A DNA stretch of 64,000 nucleotides from Chryseobacterium sp. Leaf405 (lineage in GTDB: Bacteria; Bacteroidota; Bacteroidia; Flavobacteriales; Weeksellaceae), in contig NZ_LMQN01000015.1 in NCBI RefSeq assembly GCF_001425355.1, positions 1-64,000 on the forward strand. Direction: 5' to 3'. The notes under the pieces are model-generated. The model did no database searches, had not been told where the DNA came from, and saw only the letters and a program-made list of their open reading frames with translations. Shown here piece by piece: positions 1 through 64,000 of this stretch (positions are counted from its first letter, which is position 1; each line of letters opens with the position of its first letter). A program made the position numbers and the translations under genes.

Positions 1-134
1 AAATTTTAATAAATGTAGAATTCAGAACATTTGCATTTTTGACGGATGGTGCAAAGGAGGGAGAAATTTTGCTCTGAATATTTATCTACAGAAGGTTGAC
101 GAAATTGAATTTTAAAACCTAAGTTTATATCATA

Positions 135-238
135 TAGCTCCGTCCTAGCCCAGATTGAAACGGCATCCTTTTAGGCGGCGGGCGGAGCAAAGCGTAGACC
201 GCCGCCTAAAAGACACAGTGGAAAGCTGGAAAGAGCTA
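135..238 (+). ncRNA. Structured palindromic intergenic element (candidate ncRNA or dispersed repeat)
   Basis: A nested near-palindrome of about 104 bases. The outer arms TAGCTC (135-140) and GAGCTA (233-238) pair perfectly. TCC/GGA and AGC/GCT pair inside them. The core is a perfect 13-base inverted repeat, TTTTAGGCGGCGG (169-181) with CCGCCGCCTAAAA (199-211), around a 17-base loop GCGGAGCAAAGCGTAGA. It is much more GC-rich than its surroundings. I recall similar palindromes between genes in related flavobacteria; it could be a structured RNA (the Flavo-1 type was considered) or a mobile palindromic repeat. Strand is arbitrary because the element is nearly symmetric. Confidence 0.45.
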
Positions 239-259
239 CTGAAAATTCATTATCATAAA

Positions 260-289
260 ATATTGCAAACTGAGATCGTTTTGCAATAT
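260..289. promoter_or_regulatory. Perfect 10-bp inverted repeat upstream of the AraC-type gene
   Basis: ATATTGCAAA (260-269) and TTTGCAATAT (280-289) form a perfect inverted repeat with a 10-base spacer, ending 31 bases before the start codon at 321. The position suits an operator for autoregulation of the adjacent AraC-family gene, or a hairpin in its leader. No T-run follows directly, so a terminator is less likely. The function is inferred. Confidence 0.4.
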
Positions 290-320
290 CTTTGTTGCTT
301 CGTTTTAAAACAATAATGGA

Positions 321-1205
321 ATGGGCAGTTTGAAGAAATTGGAGATCAAAAAAAATATTCAGAAGGAGGAAGATAAAAATCTGTCTTTTCGGGTTTTTGA
401 TTTAAATGAAGAAAATTTAAAGGACTATTTTAAGCCTCATAAAAAAGATCATTTCTTAATCATTATTATTAAAGAAGGAACCTTACAACTTCATATTGAA
501 GAAAAGATTAATTATCTGAAAGCCGGAAAAATTTCTGTGGTATTTCCTGAGCAGGTTCATTTTATTTCTGATTTAAGCGAAGATTTGAAAGGAAAAATCA
601 TTCTGTTTGAGGAAATATTATTCTGCTCAGATATTTTAAAAAATGAATTGAGTACTTATAATGTGAATCTTTCCACACAACTTAACTGTACCATTCTTAC
701 TCCAGAAGATTTTGAGCAAAGTTTACAATCAATTCAGATTATTCAGGGAATTTATCAAAAGCCGAGTTTAATAAAAAAAGAACAGGCGAGATTTCTTATA
801 AAGATTTTCCTTTTAGGATTGATTGAATCCGTTCACGGGTTACATCCTATTTTACATAGAGAAACTGCCGACAAACCTATTTATGTTAAATTTAAAAAAT
901 TACTGAACGAACATTATAAACAATACAGAACCGTTCAATATTACGCCGAAGAATTGGCAATTACTCCGAAAAAATTAAATTCAATCACCAAAAAACATTG
1001 TGGAGAAACCGCAATTCAGGCGATTCACAACCGAATTTTAATGGAAATAAAGCGTCAACTGATGTTTTCTGACCTTTCACATAAGGAAATCGCTTTTGAC
1101 CTGGGTTTCAATTCCCCTTCTGCGCTCAATAAATTCGTAAAATCAAAACTCAAAGAAACGCCTACGGAACTTCAGCAGGAACTGGCGCAAATGTATAACG
1201 CATAG
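321..1205 (+). CDS. AraC family transcriptional regulator
   Basis: A 294-residue protein with an N-terminal cupin-like sensor region (about residues 25-110, beta-rich, including LQLHIEEKINYLKAGKISVV). The C-terminal AraC double helix-turn-helix spans about 195-290. Recognisable parts are YYAEELAITPKKLNSITKK for the first HTH and EIAFDLGFNSPSALNKFVK for the second, which carries the typical LGF.s.s.F.r.FK pattern. An alternative ATG at 316 is in another frame and stops at once, so 321 is the start. It lies 67 bases upstream of the alcohol dehydrogenase on the same strand, which makes that gene a plausible target. The effector is unknown. Confidence 0.9.
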   Translation: MGSLKKLEIKKNIQKEEDKNLSFRVFDLNEENLKDYFKPHKKDHFLIIIIKEGTLQLHIEEKINYLKAGKISVVFPEQVHFISDLSEDLKGKIILFEEILFCSDILKNELSTYNVNLSTQLNCTILTPEDFEQSLQSIQIIQGIYQKPSLIKKEQARFLIKIFLLGLIESVHGLHPILHRETADKPIYVKFKKLLNEHYKQYRTVQYYAEELAITPKKLNSITKKHCGETAIQAIHNRILMEIKRQLMFSDLSHKEIAFDLGFNSPSALNKFVKSKLKETPTELQQELAQMYNA

Positions 1206-1240
1206 TCTTATTTGTATAACATCATTCCTTTTGCTGTTTT

Positions 1241-1248
1241 TAATTTTG
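1241..1248 (+). promoter_or_regulatory. Candidate -7 box of the alcohol dehydrogenase gene
   Basis: TAATTTTG matches the Bacteroidota -7 consensus TAnnTTTG and lies 24 bases before the ATG at 1273. No well-spaced -33 TTTG was found, so this is weak support only. Confidence 0.35.
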
Positions 1249-1272
1249 CATCATTAAATTAAAGAATAAAAA

Positions 1273-2442
1273 ATGAGCAAATTATTTATTGCAGGAGAGG
1301 TTTTCCATGGTGCAGGAACTCTTTCTGAATTAGCAAATATTAAAGGTAAAAAAGCAGTAATCGTAACTGGAGGAAGCTCGATGAGAAAAAGCGGAACGTT
1401 GGATAAAGCAGTTGCTTTTCTTACTGAAGCAGGAATCGAAACTCAGATTTTCGATGGTGTGGAAGAAGATCCATCATCTGCAACGTGTATGAAAGGTGCT
1501 GAAATGATTCAAAATTTCCAACCGGACTGGATTATCGGTTTAGGAGGTTGTTCAGCAATTGATGCGGCAAAGATTATGTGGGTTTTCTACGAATATCCTG
1601 ATGCGGATTTCGATGCGATGATCAAACCTTTCACTGTACCTGTTTTAAGAAACAAAGCTAAATTTATCGCTATTCCATCTACAAGCGGAACGGGAACTGA
1701 AACGACAGGTTTAGCAGTAATTACAAATCGTGAAAAAGGAGTAAAATATCCAATTGTTTCTTATGAATTGACTCCGGATATTGCGATTATCGATGGTGAA
1801 ATATGTGCTTCAATGCCGGCTCACGTTACAGCCAATACAGGTCTTGATGTTTTAACTCACTGTGTTGAAGCTTATGTTTCTAATATCGACAACAATATTG
1901 CAGATGCACTTTCTAAAGGTGGTTTGGAATTGGTTTTCGATAATCTAAAAGAAGTTGTAGAAAATCCAACTAATATCGCAGCTCGTCAAAATATGCACGA
2001 TGCGTCATTTATGGGAGGTTTGGCTTTCAATAATGCATGGTTGGGAATTGTTCATTCTCTGTCTCACCAGGTTGGTGCTTTGTACGGAATTCCTCACGGT
2101 GCTTCCAATGCGATTTTCTTACCGAATGTTATCCGTTTTAATGCTCAGGCGACTGAACGTTATCCTGATTTAGCAAAAGTAATCGGTAAAGAAACGGCTG
2201 AAGAATTGGCTCAGGCTATCGAAACTCTTCGTTCGGAAATTAACAATCAATCTTCTATCAAAGAATTCGGAATTTCAAGAGAAGACTGGGATAAAAACCT
2301 TGACTATATCGCCAACAATGCTTTGGTAGATCCTTGTACAGGTTTCAACCCAAGAGTTCCTACTCTGGATGAATTGAAAGCGATTTACAATGCTTGTTAT
2401 GAAGGTGTCGTATATGCTGAGGAAACAGTTGTTGCAGGATAA
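1273..2442 (+). CDS. Iron-containing (group III) alcohol dehydrogenase
   Basis: 389 residues, the usual length for group III metal-dependent alcohol dehydrogenases, which interconvert alcohols and aldehydes with NAD(P)H in the cytoplasm. The nucleotide-binding part is seen in GLGGCSAIDAAKIMW (about residue 90) and in IPSTSGTGTETTGLAVITN (about 136). The metal-binding histidines lie in HSLSHQVGALYGIPHG (about 261-276). The preceding AraC-type gene may regulate it, and a hairpin terminator follows directly. Physiological substrate is not evident; butanol- and propanediol-type dehydrogenases share these motifs. Confidence 0.93.
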   Translation: MSKLFIAGEVFHGAGTLSELANIKGKKAVIVTGGSSMRKSGTLDKAVAFLTEAGIETQIFDGVEEDPSSATCMKGAEMIQNFQPDWIIGLGGCSAIDAAKIMWVFYEYPDADFDAMIKPFTVPVLRNKAKFIAIPSTSGTGTETTGLAVITNREKGVKYPIVSYELTPDIAIIDGEICASMPAHVTANTGLDVLTHCVEAYVSNIDNNIADALSKGGLELVFDNLKEVVENPTNIAARQNMHDASFMGGLAFNNAWLGIVHSLSHQVGALYGIPHGASNAIFLPNVIRFNAQATERYPDLAKVIGKETAEELAQAIETLRSEINNQSSIKEFGISREDWDKNLDYIANNALVDPCTGFNPRVPTLDELKAIYNACYEGVVYAEETVVAG

Positions 2443-2464
2443 TTTTATAATTACATTTCAACAT

Positions 2465-2500
2465 AAAAAAACAGGAAGTCAAATTGATTTCCTGTTTTTT
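2465..2500. terminator. Bidirectional terminator between convergent genes
   Basis: ACAGGAA (2471-2477) pairs with TTCCTGT (2489-2495). An A-run lies on the left and a T-run on the right, so the hairpin can work in both directions. It sits between the stop of the dehydrogenase (2442) and the end of the convergent gene (2504). Confidence 0.8.
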
Positions 2501-2503
2501 GTT

Positions 2504-2914
2504 TTATTGATAGATAACAACATCATCTTTTTTAATCTGGTAACCTGTCTTTTTGTAAGGAATTAAAACATAACTTTCTTTAATATGAGTTCCGCTTTTC
2601 CAAATTTTCCCTTTTCCCTGTCTGTCGAGAATAATGCTTTTGGCACTTCCATCCGGAATGAATATTTCAGCTTTTTTCATATTCTTGCTGAAAATCACTG
2701 CTGTCATTGAAGTGGAACTTCCGGCAGGATTAACTTCTTTTAGTTTAATTTTCTGTTCGAAAACCCGTACGCAATCATTTCTAAGTTGGGAATAGGTGTA
2801 CCCTGCCGAACCTCTGCAGCCGTGAACATCTTTGTCACCTCCCACCATCGGAGCTTTTTGTGCAAAAGCAAAAGCACCAATAAACAAAGCGCTGAATAAA
2901 ATTGTTTTTTTCAT
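2504..2914 (-). CDS. Small secreted protein of unknown function
   Basis: 136 residues beginning with a clear signal peptide (MKKTILFSALFIGAFAFAQ), so it is exported to the periplasm or beyond. The mature part has two cysteines in GCRGSAGYTYSQLRNDCVR (about residues 32-50), which may form a disulfide. The rest is a short beta-rich domain with lysines. Proteins with the same GC.GSAGY..S.L..dC pattern are familiar from flavobacterial genomes but I know of no function. Single gene, facing the dehydrogenase. Confidence 0.8.
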   Translation of the reverse strand: MKKTILFSALFIGAFAFAQKAPMVGGDKDVHGCRGSAGYTYSQLRNDCVRVFEQKIKLKEVNPAGSSTSMTAVIFSKNMKKAEIFIPDGSAKSIILDRQGKGKIWKSGTHIKESYVLIPYKKTGYQIKKDDVVIYQ

Positions 2915-3055
2915 GGTATCATTTTTTAATAATAGTTTACCCTAAGATACGAAAATGCTACTTTTCTGAATGACTTTACTTAATTTATTTTGTTCTGTTG
3001 ACTTTTGGATGATATTATAAAACAGTACTTGTATATTTTGAAAAATTGATTCGTC

Positions 3056-3102
3056 GGTTCGAGTGTTTTTCGCAGCGGAGCGTAGAAAAATGTACCGAGA
3101 AC
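3056..3102. repeat. REP-like imperfect palindrome 1
   Basis: GTTC...GTTTTTC is mirrored by GAAAAAT...GAAC around GCAGCGGAGCGTA. The loop resembles the GCGGAGCAAAGCG loop of the element at 135-238. It is likely a dispersed intergenic palindrome of this genome. Confidence 0.45.
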
Positions 3103-3136
3103 TGTGAATGGCAAACTTTGGTTGTTTAATTAGGAA

Positions 3137-3175
3137 ACTTCTCGATACGATTTTTTACAAAAATCTACTCGAAGT
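3137..3175. repeat. REP-like imperfect palindrome 2
   Basis: ACTTC and GATTTTT on the left mirror AAAAATC and GAAGT on the right, with a short loop. It has the same style as the palindrome 35 bases to the left, so the two may form a REP doublet. Reading as a transposase-mobilised REP or a transcription-end hairpin is inference. Confidence 0.4.
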
Positions 3176-3275
3176 GACGAAATGAAGGAAAAATGTGAAA
3201 CGGGTTATAAAACAATAAAAAAATTATTATAAACCCAACCTCAACTGATTAAAGAGGATGATTAACTAATGTATA

Positions 3276-3443
3276 ATGAAAATCAACCGTTCAATTGAAG
3301 CAATCAACCATTACGATGAAGTATTTTAGTATTTCAACATAACAACCAACTGCTCCGTTGAAACAATCAACTACTTTGAAGAAGCAATCAACCATTCCGA
3401 AGTGCCAGTCAACCAGTCCGAAGAGGCAATCAAGTACAATTCA
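3276..3443. repeat. Degenerate 21-bp tandem repeat, about eight units
   Basis: Eight consecutive 21-base units start at 3276, 3297, 3318, 3339, 3360, 3381, 3402 and 3423. The core resembles GAAGCAATCAACCATTCCGA with variation. Units 2, 5 and 6 are closest to each other; units 3 and 8 are most decayed. The period is exact although the sequence drifts. A 21-base period equals seven codons, but in-frame stops such as TAG in unit 3 exclude a plus-strand product. Confidence 0.6.
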
Positions 3444-3510
3444 TTAAATTTTAATACTTTACAAGAACATCTAAATCTTTTCTCAGCACTCTTTATTATT
3501 TATTAAACAT

Positions 3511-3537
3511 AAAAAAGCCACTCTTTCGAATGGCTTT
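3511..3537 (-). terminator. bglX: Terminator of the GH3 gene
   Basis: AAAGCCA (3514-3520) pairs with TGGCTTT (3531-3537). Read on the minus strand, the hairpin is followed by a T-run. It ends the transcript of the gene that stops at 3560. Confidence 0.75.
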
Positions 3538-3559
3538 CAGAATGATTTCTTTGAATATC

Positions 3560-5887
3560 TTATTTTGTCCAGTTGATTTTTGAATGTTTTACTTCTTCGG
3601 AATTAGTTCCGATCATCACATCAAATTCTCCTGATTCCCAATCATACTTCAAATCTCCGTTGTAGAATTTTAAACTTTCCGGAGTAATGTCAAAAGTAAT
3701 TTTCTTAGACTCACCTTTTTTCAACATCACTTTTTGGAAACCTTTCAATTCTTTTACCGGTCTCGTGATGCTTCCCACCATATCTCTGATGTACAACTGA
3801 ACTACCTCAGCACCATCATAATTTCCGGAATTCGTAACCGTTACAGAAGCCTGAATCGTTTGATTTCCTTTTGGATTGGCATTAGAAACCGTAACATCAG
3901 AATAATTGAATTTTGTGTAACTCAACCCAAACCCAAACGGATATAAAGGCGTGTTACACTCATCCATATAATTGGAACGAAATCTTTGGTATTCGCATTT
4001 ATCAGTTAATTCCTGACTTAAAGGACGACCTGTATTTTTCGCATTATAATAAATCGGAACCTGTCCTAAACTTCTTGGGAATGTCATCGGCAGTTTTCCT
4101 GAAGGATTTACTTTTCCGAAAAGAACATCAGAAATTGCGTTTCCAGCTTCAGAACCTGCGAACCAAACGTTTAATATGGCATCAGGCGTATCTTTTACAT
4201 TCGTTAAAGCCAGAGGACGACCCGTGAAAAGTACCATTGCGATTGGCTTTCCTGTCTTTTTTAATTCGTTTAATAAATCAACCTGAGATTGAGGAATCGT
4301 AATCTCCGTTCTTGAAGAAGATTCACCACTCATTTCCGCAGATTCTCCAATTGCCAAAACAATAACATCTGCTTTGTTGGCAATGTCTACAGCTTCTTTT
4401 AACAAAACTTCTTTTGAACGGTTATCTCTGTCGGTTTTTTTACCATGCGCAGCATAAATATCTTCCAGTTTTGCATCATAATCGATGTTGGCACCTTTAG
4501 CAGAAACAAATTTCACATCTTTGCCAAAGTTTGCCTGAAGACCCTGCATTAAATTTACCGCTTTGTCATGCTGAGCAGCAACACTCCAGGTTCCCGCCAT
4601 ATTCAAAGAATTATTTACCAACGGTCCGATCACGGCAACGGTCCCTGATTTTTTCAAAGGAAGAACCTGATTGTCATTTTTCATTAAAACCATCGATTGT
4701 GCTGCGGCATTTCTGGCAATATTTCGGTTTTCCATGCTGTAAACCTCTTTTGCTGCCAATTTTGCATCACCGTGTTTGTAAGGATTATCGAACAAGCCTA
4801 AATCATATTTTGCTTCCAAAATTCTTTTTGCAGCCATATCGATTTCAGCCTGAGTTACTTTTCCTTCAGATAAAGATTTTTTAAGCGTTGTTAAAAATCC
4901 TTCACCCACCATATCCATATCAATTCCTGCTTTCAAGGCTAAAGCAGAAACCTGCTGAAGATCTCCCATTCCGTGATCAACCATTTCGTTGATTCCCGTG
5001 TAATCGGTCACTACGAAACCTTTAAAGTTCCATTTATTTCTTAAAACCTCAGTCTGAAGCCATCTGTTTCCTGTTGCAGGAACTCCGTCTACTTCATTGA
5101 AAGAAGCCATCACAGAAGCTACTCCTGCATCAACAGCTGCTTTGTAAGGTGGGAAATATTCATTGAACATTCTTACGTGGCTCATATCAACCGTATTGTA
5201 ATCTCTCCCAGATTCACCAGCTCCGTATAATGCAAAGTGCTTTACACACGCCAAAATATTGGTTCCGTTTGCCAAGTCTTTTCCCTGGTAACCGTACACC
5301 ATATTTTTAGCAATCTCACTTCCCAAATACGGATCTTCACCGGAACCTTCGGAAACCCTACCCCATCTTGGTTCGCGTGAAATATCGACCATCGGAGAAT
5401 ACGTCCAGTTTATTCCGTCAGACGCTGCTTCTTTTGCTGCAACTCTTGCTGACTGCTGAATTAAATTCATATCCCAGGAAGCCGCCAATCCTAATGGAAT
5501 CGGGAAGGTAGTTTCGTAACCGTGAATCACATCCATCCCGAAAATCAAAGGAATTTTCAGACGGCTGTTTTCAACAGCAACTTTCTGAACTGCCTTGATT
5601 TTATCTGCACCTTTTATATTGAATAGTCCACCAACTAAACCTTGTCCAACTTTTTTTCCGATGTCGGAACTTTTAGCCAAACCTGTAGTAAAATCTCCTG
5701 AACTTGGTAAATTCAGCTGTCCGATTTTTTCATCTAAAGTCATTTTCGACAAAAGATTATCTACAAAATCTTTCTTTTTAGTCTGATACTGAGCCGTCTG
5801 ATAAGACTGAACGGGTTTCGTGACCATTTCCTGCGCCGAAAACACAGGTGCCAATGCTAAAGTGGCGATTACAATTAACTTTTTCAT
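3560..5887 (-). CDS. bglX: Glycoside hydrolase family 3 beta-glucosidase, secreted
   Basis: 775 residues from the ATG at 5887, chosen because it opens a signal peptide (MKKLIVIATLALAPVFSAQ); an upstream in-frame start at 6007 would add 40 unlikely residues. GH3 layout: the (beta/alpha)8 domain holds KHFALYGAGESGRDYNTVDM (about 215) and the nucleophile Asp295 in VVTDYTGINE. The second domain has AIGESAEMSGESSSR. A fibronectin-like C-terminal domain (about 680-770) ends the protein. It cleaves glucose from the non-reducing end of beta-gluco-oligosaccharides in the periplasm. Last gene of the SusC/SusD locus, so it probably finishes oligosaccharides released by the GH144-like enzyme. Length matches E. 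coli BglX. Confidence 0.92.
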   Translation of the reverse strand: MKKLIVIATLALAPVFSAQEMVTKPVQSYQTAQYQTKKKDFVDNLLSKMTLDEKIGQLNLPSSGDFTTGLAKSSDIGKKVGQGLVGGLFNIKGADKIKAVQKVAVENSRLKIPLIFGMDVIHGYETTFPIPLGLAASWDMNLIQQSARVAAKEAASDGINWTYSPMVDISREPRWGRVSEGSGEDPYLGSEIAKNMVYGYQGKDLANGTNILACVKHFALYGAGESGRDYNTVDMSHVRMFNEYFPPYKAAVDAGVASVMASFNEVDGVPATGNRWLQTEVLRNKWNFKGFVVTDYTGINEMVDHGMGDLQQVSALALKAGIDMDMVGEGFLTTLKKSLSEGKVTQAEIDMAAKRILEAKYDLGLFDNPYKHGDAKLAAKEVYSMENRNIARNAAAQSMVLMKNDNQVLPLKKSGTVAVIGPLVNNSLNMAGTWSVAAQHDKAVNLMQGLQANFGKDVKFVSAKGANIDYDAKLEDIYAAHGKKTDRDNRSKEVLLKEAVDIANKADVIVLAIGESAEMSGESSSRTEITIPQSQVDLLNELKKTGKPIAMVLFTGRPLALTNVKDTPDAILNVWFAGSEAGNAISDVLFGKVNPSGKLPMTFPRSLGQVPIYYNAKNTGRPLSQELTDKCEYQRFRSNYMDECNTPLYPFGFGLSYTKFNYSDVTVSNANPKGNQTIQASVTVTNSGNYDGAEVVQLYIRDMVGSITRPVKELKGFQKVMLKKGESKKITFDITPESLKFYNGDLKYDWESGEFDVMIGTNSEEVKHSKINWTK

Positions 5888-6069
5888 AGGTATCTTCTTC
5901 TTATAAATTATAGTTCTATTTTTTTGTCTAATTTTTTTAACAATGAAATATTTTAACGCAAAGATCATTAAGATTTTCTTTAATAAATATTCCGTTTTTA
6001 AGATCACAAAGGCGTTTCACTTAAATAAGATCGCCAAGATTTTTCTCATTATTATTAATATTAAATGAA

Positions 6070-6777
6070 TTATTTTTCTTTCCTTTTTGACAACATCCAT
6101 TCGTATAATTTTGGATTTGAATACGTAGAATCCCAAGAGTTGTGGTTATCATTAGGAAAGATTGTTAATTCGCTGGTTGAATTTACCGGATGTAATGCCT
6201 GATAAAAATTCAATGCATTTTCAGGTAAAACTACGTCATCCATTCCGCCATGAAAAATTTTCATGTTTACATTCTTATATTGATCGATGTTCGCATACAT
6301 TACTCGATCAGTCGGTGCGCAAACTGAAACTACTGCTGCGAACATCTCTGGATGCTCCATTGCCAGTTTTAATGTTCCCCAACCTCCCATTGAAAGTCCG
6401 GTAAGGTAAATTCTGGAAGCATCAACTTTATATTTTGACTGAATTTCTTTGATTAAATTATAAACCGTCACCGTATCCCACCATGTGTTTTCAGGACATT
6501 GCGGTGCCAGAATTGCAACCGGTTCTTTGATGAGATTTTTATACGTAAACGGGCTGTGCGCTTTTACAATCTCTAAATTATTTCCTCTTTCTCCCGAACC
6601 ATGAAGAAACACGATCAAAGGGACATTTCCTTTGGTATTTTGAGGATAATCCAGTATATAAGAAATTTTTTCCTGTCTTTTGACTTCTTTATTTAATTCT
6701 GCTTTGATTTCCTGGGCGTTTACACTTAGGGATAATGGGAGAAGTAATAGTGGAAGGTGTTTTAGTTTTAATTTCAT
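6070..6777 (-). CDS. Secreted alpha/beta-hydrolase (esterase/prolyl oligopeptidase-like)
   Basis: 235 residues with signal peptide MKLKLKHLPLLLLPLSLSVNAQ. Alpha/beta-hydrolase signs are FLHGSGERGNN (oxyanion hole side, about residue 57), the nucleophile elbow GLSMGGWG with Ser129, an acid in HGGMDDVV (about 185), and a histidine in NDNHNSW (about 211). Family members include carbohydrate esterases attached to glycan loci. It sits between the GH3 and GH144-like genes on the same strand, so removal of acyl groups from the glycan is plausible. A general peptidase role cannot be excluded. Confidence 0.82.
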   Translation of the reverse strand: MKLKLKHLPLLLLPLSLSVNAQEIKAELNKEVKRQEKISYILDYPQNTKGNVPLIVFLHGSGERGNNLEIVKAHSPFTYKNLIKEPVAILAPQCPENTWWDTVTVYNLIKEIQSKYKVDASRIYLTGLSMGGWGTLKLAMEHPEMFAAVVSVCAPTDRVMYANIDQYKNVNMKIFHGGMDDVVLPENALNFYQALHPVNSTSELTIFPNDNHNSWDSTYSNPKLYEWMLSKRKEK

Positions 6778-6789
6778 TTTAATATTAGG

Positions 6790-6850
6790 TTTTGGCTAAA
6801 GCCATTTGATTTTGGTTTTATTCAAACGAGCTAAAGCCCGTTCCTATTGA
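6790..6850. repeat. Intergenic repeat with GGCTAAAGCC-type palindromes
   Basis: The gap between the esterase and GH144-like genes holds GGCTAAAGCC and, about 35 bases on, GAGCTAAAGCCCGTTC. This pair resembles a short dispersed intergenic repeat common in flavobacteria. That it is dispersed here is from recollection, not from this window. Confidence 0.35.
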
Positions 6851-6853
6851 TAT

Positions 6854-8242
6854 TTATTTGATATTATATTTTTCAGATTTGAAGCTTAATTTTTTCAATC
6901 CCTGTTGAATTTCGGGAGCATTCATGAATAATTTCCATAAAAATCCGGTTCTGTAGTTTTCAATCATCGGACCAATAGTTCCCTGATCGATTGCTAAATA
7001 TCTTGGCGTTGTCCAATTATTATAATTAATTGAAGTGGCATCAAAAGGTCCCGCAGAACCGATAAATTCAGGCTTTTGAGTATACATAAATCTCAGAAAA
7101 TCCATGGATTCTTTTGGTGAATACGGAAAACTGCTCAATGCTGCAGTAGGAGTGATTACTCCATGGTCATTTTGCGGAAAGTGAGCGTCATAACCTACAC
7201 TTCCATCCTTGTTTCTTGAATAACCTGCCGTTAATCCCCAATAATTTGGTCCGTATCCTTTCCATCCTTTTGGGTTTTCGACGCAGTATTTGTAGTCGAT
7301 TAAAACCTGATTTTTATTTAAATCAAAGTAATTTTTAATTAATTTATCCGATAAATTGGTAGGATCTAAACCGATGTAAGAATATTGTGTCCAAAATAAA
7401 GGTCCGCCATATTCTTCGGCTCCGTTGTGTTTTACATACATTGGAAGTCCGTATTTTTCTTTATCTGAAAGGTAGGTTCCGTTTCTTGTCCACCCTTTGT
7501 AATAGGTTTCGGCATCAATTGAATACGTTGGAGATGAAGCGGCTAAAATATATGTAATCAAACATTCATTATAACCCTGCAGTGGAAAATTCATTTCCCA
7601 TTGGTATTCCGGTGACCAATGCCAATATAATACTTTTTCGCCTCCTTTTGTGTACCAGTTCCATTGAATTCCTTTCCATAGTTCGTCGCATTTTTGAGCT
7701 AAGGCTTTTTCTTCAGCATTTCCGTTTTTAAAATATTCACGAACCATTAAAATTCCTGAAGTTAAAAATGCTGTTTCCACTAAATCTCCTCCATTATCTT
7801 TCTTTCCAAAAGGAACAGTTTTTCCTGTTTCTCCATTAATCCAGTGTGACCAGGCTCCTTTATGACGGTCTGCTTTTGCAAGGAAATCCATCATATTGGT
7901 TAATCTTTTCACCGCTTCCTTTCTTGGAACAAAACCTCTTTCGACTCCGACCAAAATAGTTGCTAAGCCAAATCCTGATCCACCTGTTGTAACAACGTGT
8001 TTATCATTATCCGGATAGATATTGTCTTCGTGATAGCGCTCTCTTCCCAACATTGAATTCGGTTCGGCATAGTCCCAGAAATATTTTAAAGCATCTTTCT
8101 GAACTTTGTCCATGAGTTGCTCATCAGTAATATTACTTTTTACCGTTTCAACTTTTGAAATTTTGTGATTGACACTCTGAGAATTTTTGCATGAAACTGC
8201 CAGTAATGATATTGCCGTAATCGATAATATTATCCTTTTCAT
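6854..8242 (-). CDS. GH144-like (glycoamylase-fold) lipoprotein, probable endo-beta-1,2-glucanase
   Basis: 462 residues. The lipobox LLAVSC (Cys18) marks an outer-membrane or periplasmic lipoprotein. The mature protein has the (alpha/alpha)6 glycoamylase family pattern: FWDYAEPNSMLGRERY (about 56), VVTTGGSGFGLATILVGVER (about 83), GAWSHWING and GDLVETAFLTSGILMVREYF (about 150), and NDHGVITPTAALSSFPYSP (about 358). GH144 founding members are endo-beta-1,2-glucanases (Chitinophaga pinensis SGL). Neighbouring SusC/D and GH3 genes fit that role. The older label glucoamylase is less likely for this subfamily. Confidence 0.8.
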   Translation of the reverse strand: MKRIILSITAISLLAVSCKNSQSVNHKISKVETVKSNITDEQLMDKVQKDALKYFWDYAEPNSMLGRERYHEDNIYPDNDKHVVTTGGSGFGLATILVGVERGFVPRKEAVKRLTNMMDFLAKADRHKGAWSHWINGETGKTVPFGKKDNGGDLVETAFLTSGILMVREYFKNGNAEEKALAQKCDELWKGIQWNWYTKGGEKVLYWHWSPEYQWEMNFPLQGYNECLITYILAASSPTYSIDAETYYKGWTRNGTYLSDKEKYGLPMYVKHNGAEEYGGPLFWTQYSYIGLDPTNLSDKLIKNYFDLNKNQVLIDYKYCVENPKGWKGYGPNYWGLTAGYSRNKDGSVGYDAHFPQNDHGVITPTAALSSFPYSPKESMDFLRFMYTQKPEFIGSAGPFDATSINYNNWTTPRYLAIDQGTIGPMIENYRTGFLWKLFMNAPEIQQGLKKLSFKSEKYNIK

Positions 8243-8273
8243 TGTAACATTTTTTAAACGAAATACTAAAAGA

Positions 8274-8297
8274 AAAGGAGAACTTTCATTCTCCTTT
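8274..8297 (-). terminator. Hairpin terminator or attenuator after susD
   Basis: AAAGGAGAA (8274-8282) and TTCTCCTTT (8289-8297) pair perfectly over a 6-base loop. On the minus strand a T-rich stretch follows. It lies just behind the SusD stop and before the GH144-like gene, so it may reduce read-through from susCD into the enzyme genes. Confidence 0.7.
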
Positions 8298-8312
8298 AAG
8301 TTTTATTTATTT

Positions 8313-9734
8313 TTAGTAACCTGGGTTCTGCGTTAAAATACCTTTACTATCTGTAATTGCTCTTAAAGGTATCGGAAATAACTCATTTTTACCGGTCTGA
8401 AATCCTAATGGACCAAGGAAAGTAGCAGCTTGACCTGTTCTCACTAAATCTGGAAATCTATCATTTTCCATAGCCAACTCTACTCTTCTCTCTTGCCAGA
8501 TTGCAGTTCTAAGAGCAGTCTGACCAGTTGCAGTTGTATTCGCAAGCTGAGCTCTGTTTCTTACTAAGTTGATATCAGTAATCGCAACCGCAGTATTTCC
8601 TAATTCGTTTGCTGCCTCAGCATTGATTAAAAGAATGTCTGCAAATCTCAAGATTCTTATGTTTTGGATTGATCCATATCCGCATGCATTATTGTTAAGT
8701 GATGAAGGAACATAAGTTTTATAATTCCAGGTATTGCCTGCTTGTGGATCTCCTTTTTTGATAAGATCACCTTCCGGTGTAGTTTGACCTTCTCTAAGAA
8801 TGGTAAATTGTTTTCTGATATCACCAGGCTCAAATGCATTCTCTAATGCTAGAGTTGGCGTAAAGAAACCCCATCCGTACTGATTTCTTACCCCCTGAAC
8901 TTCTGCATACTGACTCCCACCAAATTCTGGAGAACAACCACAATTAACTTCGAAAACTGACTCAGTTCCAAATTCACCTGCCGGTCTAAATAAGTGATTA
9001 AAACTAGGATCTAAAGAATATCCCATTCCTTTTACTTGAGTTGAAATGTCATAAGCCTTTTGGTAGTCTTTCATATAAAGATAAACTTTTGAAAGTAATC
9101 CCAGAGCACCACCTTTTGTTACTCTTCCTTCCTGACCTGCAGGATATGTTTGAGGTAAAATTGCAGATGCTTCAGTTAAATCCTTTACAATAAATGCATA
9201 TACCTCTGCAGCAGTATTTCTTGGTTTATTAATATAATCAACTTGTATCCCATCAAAAATAGGAACCCCTCCATATATTCTTACTAAATTAAAATAAAAA
9301 TAAGCTCTCAACATTTTAGCTTCTGCAACCAATCTAGTTCTAAGAGTTGCATCCATATCAATGTTCGGAACATTAGTAATAACCTGGTTTGCTCTTTGAA
9401 CAGCTTGCCATTGGCCAGTCCAGTATCCATTAACTCCGTCATCACTCGTTGTAAAAGAAAAATTATCATATGCATTGATAAAAGATGCGTCACCTGGATT
9501 TGATCCTTTTTCAACGTCATCTCCAGTTACTCCGAATACAAATTGCGCAGGAAAACCAGAATTTTCCCAACTTCTTAGGAAACTGTATATAGCATTCGTC
9601 GCTTTCATAGCATCAGCTTCTGTTTTAAAGAAGTCCTCCGCTACCACTACCCCTTCAGGTTTAATATCAACAAAATCATTATTACAGCTAGCAAATATTG
9701 AAAATATTGAGATTGTTAAAAATATTTTTTTCAT
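8313..9734 (-). CDS. SusD/RagB-type glycan-binding outer membrane lipoprotein
   Basis: 473 residues with lipobox IFASC (Cys16/17). The N-terminal part carries the SusD signature around EDFFKTEADAMKATNAIYSFL (residues about 33-52; longer stretch typical of the family) and ARFYFNL-like LRAYFYFNLVRIYGGVP (about 143). The C-terminal RagB/SusD part has QERRVELAMENDRFPDLVR (about 412) and ends ILTQNPGY, as usual. The protein sits on the SusC porin as a surface lid and captures oligosaccharides. It starts 10 bases after the SusC stop, the usual tight pairing. Confidence 0.95.
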   Translation of the reverse strand: MKKIFLTISIFSIFASCNNDFVDIKPEGVVVAEDFFKTEADAMKATNAIYSFLRSWENSGFPAQFVFGVTGDDVEKGSNPGDASFINAYDNFSFTTSDDGVNGYWTGQWQAVQRANQVITNVPNIDMDATLRTRLVAEAKMLRAYFYFNLVRIYGGVPIFDGIQVDYINKPRNTAAEVYAFIVKDLTEASAILPQTYPAGQEGRVTKGGALGLLSKVYLYMKDYQKAYDISTQVKGMGYSLDPSFNHLFRPAGEFGTESVFEVNCGCSPEFGGSQYAEVQGVRNQYGWGFFTPTLALENAFEPGDIRKQFTILREGQTTPEGDLIKKGDPQAGNTWNYKTYVPSSLNNNACGYGSIQNIRILRFADILLINAEAANELGNTAVAITDINLVRNRAQLANTTATGQTALRTAIWQERRVELAMENDRFPDLVRTGQAATFLGPLGFQTGKNELFPIPLRAITDSKGILTQNPGY

Positions 9735-9744
9735 GATTTTTTAA

Positions 9745-12579
9745 TTAAAATGTTAAATTCATACCCATTGTATAAATAGCAGAAATTGGATAAATATTAT
9801 TATCTATACCCATTTGCACTCTATCAGTATTCATAATTTCAGGAGAGAATCCATTATATTTGAAACTTGTAAACGGGTTTTGTGCACTTAGATATATCCT
9901 CAGTTTTTTAACGGATAAAGATTGAGCAAGTGATGAAGGTAAATTATATCCTATCTGAATATTTCTAATTCTAAAATAGCTACCATCTTCTACATAAAAG
10001 CTACTTGGTAAAATAATAGATTGGTTTGAAGTAATCATAGAATTGGTGTTGGAAGTACCTGCACCTGTCCATCTGTTATTATACATATCAAGATCCCAAC
10101 TTTCATTACCGTAACGTTGCTCACGGTTATAATTATAAATTTTATTACCAAATACACCTTGGAAATCTATTCCAAAATCAATTGAATGAATCGCCAAGTT
10201 TATTCCAAATCCATACGTTCCTTTAGGGATGGGGCTACCTAAGAAAGTTTTATCTCTGGTATCAATTACTCCATTTCCATCAAGATCCGTAAACTTGAAC
10301 CATCCTGCTTTTGCTCCGTTCTGCCCAGATGCAGCCGCTTCGGCATCAGTTTGAAACACGCCTGCAACTTCGTATCCATAGTAAGAACCAACAGCTTGCC
10401 CAGCTTGTAATCTTACAATTGAATTACCAAATAAACTAGCTCCTGTTTCTAAAAATGAATCTTGATAAACGTTTGTGATCTCATTTTTAAGAGTTGTGAA
10501 GTTACCATAAACTCCAAGTTTAATACCTTCACTAAGATTTGCATTATAATTTACAGATACTTCAAAACCTTTATTTTTAAAAGAGTAAGCATTCGTGACA
10601 TAATCATACGGATTACTAGCTCCGGAAATCGTAGCTTGATTAATTGCATAAACAATATCTTTCGATTCTTTGTTATAGTAAGTTCCTTCAACTTTTAATT
10701 TATTATTTAAAAATGCCATCTCAACACCAAAATCTGAACCTGTTGTCGTTTCCCAACCAATTGACGGATCAATCACTCTGTCAACCGTTCCTGCTGGATA
10801 TCCAGTGTTACCATAATATACACCACCACCGATATTAGTTACAATTGGAGAAAAATCTCTTTTAACTTTCGGGTTACCTAATTTACCCCAGCTTGCTCTC
10901 AATTTCAACAAATCAAAAACATTCTGCTCACTCATAAAACCTTCTTTTGAAACTACCCAACCAATACTTACAGCAGGAAAAGTTTTATATCTGTCTGTTG
11001 ATATTTGCGAACTAGCATCTCTACGTACAGAAGCATTTAAAAGATACTTACCCGCATAGTCATAATTTATCCTTCCAAAAAAAGATTCTATTCTTTGCTG
11101 ATCTTGTGTTGCTTCTGGTCTACCATCAGTAACTGCAGCAGCAGTATCATGATAATTAAAAATATCTGTACCGTTACTAATATTTAGAGAACCATTGGTA
11201 CCGTTATAATTTACATTTTTAGCAGTCCATACATCTTCTGATCTGGAATCTCTAATTCTGGAAAAACCAGCTAGCAATTCCAAATTATGATTCCCAAAAT
11301 CTTTTTTCCAATTAATAGTATTATCCCAAACATAGTTTCTATATCTGTTATCTCTAGTTATTAGTGTGGATTGTTTTTGGCTACTAACAGGAACATAAAG
11401 TAATGTTGGTGTATATTCATACTGGCTCGGGCTATAATTATCGCTGGTATAACTACTTCTAAAAGTAAAGTCTTTCAAAAATTTAATTTCTGCCCAAACA
11501 TTATTAAGCAATCTTTCCTGTCTTACTTGAGAACGATAAAGATCGAGCTTTGCCCTTGGATTAGGTACATTTAATAATGTAATATATTGATAATCTCCAG
11601 TCGCAGGATTAATAACATCAAATACTGGAGGTGCATTACGTGCATCTAATAAAGGATTTTGTGCTACATCAGTACGCGTTTTGGAAAAAGAAAAATTATC
11701 TCCAATCGTAATATTATCTGTAATCTTATAACTAAGGTTTAATTTGGTATTAAATCGGTTAAAACCACTTCCAGAATTAATTCCTGTACCGGCAGCTAAG
11801 TTCCCTTCATCCTGCAGATAACCTACACTACCATAATAATTAAGTTTACCTAGACTTCCTGAAGCAGAAAAATCATTTGAGTTAATAATACTTGTACGTA
11901 AAATCTCTTTAAACCAATCTGTATTACCGGAATACTGGGATTTTGTTATAAAATCTGAAGGTTCGGGATTAGGTACATCATTGCGAACTTTTTCGTTATA
12001 CAATTCAATATATTGATCTCCATTTACCATTTTAGGAACATTGGTAACAGTTTTGATTCCCAAATAAGAATTAACATTGAAAACCGGTTTCCCTCTCCCT
12101 GTCTTAGTTTTGATAATTACGGCTCCATTTGCAGCTTTAGCTCCAAAAATTGCCAAACTTGAAGGATCTTTCAAGACACTCATAGATTCGATATCCTGAG
12201 GATTAAGGAAAGAAATGTCTTCCGTTAACATTCCATCAACAATGAAAACTGTATTACCAGACAAAGATCCAACCCCTCTAATATCTACCCGAGGAGATCC
12301 ACCTGGTGTACCTGATGTAACAATATTTACCCCAGCCAATTTTCCTTGCACAGAGTTTAGTGGATTTGCATTAGGTTTATCTGCTAAATCTTTAGCAGTC
12401 ACTATACCAATACTCCCTGTAACATTTTCCTTTTTCTGCGTACCATAGCCTACCACAATTACTTCCTCAATTTTCTGCTCTTTCGTTGCAGAGTCTTTTG
12501 GAGTAACCTGGGCATTGACATTCATACCAAAGTATAGAACAGCAATGAGACATGAATACTTTAAATCACTTTGTTTCAT
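9745..12579 (-). CDS. SusC/RagA-type TonB-dependent outer membrane transporter
   Basis: 944 residues. A signal peptide ending near NVNAQ is followed by a TonB-box-like EEVIVVGYGTQKK (about 37), the plug domain (VQGKLAGVNIVTSGTPGGSPR, DIRGVGS) and a beta-barrel ending in an aromatic residue (MGMNLTF). It imports oligosaccharides across the outer membrane with energy from TonB. The CarboxypepD_reg-like extension common at the N-terminus of SusC proteins is missing; only about 15 residues separate the signal peptide from the TonB box. First gene of the locus. Confidence 0.95.
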   Translation of the reverse strand: MKQSDLKYSCLIAVLYFGMNVNAQVTPKDSATKEQKIEEVIVVGYGTQKKENVTGSIGIVTAKDLADKPNANPLNSVQGKLAGVNIVTSGTPGGSPRVDIRGVGSLSGNTVFIVDGMLTEDISFLNPQDIESMSVLKDPSSLAIFGAKAANGAVIIKTKTGRGKPVFNVNSYLGIKTVTNVPKMVNGDQYIELYNEKVRNDVPNPEPSDFITKSQYSGNTDWFKEILRTSIINSNDFSASGSLGKLNYYGSVGYLQDEGNLAAGTGINSGSGFNRFNTKLNLSYKITDNITIGDNFSFSKTRTDVAQNPLLDARNAPPVFDVINPATGDYQYITLLNVPNPRAKLDLYRSQVRQERLLNNVWAEIKFLKDFTFRSSYTSDNYSPSQYEYTPTLLYVPVSSQKQSTLITRDNRYRNYVWDNTINWKKDFGNHNLELLAGFSRIRDSRSEDVWTAKNVNYNGTNGSLNISNGTDIFNYHDTAAAVTDGRPEATQDQQRIESFFGRINYDYAGKYLLNASVRRDASSQISTDRYKTFPAVSIGWVVSKEGFMSEQNVFDLLKLRASWGKLGNPKVKRDFSPIVTNIGGGVYYGNTGYPAGTVDRVIDPSIGWETTTGSDFGVEMAFLNNKLKVEGTYYNKESKDIVYAINQATISGASNPYDYVTNAYSFKNKGFEVSVNYNANLSEGIKLGVYGNFTTLKNEITNVYQDSFLETGASLFGNSIVRLQAGQAVGSYYGYEVAGVFQTDAEAAASGQNGAKAGWFKFTDLDGNGVIDTRDKTFLGSPIPKGTYGFGINLAIHSIDFGIDFQGVFGNKIYNYNREQRYGNESWDLDMYNNRWTGAGTSNTNSMITSNQSIILPSSFYVEDGSYFRIRNIQIGYNLPSSLAQSLSVKKLRIYLSAQNPFTSFKYNGFSPEIMNTDRVQMGIDNNIYPISAIYTMGMNLTF

Positions 12580-12687
12580 ATAGTTTAATTTTATTCGTAC
12601 AATCAGTTAATATAAGGCCTTCACAAAACCTTATTTTTAATATCTTAATGAAAGAAATAATGTATTTCTCAAAAAAAGACATTAAAC

Positions 12688-12695
12688 CAAAAGTA
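12688..12695 (-). promoter_or_regulatory. Candidate -7 box for the susC operon
   Basis: Minus-strand TACTTTTG fits TAnnTTTG and lies 108 bases before the SusC start, leaving a long leader. No good -33 partner is seen. Confidence 0.35.
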
Positions 12696-12889
12696 TAAAA
12701 ATTTCTGCAACATTGTTAATGTTTCTTAAAAAATAAATAAAAAAGAAAATTCATATCTAAAAGTTTAATAATATTCAAAATTTAACTATGTTTCGCCAAT
12801 ATTAACTGAATTTTAAATTAAAAAATACAATTGATTCTTTATTCTATTATCATAAATATTCCCCATTTTAAGCCTCTGAGATTTTAAAT

Positions 12890-12920
12890 TTTGTTAAATT
12901 AAATAATCATTATAAATTTG
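12890..12920 (+). promoter_or_regulatory. Bacteroidota-type promoter of the DUF4197 gene
   Basis: TTTG at 12890-12893, a 19-base spacer and TAAATTTG at 12913-12920 match the -33/-7 consensus TTTG-N19-TAnnTTTG. The ATG at 12958 is 37 bases after the -7 box. Confidence 0.7.
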
Positions 12921-12957
12921 GCGTATATTTTGAAAATATAAAGAGTAATAAAAAAGT

Positions 12958-13635
12958 ATGAAAAAATATATTATTGCTGCAGCTTTAATAATCGGGACGG
13001 GTGCCATTATTAATACGACAATGCAGTCTTGTACGACACTGGCAACTTCAGATATAGGATTATCCATCATTAAAAGACTCCTTCTAAACGGAATCGATAA
13101 AGGAATGAATGTCTACAGTAACCGAGATGCTTTCCTTCAAAACAATATGGTAGACAAGGCTCTTCCGAAACATTTGAGAGACATCAATTCTATGTTAGAA
13201 AAAGTAGCTCCGTCTTTGGTGGCAAAAGAAAGAGCATATATTGCGGATGCTGCCGTGTATACCGTAAATATTTCAAAACCAATTTTGACAAATGCAGTAA
13301 ACAGCTTGAATGCACAGGATGTAACAAGGATTATTAATGGTGAAAAAGGAACTGCAACTCTTATTCTAAAAGAAAAAACAGCCCAACAATTGATTGCTGC
13401 AATCGCTCCGAAAGTTGATGAACAGTTAAATCAATATGGAATCGTTAAAAGCATTAATACTGCCTTATCAGGAAGTAATTTATTGGGAAGTCTTCTGGGT
13501 GGAAATAAAGCTACGGTAAACGCCGGTGGTTTGAGTCAACTTGCTTCTGAGCAGCTCGTAAACGGTATCTTTAATATTGTTGAAGACTACGAAATTCAAA
13601 ACTCAAAGGCATTACTGGGGCCACTTGGAAAATAG
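12958..13635 (+). CDS. DUF4197 family lipoprotein
   Basis: 225 residues. The N-terminus is hydrophobic with a cysteine at about residue 25 (TTMQSC), which suggests an exported lipoprotein. The helical remainder matches DUF4197: ALPKHLRDINSMLEKV, LNAQDVTRIINGEKGTAT, and a C-terminal NGIFNIVEDYE. The function of this family is unknown. It is followed after 41 bases by the DUF493 gene, so both may share the promoter at 12890. Confidence 0.85.
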   Translation: MKKYIIAAALIIGTGAIINTTMQSCTTLATSDIGLSIIKRLLLNGIDKGMNVYSNRDAFLQNNMVDKALPKHLRDINSMLEKVAPSLVAKERAYIADAAVYTVNISKPILTNAVNSLNAQDVTRIINGEKGTATLILKEKTAQQLIAAIAPKVDEQLNQYGIVKSINTALSGSNLLGSLLGGNKATVNAGGLSQLASEQLVNGIFNIVEDYEIQNSKALLGPLGK

Positions 13636-13676
13636 AAAAAAATTCACTATATTTATTATAGATTATTTAAAAGAAG

Positions 13677-13982
13677 ATGGACATATTACAAGGAAATCAA
13701 CATTCGAATCCTGAAGAATTTTACAGTTCTTTAAAGGAGAAACTGGAAGGTCATCATGATTTTCCGGAGGATTATTTATTCAAATTTATCATTCCGACAG
13801 ATCAGGCAAAATTAACGGAAATCTACAAAGTTTTCGATGGTGTAAAATTCACCCTAGGAAACCGAGAAAGCAAAAACGGGAAATACACAGCCTGCAATAT
13901 CAATGCATTCGTTCTGGATGCTGATCAGGTGGTAACTATTTATAAAGAAGTAGCTAAAATAGAAGGAGTTATCCTTTTATAA
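13677..13982 (+). CDS. DUF493 (YbeD-like) family protein
   Basis: 101 residues, cytoplasmic. DFPEDYLFKFIIPTD (about residues 28-42) corresponds to the FP..y.fK.i and subsequent motif of DUF493/YbeD, a small ferredoxin-like-fold family. The C-terminus VTIYKEVAKIEGVILL resembles the family end. Biochemical role not established. Probably cotranscribed with the DUF4197 gene; a strong terminator follows. Confidence 0.75.
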   Translation: MDILQGNQHSNPEEFYSSLKEKLEGHHDFPEDYLFKFIIPTDQAKLTEIYKVFDGVKFTLGNRESKNGKYTACNINAFVLDADQVVTIYKEVAKIEGVILL

Positions 13983-13990
13983 AAACAGAA

Positions 13991-14017
13991 AAGTCAGCGA
14001 TAAAGCTGACTTTTTTT
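13991..14017 (+). terminator. Terminator of the DUF4197-DUF493 transcript
   Basis: AAGTCAGC (13991-13998) pairs with GCTGACTT (14005-14012) over a 6-base loop, followed by TTTTTTT. Confidence 0.9.
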
Positions 14018-14038
14018 ATTTAAATTTTAATGTACTTA

Positions 14039-14389
14039 TTATTTTTCGATAAAATATTTCACATTTTCAATCGGTCTTCCCAACATTGCCACAGAACCTT
14101 TAATGATAATCGGTCTTTGGATCAGTTCAGGATTTTCAGACAACACTTTTATCCATTCTTCTTCCGAGAGATCTTTACCCGCAAATTTTTCGATATACAG
14201 TTTTTCCGTTTTTCTGATGATGTGAAAAACGCTTTGGTTTAATTTCTTTAAAACCGTTTTAATTTCAAGAGCACTTAGAGGATCTTCCACAATATTAATG
14301 ATCTCAAACGGCACTCCATTCTCATCCAGATATTCTAAAACCGCATTTGATTTTGAACAATTTCCATTATGTAAAACCTTAACCAACAT
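14039..14389 (-). CDS. ArsC-family (glutaredoxin-dependent arsenate reductase-like) protein
   Basis: 116 residues with a thioredoxin-like fold. The active cysteine is Cys11 in LHNGNCSKS. The conserved arginines lie in LIQRPIIIKG and AMLGRPIENV near the C-terminus, as in ArsC/YffB proteins. ArsC reduces arsenate with glutaredoxin, but many single homologues without ars genes nearby have other reductase roles. No arsenic-resistance gene is near here, so the substrate is uncertain. Confidence 0.85.
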   Translation of the reverse strand: MLVKVLHNGNCSKSNAVLEYLDENGVPFEIINIVEDPLSALEIKTVLKKLNQSVFHIIRKTEKLYIEKFAGKDLSEEEWIKVLSENPELIQRPIIIKGSVAMLGRPIENVKYFIEK

Positions 14390-14459
14390 CTATAATTATA
14401 TTTAAAAATTAAACTCGTTCTTCAAATTTAGAAAGAAATCAATATACTTTAAGTTTAAT

Positions 14460-15089
14460 TTATCCTAAATCTTTGTTAAACAAACCATTCAGTTCTGCTT
14501 CTATTTTTTCCAGAACAAATCCGAAATCCTCCGGTCTTTCAACAAAATCCAAATCATCGACTTCAATTACCAAAAGTTTTCCTTCCGTATAATTAGAAAT
14601 CCATTTTTCGTATTTCTGATTCAATTTTGAAAGATACTCAATGCTGATTGATGCCTCATATTCTCTTCCTCTTTTATAGATCTTTTTAACGAGATTCGGA
14701 ACATCAGATTTAAGATAAATCAATAAATCCGGTGCGGAAACAAAAGATTTCATCAGACTGAAAACGGATTCATAATTTTTAAAATCACGATCCGACAGAA
14801 GATTCATATCGTTTAAGTTCTCTGCAAAAATATGTGCATCTTCATAGATCGTACGATCCTGAATAATGTTTTTTCCACTTTCCCTAATCTCTTTAACCTG
14901 ACGAAATCTGCTTCCCAAAAAATAAATCTGCAAAGCAAAACTCCACTTGCTCATGTCAGCATAAAAATCCTCCAAATAAGGGTTATGATCTACATCTTCA
15001 AATTGGGCATCCCATCCGTAGTGCTTAGAAAGCATCGTAGTTAATGTCGTTTTTCCTGCTCCGATATTTCCTGTAACTGCAATATGCAT
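14460..15089 (-). CDS. Deoxynucleoside kinase
   Basis: 209 residues, cytoplasmic, of the deoxynucleoside kinase family that phosphorylates deoxynucleosides for nucleotide salvage. The P-loop is VTGNIGAGKTTL (residues 5-16). EDVDHNPYLEDFY (about 36) forms the substrate site, IIQDRTIYEDAHIF (about 80) is the DRS-like motif, and the arginine-rich lid is KKIYKRGREYE (about 135). Which base is preferred (purine or pyrimidine) cannot be read. The gene upstream (15120) lies 30 bases away on the same strand. Confidence 0.92.
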   Translation of the reverse strand: MHIAVTGNIGAGKTTLTTMLSKHYGWDAQFEDVDHNPYLEDFYADMSKWSFALQIYFLGSRFRQVKEIRESGKNIIQDRTIYEDAHIFAENLNDMNLLSDRDFKNYESVFSLMKSFVSAPDLLIYLKSDVPNLVKKIYKRGREYEASISIEYLSKLNQKYEKWISNYTEGKLLVIEVDDLDFVERPEDFGFVLEKIEAELNGLFNKDLG

Positions 15090-15119
15090 ATTTCTCTTAC
15101 CTATTTTTGATTTTAATAA

Positions 15120-16097
15120 CTAAACGCCTGCCGACTCAACTTCCGAACTTTCTTCAATCAGTTTCTGCAACGAACTTTCAGCAGGATTTTTGCTTTCAAT
15201 TTCCTGTGTTTTCTTTTCCAGTTTTTCTTCCTGACTGTCTGATTCCGAAGGTTTTTCTGCCGATTTTTCTACATCCTGTTCTGTAGCTTTTGGCCTAGCA
15301 TCAGGCTCTGTCTGCAGTTTAGTTTCTGTATTCTTTTCTAAGCTGTAAAGATAGAGTTTGTTGTCTTTCATTTCAAAATAAGAAAGCGTATTTTTATCCA
15401 CAATCTTTGCATCAGAATCCCCGAAAATCTTAACCATTTCTTTTTCCGGAATGTATTTTAAAATCGAATTATTTGTTATGACTAATATAAATTCATTTTC
15501 TCTTCTGAAACGTTTTCCATTATCGATCGGCGCTTCAAAGATTTTTTCAAATTTAAAATTATATACTCTGATAAACTTTCTCGTTAATATATACACTTTG
15601 TTTTCATACACCAAAAAATCCATAAGATCATCAAAACTATCTCCGAAAGGATAAGAATTGATCATCGTTTCGTTTCTGAAATTATACTGAATCAATCGTT
15701 TAGAACTTTCATCCAACAGCCAGATCTGCTGTAGATCTTCGGCATATACCATTTTTATAAATCCGAATTTCTGTTTAAAATCAACCTTCTGAATTTCATT
15801 CATATTTTGATCGACAAACTTTAACTCCTGAGCATTTTCAGAAAACAAAGGAACCGTTAACGGATTTTGCACAGTCTGTACTTTGAAAGGCACTGTAAAC
15901 ATCAGTTTACCAATCTGTTTCCCTAAAGAATCATACTTCGTAAAACTAAAATCTTTATTTTTATAGATATACAGATTTCCGTAATCGTCTGCAAACATAT
16001 CTTTAACTTCCTTGAGCTTTAAAGTATCAAAAGGGAGTGTTTTCTGCGCAGATAACGAACAGAAAATCAATACAAATATAAAATATAATCGTTTCAA
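15120..16097 (-). CDS. Secreted beta-propeller-like protein of unknown function
   Basis: 325 residues with a signal peptide (MKRLYFIFVLIFCSLSAQ). Residues about 25-255 show repeating beta-strand segments (MFADDYGNLYIYKNKDFSF, IWLLDESSKRLIQYNF, KVYILTRKFIRVYNF) that suggest a beta-propeller. The last 65 residues are a charged E/K/S-rich tail with low complexity. I do not recognise a named family. It probably shares a transcript with the deoxynucleoside kinase, though the functional link is unclear. Confidence 0.75.
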   Translation of the reverse strand: MKRLYFIFVLIFCSLSAQKTLPFDTLKLKEVKDMFADDYGNLYIYKNKDFSFTKYDSLGKQIGKLMFTVPFKVQTVQNPLTVPLFSENAQELKFVDQNMNEIQKVDFKQKFGFIKMVYAEDLQQIWLLDESSKRLIQYNFRNETMINSYPFGDSFDDLMDFLVYENKVYILTRKFIRVYNFKFEKIFEAPIDNGKRFRRENEFILVITNNSILKYIPEKEMVKIFGDSDAKIVDKNTLSYFEMKDNKLYLYSLEKNTETKLQTEPDARPKATEQDVEKSAEKPSESDSQEEKLEKKTQEIESKNPAESSLQKLIEESSEVESAGV

Positions 16098-16112
16098 ATT
16101 CTTTTACTAAAG

Positions 16113-16136
16113 ATAGCGCTCCTAAGGAACGCTACC
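16113..16136 (-). terminator. Weak hairpin after the cyclotransferase pair
   Basis: TAGCG (16114-16118) pairs with CGCTA (16130-16134), and TCC pairs with GGA inside. Only a short T-rich tail follows on the minus strand. It lies between the stop at 16186 and the start of the next gene at 16097. Confidence 0.35.
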
Positions 16137-16185
16137 AATTTAATTAATTTATTTTTATTCAACTGAAGTTGTGACAATTTTTAAT

Positions 16186-17211
16186 TTATTTAATGGCAAC
16201 TTCGTAAATTTTGGACCAATTCTTACCGGTTACCAACATATTATCACCTTTAAAAGCAATTCCGTTTAAAACGTGTTCGGTGTCATTTTTGGTATTTTCT
16301 TCCGTAATTTTTGTAAAATCAAACTTTCCGACCGTTTCTCCGTTTGTAGGATTTATCTTTAAAATATACGGTTTGTGCCAAACATTTGCATAAATAAATC
16401 CATTATGATATTCCAGTTCGTTGATTTGACTGTAAATCTCTTTATTTCCACCAACAGCAACGGTTTTTACTACTTTTGAAGGATCATTAACATCTAAAAA
16501 ATATAAGTCATTTGAACCCGTATCTGCGATAAGATTTTTCCCGTCGTAAGTCAATCCCCAACCTTCTCCAAACTCATTAGGCAAAGGAAACTCTGAGATT
16601 TTTTTCAATGTATTTTTATCGTAAACAAAACCAATCTTATTCTGATACGTTAACTGATAAATTTTGTCACCGACAATTGCACAACCTTCAGAAAAAATAT
16701 CGGCAGGTTGCTTTTCTGTGATGATCGGAGTCGTACTTCCTAACGTATATTTTATTAATTGAGAAGCTTTTGCCAAACCGTCACTTTCATATATTGTATT
16801 TCCTTCGATAAGAAATCCTTCCACAAAATTATTCGGATCGTGAGGATATTCTGCTACGATTTCGTAGGCAATATTCTGTTCCTGATTTTTTGTAAAAACA
16901 TTGATGGTTGCATCCTGATTGAGAATTTCGCCACCTTTTGTTTTGATATTAAAAGTAACTTCGTTATCACCAAAAGTAAAAAACTTAGGATCAATCATTA
17001 AACTGGAAGTTTCCTTGTCTCCAAAACTTATGGAAATACTTTCTGCATTATCGGTCACTTCTTTCGGAAGATTTAATTTATCTCCAAAATGATACCCTTT
17101 CTCCTCCATCGAATTGTTGTAATCCGCCAGAGCATTCAGAATATCTTCATCATTTGTACAAGATGCCAGCAACAAAATAGCTGCGAAACCTGCTATCAGA
17201 TGTTTCTTCAC
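16186..17211 (-). CDS. Glutaminyl-peptide cyclotransferase-like lipoprotein, copy 2
   Basis: 341 residues. Lipobox LLLASC (Cys18). An Ig-like N-terminal part (about 25-110) precedes a five-bladed beta-propeller of the bacterial/plant glutaminyl cyclase type (PF05096): EYPHDPNNFVEGF (about 122), GEGWGLTYDGKNLI, LEYHNGFIYANVW, HVLNGIAFKGDNMLVTGKNW. Such enzymes form N-terminal pyroglutamate on peptides. It is a tandem paralogue of the next gene upstream, 27 bases away. Compared with that copy it has QLTY for QLTW and ADTGSN for ASDGSK, so it is the more diverged of the two. Confidence 0.85.
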   Translation of the reverse strand: MKKHLIAGFAAILLLASCTNDEDILNALADYNNSMEEKGYHFGDKLNLPKEVTDNAESISISFGDKETSSLMIDPKFFTFGDNEVTFNIKTKGGEILNQDATINVFTKNQEQNIAYEIVAEYPHDPNNFVEGFLIEGNTIYESDGLAKASQLIKYTLGSTTPIITEKQPADIFSEGCAIVGDKIYQLTYQNKIGFVYDKNTLKKISEFPLPNEFGEGWGLTYDGKNLIADTGSNDLYFLDVNDPSKVVKTVAVGGNKEIYSQINELEYHNGFIYANVWHKPYILKINPTNGETVGKFDFTKITEENTKNDTEHVLNGIAFKGDNMLVTGKNWSKIYEVAIK

Positions 17212-17238
17212 GTTTAAATTTTAATATAAATCAAAAAA

Positions 17239-18261
17239 TTATTTGATCGCAACTTCATAGATTTTCGACCAGTTTTTACCCGTCACCAACATATTTTCGC
17301 CTTTAAAAGCAATTCCGTTCAGTACATCATCACTTCCTTTTGTATTTTTTTTTGCAATTTCTGTAAAGTCAAATGTTCCGACAACTTCTCCGTTGGCAGG
17401 ATTAATTTTCAGAATAATCGGTTTTTGCCAAACGTTTGCGTAGATAAATCCGTTATGAAATTCAAGCTCATTTAATTGATCGTAAATCTGAGAACTTCCC
17501 GCGACGGCAATATATTTAATTAACTTTGAAGGGTCATTTACATCAAGAAAATATAGTAATTTACTTCCGTCTGAAGCGATCAGGTTTTTTCCGTCATACG
17601 TTAATCCCCAACCTTCTCCCAACACATTAGGATAGGCAAATTCAGATAACAATTTTAATGAACTTTTATCATAAATGTAACCTTTTTTACTTTGCCAAGT
17701 CAGTTGATACACTTTATCACCAGCAATCGTACTTCCTTCAGAAAAATCTTCCTGAGGCTGTTTTGTTGAAGCCAGAGGAGTTGTGGTTCCCAATGTATAT
17801 TTTAGAATCTGAGAAGATCCGTTTTGTCCGTCACTTTCATAAATAGTATTCCCTTCGATCTGAAAACCTTGTACGAAATTTTTAGGATCGTGAGGATATT
17901 CTGCCACAATTTCGTAGTTAATTTTCTGTTCAGGATTTTTAGCAAAAACATTGATGGTCGCATCCTGAGTTAATGTTTCACCTCCTTTTGTTTTGATATT
18001 GAAAGTAACAGCATTGTCACCTAATGTAAAGAACTTAGGATTGATAGTTAATTCAGAAGTTTCTTTGTCTCCAAAGCTGATGGAGATGCTTTCCGCATCA
18101 TCTGTTACTTCTTTTGGCAACGTCAGTTTATCTCCGAAATGATACCCTTTCTCCGTCATTGAATTGTTATAATCTGCCAAAGAATCCAAAACTTTTTTAT
18201 CGTTCTTACAAGCTACCAACAACAAAACTACTGCAAAACCTGCTATTATATTTTTTTTCAT
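17239..18261 (-). CDS. Glutaminyl-peptide cyclotransferase-like lipoprotein, copy 1
   Basis: 340 residues from the ATG at 18261. A further in-frame ATG lies at 18285, but the -7 box at 18283-18290 would overlap it, and the paralogue aligns from the inner start. Lipobox LLLVAC (Cys18). Same layout as its neighbour: Ig-like N-terminal domain, then the PF05096 propeller with EYPHDPKNFVQGF, SEGSTIAGDKVYQLTW, LGEGWGLTYDGKNLIASDGS and DDVLNGIAFKGENMLVTGKN. It keeps the family residues better than copy 2 and is probably the functional cyclotransferase. Confidence 0.87.
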   Translation of the reverse strand: MKKNIIAGFAVVLLLVACKNDKKVLDSLADYNNSMTEKGYHFGDKLTLPKEVTDDAESISISFGDKETSELTINPKFFTLGDNAVTFNIKTKGGETLTQDATINVFAKNPEQKINYEIVAEYPHDPKNFVQGFQIEGNTIYESDGQNGSSQILKYTLGTTTPLASTKQPQEDFSEGSTIAGDKVYQLTWQSKKGYIYDKSSLKLLSEFAYPNVLGEGWGLTYDGKNLIASDGSKLLYFLDVNDPSKLIKYIAVAGSSQIYDQLNELEFHNGFIYANVWQKPIILKINPANGEVVGTFDFTEIAKKNTKGSDDVLNGIAFKGENMLVTGKNWSKIYEVAIK

Positions 18262-18282
18262 TGAATTTCTAAATATTTTCAT

Positions 18283-18290
18283 CAAAATTA
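18283..18290 (-). promoter_or_regulatory. -7 box for the cyclotransferase pair
   Basis: Minus-strand TAATTTTG matches TAnnTTTG and lies 21 bases before the ATG at 18261. It supports that start over the one at 18285. Confidence 0.5.
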
Positions 18291-18367
18291 GGAAAATTTA
18301 TTCCTCTGTACTAATTTGACCGATATGTTGACCAAATTGTAATATGTAACCAATAATAGATTTAAAA

Positions 18368-18805
18368 TTAAATATCATTTTCCTTTTCAAGATATGATTT
18401 CAGACTTTTACCGATAATCTCATGCCAGCCTTCTTCAAAAGCTTCTTCAGAAAAACTTTCCCCTAAATCCTGTAAGTTTTCAATTTCATCATGAATTAAT
18501 CTTATCAAGACTTCTTTTTCATCAGTTTGAAGTTCCCAGCTTACCAATGTTTTTCCTTTTGATAATTCGGGATAATACCATGTGTGTTTCAGTTTCTGAT
18601 TCGGGATTATTTCTAAAATCTGTGCCTGATGATGATATTTTTTTTCCTCTCCCGGTTCGTAGAAATTAAATATTTCAAAAAGCCCTAATTTAAAATCAGG
18701 AATATCGAAATACCAGTTTTTCATTTCATCTTTGTCGGTTAATGCATTCCATACTTTTTCGACAGGTGCATTTACCTTGTACTGTATGATAATTGGGTCA
18801 TTCAT
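18368..18805 (-). CDS. SRPBCC (AHSA1-type) domain protein
   Basis: 145 residues, cytoplasmic. Typical START/AHA1 pattern: an N-terminal strand IIQYKVNAPVEKVWNALTD, then MKNWYFD, a central YEPGEEKKYHH..ILEIIPNQKLKHTW, and a C-terminal amphipathic helix EEAFEEGWHEIIGKSLKSYL. The fold binds hydrophobic ligands or assists chaperones; the specific role is unknown. Single gene between the cyclotransferases and the antiporter. Confidence 0.88.
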   Translation of the reverse strand: MNDPIIIQYKVNAPVEKVWNALTDKDEMKNWYFDIPDFKLGLFEIFNFYEPGEEKKYHHQAQILEIIPNQKLKHTWYYPELSKGKTLVSWELQTDEKEVLIRLIHDEIENLQDLGESFSEEAFEEGWHEIIGKSLKSYLEKENDI

Positions 18806-18843
18806 ATGTGTTTTTATTAATTTTACTAATGCAAATGTAAAAA

Positions 18844-20457
18844 TTATCCGTGGGAAAATCCGGTAATTTTTGCTTCATCAAAATCCAACTGCATTTCGAT
18901 GGTTCTCATGACGTGATCGTCGAAAATCTTATCCCGTTTCATACGGTGAAGTTCGTTTCTCTGCGCCTGAATAATCTGCCTCATGACATCTTTATTTTCA
19001 TTCATTGCCTTTACATAATCTCCTGTAGAAGCCATACACTGCGCTTTATCTGCCATCATCATCATTTCATTCTGCAGTTTATGTTTTTGATGCTGTACAA
19101 GACTGTTTTTTTCTGCCAACTCTGAAAAATCATTTTCCAGTTTGTTCAGAGCGGTTTCTTTTAACTTTCTCATTAAAATGACTTCCTGTTTTTCTTCTGG
19201 GAGCTCACTTCCTGCGTCATCTACTTTTAGAAATTTTAAAATTGGAGTTAATAATAATCCCTGTCCGACCAAGGTGATCAAAATAATAACGAACGTTACA
19301 AACAGGATGATATTTCGGTGTGGGAAAGCATCGCCGTTTGGTAAAAATGCCGGAATTGATAATGCCGCAGCTAAAGAAACTACTCCCCGCATGGCAGCAA
19401 AACTGATAATAAAAGGTTCTTTCCAATCGGGTTTAGGATTTTTTGCTCTCACTTTTTTCGACAAAAACCAAGGAAAGTACATGATGGCATAACTATAAAA
19501 CAATCTTGTGAAAATAATAGCGCCACCAATCACAATACTATAAAAAATACCTTCTGAAATGGTGTAATCTTTCATCGCCGCAACGACAACCGGTAATTCT
19601 AATCCTATTAAAATGAAAATAATGGTATTCATTAAAAATATCAGAACACTCCAGACATTTCCTGACTGAATTCTTGACGTATGACTTAAATAACAATGCG
19701 AATTATAAGACATCAGCAAACCTCCAACCACAACTGCCAACACTCCGGAAAAATGAAAATGCTCCGCTCCGATGTACATAATGTAAGGAACAATCAGTGT
19801 AATAATGGTGTCGATATTTGAATTGGAAGGAATTAATTTTAATAATTTACCAAACAGAAGTCCAACACCCGCTCCAACTGCAATTCCTCCAATCGCCATA
19901 GTGAAAAAATCCTGTACTGCTTCTCGAAAAATGAATTGTCCGGAAATTACAGCTGCCAAAGCAAATTTAAATACAATTAAACTCGATGCATCGTTAATCA
20001 AACTTTCTCCCTCCAGAATCGTAGTAATTTTTTTCGGAATTTTCATGTGCTTCAATACTGAAGTTGCCGCAACTGCATCTGGTGGAGAATTAACTCCTCC
20101 CAACAAAAATCCCATTGCGACTGTTAAGCCCGGAATAATTGATGAAGAAAGATAAGCAACCACAATGGACGTTAAAAACACTAACCCGAAAGCCATTGAG
20201 AAAATCTGTTTTCTCCATTTATGAAAATCCTGCCATGAAGTAAACCAAGCTGCTTCAAACAAAATCGGCGGAAGGAAAATCAAGAAAACCAAATCAGGCT
20301 CTATTTCAATATTTGGCATTCCCGGAACCAGGCTTATCAATAAACCTGCAATTACAAGGAAAATCGGATAGGCAACTTTCAGTTTTTGTCCTATCATTAC
20401 GAGTATCATTACAGACAACAGTACTGCAATAGATATTATAACATAACTGTGAATCAT
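18844..20457 (-). CDS. Na+/H+ antiporter, CPA1 (NhaP-like) family
   Basis: 537 residues with about 12 membrane segments over residues 5-410 and a charged, probably helical cytoplasmic tail (about 415-537). The CPA1 signatures are GGVNSPPDAVAATSVLKHM (about 120) and TILEGESLINDASSLIVFK (about 145), where the ND pair is central to ion exchange. It would expel Na+ (or K+) in exchange for protons at the inner membrane. Single gene. Confidence 0.92.
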   Translation of the reverse strand: MIHSYVIISIAVLLSVMILVMIGQKLKVAYPIFLVIAGLLISLVPGMPNIEIEPDLVFLIFLPPILFEAAWFTSWQDFHKWRKQIFSMAFGLVFLTSIVVAYLSSSIIPGLTVAMGFLLGGVNSPPDAVAATSVLKHMKIPKKITTILEGESLINDASSLIVFKFALAAVISGQFIFREAVQDFFTMAIGGIAVGAGVGLLFGKLLKLIPSNSNIDTIITLIVPYIMYIGAEHFHFSGVLAVVVGGLLMSYNSHCYLSHTSRIQSGNVWSVLIFLMNTIIFILIGLELPVVVAAMKDYTISEGIFYSIVIGGAIIFTRLFYSYAIMYFPWFLSKKVRAKNPKPDWKEPFIISFAAMRGVVSLAAALSIPAFLPNGDAFPHRNIILFVTFVIILITLVGQGLLLTPILKFLKVDDAGSELPEEKQEVILMRKLKETALNKLENDFSELAEKNSLVQHQKHKLQNEMMMMADKAQCMASTGDYVKAMNENKDVMRQIIQAQRNELHRMKRDKIFDDHVMRTIEMQLDFDEAKITGFSHG

Positions 20458-20519
20458 TATTATTACTTTTAAAATACTTGATTATTTAAGATTTCTTTTA
20501 TTTAGTTATTAGTTGTTTA

Positions 20520-20540
20520 AAATCCATTAAAATGGGATTT
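20520..20540 (-). terminator. Weak hairpin after the DUF2490 gene
   Basis: AAATCCAT (20520-20527) can pair with ATGGGATTT (20532-20540) with one bulge. The T-run is longer in the plus direction (TTTTTTT). Directionality is uncertain. Confidence 0.35.
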
Positions 20541-20542
20541 TT

Positions 20543-21220
20543 TTAATTTTTTGTAAACGGAATATTATTATAAAAACCAATCTGAATCTGTCCGCGGTTT
20601 CTATTTTCCTGAATCTGATTCATATACCCCGCTTCAATTCTCATATTTTTATTAATCATATATCCTAATGCTCCGTAGACTCGGTTTCTATCGAAAGTCG
20701 GACTGTTTAAATGGAGAAAAATCTCATTATAAACAGAACCATAAAATGTTTTTGGCAACATTTCTTTGTTATTGATTGGAATATTAACGCCCAACAAATA
20801 ACGAAACCTCATCCTGAAATCATCTTCTAAAAAGCGTTCCTCTAATCTGTAACGATGCTGAAGATAAAAACGCCCGAATTTCTGTTTTGTAATATACTGC
20901 TGGAAAATACGATGCTCAATGTTTTCAGTTTTTTCACCTTTTACGTAAGGCCGACTTAATATAAAACCATAACCTAATAAAATGTTGTTATTATTTTCCG
21001 TTAAATCATATCCAATTCCGGTACGGATTAAAAGTTGTTCCAAGTCTCCAATTCCATCAAAATTTCTATACTGAATTTCGTTATGAAAATTTAGTTTCTT
21101 GCTAATCTTATTGTTTCCGAAATACATATACCAAGCTCCCAAATCGTTTTCCTGAGCCTGTAAAAATGTTGCACCTAAAGTAAAAATGCTCAAAGCCACC
21201 TTCGTAAAAATCCTTTTCAT
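20543..21220 (-). CDS. DUF2490 family secreted protein, probable outer membrane beta-barrel
   Basis: 225 residues from the ATG at 21220, chosen because MKRIFTKVALSIFTLGATFLQAQ is a signal peptide; an ATG at 21253 would add 11 polar residues. The mature part has alternating strands (WYMYFGNNKISKKLNFHNEI, LLGYGFILSRPYV, RFYLQHRYRLEERFL), as in DUF2490. It ends with NIPFTKN after a strand, which fits a small outer-membrane barrel. Function unknown. Confidence 0.85.
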   Translation of the reverse strand: MKRIFTKVALSIFTLGATFLQAQENDLGAWYMYFGNNKISKKLNFHNEIQYRNFDGIGDLEQLLIRTGIGYDLTENNNNILLGYGFILSRPYVKGEKTENIEHRIFQQYITKQKFGRFYLQHRYRLEERFLEDDFRMRFRYLLGVNIPINNKEMLPKTFYGSVYNEIFLHLNSPTFDRNRVYGALGYMINKNMRIEAGYMNQIQENRNRGQIQIGFYNNIPFTKN

Positions 21221-21353
21221 AGTTTTATTAGTATTATCTATCGTTTTCAACAAATTTAATACTTTAAATCAATAATAACAAAATCTCTATATTAGAAAAA
21301 TCAATCCTCTTATTTGTAAATCAGCTTTTTAGAATTATTATTAGATTTCAATT

Positions 21354-21380
21354 AAAAAAACCGACAGAATTCTGCCGGTT
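21354..21380 (-). terminator. Terminator of the VOC/DUF1569 operon
   Basis: AACCG-CAGAATTCTG-CGGTT (21359-21380) forms a nearly perfect hairpin. On the minus strand it is followed by TTTTTTT. It lies 9 bases after the stop at 21389. Confidence 0.85.
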
Positions 21381-21388
21381 ATGTAAAA

Positions 21389-21838
21389 TTAAGGATGTTG
21401 CTCCATTTTTGCAGGATCATCGTAATTTACCATCCAGTTGATTCCGAATTTATCGGTAAACATTCCGAAGTAAGCTCCCCAAAATGTATCTTCTAACGGC
21501 ATTGTAACCATACCGCCCGCAGAAAGTCCGTTGAATAACGTATCGGCTTCTTCCTTAGAATCTGTATTAATAGAAACCGCAATATTATTTCCCTGCTTGA
21601 AGTGAGAAGCCCACTCTCCGCCTGTATCGCTTCCCATTAAAACCGTTTCTTTAGAAATCGGAAGAGAAACGTGCATAATTTTGTCCTTATCATCCTCTGA
21701 AGTTTCTTTGCCTTCCATCGGAGGCATTTCACCAAAAGTTCCAATGTAAGGATATTCTCCGCCAAAAACAGATTTGTAAAAATCAAAAGCTTCTCTGCAG
21801 TTTCCGTTGAATGTTAAATAAGCGTTTACTGATGCCAT
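21389..21838 (-). CDS. VOC family protein (PhnB-like)
   Basis: 149 residues, cytoplasmic. PhnB/glyoxalase-like features: YLTFNGNCREAFDFYKSVFG at the N-terminus, KDKIMHVSLPI, and a C-terminal DTFWGAYFGMFTDKFGINWM. These proteins share the vicinal-oxygen-chelate fold; the PhnB subgroup has no settled reaction. Last gene of a four-gene minus-strand operon that starts at 23215. Confidence 0.9.
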   Translation of the reverse strand: MASVNAYLTFNGNCREAFDFYKSVFGGEYPYIGTFGEMPPMEGKETSEDDKDKIMHVSLPISKETVLMGSDTGGEWASHFKQGNNIAVSINTDSKEEADTLFNGLSAGGMVTMPLEDTFWGAYFGMFTDKFGINWMVNYDDPAKMEQHP

Positions 21839-21882
21839 AGTTTTGTTTTTATTTAAAGTTTAGTTTTAATTTTGATATCATA

Positions 21883-22254
21883 TTATCTGTGCTGATCGAT
21901 CAAAATCATATTTCCATCCGGATCTTTAAGATAAATATGCTCTGGACCGGAAGTTGATTCATCGGCACTTTTCTCTATTTCGATACCTTGCTCTTTTAAT
22001 TTTTTCTGAATATCGCGCACATCATCAAAAGATTCAAGGTTCTGTGCATCCTGATCCCAGCCGGGATTGAAGGTTAACATATTCCCGTCGAACATCGCTT
22101 TGAAAAGCCCGATAATATGATCTCCGTTTTTCATGATCAGATAATTATGTTCCATATTTCCTGCCATTTGGCTGAATCCCAGTTTCTCATAAAAGTCTTT
22201 TGATTTCTGAAGATCTTTTACACTCAAACTGATTGAAAATGCACCTAATTTCAT
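21883..22254 (-). CDS. VOC family protein (glyoxalase/bleomycin resistance-like)
   Basis: 123 residues. SISLSVKDLQKSKDFYEKLG at the N-terminus and GPEHIYLKDPDGNMILIDQ at the C-terminus are the two halves of a VOC domain; the latter includes the usual metal-side DPDGN. A second VOC gene follows after 44 bases, and the secreted-protein gene precedes it by 15 bases. The substrate cannot be read. Confidence 0.9.
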   Translation of the reverse strand: MKLGAFSISLSVKDLQKSKDFYEKLGFSQMAGNMEHNYLIMKNGDHIIGLFKAMFDGNMLTFNPGWDQDAQNLESFDDVRDIQKKLKEQGIEIEKSADESTSGPEHIYLKDPDGNMILIDQHR

Positions 22255-22269
22255 ATTCTTAATCTGTAA

Positions 22270-22740
22270 TTATTGATTTTTTATCCTTGTTTTAAAATCC
22301 AGCGTTCCGTCGTAGCTTTTCCAGTCGCCTGTTAATTCTATCTGTTGAGATTCTACTTTTTCTTCCGTTTTATTCCATTTAAAAGTATACATAAATTTCC
22401 CTTTAAAAAGTCCGGAATGTTTGCCTTTATTTTCTTCGGCTAATTCATATTCGCCATACACAACTCCTTTCTTCTTGGTATTTCTGTATTTAGTTATGGT
22501 CATTTTGCCTTCAAACTTAGTATAATTTTTATCTACAAGTGTGTATCCTGAAACGAAATATTCCTGATCATTTTTCTTATTCTGTTCCGAAAGATTAATT
22601 TTAAGTTTAATTTCCTGATTTTTATTTCCGATTGTTCCAGTGTAAGCCTTGCTGTCGTTAAGCCAAATATTCGAGATGTTGGGCATCTGGGCAAAAACGA
22701 AATTGGAAATAAGAACGAAGGCTAATAAAAGTTTTTTCAT
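22270..22740 (-). CDS. Secreted protein of unknown function
   Basis: 156 residues with signal peptide MKKLLLAFVLISNFVFAQ. The mature part is a lysine-rich beta domain (SKAYTGTIGNKNQEIKLKIN, YFVSGYTLVDKNYTKFEGKM, TGDWKSYDGTLDFKTRI) that looks like a lipocalin- or META-like small barrel. I do not recognise the family. Third position in the four-gene operon; spacing of 15 and 19 bases to its neighbours. Confidence 0.75.
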   Translation of the reverse strand: MKKLLLAFVLISNFVFAQMPNISNIWLNDSKAYTGTIGNKNQEIKLKINLSEQNKKNDQEYFVSGYTLVDKNYTKFEGKMTITKYRNTKKKGVVYGEYELAEENKGKHSGLFKGKFMYTFKWNKTEEKVESQQIELTGDWKSYDGTLDFKTRIKNQ

Positions 22741-22759
22741 ATCTGTTTTGTTTAAATAT

Positions 22760-23215
22760 TTATACTCCGAATTGTGAAAGGTGATGATTCAGATGTTTTG
22801 CAAACATATTGTTCCATTCCTGAGCTTTTAATTTCCCGAAAGAAAAAGATTCTTTGCCTTCGAAAGCCGAAGTTCCGAGTTGCTGTGTTTTCTGAATAAA
22901 CCCAACCAATCTCTTCTTTTCCTCTTCAAAATTCTTTCTGTCTGCAATAATAAACTGAGGTGCTGTCGGTCCGTTCTGGGCATACGCTTTTTCGCCCACC
23001 ACTTTAGATTTCACAAATGATTTTAAAATAAATTTCGCAATGGCTCCCGGTTTTTTATGCTTTTCGGGTTCATAAACCATTTCATAAGATACATTACAGT
23101 GCGCCAACATCTGATCAACCATCATTTTGCCCCACAAACCCTGTGTTTCAGGAGTCAGTTTATTAATTCTATCAATGTAATTCTGAGCATCTTTTGTATC
23201 GAATACGTTTTCCAT
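22760..23215 (-). CDS. DUF1569 (DinB-like) family protein
   Basis: 151 residues. First gene of the operon, 21 bases after a -7 box. QGLWGKMMVDQMLAHCNVSY (about 26) and a C-terminal WNNMFAKHLNHHLSQFGV give the helix-bundle histidine pattern of DUF1569, a DinB-like family; the histidines (AHC, KHLNHHL) could bind a metal. Possibly a thiol-dependent transferase, by analogy with DinB/YfiT proteins; this is inference. Confidence 0.85.
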   Translation of the reverse strand: MENVFDTKDAQNYIDRINKLTPETQGLWGKMMVDQMLAHCNVSYEMVYEPEKHKKPGAIAKFILKSFVKSKVVGEKAYAQNGPTAPQFIIADRKNFEEEKKRLVGFIQKTQQLGTSAFEGKESFSFGKLKAQEWNNMFAKHLNHHLSQFGV

Positions 23216-23237
23216 AGCTTATCTAAATGTTAAAAAA

Positions 23238-23245
23238 CAAATATA
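23238..23245 (-). promoter_or_regulatory. Candidate -7 box of the DUF1569/VOC operon
   Basis: Minus-strand TATATTTG matches TAnnTTTG, 22 bases before the ATG at 23215. No clear -33 box. Confidence 0.4.
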
Positions 23246-23346
23246 TCAGATAAATTTAAATTATGAATTATTAAATATCATTTAGATGTTAAATTCACAT
23301 TCAAAGTTATCATTATTCACTTTTCTTAATGTCTTATTTTAACTCC

Positions 23347-23376
23347 AAAAAAACTCTCCAACAAGTTGAAGAGTTT
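23347..23376 (-). terminator. Terminator of the alpha-2-macroglobulin pair
   Basis: AAACTCT-CAAC (23351-23362) pairs with GTTG-AGAGTTT (23365-23376). On the minus strand a T-run (TTTTTTT) follows. It lies 25 bases after the stop at 23402. Confidence 0.8.
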
Positions 23377-23401
23377 TAATTTAAAAATTATAGAAGTCTC
23401 A

Positions 23402-26400
23402 TTATTCCGAAATCTGAACATTCGTTCCTTTCGTGTGTGCATTCATCTGTGGCGCATAATAATTCTGAATTGTCGTAATTCCGTTTGAGAATTTTCCGGA
23501 TGCATTGGCTACATAATCGTATTCAAAGACATATTTTCCTTTCGGCATATTTTGAATATAAAAATTGGTTGAAGCATCTTTTGTCGATTGATAATATCCC
23601 AGATTATTTTTCCACTGATAGCCAGAAAGCACATCTACAGGCTCAAATCCTGCTGCTCTCATATCTTTAATTTGAATAAATTCCATTGCCCGGTCTGTAT
23701 TTAAAATCATTCGTACGGTTACTTTATCACCTACTTTCAACGGAGTTTCCAAAGATATTTTCTGTAATTCTTCTCCATTTACTGTTTTGATTTTTTTGTA
23801 CAGTTCTTTCGTTACAGAAATATAATTTTCAGAAGATGTAATCTTATCTAAATCTTCATAATACTGCCAGAATAATCCTCCCTGAACAATTCCCACACCA
23901 GGTTTTGTTACGGTAACTGTCGCTAATTTTTTATCAACCACATCAGTTTTTACAGTAGATTTTACATAACCCGTTGCCTGAGTTTCAGGTTTCAATTCTT
24001 TTCCGCCCCAAATGACAATTGCCTTATCGCTGTCTGTGCTCGTCCATGATTTTCCTGAATTTAATATCGTAAAAATCACTTCCGATGTTCCTCGTGAACT
24101 TCCCCAGGAATTCACTTCTTTTTGGGTGATTAACCAGATTTTCATTTCTTCGATGAATTTCTGATCGTTTGGCTTTAATTTGTTGAAAGCCTCCAAAGCT
24201 CCTGCGTGATTCACCACTTTTGAACTGAACCAACCCCAATCATCAAGATTCTGTTTCCAATACACCCCCTGTGTTTTTGAATCTACAGAAGTTTCTTTTA
24301 AATAAGTCATCAACTTATCTGAAACATCTTTTAAGCCATAATCGCTCATCAATAAAGCCGCACGATGAAGTCCGAAGAACGTAAAATCTGTGATTCTTGC
24401 TGTTTTTGCTTTTTGTTTAACCAAAGATTTTAAAGTTGCTCCATTTCCTTTTAACGGATATTGTTTTTCCCAATAATTTCTGGTATCAAGATAGTCCAAC
24501 GTCCAGTTTGTCCAGATATTTTTTTCTTTTACATCCGAATATTTATTGATTTCATTATCTACATATTTCAGCATGTTTGCAATCAATTTATTTTGTTCGG
24601 AGCTTTGATAATCCTTCACATTATCCTTTAACCAAGAATTGATTTTTCCTAAATTTTTCAAGATATATAACGAAGTCGAATACGAGCTTGGATAACCCTG
24701 ATACCAAGAAAATCCACCATCCGGATTCTGCAGTTTTTTGAAATCGTCCCAATCACTCTGAGTAGTATTTCGCATATTATTAATATCAAATAGAAGCGAA
24801 AGTTTCGCCATTTGTTCTGTTTCACTTTTACTTTCCAACACCCAAGGAGTTTCATACAGCAACAATTGTTTCAGTTCCTGATTTTTTTCAAGATTTGAAT
24901 TCAATAATCCTTTATTCTGATATTCCTCAAATACCGTTTTTATTTTCGGATTTGCCTTAAAAATTTCTGAAGCTAAAACATCAGCAAACCATTTGTTAAA
25001 AATAACATCCGCAGAATTATTCTGATCATTTTTAAGACTTGGAAGCGCAAACATAATTTCCCAAATCGGATTCGTGGCCAATTCCAATGTATTTGAAACA
25101 TTGGAAATTGTTGTTGAATTGACATTTTTAAGATTTTCCAGTTCAAAAGTTTTGGTTTCACCTTCTTTCACAAAAATAGGAACTGCATCAGTCACCAACA
25201 TTCTATTAGGTAAAATTGCCACCGCTTTTTGTTCGCCATCGGAATATTGACCGGCTTTTGCCACGACTTTTAAAATAATCGAAGAAACATTGTTCGGAAC
25301 TTTTATTTTCCACGTCAAAGCTGAGTTTCCATTTTCATTTAAATCAAAATTCTGAATACTTGAGATTAAACCAAAATGAGATGAAATATCTTCGTTTGTA
25401 AAAGCATCTAATATTTGTAAGCTTGCCGAACCATTAAGTTTTTTGTTCGTTAAGTTTGATAATTTTGACTGCAAATTCAACTCATCTCCTTCTCTCAAAA
25501 ATCTTGGATAATTCGGCGTTACGGAGAACTCTTTCTGCGTCACCACTTCTTTTTCCAACGTTGCTGCTCTGGCATCTTTTGTATGAGCCAAGAACATTAA
25601 TTTCCACTTCGTCAATGCTTCCGGAGAAGTGAATTCGAAACTTACATTTCCTTCCGAATCGGTTTTTAATTCGGGATAGAAGAAGGCGGTTTCGTTGAGG
25701 TTTTGACGGATGGTGACTTTGCTTAAATCACTTTCCGGTAGCGGTGGGGTTTCGACTTTAGGAGCTTTTACCGGCTCGGGTACAACATTTTGAATAACTT
25801 CAATCTTATCTTCCTGTTTTGAAACTTTCATCGCCATATTCCTTTTAGCTCCTCCGATTGGAGGCGGCGGCGGAGGTGTATAGGCTGCAGCTTTCACTCC
25901 TTTTTGATTAACAAATCCTGTCGTTGTTAGAAGTGAATTACGCATAAAATACATTTCACCATCAAACCAATCAAAATTAGGAACTTCTATATATTCTTCC
26001 GGCAGATAAGGCAAACTTCTCTCATAAGATTTCTGAAGAAGATTTTGTTTTAAATCGTATGAAGTGACAATCGAATACGGAACGTATAACTGATCCCAAA
26101 TAAAACTATTTTTCGCAAACTTGTCCAGAGATAAATCATACATATTCGCCAGAACTTCTGCATTAATCTTTTCCTTACTATTTCCCAATACTTTTACCGA
26201 CCATTTTTCTTTTGAATTCGGTTCGATTTTATCTCTGAAAGTTACCGTTTCAATTCTTAACGGTTCTTCAGCGTCGCTTATCGGAAGATTTACTGACTGC
26301 GTCTGAATGTCATTGAAAGCAACAACCTGAAACTGAAGATTCAGATTTTTAACATTCTTATCTTTGGGAATATCTGTTGTAAATTCTACAATTCCATTTT

Positions 26401-29293
26401 TGAATGGATAAACTTCAAAGACCGTTTTTCCTGATCCATCCTGAATGAAAATATTCAATAAAGCATCCTGAATTGCGGAGTAAATATAAAGTGTAACCTT
26501 TTCCCCTCTTTTAAATTCCTTTTTAGGATCTAAAACCGTGAGGAATGTTTTTTGATCGGCTTCTAAATATTTTTTATTCCAGACACTGAAATTTTGGAAA
26601 GTTTTTATTGTGTCTTTACCTTCAATATTATAAAGCTCCAACTGGTAATCTCCTGCATCTAATTTCCCTAAATCGAGAGGTTCTTCATTTCGCTGCACTC
26701 CATTCAGAATGACAGCAGAAGCTTTCCGGTTTTTCACCTCATCATTTTTATCATACAAATCGTGCGGGAATTTATTAATAAATTCCTCTTTCGGGAATTT
26801 CGGTGTATCCTGAACTTCCGATCTGAAATTATTTCTAAAAATCCTGTCAGGCGATTCAAGCTTTGAAAGTTTTACCTGATACGGTTTTTTAAGAATCTGT
26901 TCGTTGTAATTTTTAGTTTCAACTTTTATTTTTACATTTTCATCGGAGAAAACATTGTCGATGCTTTCTGTTTGTATATAATGCGAGACAGATGCTACTT
27001 TCAATTCTGTGTCTGCAGTTTGTGTTTCACCGTTAATATCGGTTACAGAAGCATTCATTGAATAGTTATCAATCTGAATTCCGTCTAGTTTTGCGTCTTT
27101 TTTCAGATCCAGAAGAATAGTAAACTCTCCCTTTCCATTAGTTTTAACTTTACCTAAAATCGAATTTTCATTGTCATTATCATGTGGATACCAACTAAAA
27201 TATCTCCAGCGAATATTGTGTTTTTTAATTTCATAATTTACTGTTACATTACCCAAAGGTACCCCTGAAAACATCATTGCTTTCCCTTTCACTTCAATGG
27301 TTTCTCCATATTTATATTCGTCTTTTACAGGATCGAAAATAACTTCAAACTTCGGTCTTTTATATTCCTCAACACTGAAATTTCTGTATCCCCTATTGGC
27401 ATCAGTTCTTAATTCAAACCTACCATTCAGCTTACTCTTCGGAAGAATAAAACTTCCGTGATAAGAACCAAACTCGTTTGTAGTGAAAATTTGGGAAGAA
27501 ACTTCCTGACCGTTTGTATCGGTTAAAGTAATTTTCTGTTTCAGTCCTGCTACCACAGATTCTATCTCTTTTTCAAGAGTTGTATTAATCACTTTAAAAT
27601 AAACGGTCTGTCCCGGCCTGTAGATTGCTCTATCTGTGAATATCTGTGCTTTAGAACGAGCTTTTGTGCCTTGATCAATAGTATTGACAGAACGGTTTCC
27701 ATAGAACTGCATCATTTGGAAACTATTCGTTTTTGATTGTTTTATTAAAAAAGTTCTGTAATATTCTTTATTTTCCGTCGACGGAAACTTAAAAATTCCT
27801 TTATCATACGTTTTTCCTTCTGTTTTATTGAAGGTTTTACAAGAAACCAACTCATAGAATGTAATATTTTCATTAGTAACAGGCTTACCGTTTTCACTGC
27901 TGACTAATTTTAATTCATTCGACAACTGATTTCTATCCGTCTTGGTCTGATAAATAATTTTGTTGTCTGACACCAGAAAATAAAAATCTTTTTCTACATA
28001 TTCTTCTTTTTCCTTAAGTCCATTGACAGAATATTCTGCAAGATAAATTCCCGGCGGAAGAGATTTGATTTCCAAAGATGTTTTGTGAGTTTTATAATCT
28101 TTAAAATCTTCCAATATATATACTTCTTTTTTTACCAGACTTTTTTTAACCTTAGCAAACGGATTGGAATAAGAATCCATTGTATAACGCAGAAATGAAG
28201 TAAGATCTTCTTTTACTCCGTAAATACTAATTGAAAATTCTGAAACATTTTTGTATTCTGCCACAAAATGAATAGGCAGATTACTTTGTGTCTGCTGTTC
28301 ATATTTTATATTTAAAGAAGGATTGATAATCTGATTTTCCTTGTTCTTGATATTCTCAATAAAAGAAGATTTCGGATATTGAGTTTTTGCTTCATTAATA
28401 ATCTCGATGGCTTCTTTTTCTTTATTTTTTGAAATAAGATCTTCAATAATCTCATCCATAATTATCACCTTATAATCCCCTTCTGTATTGGATTTAAGAA
28501 GATTCTGAAGCTGAACTAATTTATCCTTACAACTATTGAAATCACAGTTATCCTGCAATTTCTTGTGCATAAAATATAATTTTACATTCCCCGTATTTTG
28601 TGCAATTAATTCATCATAAAATTCATTGACTTTTATGTGGTTTTCTTCCAGTTCATTTTTAGTAAAAAGATCGTTTTCAGTCAGAAATGCTATTTTTTTT
28701 GTCAGATACCAATCTTCCAACGTCGGGAAATAGGAAACATAATCACTGTATGAAAAAACATCTTTGTATTTCTTTAAAAAGATGTTTTTCATTTCTGCTT
28801 TCTGCTGATCGAGCTCCTGATAATTTTGATCTAAATAATTTTTGAAATCAAGTTTACTCCATGTTTCAATTTGTGAAATATCCTGAGAATTGATATTTGT
28901 TCTGCTATCAATTTCCCACGAATGTTCTTTATAATAATCCAGAAAAAAACCATTCAGTAAAACCTCATAAACAATTTTATCTTCTCCCTTTATCTTCGTA
29001 CCGACATTCTGTAATTTTTTAAAAAGCATACTTACAGCATTATTTTTATCATCGTCCGAAGTCTGATTCAAGATGCTGAATTCAGCTTTTAAAGACTGAA
29101 TAAGCTGTACAATATTATTATCATTCATCGCATTTTTCTGTATATCTAAAATGATAGGAAGATTAGATTTATAAGTTCCTTTCTGATAGTTTACCGAAAC
29201 TTTCTTCCATTGATCGTCATAGTATTTCTGCGCCTGCATTTTGTTGAAAACTCCAAAACACAGGAGAATCATTAGAATTTTAATGTTTTTCAT
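23402..29293 (-). CDS. Alpha-2-macroglobulin family protein, downstream copy
   Basis: 1,963 residues with an N-terminal signal peptide (ends near KMQAQ). About 320 helical residues follow, then macroglobulin domains: FTDRAIYRPGQTVYFK (about 550, MG/A2M_N) and ETAFFYPELKTDSEGNVSFE (about 1197), with SPEALTKWKLMFLAHT marking the A2M core. The C-terminal part (about 1450-1830) is a helical complement-like toroid. The thioester CxEQ motif is absent, so it cannot trap proteases covalently. A proline-rich linker (TPPPPPPIGG, about 1140-1187) precedes the core. Probably a periplasmic protease inhibitor or envelope protection protein. 13 bases from its upstream paralogue. Confidence 0.9.
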   Translation of the reverse strand: MKNIKILMILLCFGVFNKMQAQKYYDDQWKKVSVNYQKGTYKSNLPIILDIQKNAMNDNNIVQLIQSLKAEFSILNQTSDDDKNNAVSMLFKKLQNVGTKIKGEDKIVYEVLLNGFFLDYYKEHSWEIDSRTNINSQDISQIETWSKLDFKNYLDQNYQELDQQKAEMKNIFLKKYKDVFSYSDYVSYFPTLEDWYLTKKIAFLTENDLFTKNELEENHIKVNEFYDELIAQNTGNVKLYFMHKKLQDNCDFNSCKDKLVQLQNLLKSNTEGDYKVIIMDEIIEDLISKNKEKEAIEIINEAKTQYPKSSFIENIKNKENQIINPSLNIKYEQQTQSNLPIHFVAEYKNVSEFSISIYGVKEDLTSFLRYTMDSYSNPFAKVKKSLVKKEVYILEDFKDYKTHKTSLEIKSLPPGIYLAEYSVNGLKEKEEYVEKDFYFLVSDNKIIYQTKTDRNQLSNELKLVSSENGKPVTNENITFYELVSCKTFNKTEGKTYDKGIFKFPSTENKEYYRTFLIKQSKTNSFQMMQFYGNRSVNTIDQGTKARSKAQIFTDRAIYRPGQTVYFKVINTTLEKEIESVVAGLKQKITLTDTNGQEVSSQIFTTNEFGSYHGSFILPKSKLNGRFELRTDANRGYRNFSVEEYKRPKFEVIFDPVKDEYKYGETIEVKGKAMMFSGVPLGNVTVNYEIKKHNIRWRYFSWYPHDNDNENSILGKVKTNGKGEFTILLDLKKDAKLDGIQIDNYSMNASVTDINGETQTADTELKVASVSHYIQTESIDNVFSDENVKIKVETKNYNEQILKKPYQVKLSKLESPDRIFRNNFRSEVQDTPKFPKEEFINKFPHDLYDKNDEVKNRKASAVILNGVQRNEEPLDLGKLDAGDYQLELYNIEGKDTIKTFQNFSVWNKKYLEADQKTFLTVLDPKKEFKRGEKVTLYIYSAIQDALLNIFIQDGSGKTVFEVYPFKNGIVEFTTDIPKDKNVKNLNLQFQVVAFNDIQTQSVNLPISDAEEPLRIETVTFRDKIEPNSKEKWSVKVLGNSKEKINAEVLANMYDLSLDKFAKNSFIWDQLYVPYSIVTSYDLKQNLLQKSYERSLPYLPEEYIEVPNFDWFDGEMYFMRNSLLTTTGFVNQKGVKAAAYTPPPPPPIGGAKRNMAMKVSKQEDKIEVIQNVVPEPVKAPKVETPPLPESDLSKVTIRQNLNETAFFYPELKTDSEGNVSFEFTSPEALTKWKLMFLAHTKDARAATLEKEVVTQKEFSVTPNYPRFLREGDELNLQSKLSNLTNKKLNGSASLQILDAFTNEDISSHFGLISSIQNFDLNENGNSALTWKIKVPNNVSSIILKVVAKAGQYSDGEQKAVAILPNRMLVTDAVPIFVKEGETKTFELENLKNVNSTTISNVSNTLELATNPIWEIMFALPSLKNDQNNSADVIFNKWFADVLASEIFKANPKIKTVFEEYQNKGLLNSNLEKNQELKQLLLYETPWVLESKSETEQMAKLSLLFDINNMRNTTQSDWDDFKKLQNPDGGFSWYQGYPSSYSTSLYILKNLGKINSWLKDNVKDYQSSEQNKLIANMLKYVDNEINKYSDVKEKNIWTNWTLDYLDTRNYWEKQYPLKGNGATLKSLVKQKAKTARITDFTFFGLHRAALLMSDYGLKDVSDKLMTYLKETSVDSKTQGVYWKQNLDDWGWFSSKVVNHAGALEAFNKLKPNDQKFIEEMKIWLITQKEVNSWGSSRGTSEVIFTILNSGKSWTSTDSDKAIVIWGGKELKPETQATGYVKSTVKTDVVDKKLATVTVTKPGVGIVQGGLFWQYYEDLDKITSSENYISVTKELYKKIKTVNGEELQKISLETPLKVGDKVTVRMILNTDRAMEFIQIKDMRAAGFEPVDVLSGYQWKNNLGYYQSTKDASTNFYIQNMPKGKYVFEYDYVANASGKFSNGITTIQNYYAPQMNAHTKGTNVQISE

Positions 29294-29306
29294 TAATATA
29301 TTTTGG

Positions 29307-32300
29307 TTATTTTTTTATTTCTATTTTGTCGCCTTTTGTTCTGGCGTTCATCTGAGGTGCATAATAATTTTGTAGTGTGGCAAATCCGCTTGAAAAACTT
29401 CCAGAAGCATTGCAAATTAAATCATACTCAAAAACGTATTTTCCTTTCGGCATATAGTAGATATAGAAATTGGTAGACGCATCCTTGGTTGCCTGATAAT
29501 ACCCCAGATTATTTTTCCACTGATATCCGGAAAGAACGTCTACAGGCTCTAATCCAGCTGCCCGCATATCTTTCAGATGAACGTACTGCATCGGTCGGTC
29601 GGTATCCAGAATCATTCTTACGGTAATTTTATCACCAACTGTTAGCGGACTTTTTTCTTCAATTTTAACCAATTGATCGCCATTCGTTGTTTTTACTTTT
29701 TTGTAATATTCTCTTGAAATAGCAATATAAGTTTCGGTAGATTTTACATTTTCAAGGTTTTCATAATATTGCCAAAATAATCCGCCCTGCACAATTCCGG
29801 GACCTAGTTTTGTTACGGTAACGGTTCCTAAGTTTTTATCTAAAACATCAGATTTTATAGTCTGTTTCAGATATCCTGTCGTTTTTGTCTGAGGATTTAC
29901 TTCTTTCCCGCCCCAGATTACAGTTGCTTTATCAGATTCAGTTCCAGTCCACGATTTTCCCGAATTCATCATAATGTAAATAACTTCTGCCGTATTTCTT
30001 GAATTTCCCCACGAATTAACTTCTTTCTGAGTTGCTAGCCAAACCTTAGCTTCTTCAATAAAATTTACATCTTTGGAATCCAGTTTATTTAAAGCTTCTA
30101 TGGCTCCGGCATGATTCACTGTTTTAGAATTATACCAGCCCCAGTCATCAAAATTCTGTTTCCAGTAAACCCCTTGCGTTTCCGAAGAAGTGGAAGTTTC
30201 TTTGATATAATTAATCAGTCTGTCCGAAGGTTTTTTCAGTCCATAACTATCAAAAATCAAGGCAGCTCTGTGTAATCCATAGAAAGTAAGATCTGTAAAT
30301 TTGAATTTTTCAGAACGGTTGATAATCATTGATTTTAATAATTTTCCTTTTCCGGTAAGCGGATATTGCTTTTCCCAATAACGACGGGTATCAAGATAAT
30401 CCAGTGCAAAGTTACTCCATGGGCTGTTTTCGCTTTCTTTCCAGTATTTTTCCAATTCAAGATCAATATAACCGATCAGTCTTGAAACCATATTATTTTG
30501 ATCCGTCTGATACACAGAAATCCCGTCTTTCAGCCACTCATTCATTTTACCTAAATTTCTCAGAATATATAATGAACTTGAATACGAACTTTCAAAACCA
30601 GGAAGCCAAGGGAAACCACCGTCTCCATTTTGATACTGCTTTAAAATCGACCAGTCTTTATTAATGGAATTCTTCATGGCATTCACATCAAAAAGCCTGG
30701 AAAGACTGTTCATTGTTTCAGTTTCAGACTGAGACTGCAAAACCCACGGAGTTTCCTCCATCAGCAATTGTTTCAGTTCCTGATTTTTTTCGAGATTACT
30801 TTTTAACTGATCTGCATTTTTATATTCATCAAAAACAGCCTGCATTCTTGGATTGGCTTTAAAAATTTCAGAACCCACTACATCTGCAAACCATGTATTG
30901 AATCTTGCATCAGAAGAGATATTAAGATTTTCGCTTAAATTCGGCAACGCAAAAATAATTTCCCAGATCGGATTGGTTTTCAATTCTAAAGTATTACTGA
31001 AATTTGCCACTGTTTTAGACGTATTGTTTTTTAAACTCTCTAAGGTAAATGTTTTCGTCTGTCCTTCTTTCACAAAAACCGGAAGCGCATCGGTCAGCAA
31101 CATTCTGTTTGATAATATGGCAACAGGAATTTGTTCACCATCAGAATATTCTCCTGCTTTTGCAACGACTTTAATGATAATCGAACTTGCTTTGTTGAAA
31201 GGTGCTTTCAAATTCCAGCTTAGTACAGAATTTCCTGTCGCTTTTACTTCAAAATTCTGAACCGAGCTGACTCCGAAAAGAGACGTAATATCTTCATTGG
31301 TTTCCGCATTTAAAATCTGTAAAGAGGCCGAACCGGAAAGTGCCTGATCTTCAAGATTGGAAAGTTTCGCCTGAAAATTCAGTTCATCACCTTCTCTTAA
31401 AAATCTCGGATAATTGGGCGTTACAGAAAATTTCTTCTGAGTAATAATATCTTGCTCCAGTACTCCACTTCTGGCATCTGCCGTGTGAGCTAAAAACATC
31501 AGTTTCCACTTTGTTAATGCTTCAGGAGAGGTAAATTCAAAATTTACATTTCCATTATCATCGGTTTTTAACTGAGGATAGAAAAAAGCCGTTTCGTTAA
31601 GGTTTTTACGAGCCTGAACATTTTCCAGGTCTTCTTTCGGTTTTTCCGCCTTTTTCGGAGTATCATCTTTATCTAAAACTCCGTCTCCATCTGTACTGTC
31701 AAAAACCTCTTTTGCAACCGGGGATGCTGCTTCTGCAACAGCCATATTTCTTATGCTTGTTGAAGAGACGGGGCAACCTTTATAATATTCCAAGCCGGGA
31801 ACAGTAGGACATTCGTCTTTTTCATCGTCTACTCCATCACCGTCTGTATCTTTTATCAATCCGTATTTCAGCATCAGATCAAAAAAAACATTGTTGTCAA
31901 ACCATATGAACTGTGGGAGATAAACATTTTTACCTTCCAGATATTTAATTTTTTCATTCCAAGATAATACTGACGGATACGACGGAATACCAAAATTTCT
32001 TACAATATTTCTGGGTCTGTAGATATTGTTGAATACATACGTGTTTGGGATAAATTTGTCTAATGATTTATCATACATATTGGCCAAAACCTCAGCAACT
32101 ACCTTTTCATTATTTCTCCCGGTGATTTTTACACTCCATTTTTCTTTTGAATTAGGCTCTAATTTATCCCGGAAAGTCGTCAGTTCAACTTTCAGCGCTT
32201 TGCTTTCATCTTTTATTCCAATATTAACAAACTGATTCTGAACATCGTTATAATGAACCACCTGAAACTGAACATTATATTTCACAATACTTTTGTCCTG

Positions 32301-35186
32301 AGAAATTGGCAGCTTGTAAACGAATATTCCATTATTAAACTTACCTTTTTCCATTTTTGTATTTCCGTTTCCGTCCTGTAAATACACATTCACAACAGCA
32401 TCCGGAATTTTGGAATAGGCATACACCAAAGCCTGGCTTCCTCTTGTAACCTGTGATTTTGGACCAATAATTTTCAAAAACGGAAACTGACTTTTCCCTA
32501 ATCCTTTTTTGCTCCAGACACTGAAATCCTGCTGTACTTTTACCGTATCTTTTCCTTCAATATTATACAGTTCAAGTCGGTATTCTCCGGGTTCCAATTT
32601 TCCAAGATTAAGATCTTTAGTATTTTCTGTACGTTCTGTAACAATTTTTTCTACTTTCCAGTTTTTCTTATCATCGGACTGATCAAAACGGTCATGCGGG
32701 AATTTTTTCACAAAATCTTCCTTCGAAAAAACAGGTAAATCCTGAATAACGCTTTTAAAATTATCCCTGAAAATACGCTGTGGTTCCCTCAGTTTTACCA
32801 ATTTTACTTTATAACTTTTAGCCAAAGCAATATCGTTATAATTAAAACTTTCGACTTTTACTTTTATATCATTTTCTGCAAATTCTTCTTTAATGTCCTT
32901 TGCTTTAAGATAATGAGAAACCGAAGCCACTTTTACATCCGTTTCTGCAGATTGAGTTTCCCCGTTAACGTCGGTTAAAGAAGCATTCACATGATAATTA
33001 TGAACCTGAATTCCTTCCGTATTTTCATCTTTTTTAAGATCAATTTTAATAGTAAATTCTCCTTTTTCGTTCGTTTCAGCTTTTCCTAAAATTGTATTTT
33101 CGTTGCTGGAATCAGAAGGATACCACCAAAAATATCTGTAACGGATATCTTCTCTTTTAAGATTGAAATTAACTGTTGAATTGCTCAAAGGAACTCCCGA
33201 AAAAGTAACAGCTTTCCCTTTCAATTCTATAGTTTGTCCATATTTATATTCATTTCTGATGGTATCAAAAACGATCTCAAACTTCGGACGTTTATATTCT
33301 TCTACGGAAAAAGCCACAGATCCTGACTCATAACTTCTTCTGGAACTTTTCACCTGTATCGTAAATTTTCCGTTGAGACGATCTTTAGGAAGCACAAAAC
33401 TGCCACTGTAAGATCCGAATTCATTGGTTTTAAGCCTTTGTGAAGTCAGTATCTGGCGATTGGCATCGAACAGTGTAACTTCCTGTTCATCATTTTTCAT
33501 TACAAAATCTGATCTTTTCTCATAGTCAGGATATGTTGTAATCGCTTTAAAATAAACAGTTTGCCCCGGTCTGTAAATTTGTCTGTCAAGAAAAATCTGA
33601 ACATTTAGCTCATGGTTTTCATAATCATATTCCCTGTCATACCAACTTTTAATAATATTAAAGTCATTAGATGTCTTGTCATAAATCAAAACATCATAAT
33701 CATGTCCTCTTTCATTAGTAAATTTTCCAAAATAATCAGTTTTGATAAGAATAGGAGTTTCACTCGCCTGCGAATAATCTATAAATCTGTATTGTAGAAG
33801 CTGAGTATTTGCCCTTGCAGATCCATTTTCCCTTGAAACTAAAATGTAATTTTTCTTTTCATCAAAAACTACCCTTGAAGAGGTTATCACAAATAAAAAT
33901 TTAGAAATTTCCGTTCCGTTTGTATATTCCCCGATATACATTCCCTTTGGAAGAGTTTTCATTTCAAGAGACGTTGTATGCGGCTGATAATCTTTCAGAT
34001 TTGGTAATGAAAATGTATCCGTACGAAATAATGTTTTATTTATATTCTTATAATAATTTTCATAACCCAAAGCCTGCAAATAACCCAATTGATTTTTAAA
34101 ATCATTCACCTGATAGATCTTAATGGTAAAATTGTCCATATTTTTATGTTGTACCATTAAATGAATCGGCTTTTCCGGCTGATTATTTTCTTCGTAAAAA
34201 ATCTGTATGCTGGAAGCTTTAATATTATTTTCCAAAGACTGAATATTATTGATAAATTTAGAATTCGGATATTCTGATTTTACTTTCTCTATAATTTGTA
34301 TCGCTTCTCTGGATTTTTTATCATAATGCAAAAAACTGGCAAGGTCATTACATATTATAATTTTATAATCTCCTTTTTCCGGCGAATTGATGAGCTCTTT
34401 CATTTCATCTATACGTCTTTTACCGTCAACTTGGCTCTGATAACCCAATTTTTGAGACTGAAAATACAATTTCGGATTGTTATTGTTGAAATTAATCAGA
34501 TCCTGATACAAAGCCAATATTGTTTTCTGATTATCTTTCAGTTCATTTTTGGTGAAAAGAAATTCATTTTTCAGGAAACCAATCATTTTATAGGTTTTCC
34601 AGTCATATAAAGTTGGAAAAAACTCGAAATACTTTTCTTTCGCAAAGGCTTCTTTATATTTTTCAAGTTGAATTTTCTTCAGTTGAGTATCTGCTTTCGT
34701 TAATTCAGCTAATTTCTCTGTATAATAATTTTTAAAATCAAGCTTTGTCCATGATTCAAGTTCGGTCACATCGCTTTTTCCACGATTCGTACGCTGTTGA
34801 ATTTCCCATTGATTTGAATTCATGTATCCTTCAAAAAACTCAATTTCCAACACTTTGAAAAGCAACAATTCATCACCTTTCAGTTGATCTTCCGTTTTTT
34901 TGATTTTAGAAAAGAAAACCGAAGCATAATCATTCTTCGGATCATCCTGAGTATCTTTATAAATGGCAAATTCTGCTTTCAGAGAACGGATCAGCTGTAA
35001 TGCATTTTTATCCTCAATTGCTTTTTTTTGAATATCCAGAATGATTGGAAAGCTTGATTTAAACATTCCGTTTTTATATCCTTCTGCTACTTTTTTCCAT
35101 TGTTCATCGTAATAATCCTGAGCAAAAACCGTTGAGAAATTCAACAATAAAAGCAAAAGAACAAAAATCTTGGAAAATCTTTTCAT
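29307..35186 (-). CDS. Alpha-2-macroglobulin family protein, upstream copy with TSP3-type linker
   Basis: 1,959 residues, signal peptide ending near STVFAQ. Same architecture as its neighbour: helical N-terminal part, FLDRQIYRPGQTVYFK (about 530), A2M core NETAFFYPQLKTDDNG (about 1195), C-terminal helical toroid, and a shared ending with YAPQMNARTKG. No CxEQ thioester motif. Instead of the proline-rich linker it has calcium-binding thrombospondin type 3-like repeats, DTDGDGVDDEKDECP (from 1113) with a second DSTDGDGVLDKDD (from 1163). Expected in the periplasm or at the cell surface. First gene of the pair; the divergent gene starts only 18 bases away. Confidence 0.9.
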   Translation of the reverse strand: MKRFSKIFVLLLLLLNFSTVFAQDYYDEQWKKVAEGYKNGMFKSSFPIILDIQKKAIEDKNALQLIRSLKAEFAIYKDTQDDPKNDYASVFFSKIKKTEDQLKGDELLLFKVLEIEFFEGYMNSNQWEIQQRTNRGKSDVTELESWTKLDFKNYYTEKLAELTKADTQLKKIQLEKYKEAFAKEKYFEFFPTLYDWKTYKMIGFLKNEFLFTKNELKDNQKTILALYQDLINFNNNNPKLYFQSQKLGYQSQVDGKRRIDEMKELINSPEKGDYKIIICNDLASFLHYDKKSREAIQIIEKVKSEYPNSKFINNIQSLENNIKASSIQIFYEENNQPEKPIHLMVQHKNMDNFTIKIYQVNDFKNQLGYLQALGYENYYKNINKTLFRTDTFSLPNLKDYQPHTTSLEMKTLPKGMYIGEYTNGTEISKFLFVITSSRVVFDEKKNYILVSRENGSARANTQLLQYRFIDYSQASETPILIKTDYFGKFTNERGHDYDVLIYDKTSNDFNIIKSWYDREYDYENHELNVQIFLDRQIYRPGQTVYFKAITTYPDYEKRSDFVMKNDEQEVTLFDANRQILTSQRLKTNEFGSYSGSFVLPKDRLNGKFTIQVKSSRRSYESGSVAFSVEEYKRPKFEIVFDTIRNEYKYGQTIELKGKAVTFSGVPLSNSTVNFNLKREDIRYRYFWWYPSDSSNENTILGKAETNEKGEFTIKIDLKKDENTEGIQVHNYHVNASLTDVNGETQSAETDVKVASVSHYLKAKDIKEEFAENDIKVKVESFNYNDIALAKSYKVKLVKLREPQRIFRDNFKSVIQDLPVFSKEDFVKKFPHDRFDQSDDKKNWKVEKIVTERTENTKDLNLGKLEPGEYRLELYNIEGKDTVKVQQDFSVWSKKGLGKSQFPFLKIIGPKSQVTRGSQALVYAYSKIPDAVVNVYLQDGNGNTKMEKGKFNNGIFVYKLPISQDKSIVKYNVQFQVVHYNDVQNQFVNIGIKDESKALKVELTTFRDKLEPNSKEKWSVKITGRNNEKVVAEVLANMYDKSLDKFIPNTYVFNNIYRPRNIVRNFGIPSYPSVLSWNEKIKYLEGKNVYLPQFIWFDNNVFFDLMLKYGLIKDTDGDGVDDEKDECPTVPGLEYYKGCPVSSTSIRNMAVAEAASPVAKEVFDSTDGDGVLDKDDTPKKAEKPKEDLENVQARKNLNETAFFYPQLKTDDNGNVNFEFTSPEALTKWKLMFLAHTADARSGVLEQDIITQKKFSVTPNYPRFLREGDELNFQAKLSNLEDQALSGSASLQILNAETNEDITSLFGVSSVQNFEVKATGNSVLSWNLKAPFNKASSIIIKVVAKAGEYSDGEQIPVAILSNRMLLTDALPVFVKEGQTKTFTLESLKNNTSKTVANFSNTLELKTNPIWEIIFALPNLSENLNISSDARFNTWFADVVGSEIFKANPRMQAVFDEYKNADQLKSNLEKNQELKQLLMEETPWVLQSQSETETMNSLSRLFDVNAMKNSINKDWSILKQYQNGDGGFPWLPGFESSYSSSLYILRNLGKMNEWLKDGISVYQTDQNNMVSRLIGYIDLELEKYWKESENSPWSNFALDYLDTRRYWEKQYPLTGKGKLLKSMIINRSEKFKFTDLTFYGLHRAALIFDSYGLKKPSDRLINYIKETSTSSETQGVYWKQNFDDWGWYNSKTVNHAGAIEALNKLDSKDVNFIEEAKVWLATQKEVNSWGNSRNTAEVIYIMMNSGKSWTGTESDKATVIWGGKEVNPQTKTTGYLKQTIKSDVLDKNLGTVTVTKLGPGIVQGGLFWQYYENLENVKSTETYIAISREYYKKVKTTNGDQLVKIEEKSPLTVGDKITVRMILDTDRPMQYVHLKDMRAAGLEPVDVLSGYQWKNNLGYYQATKDASTNFYIYYMPKGKYVFEYDLICNASGSFSSGFATLQNYYAPQMNARTKGDKIEIKK

Positions 35187-35204
35187 AAGTGTTATTTTTG
35201 ATAA

Positions 35205-35960
35205 ATGAATTCTTTAAAAATACTGAAAAAATCTGTTATAGACAGTCAATTTTACGTATCCTTAACGGGAACTCTTTTTACAGTATTTTTCATGGAGGAA
35301 CAAAATACGTTTCGCTATCCTACGGTCTTCCTAATTTTCATTACTTACTTCAGCGGGTATCTTTATACGAAATATCAAAAGACCAAACATTTCATTAAAA
35401 TTTTAATCATAAACGTTATTGCCGGAATAATTTCTGCACTTTTAATTATTAATAATCATAATGAAATACGATTGATAAAATGGTTTATCATTGTCGTGCT
35501 TGGATTGTTGTATAATAGTTTTTTTCTTGATCTCTATATCCGAAAAATTCCCTTCCTAAAAGTATTTTACGTAGGGTTGGTTTGGGCGCTCATGAATTGC
35601 TGGCTTACTTTACCGGAATTTAATTTTCCTATATTCTTCATCAGTTTCTTTTTTATTACAGCACTGGTTTTACCATTTGATATACGCGATATGAAAAGTG
35701 ATACCGTGAAAACTTTTCCACAGATTGTCGGAGTTCAAAACACAAAACATATTGCATATTCATTAATTTTTGTAAGCAATATCCTTTCTGTATTTTATTT
35801 AGATTTTAATTATTCGATTGCTTTTTTTCTATCAAGTATCATCACTTATATTTTGATTTACTTTTCTGAAAATGAAAGAGATGACGCTTATTTTTCTTTC
35901 GGAGTAGAAACCTGTTCTGCACTTCCCTTTTTATTTTTACTAATAATGAAGTATTTTTGA
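35205..35960 (+). CDS. UbiA-superfamily-like integral membrane protein
   Basis: 251 residues with about eight membrane segments. LPFDIRDMKSDTVKTFPQIV (about 163-182) matches the second aspartate-rich motif of UbiA-type prenyltransferases (DixDxxxD, then KT.P). The first motif is not preserved as NDxxDxxxD; the matching place has YNSFFLDLYIRKIPFLK (about 105), so activity is uncertain. Inner membrane. It is followed by recF after only 3 bases, hence cotranscribed. The pairing is more likely transcriptional convenience than shared pathway. Confidence 0.7.
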   Translation: MNSLKILKKSVIDSQFYVSLTGTLFTVFFMEEQNTFRYPTVFLIFITYFSGYLYTKYQKTKHFIKILIINVIAGIISALLIINNHNEIRLIKWFIIVVLGLLYNSFFLDLYIRKIPFLKVFYVGLVWALMNCWLTLPEFNFPIFFISFFFITALVLPFDIRDMKSDTVKTFPQIVGVQNTKHIAYSLIFVSNILSVFYLDFNYSIAFFLSSIITYILIYFSENERDDAYFSFGVETCSALPFLFLLIMKYF

Positions 35961-35963
35961 CGA

Positions 35964-37043
35964 ATGATTATTAAGAAACTTTCCCTGTACAACTTTAAAA
36001 ACCATTCTGAAAAAAAATTCGAATTTTCTCCGCAAATCAACTGTTTTGTGGGAAATAATGGCGTTGGAAAAACCAATATTCTGGATGCTCTTCATTATTT
36101 ATCAGTCGGGAAAAGTTTTTTAGGAAATACAGATCTTAATAACATCAAAAAAGATGAGGATTTTTTCACCATTGATGCTGAAATCCAAAACGATGACAGT
36201 GAAGATAATATTAAAATTCTTCAACCTAAAGAAGCCAAAAAAGTTATTAAAAAAAATGATAAAAGCTATGATCGAATGGCAGATCACATCGGATATTTAC
36301 CGAGTGTGATGATCTCTCCTTACGACTCCAATTTGATTTCCGATTCAGGAGAAAGTAGAAGAAAATTTCTGGATTCGATGATTTCCCAAACCGATTCCCA
36401 ATATCTTTTCGATTTAATTCAATATCAAAAAACGATTCAGCAGAGAAATGCCCTGTTGAAATATTTTGCTAAAAACAGAATTTGGGACAGAGATTCATTG
36501 GAGATTTATGATGATCCTATCACAAAATTCGGAACAAAAATCTTCGAAAAGAGAAGAACTTTTGTCGAAAAATTAAATCCGATTGTTCAGAATTTTTATC
36601 AGATTATTTCAGGCGGAAGAGAAACCGTTTCTGTTATTTATGAGTCTCATTTACTGGAAAATTCTTTTGAAAATTTACTAAAAGAAAGTCTGGAAAAAGA
36701 CAGAATGCTTACTTATACGTCAAAAGGAATTCACAAAGATGATCTTCTGTTTGAAATGGATTCTATTTTGATAAAAAAAATTGGTTCTCAAGGACAGCAG
36801 AAATCGTTTTTAATTTCATTAAAATTAGCGCAAATGAGCCTGATAAAAGAATTAACCAACAAAACTCCGATTCTTTTGTTAGATGACATTTTTGATAAAT
36901 TGGATGACAGTCGGGTTTCTCAATTGATTGAGTTGGTCAATCAGGAAAATTTCGGACAGATTTTTATTACAGATACACACAGGGAGCGTACTGAAAGCGT
37001 AGTAAAGAAGATTAATGAGGAAAGTATAATTTTTGAGATCTAA
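35964..37043 (+). CDS. recF: DNA replication and repair protein RecF
   Basis: 359 residues, the RecF length. SMC-like ATPase: the Walker A is VGNNGVGKTN (about 29-38), the signature is GSQGQQKSFLISLKLAQ (about 274), and Walker B is PILLLDDIFDKLD (about 297). RecF loads RecA at gaps of single-stranded DNA together with RecO and RecR. ATG follows the upstream gene by 3 bases and a DUF721 gene follows after 2 bases; the recF-DUF721 pair is common in Bacteroidota. dnaA/dnaN are not in this window. Confidence 0.96.
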   Translation: MIIKKLSLYNFKNHSEKKFEFSPQINCFVGNNGVGKTNILDALHYLSVGKSFLGNTDLNNIKKDEDFFTIDAEIQNDDSEDNIKILQPKEAKKVIKKNDKSYDRMADHIGYLPSVMISPYDSNLISDSGESRRKFLDSMISQTDSQYLFDLIQYQKTIQQRNALLKYFAKNRIWDRDSLEIYDDPITKFGTKIFEKRRTFVEKLNPIVQNFYQIISGGRETVSVIYESHLLENSFENLLKESLEKDRMLTYTSKGIHKDDLLFEMDSILIKKIGSQGQQKSFLISLKLAQMSLIKELTNKTPILLLDDIFDKLDDSRVSQLIELVNQENFGQIFITDTHRERTESVVKKINEESIIFEI

Positions 37044-37045
37044 AA

Positions 37046-37342
37046 ATGAAGAAGAGTAAAAAACGTGAATTTCAATCCTCAGAGCTTGTAAAATCGTTTG
37101 CAAGAATTCATGGTTTTGAGCATAAATTAGTGGCTTTTGAAATTAAAGATTTTCTGGAAGATTATCTTGATGAAAGCCTTTTTAACGAAATAAAAAGTGT
37201 AAATATTGAGAATAAATGCATCATTATAAAAATTAATTCGTCAATATTGAAACATGATTTTCAAATGCGTAAAAGCTTTTACTTGAAGAAGTTTCAGGAT
37301 AAATTCGGCTCGGAAAAATTTACTGATCTTCAGATTTTGTAG
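37046..37342 (+). CDS. DUF721 / DciA-like protein
   Basis: 98 residues, basic N-terminus (KKSKKREFQSSELVKSFA) and a KH-like alpha/beta fold ending in LKHDFQMRKSFYLKKFQDKFG. DUF721 includes DciA, the ancestral loader of the replicative helicase DnaB; the short form behind recF is usual in Bacteroidota. Cytoplasmic. Its last 23 bases overlap the end of the convergent gcr-like gene. Confidence 0.85.
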   Translation: MKKSKKREFQSSELVKSFARIHGFEHKLVAFEIKDFLEDYLDESLFNEIKSVNIENKCIIIKINSSILKHDFQMRKSFYLKKFQDKFGSEKFTDLQIL

Positions 37343-39350
37343 TCATTTTACGATTCATCAACTCCTCTGCTTTATGGTCTAACCTCGAACCTAAAGGAAG
37401 GAAAAATTTCAACGGATTTTTAAGAAAATATTTAAAAATTTCTCTGTAAATATCACTTACCTGTCCCAAATTCAATTTTCTTGATCTGAAAGCTAAAAAC
37501 ATTGACAATGTAAAACTTACCAGAAAATTAAAAAATCCGATCAGAAAAACGGTGATAAAGGAGATCCAGAACGTATAGGCATCAACAGAAAAATCTTTTC
37601 CATACAAGCCTATCGCAAAATTCCCTGCCGCAAATGTGATGTGACGGATGTCCAAATCCAGACCGAAAAACAACCCGATCGGTGCTGTTGCTCCAAGGAA
37701 AACCCCAAACCAAAAATTAGAAACAATTCCGGGCCAGTTTTTAGCATAATATTTAGAAAGACTGATGGCTATATTTTTCCCAAAAAACTTTCTTATCGGA
37801 ATATTTTTCGCAATTCTTTCCGGAATCTGGTAAAACACAGAATTATTCCCAATATTTCCTGAAATAATTCCCGAAATGAAAAGATAGAACCCCGCAATAC
37901 TTGCATGAAGAATCGCTTTAGATTTGAAAGGATCGAGATCCTGCAATAATTTATCAGATCTTTCTACAGCCAAATTCTGTGAGAAAAAGACATCCAACCC
38001 ATAAATAATAATTAAAGCAATTGGAAAAGACAGCAATACATTTCCAACGAACGCAATAAACTGACTTCTAAACAGTTTCGAAACAAGCTGAGCAAAATCA
38101 GCATTATTCCTTTCACCATTTCCTTCCTCTGACAAAACTTTTGTCATAGTAGCCGCAGTCATGGCAGGCTGCTTTGTTGCCAACGTAAAACTCATCAGAT
38201 AAATCATGATAAATCCCATCGCATAATTCATCGAATATAAAAATGCATGAAAAAAATCACTGCCGGGGACGTATCCGTAGAGCATTTTTAAGATACACAA
38301 AGCACCGACAATGATCCCGCCACCACTGGCTTTATAGAACATTGTCATATACTGTTTGCGGGTCGATGTGATGTAATGCACACCCGTTTCTGCGGTATGA
38401 TTTGTGATCAGGTGGGAAATCAATCTCGTACTGTCGTTGATGAGATCAGAAATATTATTTTTATGAGATTTATAGTTTAAAACATTAAAAATCAATCGTT
38501 TTGAATTAATTAATACATCTTCATCCTTATCAATGACCAACAATTGTACAATATCGTAAATTCGTTGCAGCTGCTGGCGAATTTTTAAAAGTGACTGATT
38601 AATTTTACCTGAAATACCGTATTTTGAGGAATTTTTAAAAGCAATATTAACAAAATCTAAACATTGTTCGATATAAATTTTAATTTGCTTATAACGACTG
38701 TCCTTAGAACTGAGTTGAATTCCGGGATCTTTTTCAAGTTGCTCAGCGAGATCCTCCAATTCATTTTGTAATGCTAAAAACGGGTTATCGAAATTTCTGT
38801 ATTCCGGTGCCATTCTCACGACCTCAACCTCCATGGCTGCACCTGTTACACGCCAAGACAGGATATTCATAGAAAAAACCATTTCCTTTTTTACAGCGGG
38901 ACTTATAATAAAATCATTGATCCCGAGAATTGTAAACATTTCATCAATCTCATTTTCAGGAAGATTCTGAAAGTATTGAAGGTCGGCTTTAGGTCTAAGA
39001 CTTACATTATCAATGAGAAACCACACCGTTTTATCGTTAACAACAGGTGGTAAAAGTTTATTAAGAATTCTTTTTTTAAATTCAGGAATAAAAGCATTTT
39101 CGGAAAGAATATTCGCTTCCGTCAAAGACAGATTGAAAGGTCTTTCGCTAAAAACATGATGAATATAATGTTTAAAATTTTCTGATATTTCCGGATTTGT
39201 ACGAAAAAAATGAAGCACATCTTTAAAATCCGCTTTTTTTATTCCCTCTAAAAACTCAGCAAGAGGGTCAAGAGAAAGCGTTTCATTCTTAAAAGAAAAA
39301 TATTTTTTAAGAACAGATTCAAATGTTGCACCGGAAGTAAAGAATTTCAT
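37320..39350 (-). CDS. Gcr-type membrane protein (named site-specific recombinase family)
   Basis: 676 residues. A soluble N-terminal half (about 1-330) is followed by about six to seven membrane segments (GGGIIVGALCILKMLYGYV, GFIMIYLMSFTLA, IALIIIYGLDVFFSQ, GFYLFISGIISGNIGNNSVF and others). It resembles the Neisseria Gcr family, PF10136, labelled site-specific recombinase. The membrane topology and the lack of recombinase catalytic motifs make DNA recombination improbable. The GN.GNNSVFY and KNWPGIVSNFWFGVFLG parts are typical. Overlaps DUF721 convergently; mtgA lies 13 bases upstream. Confidence 0.82.
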   Translation of the reverse strand: MKFFTSGATFESVLKKYFSFKNETLSLDPLAEFLEGIKKADFKDVLHFFRTNPEISENFKHYIHHVFSERPFNLSLTEANILSENAFIPEFKKRILNKLLPPVVNDKTVWFLIDNVSLRPKADLQYFQNLPENEIDEMFTILGINDFIISPAVKKEMVFSMNILSWRVTGAAMEVEVVRMAPEYRNFDNPFLALQNELEDLAEQLEKDPGIQLSSKDSRYKQIKIYIEQCLDFVNIAFKNSSKYGISGKINQSLLKIRQQLQRIYDIVQLLVIDKDEDVLINSKRLIFNVLNYKSHKNNISDLINDSTRLISHLITNHTAETGVHYITSTRKQYMTMFYKASGGGIIVGALCILKMLYGYVPGSDFFHAFLYSMNYAMGFIMIYLMSFTLATKQPAMTAATMTKVLSEEGNGERNNADFAQLVSKLFRSQFIAFVGNVLLSFPIALIIIYGLDVFFSQNLAVERSDKLLQDLDPFKSKAILHASIAGFYLFISGIISGNIGNNSVFYQIPERIAKNIPIRKFFGKNIAISLSKYYAKNWPGIVSNFWFGVFLGATAPIGLFFGLDLDIRHITFAAGNFAIGLYGKDFSVDAYTFWISFITVFLIGFFNFLVSFTLSMFLAFRSRKLNLGQVSDIYREIFKYFLKNPLKFFLPLGSRLDHKAEELMNRKMTTKSEDQ

Positions 39351-39363
39351 TAGTGCAAAGATA

Positions 39364-40008
39364 CTATTTCAAACTCACATTCCTCATTTGTCTCATAATC
39401 CAATTATGTTTCTTTCTCAAGTATGATGATGGATTTTTGGGATCATATTTTTTAGGATTAGGCAAAACAGCAGCAATCCACGCAGCTTCTGAAGTGCTGA
39501 GACTTTTCGAAGATTTTCCGAAATAATACTGCGAAGCCGCCTCAATCCCGAAAACTCCTTGCCCCATCTCAATAGAATTCAGGTATCTTTCAAGAATAAT
39601 ATCTTTGCTCCAAACTTTTTCGATGATAAAGGTATAAACTGCTTCCAGCCCTTTTCTGAACCAGCTTCTACCCTGCCAAAGAAAGATATTTTTTGCTGTT
39701 TGTTGAGAAATTGTACTTCCACCTCTTATTTTTTTACCCTTTTCATTGTGTTTCATCGCTTTTTCTATTGCTGTATAATCGAAACCGTTATGCACAAAAA
39801 ACTTCTGATCTTCTGATGCAATGACCGCTTTTTTTACATTATCGCCCATTTCATCATAAGAAATATAATCACGGTTCAATTTTCCATATTCGAAAAGCCC
39901 TCCGATTTGAGTAATCGTAATGGGAGGATTGAAAAATCTACCCAAAACAATAAATAGCACATTGAGTATTAAAATGATGAATATAACCTGCTTAACTTTT
40001 TTCCACAT
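39364..40008 (-). CDS. mtgA: Monofunctional peptidoglycan glycosyltransferase MtgA
   Basis: 214 residues. One N-terminal membrane anchor (IFIILILNVLFIVLGRF) and a GT51 domain: ASEDQKFFVHNGFDY (about 66, catalytic Glu in EDQ), RGGSTISQQTAKNIFLW (about 95), KDIILERYLNSIEMGQGVFG (about 135). It polymerises lipid II into glycan strands at the periplasmic face of the inner membrane. Length matches family members. Followed after 13 bases by the Gcr-type gene on the same strand. Confidence 0.94.
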   Translation of the reverse strand: MWKKVKQVIFIILILNVLFIVLGRFFNPPITITQIGGLFEYGKLNRDYISYDEMGDNVKKAVIASEDQKFFVHNGFDYTAIEKAMKHNEKGKKIRGGSTISQQTAKNIFLWQGRSWFRKGLEAVYTFIIEKVWSKDIILERYLNSIEMGQGVFGIEAASQYYFGKSSKSLSTSEAAWIAAVLPNPKKYDPKNPSSYLRKKHNWIMRQMRNVSLK

Positions 40009-40053
40009 AATTTTTTGTAAAAAGGAACAACAAAAATAAACAAATAGTCTGAG

Positions 40054-41100
40054 TTATTGCAATTCTTTCATGTATGTTAACTGATAATCGGGCAAAAGTT
40101 CAGGATGAAAAATCTTAATATAATCTTTCAGAACAAGGTCTGATCTTACAATTCCACTTTCAAAAAAGTCATTGGCACTTTGTCTTTCTTTGCCTGAAAT
40201 TCCATAAATTTTACCTTTATTGAAAACCTCCAACTTTCCGTAAAAAGGATTTCCTGTCAGCATTTCTTTTTTTGAAGTATGATTTCCTGCATTTACCCAA
40301 AACTGAACTCCATTTGATTTAGCAAAAACCTCTTCAAAACTCATGGTAACAGCTTTTTCTTCGTTACTGTCTTTTAAAATATATTCAGCATTCGCATCAG
40401 TAATAAAACGGGCAACAGAAGTTTTTCCACCCGGAAGATACCAGACATCGCCATACATTTCATTCGCTAACACAATAGGTTTTTGTTTTGATTTTAAAGC
40501 TAATTGTTTTAATTCATTATAATTTTTCTCAATTTCATGATATTGAGTTAATGCTTCCTCCTCTTTGCCTAATAATTTTCCAAAAAGTTTAATGTATGCT
40601 GTTTTCTCCAATGGTTTCTGTTCCATATATTCATTAAGAAAAACGACCTGAATTCCATTGTTTTTAAGCAATTGATACGTATTGTCGAAACTAGCAATAT
40701 GATTGGTAAAAATCGCATCCGGCTTCATAGAAATAATCTTCTCAACATCATATTTCTGATCATTTCCTATATTCTGAATTTTCCCTTCTTTAAGTAAACT
40801 TTGAATCTTTTCCGAATAAATATATTCTGGACTAGAAACTCCAATGATTAAATTCTCTGCTCCTAATTCTGCAATATATCCTGCCATACTAGCATTTAAC
40901 AAGATTATTTTCTTAAAAGGAATCTGATTCTGCTTAAAATCATAAGTGAAATTGCTTGATTTCAAATGAAAATTACCGCTTTGTTCATTGTATTGCACAA
41001 GATTCGAAACAGAAACAGATTCTGGAGATGAAATTTTTGATTCTCTTTTACAGGCAATTAGCGTAAAAACCGTGATTAACAGTAAAATTTTTGTTTTCAT
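40054..41100 (-). CDS. BtuF/siderophore-type ABC transporter substrate-binding lipoprotein
   Basis: 348 residues, lipobox TLIAC (Cys17). Class III (helical-hinge) binding protein: KKIILLNASMAGYIAELG, LIIGVSSPEYIYS, YDVEKIISMKPDAIFTNHI, LAN EMYGDVWYLPGG in the second lobe, and a C-terminal FESGIVRSDLVLKDYIKIFHPE. Such proteins bind ferric siderophores, haem or cobalamin for a BtuCD/FecCD-type importer. No permease or ATPase gene lies beside it here, so the ligand is unknown. Last host gene before the tRNA. Confidence 0.88.
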   Translation of the reverse strand: MKTKILLLITVFTLIACKRESKISSPESVSVSNLVQYNEQSGNFHLKSSNFTYDFKQNQIPFKKIILLNASMAGYIAELGAENLIIGVSSPEYIYSEKIQSLLKEGKIQNIGNDQKYDVEKIISMKPDAIFTNHIASFDNTYQLLKNNGIQVVFLNEYMEQKPLEKTAYIKLFGKLLGKEEEALTQYHEIEKNYNELKQLALKSKQKPIVLANEMYGDVWYLPGGKTSVARFITDANAEYILKDSNEEKAVTMSFEEVFAKSNGVQFWVNAGNHTSKKEMLTGNPFYGKLEVFNKGKIYGISGKERQSANDFFESGIVRSDLVLKDYIKIFHPELLPDYQLTYMKELQ

Positions 41101-41124
41101 CTTTCAAAGAAAAGAAAAAAGTGC

Positions 41125-41132
41125 TATATTTG
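41125..41132 (+). promoter_or_regulatory. -7 box of the tRNA-Arg gene
   Basis: TATATTTG fits TAnnTTTG and lies 27 bases before the tRNA start at 41160. A -33 box is not clear. Confidence 0.5.
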
Positions 41133-41159
41133 CAAACCTTTAAACAACAAGAAAACAAC

Positions 41160-41233
41160 GGCCTCGTGGCGCAACTGAATAGCGCATCTGATTACGGCTC
41201 AGAAGGTTACAGGTTTGAATCCTGTCGAGGTCA
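41160..41233 (+). tRNA. tRNA-Arg (anticodon ACG)
   Basis: A 74-base cloverleaf. Acceptor GGCCTCG (41160-41166) pairs with CGAGGTC (41226-41232, one G-T pair), discriminator A at 41233, no encoded CCA. The D stem is GCGC/GCGC; the anticodon stem TCTGA/TCAGA carries the loop TTACGGC with anticodon ACG; T stem ACAGG/CCTGT has loop TTTGAAT. It reads CGU (and by inosine CGC, CGA) codons. The serine recombinase gene runs antisense into its 3' half, so this tRNA is the insertion site of the conjugative element. Confidence 0.95.
41199..41233. other. Probable attachment site end (attL) in the tRNA 3' half
   Basis: The 3' part of tRNA-Arg, from the anticodon stem to the discriminator, is shared between the tRNA and the last codons of the recombinase. 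Elements inserted in tRNA genes usually restore the 3' half and leave a second copy at the far end. That second copy would lie to the right of this window; the exact crossover point cannot be seen. Confidence 0.55.
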
Positions 41234-42773
41234 CAAGACCGACATTTGAAGTTTTTTCGCTTCTTTGTCGGTTTTTTTTATTTCCTAACTCCTTGTTAAT
41301 CAAGGCAATATTACCAGCTAAACTGTTGATTTTTGTGGTTTGAAAATACTCGCCGTCGAATGTTAACTTTTCAGGATATATCAAACCAACAATTGCGCGT
41401 TTGTCAATTGTACTTGCGTTATTATATCTTTCAGAGATGTTTACAATGGCATTTAATGCTTGACTCAGCTTCTTTTCAATGTCATCTGTATGACCAGAAT
41501 TTTTTAATGAATTTAATTTAAAGTTGATATCTTCAATTTCCACTTTATACTTCATTTTAATCCTTTTAAAATCTTCTTCATCCAATTTATCTTCAAGATA
41601 CATATCTCTCGCTTTGTCAATTCTTCCTTCGATAGCATTAAGTTTATTCTGCAAAACCTTTCTTTCATCATTTAGACCATTTGAAACTATTGAAAAGTTC
41701 TGTTCTAAAATTGTTTTCAATATTTTCTCAGCACCGATGCTGAATCTAAATTTTGATAGTTCTTCGACAAAAAGATCATTAACGATTTCAGAATTATGCC
41801 TGAAACCACATGAGGTTGTGCAATGGTAATAGTAGTAATGCTTGCTTCGGCCCTTAGCACTACTGGCTGTAAGAGTTTTATTGCATTTTGGACAAAGTAA
41901 TAATCCTCTTAAAGGATAACGTTCTTCATTTATTATTCTTCCTGCCGGTAAGAAATCATCTTTATTGCTTTTACGATGGAGAACCCTTTGAACTTTCATG
42001 AAAAGTTCTTCAGAGATCAGTGCCTCATGTTTTCCTTCAACAATTTTTTCCTCCTCGTCGTTGTACGCCTTTAGAAATAATTTTCCGCAGTAAGCTATAT
42101 TTCTCAAACCCTCCATGAATGAATTTTTAGTCAGTTTTCTACCTTCTCTACTGTTCATTTCTTTTAGGATAACTGCGGTAGGTAGATGTCCTTTCGCAAC
42201 CTGCTTGAAGGCCCATATCATATTTGTTGCTTCAGGCTCTTTAACAGCTACATATTTACGACCGTCTTCTGTACATCTGTTGATATAACCATATGGAGCG
42301 ATACCCATCATTCTACCCTCTTTAATTGCTCTTCTCATCCCATAAGTTACATTCAATGCCCTCCTGTCATTTTCTACCTCAGGCGTTGATAAATATATTG
42401 CTAATAAAAGTTTATTTTCGGGTACACGTAGATCTAATGGTTGTTCAATAGCCTGAGGCGTAATACACAATTTATTAAGGTTGGATATCATCTGATAAGC
42501 CTCACTGGTATTACGGCTAAATCGATCCCATTTTGTGAAAAATAAGAATTTGTTCTGTCTAGAACCTCTTCCTTTTCTAATATTAAACAGGTATTTTTTC
42601 CATTCAGGCCTCTCAAAAGTTTTGGCAGAATGATCTTCATAAATGATTTTGTCAATTGTTATGTTCAGAGAAGAACAATGTTTGCGTAAACGCTCTTCCT
42701 GATCACGTTGTGAATACCCTTTATCTGCTTGTTCGTCAGTTGACACGCGAATATATAGATCAGCAACTTTCAT
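41199..42773 (-). CDS. Large serine recombinase (integrase of the element)
   Basis: 524 residues. The catalytic domain starts LYIRVSTDEQADKGYSQRDQ with the nucleophile Ser at about residue 11, and has FTKWDRFSRNTSEAYQM (about 80). The recombinase domain has GMRRAIKEGRMMGIAPYGY (about 145). A zinc ribbon CPKCNKTL...HCTTSCGF (about 297-330) and a coiled coil (about 370-450) follow, as in large serine integrases. It would integrate and excise the element without needing long homology. The final codons (ending GFKPVTF, stop at 41199-41201) are antisense to tRNA-Arg. A recombination directionality factor is not identified. Confidence 0.93.
   Translation of the reverse strand: MKVADLYIRVSTDEQADKGYSQRDQEERLRKHCSSLNITIDKIIYEDHSAKTFERPEWKKYLFNIRKGRGSRQNKFLFFTKWDRFSRNTSEAYQMISNLNKLCITPQAIEQPLDLRVPENKLLLAIYLSTPEVENDRRALNVTYGMRRAIKEGRMMGIAPYGYINRCTEDGRKYVAVKEPEATNMIWAFKQVAKGHLPTAVILKEMNSREGRKLTKNSFMEGLRNIAYCGKLFLKAYNDEEEKIVEGKHEALISEELFMKVQRVLHRKSNKDDFLPAGRIINEERYPLRGLLLCPKCNKTLTASSAKGRSKHYYYYHCTTSCGFRHNSEIVNDLFVEELSKFRFSIGAEKILKTILEQNFSIVSNGLNDERKVLQNKLNAIEGRIDKARDMYLEDKLDEEDFKRIKMKYKVEIEDINFKLNSLKNSGHTDDIEKKLSQALNAIVNISERYNNASTIDKRAIVGLIYPEKLTFDGEYFQTTKINSLAGNIALINKELGNKKNRQRSEKTSNVGLVTSTGFKPVTF
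41238..41279 (+). terminator. Terminator behind tRNA-Arg, inside the recombinase gene
   Basis: ACCGACA (41238-41244) pairs with TGTCGGT (41266-41272), with inner GAAG/CTTC, followed by TTTTTTT. It ends the plus-strand tRNA transcript. The same bases encode residues near the C-terminus of the recombinase on the other strand. Confidence 0.8.
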
Positions 42774-42861
42774 AATTTTTTATTTAAAAGTGGGATAAGA
42801 GAATCTTTACAAGAATAGAATAATGTAAGATTTAAATACTTTGTAATCACTAAAGTACGAA

Positions 42862-43083
42862 TTAATCTTCAGGTGATAAAAACTCCTTGATGGTAATTTT
42901 AACCATTGTATGAAAAAATAGTAAAATTTCAGCAGCCTCGTCATCAGAAACGATAGTGCCTGAATCCTTTAGCATTTTTATAGCTACATTTAATGGCAAT
43001 TCCTGAAATTTCATAACCGACTCCAGCTCAAATTTATTTGAGCTTTCAGTAATCGGATATTTTATTATTTCCCTTTTAGCCAT
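42862..43083 (-). CDS. Small protein of unknown function beside the recombinase
   Basis: 73 residues, mixed charge, mostly helical: SNKFELESVMKFQELPLNVA then MLKDSGTIVSDDEAAEILLF and a C-terminal helix. No HTH is recognisable. Its place directly upstream of the integrase gene (88 bases) would suit a recombination directionality factor or a small regulator, but nothing in the sequence proves it. Confidence 0.65.
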   Translation of the reverse strand: MAKREIIKYPITESSNKFELESVMKFQELPLNVAIKMLKDSGTIVSDDEAAEILLFFHTMVKITIKEFLSPED

Positions 43084-43561
43084 TGTTAATCTTTACTACA
43101 TGAAATCTTTTAAACTCAATTTCAACTTACCATTATCACTGATGATTTATTAGTTTAAGAAATAGAATTGTCGGTAGTTTTATTCAATAAAAATCTATAA
43201 TATTTTTGAATTAAACTATATGGATTTGGTGCGGGAGGCTATTCAAGAGCAATCTGGATTATTAAAAATAGATAAACACTGATTTTGGGCTAAAATGTAT
43301 TTTTGGATCTAATAGTGAACGAATTGTGTTGTAACTATGTACTTATTTTAATCTTTTAAAATATTTTTAAAATAGCTGCATCTAAGGTTAGGAGAAGTGT
43401 TCTACAATCTGATATATCATCTTTTGTAGTGGACAGCATGAACCTCATCATAGAAGTCTTTGCAAGTAAAATCTGCTCGGCAAGTAATCATTTTTGGTTA
43501 GCCCTAACTATGTTAACTAACCACAGGACAACTCAAAAATTACTAAAAACTTAGTTAACTT
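43084..43561. other. 478-bp intergenic region in the element, no gene recognised
   Basis: AT-rich, no convincing gene. A 20-codon plus-strand frame at 43220-43282 is too short to support. A long-loop inverted repeat lies at its right end (43512-43559). Confidence 0.6.
43512..43559. repeat. 9-bp inverted repeat with 30-base loop
   Basis: GTTAACTAA (43512-43520) and TTAGTTAAC (43551-43559) are perfect inverted copies, ending two bases after the stop of the giant methylase-helicase gene. It could be a transcription-end structure or a protein-binding site; there is no T-run. Confidence 0.4.
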
Positions 43562-46500
43562 TTATCGCCTTTTACCTAAATATGAATTTTGATAATTTTC
43601 GCCTTCTCTCATTATATTTAAATAATTCAATAAATTCTCAGGTTTTGAAGATGTAATTGAAGCTTCATTATCTAATTTGAAAATCATTTTGTTTTCGGCT
43701 GCTCGTTCTGATTTGAAGTCAGTCTTCGAGTTGTTGGAATTATTCTGTTTTTCAATTTTATATTTTGCTATTAGATTCTCTTTCGTTTCGGGTAGTTCTT
43801 CCAACTTTTTATCCAATTCAGAAATCTTCTCTTCAGTAGCTTTAGTTTGCTTCTCAATTTCTGCAACATTTACCCCTTTTGCAGCGAGATTTTCAATCAC
43901 TTCTTGAACTTGAGCTTTATGTAAATCAATTGTCCTTTGATAAGAAGGTAACTGTGTTCTCCAGTAGTCAGAATTTACATCTTCATTTTTTGAATATCCT
44001 TCGATCCTATTGTAGGAATGTTCAGCTTTAGCTATTAATTCTTTCACTTTTAAGAAATCTTCATACTTCCTCAAAACAAAAGCACTATCTGCGAGATGCT
44101 TATTTTTCTCACTTTCGATCTTCTTTTTAATGAGTTCAATTTCAATATTGGCTCTGGTTTCGGGATTGGTAATGATGGACGTTTTAAGCTCTTGTGTACT
44201 GATGTCCGAAATATCCAAAACATCGGCTCCTTTTTTCATCGCTTCTAAATATCTTGCCTGTTTTGATTGCAGTTTTTGAAGCATAAAAACATCAATACTG
44301 TCATTGGTCAGCATAAAATTAATTCTCACATTTTCGTTGATATTTCCTTGCCTCCACGCTCGTCCTTCCACTTGTCGGAGTGAAGTAAAATTATATGGCA
44401 ACGTGAGCATATATACATCCGTAGTATTTTCCTGAAGGTTCATTCCTTCCTGAATGGCTTCACTTCCGATAACCACTTTTATTTTTCCTTCATTAAAATC
44501 ATTTTGAATAGAAATTCTCTGATTTTTATTGGTCGCTCCAGTAATAATTCCTATTTCTTCAGGTTTGTAACCGATTTCTTTAATGAGATATTCTTTTAGT
44601 TTTGGAAATTGAGCAACCGCCAATTCAGAATAAATGATTTGTCCGGATTCCGGAATGTCTTTTTTATTTTGATGAATTAAATCCATCGTCTGTTTCAGCT
44701 TGGGAGAATTTTCTATAAATTCTTTTACATAAGGCTCTTCTCCATCATAATATGGTGATAGGTACGGCGAAATTGCAATCAGTCGGGCGTTAAGAATATG
44801 CGTAAGAATTGCTCCCTTTTCAGTTTCGCTGAAATTTTCATTGAGCATGTCATATTGTTCTTTTGTCAGATCATTCTGCTCAATTTTATACTCTTTGTTG
44901 ATTTTGTTGGGACGAATCAATTCAGGATTGTCTTCTTCTCCTTTTATATCAATGAATTCCGAAAGTAATTGCTGAAACAGCGAATTGTTTTTAAATCTCC
45001 GGACATTGGCTTTAAACCTCACATCACCTTTTGCATCAATTTCCATATCATTATCCGCTTCCATAAAGGTCTCGAAGAATGTATTCACATTAAAATATCC
45101 CGATTCTTCTAATCTTTTATTTGCTATTAAAGAAAGAATGGAATAATATTCTAAAGGCTTGTTGGTAAAGGGTGTTGCGGAAAGTAGAGTTACATTTCTG
45201 CCATCATTTTTGTCCTGAATGTATTGAGCAGCCATCCAGGTATTGATTCCTAATTTGGAGGTCTGTTGGTTTTGGCTTCTAAAATCTGAAGCAAATCTTC
45301 GATCTTCAATTTTTACTTTTCCTACTATATGATTCGCATTGTGAACTTCATCGTAAGTCAAATGGTCGAATCCAAATTCTTCCCAATCATAGATCTTTCC
45401 ACGCTTCATTTTTCCCTCAATCTCCTTTTCTTTCTGAAGTTCAATTTGGAGGTCCCTTTCCGTATTGGTAACACCTTTCAGTTCGCTTGTAGAGATGTAG
45501 CTGAATTTTGAAGAAAGTTCTTCGGTTATTTCTGATGAAAACCCGATATTATTAAAACCTTCATAAGTAACGATCGTAATTTCTCCGTCTTTGTTGTCAA
45601 ATTTTGAGAGATCATAATCTTTCCCCAAATTCCCTAAAACATTAACTTTAGCATTGGGAACGATTTCAAAAATGGTTTCCACCCACTGTTTCAGAATACT
45701 ATCATTCGGAACTACGATGATTGGTCTTTTAGCATTTCCTCTCTCCATTGCTTCGTGCATTGAAAGGATTCCTGATAATGTTTTGCCAAAACCCACTTCG
45801 TGAGCTAAGAGCCCTACTCCTTTTGTTGTTTGTCTTCCGATTCCTGCTTTCTGAACTTCGGTCAAACGCAATTTCTGACCTTTGAAATGCAGATAGATTC
45901 TGGAAAATAATGGGAATTTAGAATAATCCGGAACGTGAATGTTATTGTAGTTTCGATTAAAGTCTTTTACAAAGCGATTTCTAATATCATCGGAAAGTTC
46001 TTCCCGAACAAACTTGTAAAACAAATCATTCGCTGCAGTTTTTCGTCTTTCACGGACTAAAGCATTTCTCTCTTTATCGCTTCCTGTAACCGTTTCATTA
46101 TCTACAAAGCTTCGCACTTCCCAAGCTGAAGAACCCGCAAAGGCTTCACTTGACAAAGTGCCTACAAAATCTTTGAATCTTTCTGCAAGATTGTAATCTA
46201 CAATGACTGATTCGGTACGTTTTGTAATATGATTATATTGGTCTTTTTCTACTTGACCTAACTCAAACTTGTGTACGAACTCGTGGTTAGGACTGATATA
46301 AATCTCATCTAGCGATTTCGCTTTTGGCAGGACATTCTCTAATAATGATTTTTGTTTTTCGTATTGGTCTTCTGTTCCTCCAACTGCATTTTTATCAGAA
46401 AAATCCCGCTCTAATTGTTCCAGTTTCGCGTAAATATTTCCTTCAGTGTAATAAAAATCGTGAACCCAGTTTCCATCAATGAAGTTCGCAAATTGATAGT

Positions 46501-48754
46501 GCTTTCCACGATTATTTAATGTGCCGTCATATGAGGTATCTCTGAATGCTTCAATTTGTTCTTTCGTAATATCAGAACTATTCTGCAAGGAAGTATTTAC
46601 AATTTGATCCTGTTTGGAGAACTGATATTTTAAAACACCTTTCTTTATTTCCGGTTTTGTTTGAATTTTATACTCGTTCTGATTTTTGGCATTGTGAATA
46701 GAAATAATCCTATCACTTTTTTCAATCAATTCTTTTAATTTTTCATCAGAAAACGATGTAGGCTTTGTAATTAGATCTTCGCAAAGTTTTTCATACTTTC
46801 TTATTTCAGTCGTAATGGTGGGTGATTTAAACTTGATGTTATTGAGTCTAGAAAGTACCAGTTCAATTTTTTCTTGAACTTCATTTAAATTTAGAATTTC
46901 CTTTTCTTTGAGGCTCGTAAAAATCGTCGAACTTTCTTTTTCTACAGCTGGTTTTATTTCAGCAATAACTTTATTTTCAACTTTAGCTTCTTCCTCTAAA
47001 AACAAATCTTCAAACAGATTTCCGATCCGTTGGGTTTCTTTCCTATTTTTAAACTGTTCAATCTTAAATAAAGCTTCATCTAAATTTCCGTGAATATATT
47101 TTTCTAATCGACCAAAACGGTTGGTTTTTTCTCGGGTTTCTCCCAAAATTTTTGCTGGGTTATTATCGAAATAATTAGAAATATCAGTAGAGATATTTTG
47201 AGTGTTTTTTCTTAGAATGATAATGTCAGTTCCGATTTGGGTTCCTGCAAAAGCTCCATTGGGTAAGCGGAAACCTTCCAAAATATTGGCATTTTTCAAA
47301 TTCTTTTGACGGTTCAGCCAAGCTGATGGAAGTACCATCGCCAAAACGCCGTTTGGTTTTAAAGAGTCAAGTGAACGTTTAAAGAAATAATCTTCGTATT
47401 TGGGAATTTTGGGTTCTTCACCCAAGCCTTTGTAAAGTCCACGATGTTCACCATAAGGCGGATTCCCGATGACCAAATCGTATTGCTGAGAAAAGTCTTT
47501 CTTGTTGCCTTTCTCATCAATGAATTCAGTTTCAAACGAACGAAGATTGATATCGGCTTCGGGATGTAGAATTTTGGCAATTTTTGCGGTGGTCTCGTTG
47601 ATTTCAAATCCTGTAATTTTAGAATTTACAGATAATTCGTGAGTAGCATAAATAAAATTTCCGGTTCCAACACTTGGTTCTAAAACGGAAATTTCTTTTT
47701 GAGTTTTAAAATGGTCTTTAATTAAATTATGAACTGCATCAACAATTTTATCCTGCGTGTAGTATTCATCTAAAATCCCTCTTCCTTCTTTTGCCTTTCC
47801 GCCACTTTGGAATTGGTTGCAAATTTCTATTAAGTCATCAGTGATGTTAAGATTTTCCTTCAGATTAATTTTGTGATTGTCGGAAACAAAAGAAGCTGCA
47901 GAAACTACTTCTGCAACTTGATCATTATTCAGTTTTTGCCCTTTATATTTTGAAATAAGAGCATCTAACTCTACATTATTTGTTGACTCCTCACTTATCT
48001 CGGAAAGTCCTCCATCGGGTCTTCTTCTATCGGATACAGTTCTCCCGGGTACGATTCCGCCCACGGAACGTCCTTGAGTCTTCCCAACATTATTCTGTTG
48101 TGAGTCGTCATAGGATCCTCTTCCTCGGTCTCGGTTTCCAAAATTGCTCCGCTCTGTTCCTGCAAGTCCATTTCCAGCATTGTTGCTGCCCACTGCTTGT
48201 CCGCTTCCGTAACTTCCGTTTTGCTCGGATTGGATCTTAGGGCTAAGTTCTCCAGTGTTGTGTTCAGGTGTTCCGTTTCCCACTTGCTGAGAATCGGATG
48301 TTCTTCCGGATTCAATTGCATTGCTTTCATTTTCAGAAATTTTTGGTTCAATTAAATTAGTATTTTTATCTTGAAGATTGCGTTTATTGTCTAGATATTC
48401 GCTCAGGTCTTGATTCCCATTTTCAGAAATTTCATACAACGGACGAACGTCTTTAATATTTTTGCCATTAAATTCTGTGAGAATTTTCCTGGTTATTGCA
48501 TTTCCCGTTCTATCCCCGGTAAGACAAAGAAACATTTTACCATCATAATTCTGGTATCTATTGAGGAACTTTTTGCTATTTGAACCTGAATTAAGGGTAA
48601 TCAATGTTCTATTATTGACTTGTTTGTTCAATTGAAGAAGCTCCAAGAATGAAAGCGTATCCTTACTGTTTGTGAAAACAATAAGTTCCTTTTTATTTCC
48701 TTCAACTACAGAAATGTCATCATTTATCTCATTAAAAAAATCTTCATCTTTCAC
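43562..48754 (-). CDS. Giant Toprim-like / N6-adenine methylase / SNF2-type helicase protein
   Basis: 1,730 residues. GTG start at 48754, overlapping the previous stop as GTGA, which suggests coupled translation. N-terminal Toprim-like part (about 20-105: KELIVFTNSKDTLSFLEL, KMFLCLTGDRTGNAITRKIL). A Gln/Gly/Ser/Asn-rich linker spans about 140-250. The methylase has VLEPSVGTGNF (about 357) and the catalytic DLVIGNPPYGEH (about 422). The SF2 helicase has AHEVGFGKTLSG (about 983), YDEVHNANH (about 1132), LLSATPFTNKP (about 1190) and QVEGRAWRQGN (about 1460). Related giant proteins occur in conjugative elements and phages. Protection of incoming DNA from restriction is inferred. Confidence 0.85.
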   Translation of the reverse strand: MKDEDFFNEINDDISVVEGNKKELIVFTNSKDTLSFLELLQLNKQVNNRTLITLNSGSNSKKFLNRYQNYDGKMFLCLTGDRTGNAITRKILTEFNGKNIKDVRPLYEISENGNQDLSEYLDNKRNLQDKNTNLIEPKISENESNAIESGRTSDSQQVGNGTPEHNTGELSPKIQSEQNGSYGSGQAVGSNNAGNGLAGTERSNFGNRDRGRGSYDDSQQNNVGKTQGRSVGGIVPGRTVSDRRRPDGGLSEISEESTNNVELDALISKYKGQKLNNDQVAEVVSAASFVSDNHKINLKENLNITDDLIEICNQFQSGGKAKEGRGILDEYYTQDKIVDAVHNLIKDHFKTQKEISVLEPSVGTGNFIYATHELSVNSKITGFEINETTAKIAKILHPEADINLRSFETEFIDEKGNKKDFSQQYDLVIGNPPYGEHRGLYKGLGEEPKIPKYEDYFFKRSLDSLKPNGVLAMVLPSAWLNRQKNLKNANILEGFRLPNGAFAGTQIGTDIIILRKNTQNISTDISNYFDNNPAKILGETREKTNRFGRLEKYIHGNLDEALFKIEQFKNRKETQRIGNLFEDLFLEEEAKVENKVIAEIKPAVEKESSTIFTSLKEKEILNLNEVQEKIELVLSRLNNIKFKSPTITTEIRKYEKLCEDLITKPTSFSDEKLKELIEKSDRIISIHNAKNQNEYKIQTKPEIKKGVLKYQFSKQDQIVNTSLQNSSDITKEQIEAFRDTSYDGTLNNRGKHYQFANFIDGNWVHDFYYTEGNIYAKLEQLERDFSDKNAVGGTEDQYEKQKSLLENVLPKAKSLDEIYISPNHEFVHKFELGQVEKDQYNHITKRTESVIVDYNLAERFKDFVGTLSSEAFAGSSAWEVRSFVDNETVTGSDKERNALVRERRKTAANDLFYKFVREELSDDIRNRFVKDFNRNYNNIHVPDYSKFPLFSRIYLHFKGQKLRLTEVQKAGIGRQTTKGVGLLAHEVGFGKTLSGILSMHEAMERGNAKRPIIVVPNDSILKQWVETIFEIVPNAKVNVLGNLGKDYDLSKFDNKDGEITIVTYEGFNNIGFSSEITEELSSKFSYISTSELKGVTNTERDLQIELQKEKEIEGKMKRGKIYDWEEFGFDHLTYDEVHNANHIVGKVKIEDRRFASDFRSQNQQTSKLGINTWMAAQYIQDKNDGRNVTLLSATPFTNKPLEYYSILSLIANKRLEESGYFNVNTFFETFMEADNDMEIDAKGDVRFKANVRRFKNNSLFQQLLSEFIDIKGEEDNPELIRPNKINKEYKIEQNDLTKEQYDMLNENFSETEKGAILTHILNARLIAISPYLSPYYDGEEPYVKEFIENSPKLKQTMDLIHQNKKDIPESGQIIYSELAVAQFPKLKEYLIKEIGYKPEEIGIITGATNKNQRISIQNDFNEGKIKVVIGSEAIQEGMNLQENTTDVYMLTLPYNFTSLRQVEGRAWRQGNINENVRINFMLTNDSIDVFMLQKLQSKQARYLEAMKKGADVLDISDISTQELKTSIITNPETRANIEIELIKKKIESEKNKHLADSAFVLRKYEDFLKVKELIAKAEHSYNRIEGYSKNEDVNSDYWRTQLPSYQRTIDLHKAQVQEVIENLAAKGVNVAEIEKQTKATEEKISELDKKLEELPETKENLIAKYKIEKQNNSNNSKTDFKSERAAENKMIFKLDNEASITSSKPENLLNYLNIMREGENYQNSYLGKRR

Positions 48755-49431
48755 TTTTTTCTGTTTTTTATGAAATGGTTAAATTCAAAAATTTCTTTTG
48801 CTTCATTGTCCCAGTTTTTTCTTGATATTAATTGAAGCGTCACGAATATGTCCGTCTTTTTATTGTAAGAATCAATCCTTTCGAGCCTTCCGTGGTAGTC
48901 CTTTTCTGCGTGTTTGTAAATAGAGTACGGTAAAATAGTATCCGTTGGATAAATGTAAAACCGGGTGTACATCCAAGGTGAGTTGATTTCAAATCGTTTG
49001 TATTTTTTCTTAAACAAAACCGTATCACTCAGATTTTTTCTGTTTCTGTAATTGGGGATTTTTTCCTGAGAAAACAATGTTCCTCCTTTTTTCTTTTCAA
49101 CCGAAAGCGGCTTTTGTTTCTTTATGATGTCTGACAGAATAATTTTGCCGGGATTTTCATTTTCAATGGTATAGCACAATGAATCTTTAATGAAATAAAT
49201 CTGTTGGGTTATTTCGGGAGCATCAGCATCCGGAATCCTTTCTATAATAGAATCTCCCGAATAATTAAGGCTTGACAAATGAAAACTTTGGATTTTGTCT
49301 AGATTTTTGGAAACATCAAAATAGACATTGGAGACAACATCGATTCCTCCTTTTTCAGATTTGATTTCTTTGTGGCAGGAAGTGCTTACAAAAAGAAAAA
49401 ACAAGCTGGGTAGTATTAAAAGTTTTTTCAT
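48751..49431 (-). CDS. Lipoprotein of unknown function in the element
   Basis: 226 residues from the ATG at 49431, chosen for the lipoprotein signal MKKLLILPSLFFLFVSTSC (Cys19); an ATG at 49461 would put ten extra residues before it. The mature part is beta-rich (FDVSKNLDKIQSFHLSSLNY, GRLERIDSYNKKTDIFVTLQ). No family recognised. Its stop overlaps the GTG start of the methylase-helicase. An envelope role in conjugation or entry exclusion is possible but not shown. Confidence 0.7.
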   Translation of the reverse strand: MKKLLILPSLFFLFVSTSCHKEIKSEKGGIDVVSNVYFDVSKNLDKIQSFHLSSLNYSGDSIIERIPDADAPEITQQIYFIKDSLCYTIENENPGKIILSDIIKKQKPLSVEKKKGGTLFSQEKIPNYRNRKNLSDTVLFKKKYKRFEINSPWMYTRFYIYPTDTILPYSIYKHAEKDYHGRLERIDSYNKKTDIFVTLQLISRKNWDNEAKEIFEFNHFIKNRKK

Positions 49432-49510
49432 AGATATAGGGTTTAAAAAAGCGGCAGCCAAACTAATTTGACTTACCGCTGGGAAATAAATGATTGGTTG
49501 TACGTGTTAT

Positions 49511-51493
49511 CTATCGTTTAATACTTTGTTCTTTCACGTTATTTTTTTCGTGCTTATTGTCTTGTTCCAAACCTTCTAAAGGCTTGTTGGTATTGATTCT
49601 GTTCATATCGGAATCATACAGATTCAGGTTTTTGTATTGCGGATTCAGTACCGCTTTGCCTTCTACCACTTTATCGTCCAATTCAAATTTTACCTTGACG
49701 ATATTTCCTTTTTCCAAAGATTTTATGGTACTTTCCTTCCATTCCGGCTTATCGAAAATCAGATTGGATTTTTCTACGATCTTTGCTGTGTCTACTCCAT
49801 AATTTTTATAGAAATTCTGAAATTCATAGTTTCCCTTTTCGGTTTTTGGTTCATCAAATTTGAGTTTTACAAAGGCGGGTTCTAGCTGTTCGGTTTTCGG
49901 ATTGTTAAATTCGATTTTTACCGTTCTGCCTTCCAAAAGATTCACTGCTTCTTTTGCAGTAAAAGTGTTTTCTCTGTTGACAGGAAAATTATGAGAAATT
50001 TCTTCACTCTTTACATTGGTTAATTTTGCATTGTAAGAATTGAGAAAAACACCGCCGTTTTCCGATTTATTGAATTTCAAGGTAAAATCTACTTTGTTGT
50101 CTGGCAAGGTTTTGTCGGAAGTGGTTTTAATTTCAAACTGTTGCTTTTTGGAATTAATGCCTTTTTCCAAATCTTTGTGAAGCTTTTCACCCTCTCCGAA
50201 ACCGAGGTATTTCATTTGGTCTTTTAGGTATTGTACTTGATCGAATTCTTTTTGTGTTTCCATAATGTTTGGGTTTTGATTGTTAAATTTTATTTCGTTG
50301 ATTGTTAATATTCGATTTTTTGCTAAACTATCTTCTTCCAGATAGATTTTTAAAATTTCACCGCTGATCAATATTTCATAGGATTCGCCATATTCCGGTT
50401 TTTCCAACAAGCCAAAAGCTAATGCGTATTTTTCATTTTTGGACAGGTCGTGTCCATCAAGGACATCCGGAATTTGGTCTAATTGTTTATTGGTCAAAGA
50501 ATAATCTCCATTCGTTGTTCCGAATTCCATTTTTTCTGAATAAGCTTTTCTTTGGTTCGCTGTGATCTGCAAGTTCTCCAGTAAGAACTCTTTTTCTTTC
50601 ATAAAGATCCTGTAATTGAGAATATCATTTTTTTCCTCTTCGGAAAGTTTCGGATAAAGATTATTTTGCACCGCTTTGGATTTTAAGTCGTTTTCGACAT
50701 AGCTTTTGAATTCGTTCAAACTTTTTGGAGCATCATAAAAATCTCTCATACCTGTCCATTCTCGCCGACCGTACGGTAATGTATATTCCTGATTTTCCAT
50801 ATCATAGCTGTAATATCTATGACCGCTTGGACTCTTCAGCGAGCCACTTCCATCATCGTAATCGTTCCAGGTCCAGCCGTCCGGAAGATTATATGCAGGG
50901 GTTAAATTTTCTTCAAAGCCTTCATCTGAAAAAAAATCTGCATTTTCTTCCAAATCAGTCATTTCAATTTCATGAACCCCTTCTGATGATAACTTTGCAG
51001 CTTCAACTTCATAATTTCGATAATGATGAGCTTGCTTTTCATCAATTTGTGTATAGGTCAATCCGGAACTTAAATCAGTTTTTTTCTCCAATTCCTGAGC
51101 CCAGAGATCAGAGAGAAATTTCTGCTTTATTGACTCATTACTTATAGTGATTTCAGTAGACTCCCTGTTATTTTGCAAAATCAAATGTTTATTGGCTAGT
51201 TGCTGCTTTTCAATAAATCTGACTAATTCAGCGGTAGTATTAAATTTATCCTCAATAGGGAAGCCCTGATTTGAATTGAAAAATGTTTTCAATGTAAAAA
51301 TTGAACCTTGAATAAATTCTCTTCCCTTAGTTTGGTGAATTGATATAAACTTTTTCTCTCTATCGGTAAACGTCCGCTCTCCGTCCCTAAAAAAATGTTC
51401 AGGTGACATACTTTCCATTTCTTTTACAAAATTTTTATAGGCCCCGGTTCTCGGAGTAATATTCCTATCTATCCAGGTTAGTTCATTTTCCAT
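49511..51493 (-). CDS. DUF3945-type accessory protein of conjugative elements
   Basis: 660 residues, soluble, acidic. N-terminal part mentions a YSYDMENQEYTLPYGR segment (about 225) with no known family. The C-terminal third carries two related modules of the DUF3945 type: NLLEGRTVKIEFNNPKTEQ (about 518) and KSLEKGNIVKVKFELDDKVV (about 595), each followed by PAFVKLKF or NPQYKNLNLYD. Such proteins are typical of Bacteroidetes conjugative elements, with unknown role. It lies 17 bases downstream of a smaller relative. Confidence 0.72.
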   Translation of the reverse strand: MENELTWIDRNITPRTGAYKNFVKEMESMSPEHFFRDGERTFTDREKKFISIHQTKGREFIQGSIFTLKTFFNSNQGFPIEDKFNTTAELVRFIEKQQLANKHLILQNNRESTEITISNESIKQKFLSDLWAQELEKKTDLSSGLTYTQIDEKQAHHYRNYEVEAAKLSSEGVHEIEMTDLEENADFFSDEGFEENLTPAYNLPDGWTWNDYDDGSGSLKSPSGHRYYSYDMENQEYTLPYGRREWTGMRDFYDAPKSLNEFKSYVENDLKSKAVQNNLYPKLSEEEKNDILNYRIFMKEKEFLLENLQITANQRKAYSEKMEFGTTNGDYSLTNKQLDQIPDVLDGHDLSKNEKYALAFGLLEKPEYGESYEILISGEILKIYLEEDSLAKNRILTINEIKFNNQNPNIMETQKEFDQVQYLKDQMKYLGFGEGEKLHKDLEKGINSKKQQFEIKTTSDKTLPDNKVDFTLKFNKSENGGVFLNSYNAKLTNVKSEEISHNFPVNRENTFTAKEAVNLLEGRTVKIEFNNPKTEQLEPAFVKLKFDEPKTEKGNYEFQNFYKNYGVDTAKIVEKSNLIFDKPEWKESTIKSLEKGNIVKVKFELDDKVVEGKAVLNPQYKNLNLYDSDMNRINTNKPLEGLEQDNKHEKNNVKEQSIKR

Positions 51494-51510
51494 TTTTCCA
51501 GGTTCTTAAT

Positions 51511-52218
51511 TTACCTTCTAAATCCTCTTGACTTTTGTATTTCCTCCTCCTGCTCTTGGCTTTCCTCTTCTCTCAGTCGATTGGCATCCTGATAAACATC
51601 GGGGTCATTCACATTCAGTTGTACGTTTGATTTTTCCTGTTTTTGAGAGTGATTTTGCTTTTCAGAGATTCCAGCAACCGTATTGAATTCCTTGGACACA
51701 ATATTCAAATCATTCGTAATTTCTTTTGCCATTTCTGGGAACTGAACAATTTTATCTTGCAGAAAAGATTTAAGTTTTAGAAGTTCTGCTATGTAACGGT
51801 TAAGTTCTTCTGTATTTTTTTTATCTGCAATAATTGCGGTCAATTCTCTTGAATTTTTAATGAAATCAAATTCAACTACTTTTTCGGTTTCTTTGTCAAA
51901 AATGAAGGCTTTTTTTTCGAAACTCAGTTCATTTGCAGATTTAGAAACATTCTTGACATCAGTATATTGAATATTATTTTTACTGTTTTCGAGGATGTCA
52001 GAAATACTTTTATCTCTTTCCAAAAAGATGACCTTCAGTTTAGTATTATTATCAGTCAGCTGAAAAGTCGCCCTGTTTTTGTCGTGGTCTGCAACGATGG
52101 TATATCCTTGCAGAAATTTCTGAACATCCTCTATATTTAGCTTTTTAGAGAAAGAATTATCCTCATTAATAATTCCGTATTTTTTTAGTTCATCGGTAGG
52201 TAAGGTTGTGTTATTCAT
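51511..52218 (-). CDS. DUF4099-like accessory protein of conjugative elements
   Basis: 235 residues, soluble. The N-terminus TLPTDELKKYGIINEDNSFS followed by DVQKFLQGYTIV resembles the short module of DUF4099 found with DUF3945 (LP..eL...Gi..dg.fs..l...d...fL.G). A coiled-coil segment (about 150-185) and a Glu/Gln-rich tail follow. Its first 8 bases overlap the end of the M23 peptidase gene, so translation is probably coupled. Role unknown. Confidence 0.68.
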   Translation of the reverse strand: MNNTTLPTDELKKYGIINEDNSFSKKLNIEDVQKFLQGYTIVADHDKNRATFQLTDNNTKLKVIFLERDKSISDILENSKNNIQYTDVKNVSKSANELSFEKKAFIFDKETEKVVEFDFIKNSRELTAIIADKKNTEELNRYIAELLKLKSFLQDKIVQFPEMAKEITNDLNIVSKEFNTVAGISEKQNHSQKQEKSNVQLNVNDPDVYQDANRLREEESQEQEEEIQKSRGFRR

Positions 52219-53050
52219 TGTATGTTGCTATTAAATTGTTTACTTTTATGAGGTCATTTAAAAAATGAGAAGGATTGATGTTTTGTCCGAATTCTTTTAC
52301 CGAAAAATGCAGATGTGGTCCTGTGGAATTTCCGGAATTGCCACTTTTCCCAATGATAAAACCAGCTTTTACTTTTTCGCCTATCCGATAATAGATCTCT
52401 GATAAGTGCATATAGGTTGTTTCAAAACGGTTGAAATGTTTTACTTTGATGAAATTTCCACCGCCTTTAGAATCCCAGCCGGTTGCCGTAACAATTCCAT
52501 CTATTACGGAATAGACATTTTCATAGTTGGCTTTAAGGTCGATCCCGTTGTGCATTTTTTTGCTTCCGAAAATGGGATGCGTTCTGGTTCCGTAAGATGA
52601 TGTTACTATCAATTTATTTTTAAGTGGCATTACAATTTTTGAAAAATATTCTGTTGGTTCATCTACAAAATCATAGGTCGTAACTGCAGCCTGCTTCTTT
52701 GATGTTTCTCTATGATCTTCAGGCTGATTTTGTGTGAGCTGCGTTAAAGAAGTTTTGAGTTTTTCAATGTCATTTATCCCTTCATCCTTTACACTTCCAT
52801 ATTCTTTAATGAGTATTTTCAGGGAATCAATTTGATTTTTCAGATCTGATTTTGTGATGATGTTTAAAACCTCGTTCCACGTTTTTTTATTCTTTTTCTG
52901 GTTTACCGGTTCGTCAATGTTAGTTTTATCTGATACTTTTATATTTTCAGATTTTTTCGGTAATGTTGGTATAATCGTATTGAATTGTGCAGATGATAAG
53001 CTACTGTAAAACAGCGCCATCAAAGTAAATGTGTATTTTAGTTTTTTCAT
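52211..53050 (-). CDS. M23 family metallopeptidase of the conjugation operon
   Basis: 279 residues, signal peptide MKKLKYTFTLMALFYSSLSSAQ, then a short coiled-coil stalk (about 55-105) and a C-terminal LytM domain (about 145-270). Zinc ligands are visible: His167 and Asp171 in HNGID, and His248 in GPHLHF. It would cut peptidoglycan cross-links locally, presumably to let the transfer apparatus span the cell wall, where other systems use a lytic transglycosylase. The gene starts 1 base after the coupling-protein gene ends. Confidence 0.9.
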   Translation of the reverse strand: MKKLKYTFTLMALFYSSLSSAQFNTIIPTLPKKSENIKVSDKTNIDEPVNQKKNKKTWNEVLNIITKSDLKNQIDSLKILIKEYGSVKDEGINDIEKLKTSLTQLTQNQPEDHRETSKKQAAVTTYDFVDEPTEYFSKIVMPLKNKLIVTSSYGTRTHPIFGSKKMHNGIDLKANYENVYSVIDGIVTATGWDSKGGGNFIKVKHFNRFETTYMHLSEIYYRIGEKVKAGFIIGKSGNSGNSTGPHLHFSVKEFGQNINPSHFLNDLIKVNNLIATYNE

Positions 53051-53051
53051 T

Positions 53052-55043
53052 TTATGCAGCTTTTATATTTTCATTCACAATGAGTTCCACTTCTTTATTA
53101 ATTTTTCTAAAATTGGTCATCAACACCTCTTCTTTGCGGTTATTTCCTTTCTTATCTATAAAAGAATAATAAGAGGGCATTTTCACATAGTTTTTTTCTT
53201 CTTCTTGAATCGCTTTCATATCCAAATTAATTTTACCACTAATTGCAGACGTTTTATATTCCTCAGCATCATTTTCTTCTCCCTGTGCGATCATTCCAAC
53301 CATTTCTCCAGTTTTCAGAGCCGCAATTTTTCCGGCAGGAATCATATTGTCCATTTTTTCATTAATGCTGGTGGTTGTTCCTTGCTGAGAAATGGATTGA
53401 GAGTATGATTTTTGTTTTATTTTGCCGAATAGTTTTTCCAACCAATCGAGTGTATTTTTATCTCTTGCGGACCCGGAAAGAATATTTCCAACAATGGCAG
53501 AAATCGTATCAGCAACTTCTTTTTTGTAGAACTGTCTTAGCTGCGGAATTTCCTGAAGTCCAAGCATTACAGCAACTTTATTGCTTCTTGCAGTGGCTAC
53601 GATGTTATCAATTTTATGAATATAAATCGTCGGAAATTCGTCTGCGATAATTCCTCCGGGTAAGTTGTGTTTTGAGTTGATCAATCTTAAAGTCCTGTTT
53701 AATACCGAAGAATACAATGCAGAATTAATATCCTGTGTTCCCGGGTTTGATGCTAATATGATAATGGATGGATTTTCACGATCGGTAATCTTCAATTCTA
53801 CTTCGTCTCCAGAAAAAACCCAGAAACTCTCTTTCGTTGCCAATCGGGAAAGGAAAATTTTGAGCGTTCCGATTTGTCCTTCCAATTGGTCAAAAGCTTT
53901 GTTATCATAAGCCGTCTTGAAGGGTGAAAGCAAAGAGAAAATTTCTTCATTGGTAAAGAGTGTATCGAAAATTTCTTTGTAACTTCGGTTCATAAAGGAA
54001 AGAATATGAGGCAGATCAGAATATTTTCCATTTTCTAATGTTGCAAAAAAATAAATGCAGGACGAAAGGAAATTGATCGCAGATTGGGTAAAAAATGCTT
54101 CAGAGCCACCTCCTGAACTCGAACCTCCTTTCTGTAAAGAGGACACCATTGATTCTGCCATTTCCTGGGCTTCTGCCAAAGTTTGGATGTATTTTTTATG
54201 AAATGGATTTACTCGTTTTGATTTTTCAACCTTATTCAGATTGATGACGTGGAAATTGTAATGATAATCTGATTCTTTACTTTTTTTCAACAAATAATGA
54301 TAGTATGCAATCTGTGCTAAATCGGGGAACTTAAAATCATAAATGCAAAGACAAAAACCTTTGGCGATCATCTGTCGGATTGCAGGATTGATGACTCCGA
54401 AAGATTTTCCGCTTCCCGGTGTTCCGATGACCATCGTTCCTCGAAAAGGATTGATGTTCATCCAACCTTTATTGCTCTTGTTTTTGTAACGAAACAAGTA
54501 TGGAATATTGATTGTCGTATCTGATGTTACTAATTCTTGATTTTGGTCGAAGGATTCTTCCTCTACATTCCATCGGTCTTTTCCCATTTTCTGCTGCATC
54601 AGTTTTGAAATGGAATCTGCACCCATTTGAAGAATAACGGCTCCTAGAAAAGAAAGAACAGCATAGATTACCTGATAAAGATTGAAGCCCGGAAATACTT
54701 TTGGAAGCTTCGCATTTCCTGCCTCATTTTGCCATATCAGCGAAGAGAAAATCATCAACAATCCCAAAATCATTGGAACAACAATTTCTGTAGCAATATT
54801 GAGGTCTTTCTTTTTCTTGGCTTTTGTTCCAATTGCAACTAATCCTATCAAAATCAAGGTTGCAAATTTGGCATTAATAGGCGGGTAAATAAAACTCAGC
54901 TTTGAAAAATTTTTCAATAAGTTGGATACTACCGGAACATCAGTATAAAGGTAAAAAAGCGAAGCACAATCTAATGCAACGACTGCGTACACCGCTTTTT
55001 GTAAAAAGCCGTAAATCTTGATTTGGTGTTGTTGCTCTTGCAT
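53052..55043 (-). CDS. Type IV coupling protein (VirD4/TraD-like)
   Basis: 663 residues. Four hydrophobic segments in the first 160 residues anchor it in the inner membrane. Walker A IGTPGSGKSFGVINP (about 205), Walker B GGIIADEFPTIYIHKID (about 462), and AVMLGLQEIPQLRQFY (about 488) with GNILSGSARD are VirD4/TraG-type motifs. It recruits the relaxase-DNA complex and pumps DNA to the secretion channel. Its ATG overlaps the preceding stop by one base (TAATG), indicating coupled translation. The common name TraG is reserved here for the VirB4-like protein. Confidence 0.93.
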   Translation of the reverse strand: MQEQQHQIKIYGFLQKAVYAVVALDCASLFYLYTDVPVVSNLLKNFSKLSFIYPPINAKFATLILIGLVAIGTKAKKKKDLNIATEIVVPMILGLLMIFSSLIWQNEAGNAKLPKVFPGFNLYQVIYAVLSFLGAVILQMGADSISKLMQQKMGKDRWNVEEESFDQNQELVTSDTTINIPYLFRYKNKSNKGWMNINPFRGTMVIGTPGSGKSFGVINPAIRQMIAKGFCLCIYDFKFPDLAQIAYYHYLLKKSKESDYHYNFHVINLNKVEKSKRVNPFHKKYIQTLAEAQEMAESMVSSLQKGGSSSGGGSEAFFTQSAINFLSSCIYFFATLENGKYSDLPHILSFMNRSYKEIFDTLFTNEEIFSLLSPFKTAYDNKAFDQLEGQIGTLKIFLSRLATKESFWVFSGDEVELKITDRENPSIIILASNPGTQDINSALYSSVLNRTLRLINSKHNLPGGIIADEFPTIYIHKIDNIVATARSNKVAVMLGLQEIPQLRQFYKKEVADTISAIVGNILSGSARDKNTLDWLEKLFGKIKQKSYSQSISQQGTTTSINEKMDNMIPAGKIAALKTGEMVGMIAQGEENDAEEYKTSAISGKINLDMKAIQEEEKNYVKMPSYYSFIDKKGNNRKEEVLMTNFRKINKEVELIVNENIKAA

Positions 55044-55426
55044 TAAGAATAATTTTCGAAATATTGATTCAGTAATTTGTGTTCTTCCAGTAAACTATCG
55101 TGTAACTCCTGTTGCTTTTCCTGCAAATTATTATGCTTTTCCTGTATTTTAACAAGTTTGGCATTCAACAGATTCAATTGATTAATTAATTCATTTCCTC
55201 TTTTTTCGACGTTCTCGATAATGTATGAGCGACTTGCCTCTTCATTATCTTTAAACTCACTGAAATGCTTTTCCAATTTTTGGTATTCCAATTTATAGTT
55301 TTCAAGTTCCCTTTCTAATTTTCTATTTTTTCCTTTTTCAAAAATTATATCTAAAACCACTAATACAAGCATGGTAAGTAATAGGACGATATAAAAATTT
55401 TTCACATTATCAATTATGTATTCCAT
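55043..55426 (-). CDS. Small membrane-anchored coiled-coil protein
   Basis: 127 residues: one N-terminal membrane helix (FYIVLLLTMLVLVVLDIIF) and a long coiled coil over residues about 32-125 with leucines in heptads. The topology (short N-terminus, long coil) suggests a bridging or spacing role in the transfer apparatus. No family recognised. It lies between TraN and the coupling protein and shares a base with the latter. Confidence 0.75.
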   Translation of the reverse strand: MEYIIDNVKNFYIVLLLTMLVLVVLDIIFEKGKNRKLERELENYKLEYQKLEKHFSEFKDNEEASRSYIIENVEKRGNELINQLNLLNAKLVKIQEKHNNLQEKQQELHDSLLEEHKLLNQYFENYS

Positions 55427-55436
55427 AATAAAAAAA

Positions 55437-56306
55437 TTAAAAAGTATCAGCTTTAAGAATTTCAGAATAGTTCACCTTCATTTCGATGGTTCTGCCCGAG
55501 AGTTGTTCTTCAATGAGACGAATCATCATTACCTTACTGTTTGGGTAAGTGAATTTTTTGAACACATAAATATTCCTGAAATTTTTCCTGAAATGTTTTT
55601 GAGGATTCAGTTGAAAAATTGGGGTCATTTCTACACTTTGGTTGTTGGTGGCCTTATGGATTTTTTTGTCTTCTAAAGAAAATTTGAAATCCGCAATATC
55701 GTAACTCAGATTAGAGTTATTTTTGATGGTCATATCCAAAAAGATGTAGTCACTGATGACATTAACATTGTTGAGTTGAAAGCTGAGTTTAAGATTTTTC
55801 TCTTCTCTAATTGGATTCTTCTGAGATTTTTTTTGAATAATATCCATTGCAAATTTTCTCAACTCAAGATTTGAAAAAACCATTTTATCAAACTCTACAG
55901 GTTGCATTGCTTCGGGTTGAATATGGATATTGGTAATCGTATTGAGGTTGTCTTGGTCTCTGTAAACAACTTTGTACTGTGCGATGAAAGACTGCGCAAC
56001 CACAGTTATTACTCCTATTTTATTACCATTGAAAAATGCAGCAGGCATTTTAATCTTTCCTTTCTCATTAGAATCGGGATGGTCTGTGATTTTTATTCTG
56101 GCAATGTTTGTAGCAGGCAAATCTCCAGTCAGTTTTTCTGTCGACAAATCCACATACTGAATGGGCTCAGGCGATATAATATGCAGGTTGATCCCTTCGG
56201 TAATTTCAATCTCCGGTAAATCGGAAATAATCTGTTCTTTGGTTGCAGTTTGAGCCGTCAAAAAATTTGACACCAATAGTAAAAGGATATATAAAGTAAG
56301 TTTCAT
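55437..56306 (-). CDS. traN: Conjugative transposon protein TraN (DUF4138)
   Basis: 289 residues with a signal peptide ending near FLTAQ. Matches TraN/DUF4138, which fills the place of VirB9 in Bacteroidetes conjugation systems: GINLHIISPEPIQYVDLS, ARIKI, VITVVAQSFIAQYKVVYRD (about 100-125), and IFQLNPQKHFRKNFRNIYVF (about 225). Probable outer membrane/periplasmic ring component together with TraM. It follows TraM after 4 bases. Confidence 0.88.
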   Translation of the reverse strand: MKLTLYILLLLVSNFLTAQTATKEQIISDLPEIEITEGINLHIISPEPIQYVDLSTEKLTGDLPATNIARIKITDHPDSNEKGKIKMPAAFFNGNKIGVITVVAQSFIAQYKVVYRDQDNLNTITNIHIQPEAMQPVEFDKMVFSNLELRKFAMDIIQKKSQKNPIREEKNLKLSFQLNNVNVISDYIFLDMTIKNNSNLSYDIADFKFSLEDKKIHKATNNQSVEMTPIFQLNPQKHFRKNFRNIYVFKKFTYPNSKVMMIRLIEEQLSGRTIEMKVNYSEILKADTF

Positions 56307-56310
56307 TGTT

Positions 56311-57525
56311 TTATTTTTTTTGTTGGTTTTGTGAATCTTTCAGTTGTTTTTCGTCGATTAAAAAGACGTAAGAATTGTATTTCAATTTTGCTTTGTTCTC
56401 TTTGATCAGGTTGGCAATAGATTTAGATGTTGATGTAAACAGGCTGGATCCAATGCTTGAGAAAAATCCTTTTCCGCCCATATCCATCTGAGTTCCTTGT
56501 ACTGAGTTACTTCCCATTTCCCTCATCATATCTCTGAAAACACTTTGCGGAACATACAATCCCTTCATACCGTCAACATCATAAATCGAAAGATTGACAG
56601 GATAGATTTCTCCTTTTGTGAATACAGATACAATATTGAGATTGACTCTCTGCATTGAAAATCCTGAGATTTGTCCGTATAATATCGAACCTATGATTAT
56701 TTTTTTATTCCCGACAAAGATGTCTTCCAACAATCGGAACCTAATCCGGCTTCCTAAAAATCCTTTGTTGTTTTCGTCAATGACCGCTTTGATAAAGCTG
56801 TTTTCTTTCTCCTTATAGAAAGCATTGAAACCACTGTTGATTCCGGATTTGCTCACATTGAAAGTTGAATTAAGAAAATCTTCCATTTTCTCTTTACTGG
56901 ACTTCAGTTTTTGTTCTGCTGCGAGTTTACTTTGGTACTCAGGATCACGGGATTTTTCTAAAGAATCCATAACGAGCATTTGTTCTTTCAGATATTTTAC
57001 AGGGTCTGGTTGGACACTTTGTGTCTTTTCTTTTGGTGTATCAGCGTATTTATCTTCTTGGTTTCCGTAAGATTTGTCATTCAGCATTTTAATGATTTCT
57101 GAAGACCTGTTGTAATCTTTGTCATCCCTCTGTGATTGATTTGGTTTGTAATACGAGGATTGATTTTCTTTTGCCTGGTATCTGTTTTGTCTTCCGTTTT
57201 CTGCTTTTAAGGAGTCAATTTTTCTTTTTTGGTCCAGTGACAATTGGTCATCATAGTTCAATAAACTATCTTCTTCTTTGTCTAATCCACCAAGCATCGT
57301 TCTGTTATCCTCTTTTTTGAAAAAAGCATCATACGCATCATTTTTGGTCATAATGGAATCCTGCGTATCGCCCAGTGAAAGAGACAATTCTTTTGGTTTA
57401 TCTTTTTCAGACGTGTCTTCTTTGACAAACTGCGCTCCTACATAACCGAAAAGAAAAAGAAACGGTAAAGCCAGAAGTGGCAAAACATATTTTTTTTCTT
57501 TAAAATTTATTTTTTTAATGTCCAT
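56311..57525 (-). CDS. traM: Conjugative transposon protein TraM (VirB10-like)
   Basis: 404 residues. A short cytoplasmic N-terminus with many lysines, one membrane segment (VLPLLALPFLFLFGYVGAQF), a long hydrophilic periplasmic region rich in Gln/Asp/Lys (about 45-210) and a C-terminal TraM domain (IRFRLLEDIFVGNKKIIIGS, about 257; QGTQMDMGGKGFFSSIGSSL). VirB10-like proteins connect inner and outer membrane parts of the channel. Overlaps the TraL-like gene by 11 bases and is followed closely by traN. Confidence 0.9.
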   Translation of the reverse strand: MDIKKINFKEKKYVLPLLALPFLFLFGYVGAQFVKEDTSEKDKPKELSLSLGDTQDSIMTKNDAYDAFFKKEDNRTMLGGLDKEEDSLLNYDDQLSLDQKRKIDSLKAENGRQNRYQAKENQSSYYKPNQSQRDDKDYNRSSEIIKMLNDKSYGNQEDKYADTPKEKTQSVQPDPVKYLKEQMLVMDSLEKSRDPEYQSKLAAEQKLKSSKEKMEDFLNSTFNVSKSGINSGFNAFYKEKENSFIKAVIDENNKGFLGSRIRFRLLEDIFVGNKKIIIGSILYGQISGFSMQRVNLNIVSVFTKGEIYPVNLSIYDVDGMKGLYVPQSVFRDMMREMGSNSVQGTQMDMGGKGFFSSIGSSLFTSTSKSIANLIKENKAKLKYNSYVFLIDEKQLKDSQNQQKK

Positions 57526-57868
57526 ATTTTAATTTTTGGTATTGGTTAAACAGGTAGTCAATTCGTAAGCTGTCTTCTTTTTTCAGAGTGTTTTGGTCTC
57601 TTTTTACTTTTAAAGCTTTCAGTTCGTTCACTATTTTCTCCATCTCTTTATCATTGTTGACGGATAAATTTTGATTCGTCTTAGCTTTGGAATACAAAAC
57701 CGGAGGTCTAATTTTGAATGTAGTGTCGGAAGGGAAAAATATGCCCTGAATGAGAGACCCTATAAATGAAACCGACAGGAGAATCATTGAATAAGTGAAG
57801 AATTTCTTCGGATTTTGAACTGCCCATTGCAGCCATTTCTGACCCTTTTGTTTTAATGTAGTTTCCAT
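57515..57868 (-). CDS. TraL-like small membrane protein
   Basis: 117 residues: an amphipathic N-terminus (GQKWLQWAVQNPKKFFTYSM), one membrane helix (ILLSVSFIGSLIQGIFF) and a soluble helical tail (EKIVNELKALKVKRDQNTLK). Position between TraK and TraM corresponds to TraL of Bacteroidetes conjugative transposons (DUF3989-like). Assignment relies on position and topology more than on motifs. Confidence 0.7.
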   Translation of the reverse strand: METTLKQKGQKWLQWAVQNPKKFFTYSMILLSVSFIGSLIQGIFFPSDTTFKIRPPVLYSKAKTNQNLSVNNDKEMEKIVNELKALKVKRDQNTLKKEDSLRIDYLFNQYQKLKYGH

Positions 57869-57869
57869 T

Positions 57870-58484
57870 TTAGTAAGAATTTTTATTTTGATTGGATAGT
57901 TCTTCGTTATTGATGATTCGCCAGTTTTTAAGAATCACACCGTGAGGATTATTGGGACTTCTGATGATGTCTTCAAAGAAACCTTCAGTGATGAGCTTTC
58001 TTGTAATGACAGAAGATTTTCTTGTGATCATCTGTTTCCCGAAAAATTGAAATTTCTTCTGTTCCATATTGAGTGCAATAGAATCGGTATGGATACTTAC
58101 CATCGAACTGGAGGCGATGATCTGATTGTAAAATCCTTTTTCCTTTAAGTTGGTATATTCTTTTTTTCCGCTGTCATCAATGAGATACATGGACTTTTGA
58201 ATATTATCCTTGATGTAGGTGTCGTCCGGAGCGAGTGTGAAAAACAATCGGTGGAATAATTCAATTTGAGCTTTGTATTCAACAGGTCGGTTAAGCAGGA
58301 CATCTGTCTGCTTTGCAAGTACCGGAACCCCATTGTCTAAAATGTAAATTGATTTTCTGGAGTCCTCGATCATTCTGTACGCAAAGAAAAATCCGGCAAT
58401 GACAATGAAAACAGCAAAAGCAATGGTTGAGATTGAAATAATCTTATTGATTTTAATTCTTTGTTCTATGTTTTTAATAAGCAT
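57870..58484 (-). CDS. traK: Conjugative transposon protein TraK (VirB8-like)
   Basis: 204 residues, one membrane anchor (IISISTIAFAVFIVIAGFFFAY) and a periplasmic NTF2-like domain with the TraK pattern: IYILDNGVPVLAKQTDVLLN, ELFHRLFFTLAPDD (about 85), EKGFYNQIIASSSMVSIHTD (about 118), ITRKLITEGFFEDI. It acts as an assembly factor at the inner-membrane complex. Gene spacing is 1 base to the TraL-like gene. Confidence 0.9.
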   Translation of the reverse strand: MLIKNIEQRIKINKIISISTIAFAVFIVIAGFFFAYRMIEDSRKSIYILDNGVPVLAKQTDVLLNRPVEYKAQIELFHRLFFTLAPDDTYIKDNIQKSMYLIDDSGKKEYTNLKEKGFYNQIIASSSMVSIHTDSIALNMEQKKFQFFGKQMITRKSSVITRKLITEGFFEDIIRSPNNPHGVILKNWRIINNEELSNQNKNSY

Positions 58485-58502
58485 TTGTGGTGTTTTTTGT
58501 GA

Positions 58503-59735
58503 TTATTTTCCGTTTTTCATCGCTTGCTGAACCCTTCCCGATGCGGAACCTGTTGCTACACTTGCTGCTACTGAAGCTCCTCCTGTTTTAGCTGCCAGTA
58601 TTGCTGTTTTAGCACTACTTGCCATTTTTCCTGCAGCATTTTTCATTTTGGTCATTGCTCCTGCTCCTCCGGCTGAAACGATACTGTCTGCAATAGTTGG
58701 AGTCATCAGCACACCAATTCCTGTAACAACATAGGCAACGCACGTAAAGAGCTGGTTGTAGATCATACCGGAATTTGAAACGTACACCATCAAAGCATCT
58801 AAATTGGTAATCGTTCCGTTGGATAAAAGCGTATCATATCTTTCGATCTCCATTGTATAACCGGAAGCGATGAGTTGCTGACCAATGTTGATGATCGTAT
58901 AGGCAACAAAAGTGTAAAGATTGATGTTGATGAACTTGGATATCCAATTGTATAATGAACTTTCAAACCCGGGAACAAGAGCCATTCCAACAGCTATCGG
59001 TCCCAAAATAATTAAAATGTAAGACCATATTTTTTGAATGAAGAAAATGAGATATACACAAATCCTAAGAATGGAAAGACAACAAAATTCAATGAGTTCT
59101 GCCACTAATTTTTGCATTTGGAACTCCATTCTTATCGACCACTCTTTGATGGGCTGAATGAGTTTATCCAATCCTTCGCTGATGTCAAACCACGAATCAT
59201 CTGCATCTTCAGTGGTATTTTCAATAACTTCCTGCTTGGCATCTTCTTCAGCTTTCAATTTGATGACTGCATCCAATAATTGCTGCTGCTTCTTAAATCT
59301 TTCGACCCTTAAGTCGTTGACTTCCGATTCTATTTCACTGAAAATTGAGATTCCTGGTTCGGCAATGGCCTCAAATGGTGCTTGAATCATACTGACAAAT
59401 CCGCTCCAGTAAACAAGGGTAAATCCTATAAGGATTGGTTTCAGCATTGGGGTGATTTCCCACTCCCTGTCTCCGGCCGCCATTTGCCAGCCCATATATC
59501 CGAGGTACATCAGAGCGCCTAAACCTCCAATGGCTTTTCCAACCAAAGCAGAACCGGCGGCGCTATCTTGCACACTATTGTCCAGTTTTGTGAAAACTTC
59601 CATAAACCATTTCTCAAAAGCGCCATCCCCTTTTAAAAATTGGAGTAGATTACTGTAATCGCCATCTGTTTGAGCAAAGCCAATAATTGGCAGTAATATT
59701 GTCAAAAGGCAAAATAATAACGTTGTTTTATTCAT
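58503..59735 (-). CDS. traJ: Conjugative transposon protein TraJ (VirB6-like)
   Basis: 410 residues. A signal-like N-terminus (LLTILLPIIGFAQ), then about six or more membrane segments: ALVGKAIGGLGALMYLGYMG, MLKPILIGFTLVYWSGFVS, FCCLSILRICVYLIFFIQKI, GTI.YNQLFTCVAYVVTGIG. The C-terminal tail is Ala/Gly/Ser-rich (AKTAILAAKTGGASVAASVA). VirB6-like proteins form the inner-membrane part of the translocation path. traK starts 18 bases further. Confidence 0.9.
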   Translation of the reverse strand: MNKTTLLFCLLTILLPIIGFAQTDGDYSNLLQFLKGDGAFEKWFMEVFTKLDNSVQDSAAGSALVGKAIGGLGALMYLGYMGWQMAAGDREWEITPMLKPILIGFTLVYWSGFVSMIQAPFEAIAEPGISIFSEIESEVNDLRVERFKKQQQLLDAVIKLKAEEDAKQEVIENTTEDADDSWFDISEGLDKLIQPIKEWSIRMEFQMQKLVAELIEFCCLSILRICVYLIFFIQKIWSYILIILGPIAVGMALVPGFESSLYNWISKFININLYTFVAYTIINIGQQLIASGYTMEIERYDTLLSNGTITNLDALMVYVSNSGMIYNQLFTCVAYVVTGIGVLMTPTIADSIVSAGGAGAMTKMKNAAGKMASSAKTAILAAKTGGASVAASVATGSASGRVQQAMKNGK

Positions 59736-59737
59736 TT

Positions 59738-60568
59738 TTAAAATCGGTGTTTATAATGATTCATCATATTTTGAACAATTTGTTGGTCTGATGCTGGTGT
59801 CCACGCCGGAGGTAACGCATAATTTGAATGGTTCTTTAAAATATTTTTGTAATCTGTAAGAAGTGTTGTCTTGTTATTGTAATCTCTCAATTCCCGTACG
59901 AATTTTCTCCACTTGATAAGGGCTTCGTGATACATAATGAATCGTTTTCCTCTTGGCATATCCATACTTCTGGACATTGAATATTTTTCTTTGATCAGAT
60001 CCAGTTCTTCTTGAAGCCGTGTTATAGTACCCATAGTACTGAGTGTTTCAAACGTTAGCTGGTCTTTCAATCGCCACTCGATAAAATTTTGAGGCGTATC
60101 GGGAAATTCGGTAATGGGTTTTAACATTCGTTTGTAATACAACAACCAAAGAGGATCGGCATCAACAGTAGCGGAAGTCCAATGGGCAAAATCCTGAACG
60201 CTTCTTTTATGAATGGTGTCCGAAGCGGCTTTTATTTTTTTTGCTTCTTCTTCCTGAAACTTTAACTGGGCAAATCTTTGATTTTGTACTCCTGTAGGTT
60301 TTAATGGTCGAATGTCTTCGCCATCTTTATAATCCCTGTTGATTTTTGGAGACCATAACCCCCAAACCGTTGCGTAAGCAAAATTGGTTTGAACTCCTAA
60401 AAAGTATTTTGGGTAAGGACGCCAATCTCCCCAATCTTGAAAGACCATTCTTTTATGCTGGGCAACAATCGAAGGGTCATTCAATCTCTTTACACTCAAT
60501 TGTCCAAAAACAGTGGTTGCGATTAGGAGTAACTGAAATAGGCTGATTTTTTTTAGTAGATTTTTCAT
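59738..60568 (-). CDS. Secreted protein of unknown function in the tra operon
   Basis: 276 residues, signal peptide MKNLLKKISLFQLLLIATTVFG. The mature part is basic and tryptophan/tyrosine-rich (FQDWGDWRPYPKYFLGVQTN, VWGLWSPKINRD) and mostly helical afterwards. I do not recognise a family. Its place between TraJ and the three paralogues, with gaps of 2 and 6 bases, makes it part of the transfer apparatus, presumably periplasmic. Confidence 0.75.
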   Translation of the reverse strand: MKNLLKKISLFQLLLIATTVFGQLSVKRLNDPSIVAQHKRMVFQDWGDWRPYPKYFLGVQTNFAYATVWGLWSPKINRDYKDGEDIRPLKPTGVQNQRFAQLKFQEEEAKKIKAASDTIHKRSVQDFAHWTSATVDADPLWLLYYKRMLKPITEFPDTPQNFIEWRLKDQLTFETLSTMGTITRLQEELDLIKEKYSMSRSMDMPRGKRFIMYHEALIKWRKFVRELRDYNNKTTLLTDYKNILKNHSNYALPPAWTPASDQQIVQNMMNHYKHRF

Positions 60569-60574
60569 GATTTT

Positions 60575-61243
60575 TTAATTAAAGATGTGGTTGTATTTAG
60601 TGATGATGTCGCCAACAATAGCTTTGTCGATATTGATGTAATTGCGGAGAACAGGAACCTGATACAGATAAGGGATCTTCTTGGCATTCTCTAATCGGAG
60701 ATTGATGTATAAAATATTCCCATTGATATTTCTTACCCTTGTAAAAATCTTTTCAATCAGCATTTCCCTATCCATTGCATCCATCAGAAAGTCTTTGTCT
60801 TCATTGAGAATATCCTGAGTAACTTCCTGTTGAAGCTTTATCGTTTGCTTCCCGATTTCTATGTAGTATTTTGAAATGAGTACCGAATATTCAGGATGCT
60901 GTGCTGATAAATCCAGCATTTTATTGGAGTTCGTTACTATTTTTCCCAAATATTGATAGAGATAAATAAGTTTTTTGCTCTGGGTCAGGGCTGAATTCAC
61001 ATTTTTTAGTTGTTGATAGATGTATTCCTGAATCGCAATGATTTGCGTTACCTTATTGTTGATGTCATCATACAATTCTTTTTGCTTTTCATAGGAATCC
61101 AAAAAAGCCTGTTCGCTTCCTAATCGAACGCCGTGATTTACGGTGATCTGCGAAAGGAGTTTATCATTAATGACTATTTGCTGGCTTTTTACAGATGCAA
61201 CAGAGAAGAATAAAACTCCGAAAAGAAATATTTTTTTGCTCAT
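60575..61243 (-). CDS. Secreted tra protein, paralogue A of three
   Basis: 222 residues, signal peptide ending near VKSQ. Long helices, with a motif near the C-terminus, YINIDKAIVGDIITKYN, that recurs in the next two genes upstream (61292 and 62025). Internal pattern: QHPEYSVLISKYYIEIGKQ (about 110) corresponds to EHPEYAIFGVKASQK in paralogue C. Periplasmic, perhaps a VirB5/TrbJ-like pilus or channel part; this is inferred from place, signal peptide and helical make-up. Confidence 0.75.
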   Translation of the reverse strand: MSKKIFLFGVLFFSVASVKSQQIVINDKLLSQITVNHGVRLGSEQAFLDSYEKQKELYDDINNKVTQIIAIQEYIYQQLKNVNSALTQSKKLIYLYQYLGKIVTNSNKMLDLSAQHPEYSVLISKYYIEIGKQTIKLQQEVTQDILNEDKDFLMDAMDREMLIEKIFTRVRNINGNILYINLRLENAKKIPYLYQVPVLRNYINIDKAIVGDIITKYNHIFN

Positions 61244-61291
61244 ATCATTATCATTTTTTTGTTATGGAATTTGCGAATCTTCGATTTCATT

Positions 61292-62014
61292 TTAAAAAGA
61301 TTTGATGTTATCCATGATGCTTTCAACTACTTGCTTATCTCTATTGACATAATATTGAAAGGCTCTTTTATTGCGTTTTACTTTGGCTTTAATATCCCTT
61401 ATCTTCAAAAGCATATGCGTAGAATTCCTGCTCAATGTTTTTACTTCACCCAAGGCATAGTCTAATAATACTTTACGTTCTGATTTTTCCATTTGGTTGA
61501 TGGCTCCGTAAGACAAAATGATCCCGGTTACAAGCCGTGTTACCATTTGCAAATCATCAACAAACTGAACCTGAGAAGGCAAAACGGCTATAATTGGATA
61601 AGGAGCATCGTTTATTTCATTGATAATGGCAGATTGATTGTTTGTTATTTTCGTTATTTCCCTGCTCATTGCTATTCCGGTGGGTATCGCTTGAATGGCA
61701 AATGAAACAATTCGCAATCTGTCCTGAACTTTGGTAATTTTTTCTTTAAAATTGTTCCATTGGTTTCTATTGAACGTTTCTACTGTGGCATTCGCAATTT
61801 GTTTTTGCCTCATTTCTTTTTGCCTGTCGTGTTCTTTCATCGTGGCATTGATTTCTATATCCATCATCGGAAATGATACATTTTCCTGTTGCCACGCTGG
61901 TGTAGAACCACCACCTGAAGAAGTTATTATCACATATACCGTCGGAATAAGCAAACCCATAACAATTTTCCTTTTGCCTCCATAAATTCGGCGAATCTTG
62001 TTTTTCGATTTCAT
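61292..62014 (-). CDS. Membrane-anchored tra protein, paralogue B of three
   Basis: 240 residues from the ATG at 62014, which leaves a 10-base gap; the longer frame from 62095 would overlap the upstream gene by 71 bases and add lysine-rich residues without purpose. One N-terminal membrane segment (IVMGLLIPTVYVIITSSGGG) anchors it. The helical body ends with YYVNRDKQVVESIMDNIKSF, the same ending as in the two flanking genes. It shows the signal-to-anchor difference: this copy keeps a membrane anchor, the others have cleavable signals. Confidence 0.75.
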   Translation of the reverse strand: MKSKNKIRRIYGGKRKIVMGLLIPTVYVIITSSGGGSTPAWQQENVSFPMMDIEINATMKEHDRQKEMRQKQIANATVETFNRNQWNNFKEKITKVQDRLRIVSFAIQAIPTGIAMSREITKITNNQSAIINEINDAPYPIIAVLPSQVQFVDDLQMVTRLVTGIILSYGAINQMEKSERKVLLDYALGEVKTLSRNSTHMLLKIRDIKAKVKRNKRAFQYYVNRDKQVVESIMDNIKSF

Positions 62015-62024
62015 CTTTTTGCTC

Positions 62025-62678
62025 TTAAAAATTCTTTTTATATCGATCCATAATATTTTCAACAATCGCTTTATCTGTATTGATGTAGCCTGCAAACGGA
62101 TTGATGGAATTCCAGAACCCCAATCGGTTGGCTTTTTCCAGTCGTAATTTTATCGCCAAAAGCCAAAGCTTCAGATTTTTGACATTACCGGAAATATTAT
62201 GCAGAATTTTGTATCGGTCTCCCGCAGTAGCCAGATTGAGTTCTCCGGAGGCGAGAATATCTGATACATCGGTAACGATTTTCAAACTTTGCTCATAGGT
62301 TTTTTGTGAAGCCTTGACTCCAAAAATGGCATACTCCGGATGTTCTGATGCTAATTGTACTACTTGTGAGGAATAAGCATAACATTTATTGAGCTCAGAG
62401 TAGATTTCTTGTGCCTGAATTCCGTTTTGTAATGTGCCGGAAACCTCTTTTAAACCCTTCAGAATTTTATTTTGAATATCATTGGCTGCTACCATCTGTG
62501 TTCCAACCCACGTTTGTGCGTCCTTTAATTTTGAAGTTTCTTCTATGACTTCATTTTGTTTGGCTTTTAGATTTTCAGAATACAGGATCATTGCCGCCGT
62601 TACCGTTGGGTCTATGTAGGTGTTTTGCGAATAAAGGAAACTTCCAAAACCTAAAAATAAAATGCTAAACTTTTTCAT
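62025..62678 (-). CDS. Secreted tra protein, paralogue C of three
   Basis: 217 residues, signal peptide MKKFSILFLGFGSFLYSQ. Helical, contains ASEHPEYAIFGVKASQKTYE (about 108) and ends GYINTDKAIVENIMDRYKKNF-like, both shared with paralogue A. It starts 14 bases inside the end of the TraG-type gene, so translation is likely coupled. Place right after the VirB4-type ATPase is where CTnDOT-type systems have TraH/TraI and P-type systems TrbJ (VirB5). Confidence 0.77.
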   Translation of the reverse strand: MKKFSILFLGFGSFLYSQNTYIDPTVTAAMILYSENLKAKQNEVIEETSKLKDAQTWVGTQMVAANDIQNKILKGLKEVSGTLQNGIQAQEIYSELNKCYAYSSQVVQLASEHPEYAIFGVKASQKTYEQSLKIVTDVSDILASGELNLATAGDRYKILHNISGNVKNLKLWLLAIKLRLEKANRLGFWNSINPFAGYINTDKAIVENIMDRYKKNF

Positions 62679-64000
62679 ATTGTTGTTTATTGATTAATTC
62701 TGAAAAGATGATTTGGCGGTCTTCTAATTCCTGTGAGATGATTTTGAAAACATTCTTCCCTTTGTGTTCTTTTTTCATCCTTCTGTAGAAAGAATTGATT
62801 TTATCATCCAATGGATTTTGATATAAATTCACGAGTGACACCAAGTTTTCGAGGCTGTCTCCGAAGATTTTCAAATCACTAACTATTCTGCGCAACGCTT
62901 CATCATAGTCTCCGTATTGGTGCACATAATATTCAACTGCCGATTTTTCCGGTTTTTCTGTAGTGTAGGTGAGATATTGTTCAAGCGAAACTTCATTTCC
63001 ATACACTTCTCCCTTAGAACCTCTCTTCAGGTAAAATTCTTTAAATCGGCTTCTACCGAATTTATTGTTGAGATTATTGATGGTGAAAATCTTGTTTTGC
63101 TCTACTTTATTAAGTGAAAGCAATGAGGCGATCTTATCAAAATTATCTTTGAACTTCGTCTGGTCAAGCAATATTAAAGTGTCCGAATTATTGATAATGG
63201 AATCTTTTACCACCGCATTGCCAATAATGTCATCCAGTTCCTGCGTTACCACCACCGCTTCTCCCCAAAATTTCCTCACTGTTTTATATAAATAAAGAAT
63301 GTATCCACCCATCAATTTACTAGCAATGGCCTTCCAGGCTTCTTCGATGATGAGTGCTTTTCTGCGGTCTTTTCTAAGCCTCATTTTCTGAATGAAAGTA
63401 TCCATAATAATGAGCGTTACAATCGGAAAGAGTTTGGGATTATCTTTTACGTTGTCAATTTCAAAAACGATGAATGTTTCATCAAAAAGCGTGTTGTCTG
63501 CACTTTCATTTAAAGTGGTTCCGTACCTCCCTCCTTTGTAAAAGTCTTTTAATACAAAGAGAAATGTTCTCAGATTGAACTCCTTTTCAGTGATTCTGTG
63601 CTTTCGGTTGTTTAAATAAAGGGGGAGAAATTGATCGCAATAATCATAAAATCCATTAAAGGATAGTTCTTTCGTTTCTAATTTTTCCTCTAATTCGATA
63701 ATTTTCTTGATAATGGCTTTTCTAAAGGAACTGTACCAATCTTCAGGCGTTTTGGGTTGTTTGATAATTTCATTTGATTTTATAAGAATCAATTGGGTTT
63801 CATTATAGATTTTTCTTTTTTCTTCATCATTCAAAGTTTCATAAGCTTCATAAACTTTGTAAAATTGTTCACTGTCATATTCGGGATTATTAACATTCTT
63901 ATCGGGATGATAAAATTTCAACAACTTTCTTCCCGCATCTTTCACTTCGTCAGAACTTGCATCGAAGGCAATTCCCAAAACATCATAGTAAGTATGTTTA
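62665..64000 (-). CDS. traG: TraG/VirB4-type conjugation ATPase with J domain (partial; start outside window)
   Basis: The frame is open to the window edge, so the N-terminal part is missing. At the edge it reads KHTYYDVLGIAFD, then KFYHPDKN (HPD at 63901-63909) and FYKVYEAYETLNDEEKRK: a full DnaJ J domain within about 63800-63990. No stop lies between it and the VirB4 half: NGFYDYCDQFLPLYL, FLFVLKDFYKGGRYG, Walker B KALIIEEAWKAIASKLMGG (about 63329-63362), VVVTQELDDIIGNAVVKDS, IINNSDTLILLDQ, VSLEQYLTYTT. Walker A must lie to the right. A TTG at 63978 could start a shorter frame, but the J domain begins before it. Powers assembly and transfer. Confidence 0.88.
   Translation of the reverse strand, partial: KHTYYDVLGIAFDASSDEVKDAGRKLLKFYHPDKNVNNPEYDSEQFYKVYEAYETLNDEEKRKIYNETQLILIKSNEIIKQPKTPEDWYSSFRKAIIKKIIELEEKLETKELSFNGFYDYCDQFLPLYLNNRKHRITEKEFNLRTFLFVLKDFYKGGRYGTTLNESADNTLFDETFIVFEIDNVKDNPKLFPIVTLIIMDTFIQKMRLRKDRRKALIIEEAWKAIASKLMGGYILYLYKTVRKFWGEAVVVTQELDDIIGNAVVKDSIINNSDTLILLDQTKFKDNFDKIASLLSLNKVEQNKIFTINNLNNKFGRSRFKEFYLKRGSKGEVYGNEVSLEQYLTYTTEKPEKSAVEYYVHQYGDYDEALRRIVSDLKIFGDSLENLVSLVNLYQNPLDDKINSFYRRMKKEHKGKNVFKIISQELEDRQIIFSELINKQQYEKV

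Follow-up and report, generated by a model that had tools for sequence, protein, structure and literature searches.

A J domain inserted between the Walker motifs of a TraG/VirB4-type conjugation ATPase from Chryseobacterium, and its possible use of host DnaK

J domains bind Hsp70 chaperones in their ATP state and trigger hydrolysis. At the right-hand end of a 64,000-nucleotide stretch of the genome of Chryseobacterium sp. Leaf405 (contig NZ_LMQN01000015.1; hereafter the window), signatures of such a domain occur in a gene for conjugative DNA transfer, which raises the questions of how the domain is built into the transfer ATPase, how widely the arrangement occurs and what a motor of this kind might gain from it. 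An earlier note on this DNA, made from the letters alone, had placed the J-domain signatures and the Walker B half of a VirB4-type ATPase in one minus-strand frame, had suspected that the domain interrupts the ATPase between Walker A and Walker B, and had proposed that the domain recruits DnaK. We examined these claims by profile searches, genome scans, structure prediction and comparison of relatives.

Anatomy of the gene and its transfer operon

The frame on the minus strand at 62665-63999 stays open as far as the edge of the window and holds YYDVLGI, YHPDKN, FYKVYEAYETLNDEEKRK, ALIIEEAWKAIA and VVVTQELDDI without interruption, as the note had read it. Beyond position 64000 the same frame remains stop-free up to an ATG at position 65733 of the contig, giving an open reading frame of 1022 aa, and the assembled sequence has neither a stop codon or frameshift between J domain and ATPase nor a separate upstream gene. 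In a Pfam search of the 1022-aa protein, DnaJ (PF00226) matched aa 581-644 with 66 bits (cut-off 27.8; E 3.2e-18) and P-loop_TraG (PF19044) matched with 435 bits (cut-off 25.8) split over two stretches, while the NCBIfam model for TraG family conjugative transposon ATPases (TIGR03783) scored 474.5 bits (cut-off 261.55). Judged by these profiles, the protein is a TraG/VirB4-type ATPase of a Bacteroidota conjugation system. Walker A (GPSGSGKS) begins at aa 431, HPD at 609 and Walker B (ALIIEEAW) at 793, all in one frame. These positions confirm, at the level of sequence, that the J domain is inserted internally, with Walker A before it and Walker B after it. A simple N-terminal fusion was rejected because Walker A lies upstream of the J domain. 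The features are as follows.

62665-63999, minus strand: TraG/VirB4-type ATPase, C-terminal 444 residues (aa 579-1022 of 1022); PF19044, TIGR03783
Outside the window, to 65733, minus strand: remainder of the traG gene, holding Walker A (aa 431-438)
63802-63993, minus strand: J domain, aa 581-644, with helix I (YYDVLGI), helix II, HPD loop, helix III and helix IV; PF00226, AlphaFold fragment
63901-63909, minus strand: HPD triad, aa 609-611; from sequence, conserved in relatives
63667-63801, minus strand: helical linker forming the C-terminal part of the insert, aa 645-689, the core resuming at LSFNGFY (aa 690); alignments, model helices and dN/dS of aa 646-688
63334-63357, minus strand: Walker B segment ALIIEEAW, aa 793-800
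62025-62678, minus strand: next transfer-operon gene after traG; no Pfam match, hypothetical-protein gene at the same place in Chryseobacterium plasmid NZ_CP139138
58503-59735, minus strand: VirB6/TraJ-like gene of the transfer operon; TrbL/VirB6 (PF04610) 25.6 bits, slightly below the cut-off of 25.9
56311-57525, minus strand: TraM gene of the transfer operon; PF12508, 121 bits
55437-56306, minus strand: TraN-like gene (DUF4138) of the transfer operon; PF13595, 151 bits, the gene after traM being named traN in locus L007

Genes for DUF4134, a relaxase, TraM and DUF4138 exceed their Pfam cut-offs in this operon and the gene order resembles that of L007; DUF4133 (22.9 bits, cut-off 25.2) and the VirB6-like match fall below theirs. 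No match to the VirB11-type ATPase/T2SSE profile (PF00437) exceeded the Pfam cut-off anywhere in the Leaf405 genome, and the conjugation system of the window appears to be one without VirB11; from this genome alone we draw no specific link between that and the J domain. Three consecutive minus-strand genes (60575-61243, 61292-62095 and 62025-62678) encode products whose ends look similar by eye (DKAIVGDIITKYNHIF, DKQVVESIMDNIKSF and DKAIVENIMDRYKKNF); the two of them scanned against Pfam gave no match, and they are possibly copies of a duplicated component of the channel or pilus. On the right-hand side of the transfer region, a resolvase-like open reading frame (L006:14273-14848, minus) and a Tn3-transposase-like one (14980-15999, plus), both recognized by eye, may indicate where the element ends.

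A run of ten T lies just outside the window on the minus strand (64582-64591 of the contig, L006:4583-4592), upstream of Walker A, where it encodes FFF within aa 381-384 of TraG. The run is uninterrupted in 74 of 77 distinct traG copies (the HPD-less relative L151, described below, counted), and every one of the 228 Phe codons at this place is TTT, compared with 3088 of 4816 elsewhere in traG. It is also present in the Mucilaginibacter traG and absent from the Bacteroides, Phocaeicola and Pontibacter copies. Most copies are intact; at 7 of the 64 places found in the genus (see below) the open frame of traG is just 648-678 aa long, and in all six broken copies that were read (L026, L063, L068, L095, L106 and L123, the last being the same gene as L069) the frame breaks at the run. 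The tract may be a site of slippage, a phase-variation switch, a simple mutation hot spot, or a source of sequencing error in the broken copies.

Distribution and ancestry of the insert

Genome scans with a profile of the insert plus its flanks (A2) returned 64 full-span places in 52 of the genus's 173 genomes (that of the window included), and a further 50 genomes of other genera were positive in a 296-genome sample of the family (counted from the result table). The arrangement is thus recurrent. At E <= 1e-22, the samples of order, class and phylum held 13, 2 and 3 positives among 246, 295 and 296 genomes, respectively, all of them belonging to the family of the window's genome, so that no wide spread through the phylum was found in these three samples; in a sample of another family (f30) none of 245 genomes was positive at E <= 1e-19, a scan with no internal positive, unlike the other three. 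The zero counts outside the family are to be read as sample results because a Sphingobacterium plasmid, pWB8, is an exception. In PLSDB, 2998 records match the whole TraG and two do so at 60% identity or more, both with the J domain; among seven plasmid TraGs inspected, J was present in two (a Chryseobacterium plasmid and Sphingobacterium faecium pWB8) and absent from five. An A2 scan of IMG/VR virus contigs gave no relative.

For closer comparison we used 80 named loci (80 of 89 relatives). They had been selected by two peptide patterns located elsewhere than in the J domain, and a J-bearing protein served as the tblastn query by which they were ranked. Their genera include Chryseobacterium, Epilithonimonas, Kaistella, Cloacibacterium, Elizabethkingia, Empedobacter, Halpernia, Frigoriflavimonas and Moheibacter, among others. 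An artefact, whether an assembly error, a frameshift or a chance match, was rejected on the strength of the stop-free frame, the strong profile score and the recurrence of the same insert in these 80 loci and in two plasmids, and we regard its probability as negligible.

Alignment with the five plasmid TraGs lacking a DnaJ match places the insert at about aa 541-688, between SYYHQYF and LSFNGFY, both flanks of which align well. We take this region, by analogy with VirB4 and VirD4 proteins, to be the all-alpha part of the ATPase domain. At the same site the Pontibacter and Pedobacter TraGs have 6-7 residues and 15 TraGs from a phylum sample (TraG being found in 22 of its 198 genomes) have 3-6, while the Mucilaginibacter, Phocaeicola and Bacteroides fragilis plasmid TraGs (L009-L011) hold about 110 residues, largely helix-like by eye and without a J match. 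Because different TraGs carry a short loop, a helical stretch or a J domain here, the site is, on this alignment, a tolerant loop that has been variously filled. The TraG of the B. fragilis plasmid pBF9343 (TIGR03783, PF19044) illustrates the point, as it shares with the Chryseobacterium protein the P-loop family over cut-off, the Walker A and B segments, and DUF4134 and DUF4133 genes directly upstream, but has about 110 helical residues without a J match in place of the J insert.

In a tree of 40 TraGs built with the insert removed, the 19 J-bearing proteins formed one group (support 97/99), with the long-branched L151 as its sister, followed by TraGs of the Mucilaginibacter/Pedobacter type. 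The J-bearing rows and L151 were hand-picked, and of 28 further loci (L154-L181) the 15 with a pattern-fitting frame were included and the rest omitted; according to a warning of the tree program, L151 and certain other rows have long branches, which makes their placement unsure. Since the J-bearing TraGs group together, a single gain of the J domain in TraG is the simplest reading of the tree. The other 20 TraGs on the tree have no J domain, so the domain would be dispensable for TraGs in general. L151 itself (contig C15 of genome G193, same family) carries an insert with a helix-I-like YYEVLGI and a helix-IV-like KRAYDK, a shorter middle and no HPD; its DnaJ match in Pfam reaches only 13 bits, below the cut-off, and it may be either a degenerate J domain or another helical insert.

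Fold, conservation and the host DnaK

A whole-protein AlphaFold model built with 48 relatives was poor (pLDDT 54, pTM 0.37). For the fold search we used a fragment, aa 488-745 of L071, a relative 96% identical to the window protein, for which AlphaFold predicted the J region with a pLDDT of 73-88 per ten-residue block and helices in the C-terminal linker. In structural alignment this fragment best matched a human DnaJ-kinase chimera (Z 11.8) and superimposed on the DnaK-bound J domain 5nro_B with Z 9.2 and 1.6 Å across 62 residues; 47 of the 50 matches listed had Z of at least 7 and were mostly named J domains or Hsp40s, although a Z below about 13 can reflect a common arrangement of helical proteins and the non-J part of the fragment is barely tested by this alignment. 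Foldseek gave no match for the fragment at E < 0.001 (best E 4.3e-3). The predicted fragment has a J fold, and the assignment rests on the profile score together with the Z-scored structural alignment.

Conservation was assessed in 76 distinct full-length proteins, namely 71 from the named loci after removal of identical copies together with L006, L007, L008, L152 and L153; L151 was excluded, and L095, L097, L106 and L123 were omitted, having no full-length open frame that fits the pattern (L097 is without the usual Walker A string). HPD is invariant in all 76, as are Y583, L586, R602, A630, Y631, L634, R640 and Y643, while the linkers drift. In all, 131 of 148 insert columns vary, and invariant columns number 11 of 67 in the J domain against 6 of 81 in the linkers. 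Pairwise identity of the J domain is as low as 33% among distinct relatives, and PF00226 was matched at E <= 0.001 by 69 of 69 distinct fragments in a Pfam scan. From 135-138 pairs, which are non-independent and have an overall dS of 0.15-0.9, dN/dS was 0.032 in the J domain compared with 0.083 and 0.089 in the two linkers; the segment around Walker B gave 0.010, the N-terminal part 0.036 and the C-terminal tail 0.130. Purifying selection acts on the J domain, and more strongly than on the linkers.

The residues expected to touch DnaK are retained in part. A bacterial Hsp70 review (PMC8215388) names DnaJ R22, K26, R27, K48 and K51 as contacts with DnaK, and lists eight DnaK residues that contact the J domain. 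The helix-II positions equal to R22, K26 and R27 are Lys or Arg in 76, 76 and 74 of the 76 proteins, whereas those equal to K48 and K51 in helix III are basic in none and are mostly Tyr or Phe; basic residues in helix III are helpful for J-domain proteins, not defining. The host genome encodes one full-length DnaK, the other PF00012 match being of 35 bits over 75 profile positions in a 377-aa frame. Aligned at the eight contact residues, this DnaK is identical at R167, E217, Q378, L391, P419 and D477, has a conservative change to Asp at E206, and has a deletion where D211 would lie.

Possible roles of the J domain in conjugation

Recruitment of DnaK, as the note had proposed, is thus favoured by the invariant HPD, the helix-II basic patch, purifying selection, the J fold of the fragment model and a full-length host DnaK with most of its J-contact residues, and is weakened by the change of two basic contact positions and by one divergent relative without HPD. 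On balance we think it probable that TraG, through a working J domain, holds host DnaK at the transfer ATPase. The domain would project from the loop region that separates the two Walker motifs and, if HPD is exposed in the assembled ring, bind host DnaK in its ATP state, HPD would trigger ATP hydrolysis, and DnaK would be clamped onto whichever polypeptide sits at the ATPase. This reading draws on the ability of J domains to trigger Hsp70 hydrolysis and on what is reported of relaxases and VirB4. According to passages of PMC5826034, relaxases must unfold to pass conjugative type IV secretion systems, the responsible enzyme "remains unclear", and VirB4, which is also required for pilus assembly, is one of three ATPases that may do it. 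The client would then be a protein entering or building the channel, with unfolding or threading of the relaxase placed somewhat ahead of channel or pilus assembly.

A more specific version, which we hold to be speculative and rather doubtful, is that J-bearing subunits of the TraG ring deliver DnaK to the incoming relaxase-DNA and that DnaK unfolds the relaxase, serving in the donor as an additional motor; by analogy, this would be an export-direction prokaryotic counterpart of Sec63-BiP and Pam18-mtHsp70, in a system without VirB11. The J domain could instead serve the machine itself, with DnaK folding, assembling, disassembling or unjamming the TraG ring or neighbouring channel proteins. 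This is a sub-case of DnaK recruitment, so that its odds overlap with those of the main reading, and we rate it as possible if somewhat unlikely: an insert within the ATPase makes TraG the nearest client, and Hsp70 takes apart complexes such as RepE dimers and lambda O-P-DnaB (PMC8215388), while the role of VirB4 in pilus assembly noted above (PMC5826034) points the same way, but the J domain is absent from the TraGs of other lineages.

Alternatively, the insert may be a structural or protein-docking module that has lost the use of Hsp70 and keeps HPD for folding or for another partner, as would suit the helical non-J inserts at the same site in the Mucilaginibacter and Bacteroides/Phocaeicola TraGs, the J-like insert without HPD in G193, and the non-basic residues at two of the five basic DnaK-contact positions. 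HPD lies in an exposed loop and is not known to be required for folding of the domain; the invariance of HPD within an insert so variable elsewhere, and the retention of the helix-II basic patch, argue against a pure docking role, which we consider unlikely. A sensor that couples transfer to the free DnaK pool under stress, or a decoy that ties up or imitates host DnaJ, for instance as a means of weakening a defence whose sensing runs via DnaJ, has precedents in the literature, in that a bacterial NLR-related protein senses phage by way of DnaJ (PMC12169576) and a J-domain protein encoded by a phage interacts with DnaK (PMC3486835); nothing in the locus points to it, however, and a decoy needs no place inside a motor, which makes this very improbable. 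Tethering of DnaK by TraG is the reading we prefer.

Class C J-domain proteins, which have a J domain only and no G/F or zinc region, include Sec63, Pam18 and DjlA, and in Sec63 and Pam18 the J domain brings Hsp70 to a translocation channel. Sec63 was among the sequence matches to the window J domain. The TraG described here is like these proteins in joining a J domain to an unrelated functional module, but differs in the site of the J domain, which is enclosed by the P-loop domain of an ATPase that a mobile element uses for DNA transfer. The J-domain protein of a T4-related phage is likewise brought by a mobile element and interacts with the host DnaK in that system (PMC3486835), but is a separate protein outside any transfer motor. 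VirB4/TrwK (PDB 7o41 and relatives) is a distant sequence match to aa 730-860, the Walker B half, a match that excludes the J region; the R388 system uses VirB11 as well, for which the Leaf405 genome gave no match over the cut-off.

TraG and the J domain are each known, and we found no description of their combination in a motor domain in the open-access literature, a scope that leaves most subscription papers and bioRxiv outside. No TraG-J fusion is described in passages of PMC10434189, PMC3756968 and PMC5714932; the terms DnaJ, J domain and DnaK are absent from a 2025 review of type IV secretion (PMC12857230), and TraG, VirB4 and conjugation from the Hsp70 review (PMC8215388). The architecture may well be already visible in the domain annotation of databases.

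For one common group of mobile elements, a J-bearing transfer ATPase would offer a natural answer to the question, posed in passages of PMC5826034, of how relaxases are unfolded. The arrangement suggests that mobile elements borrow a host chaperone for DNA transfer and, if this is true, a conjugative element can depend on the chaperone pool of its donor. Among the Weeksellaceae are opportunists as well as environmental carriers of resistance, so that the biology of their transfer machines is of practical use.
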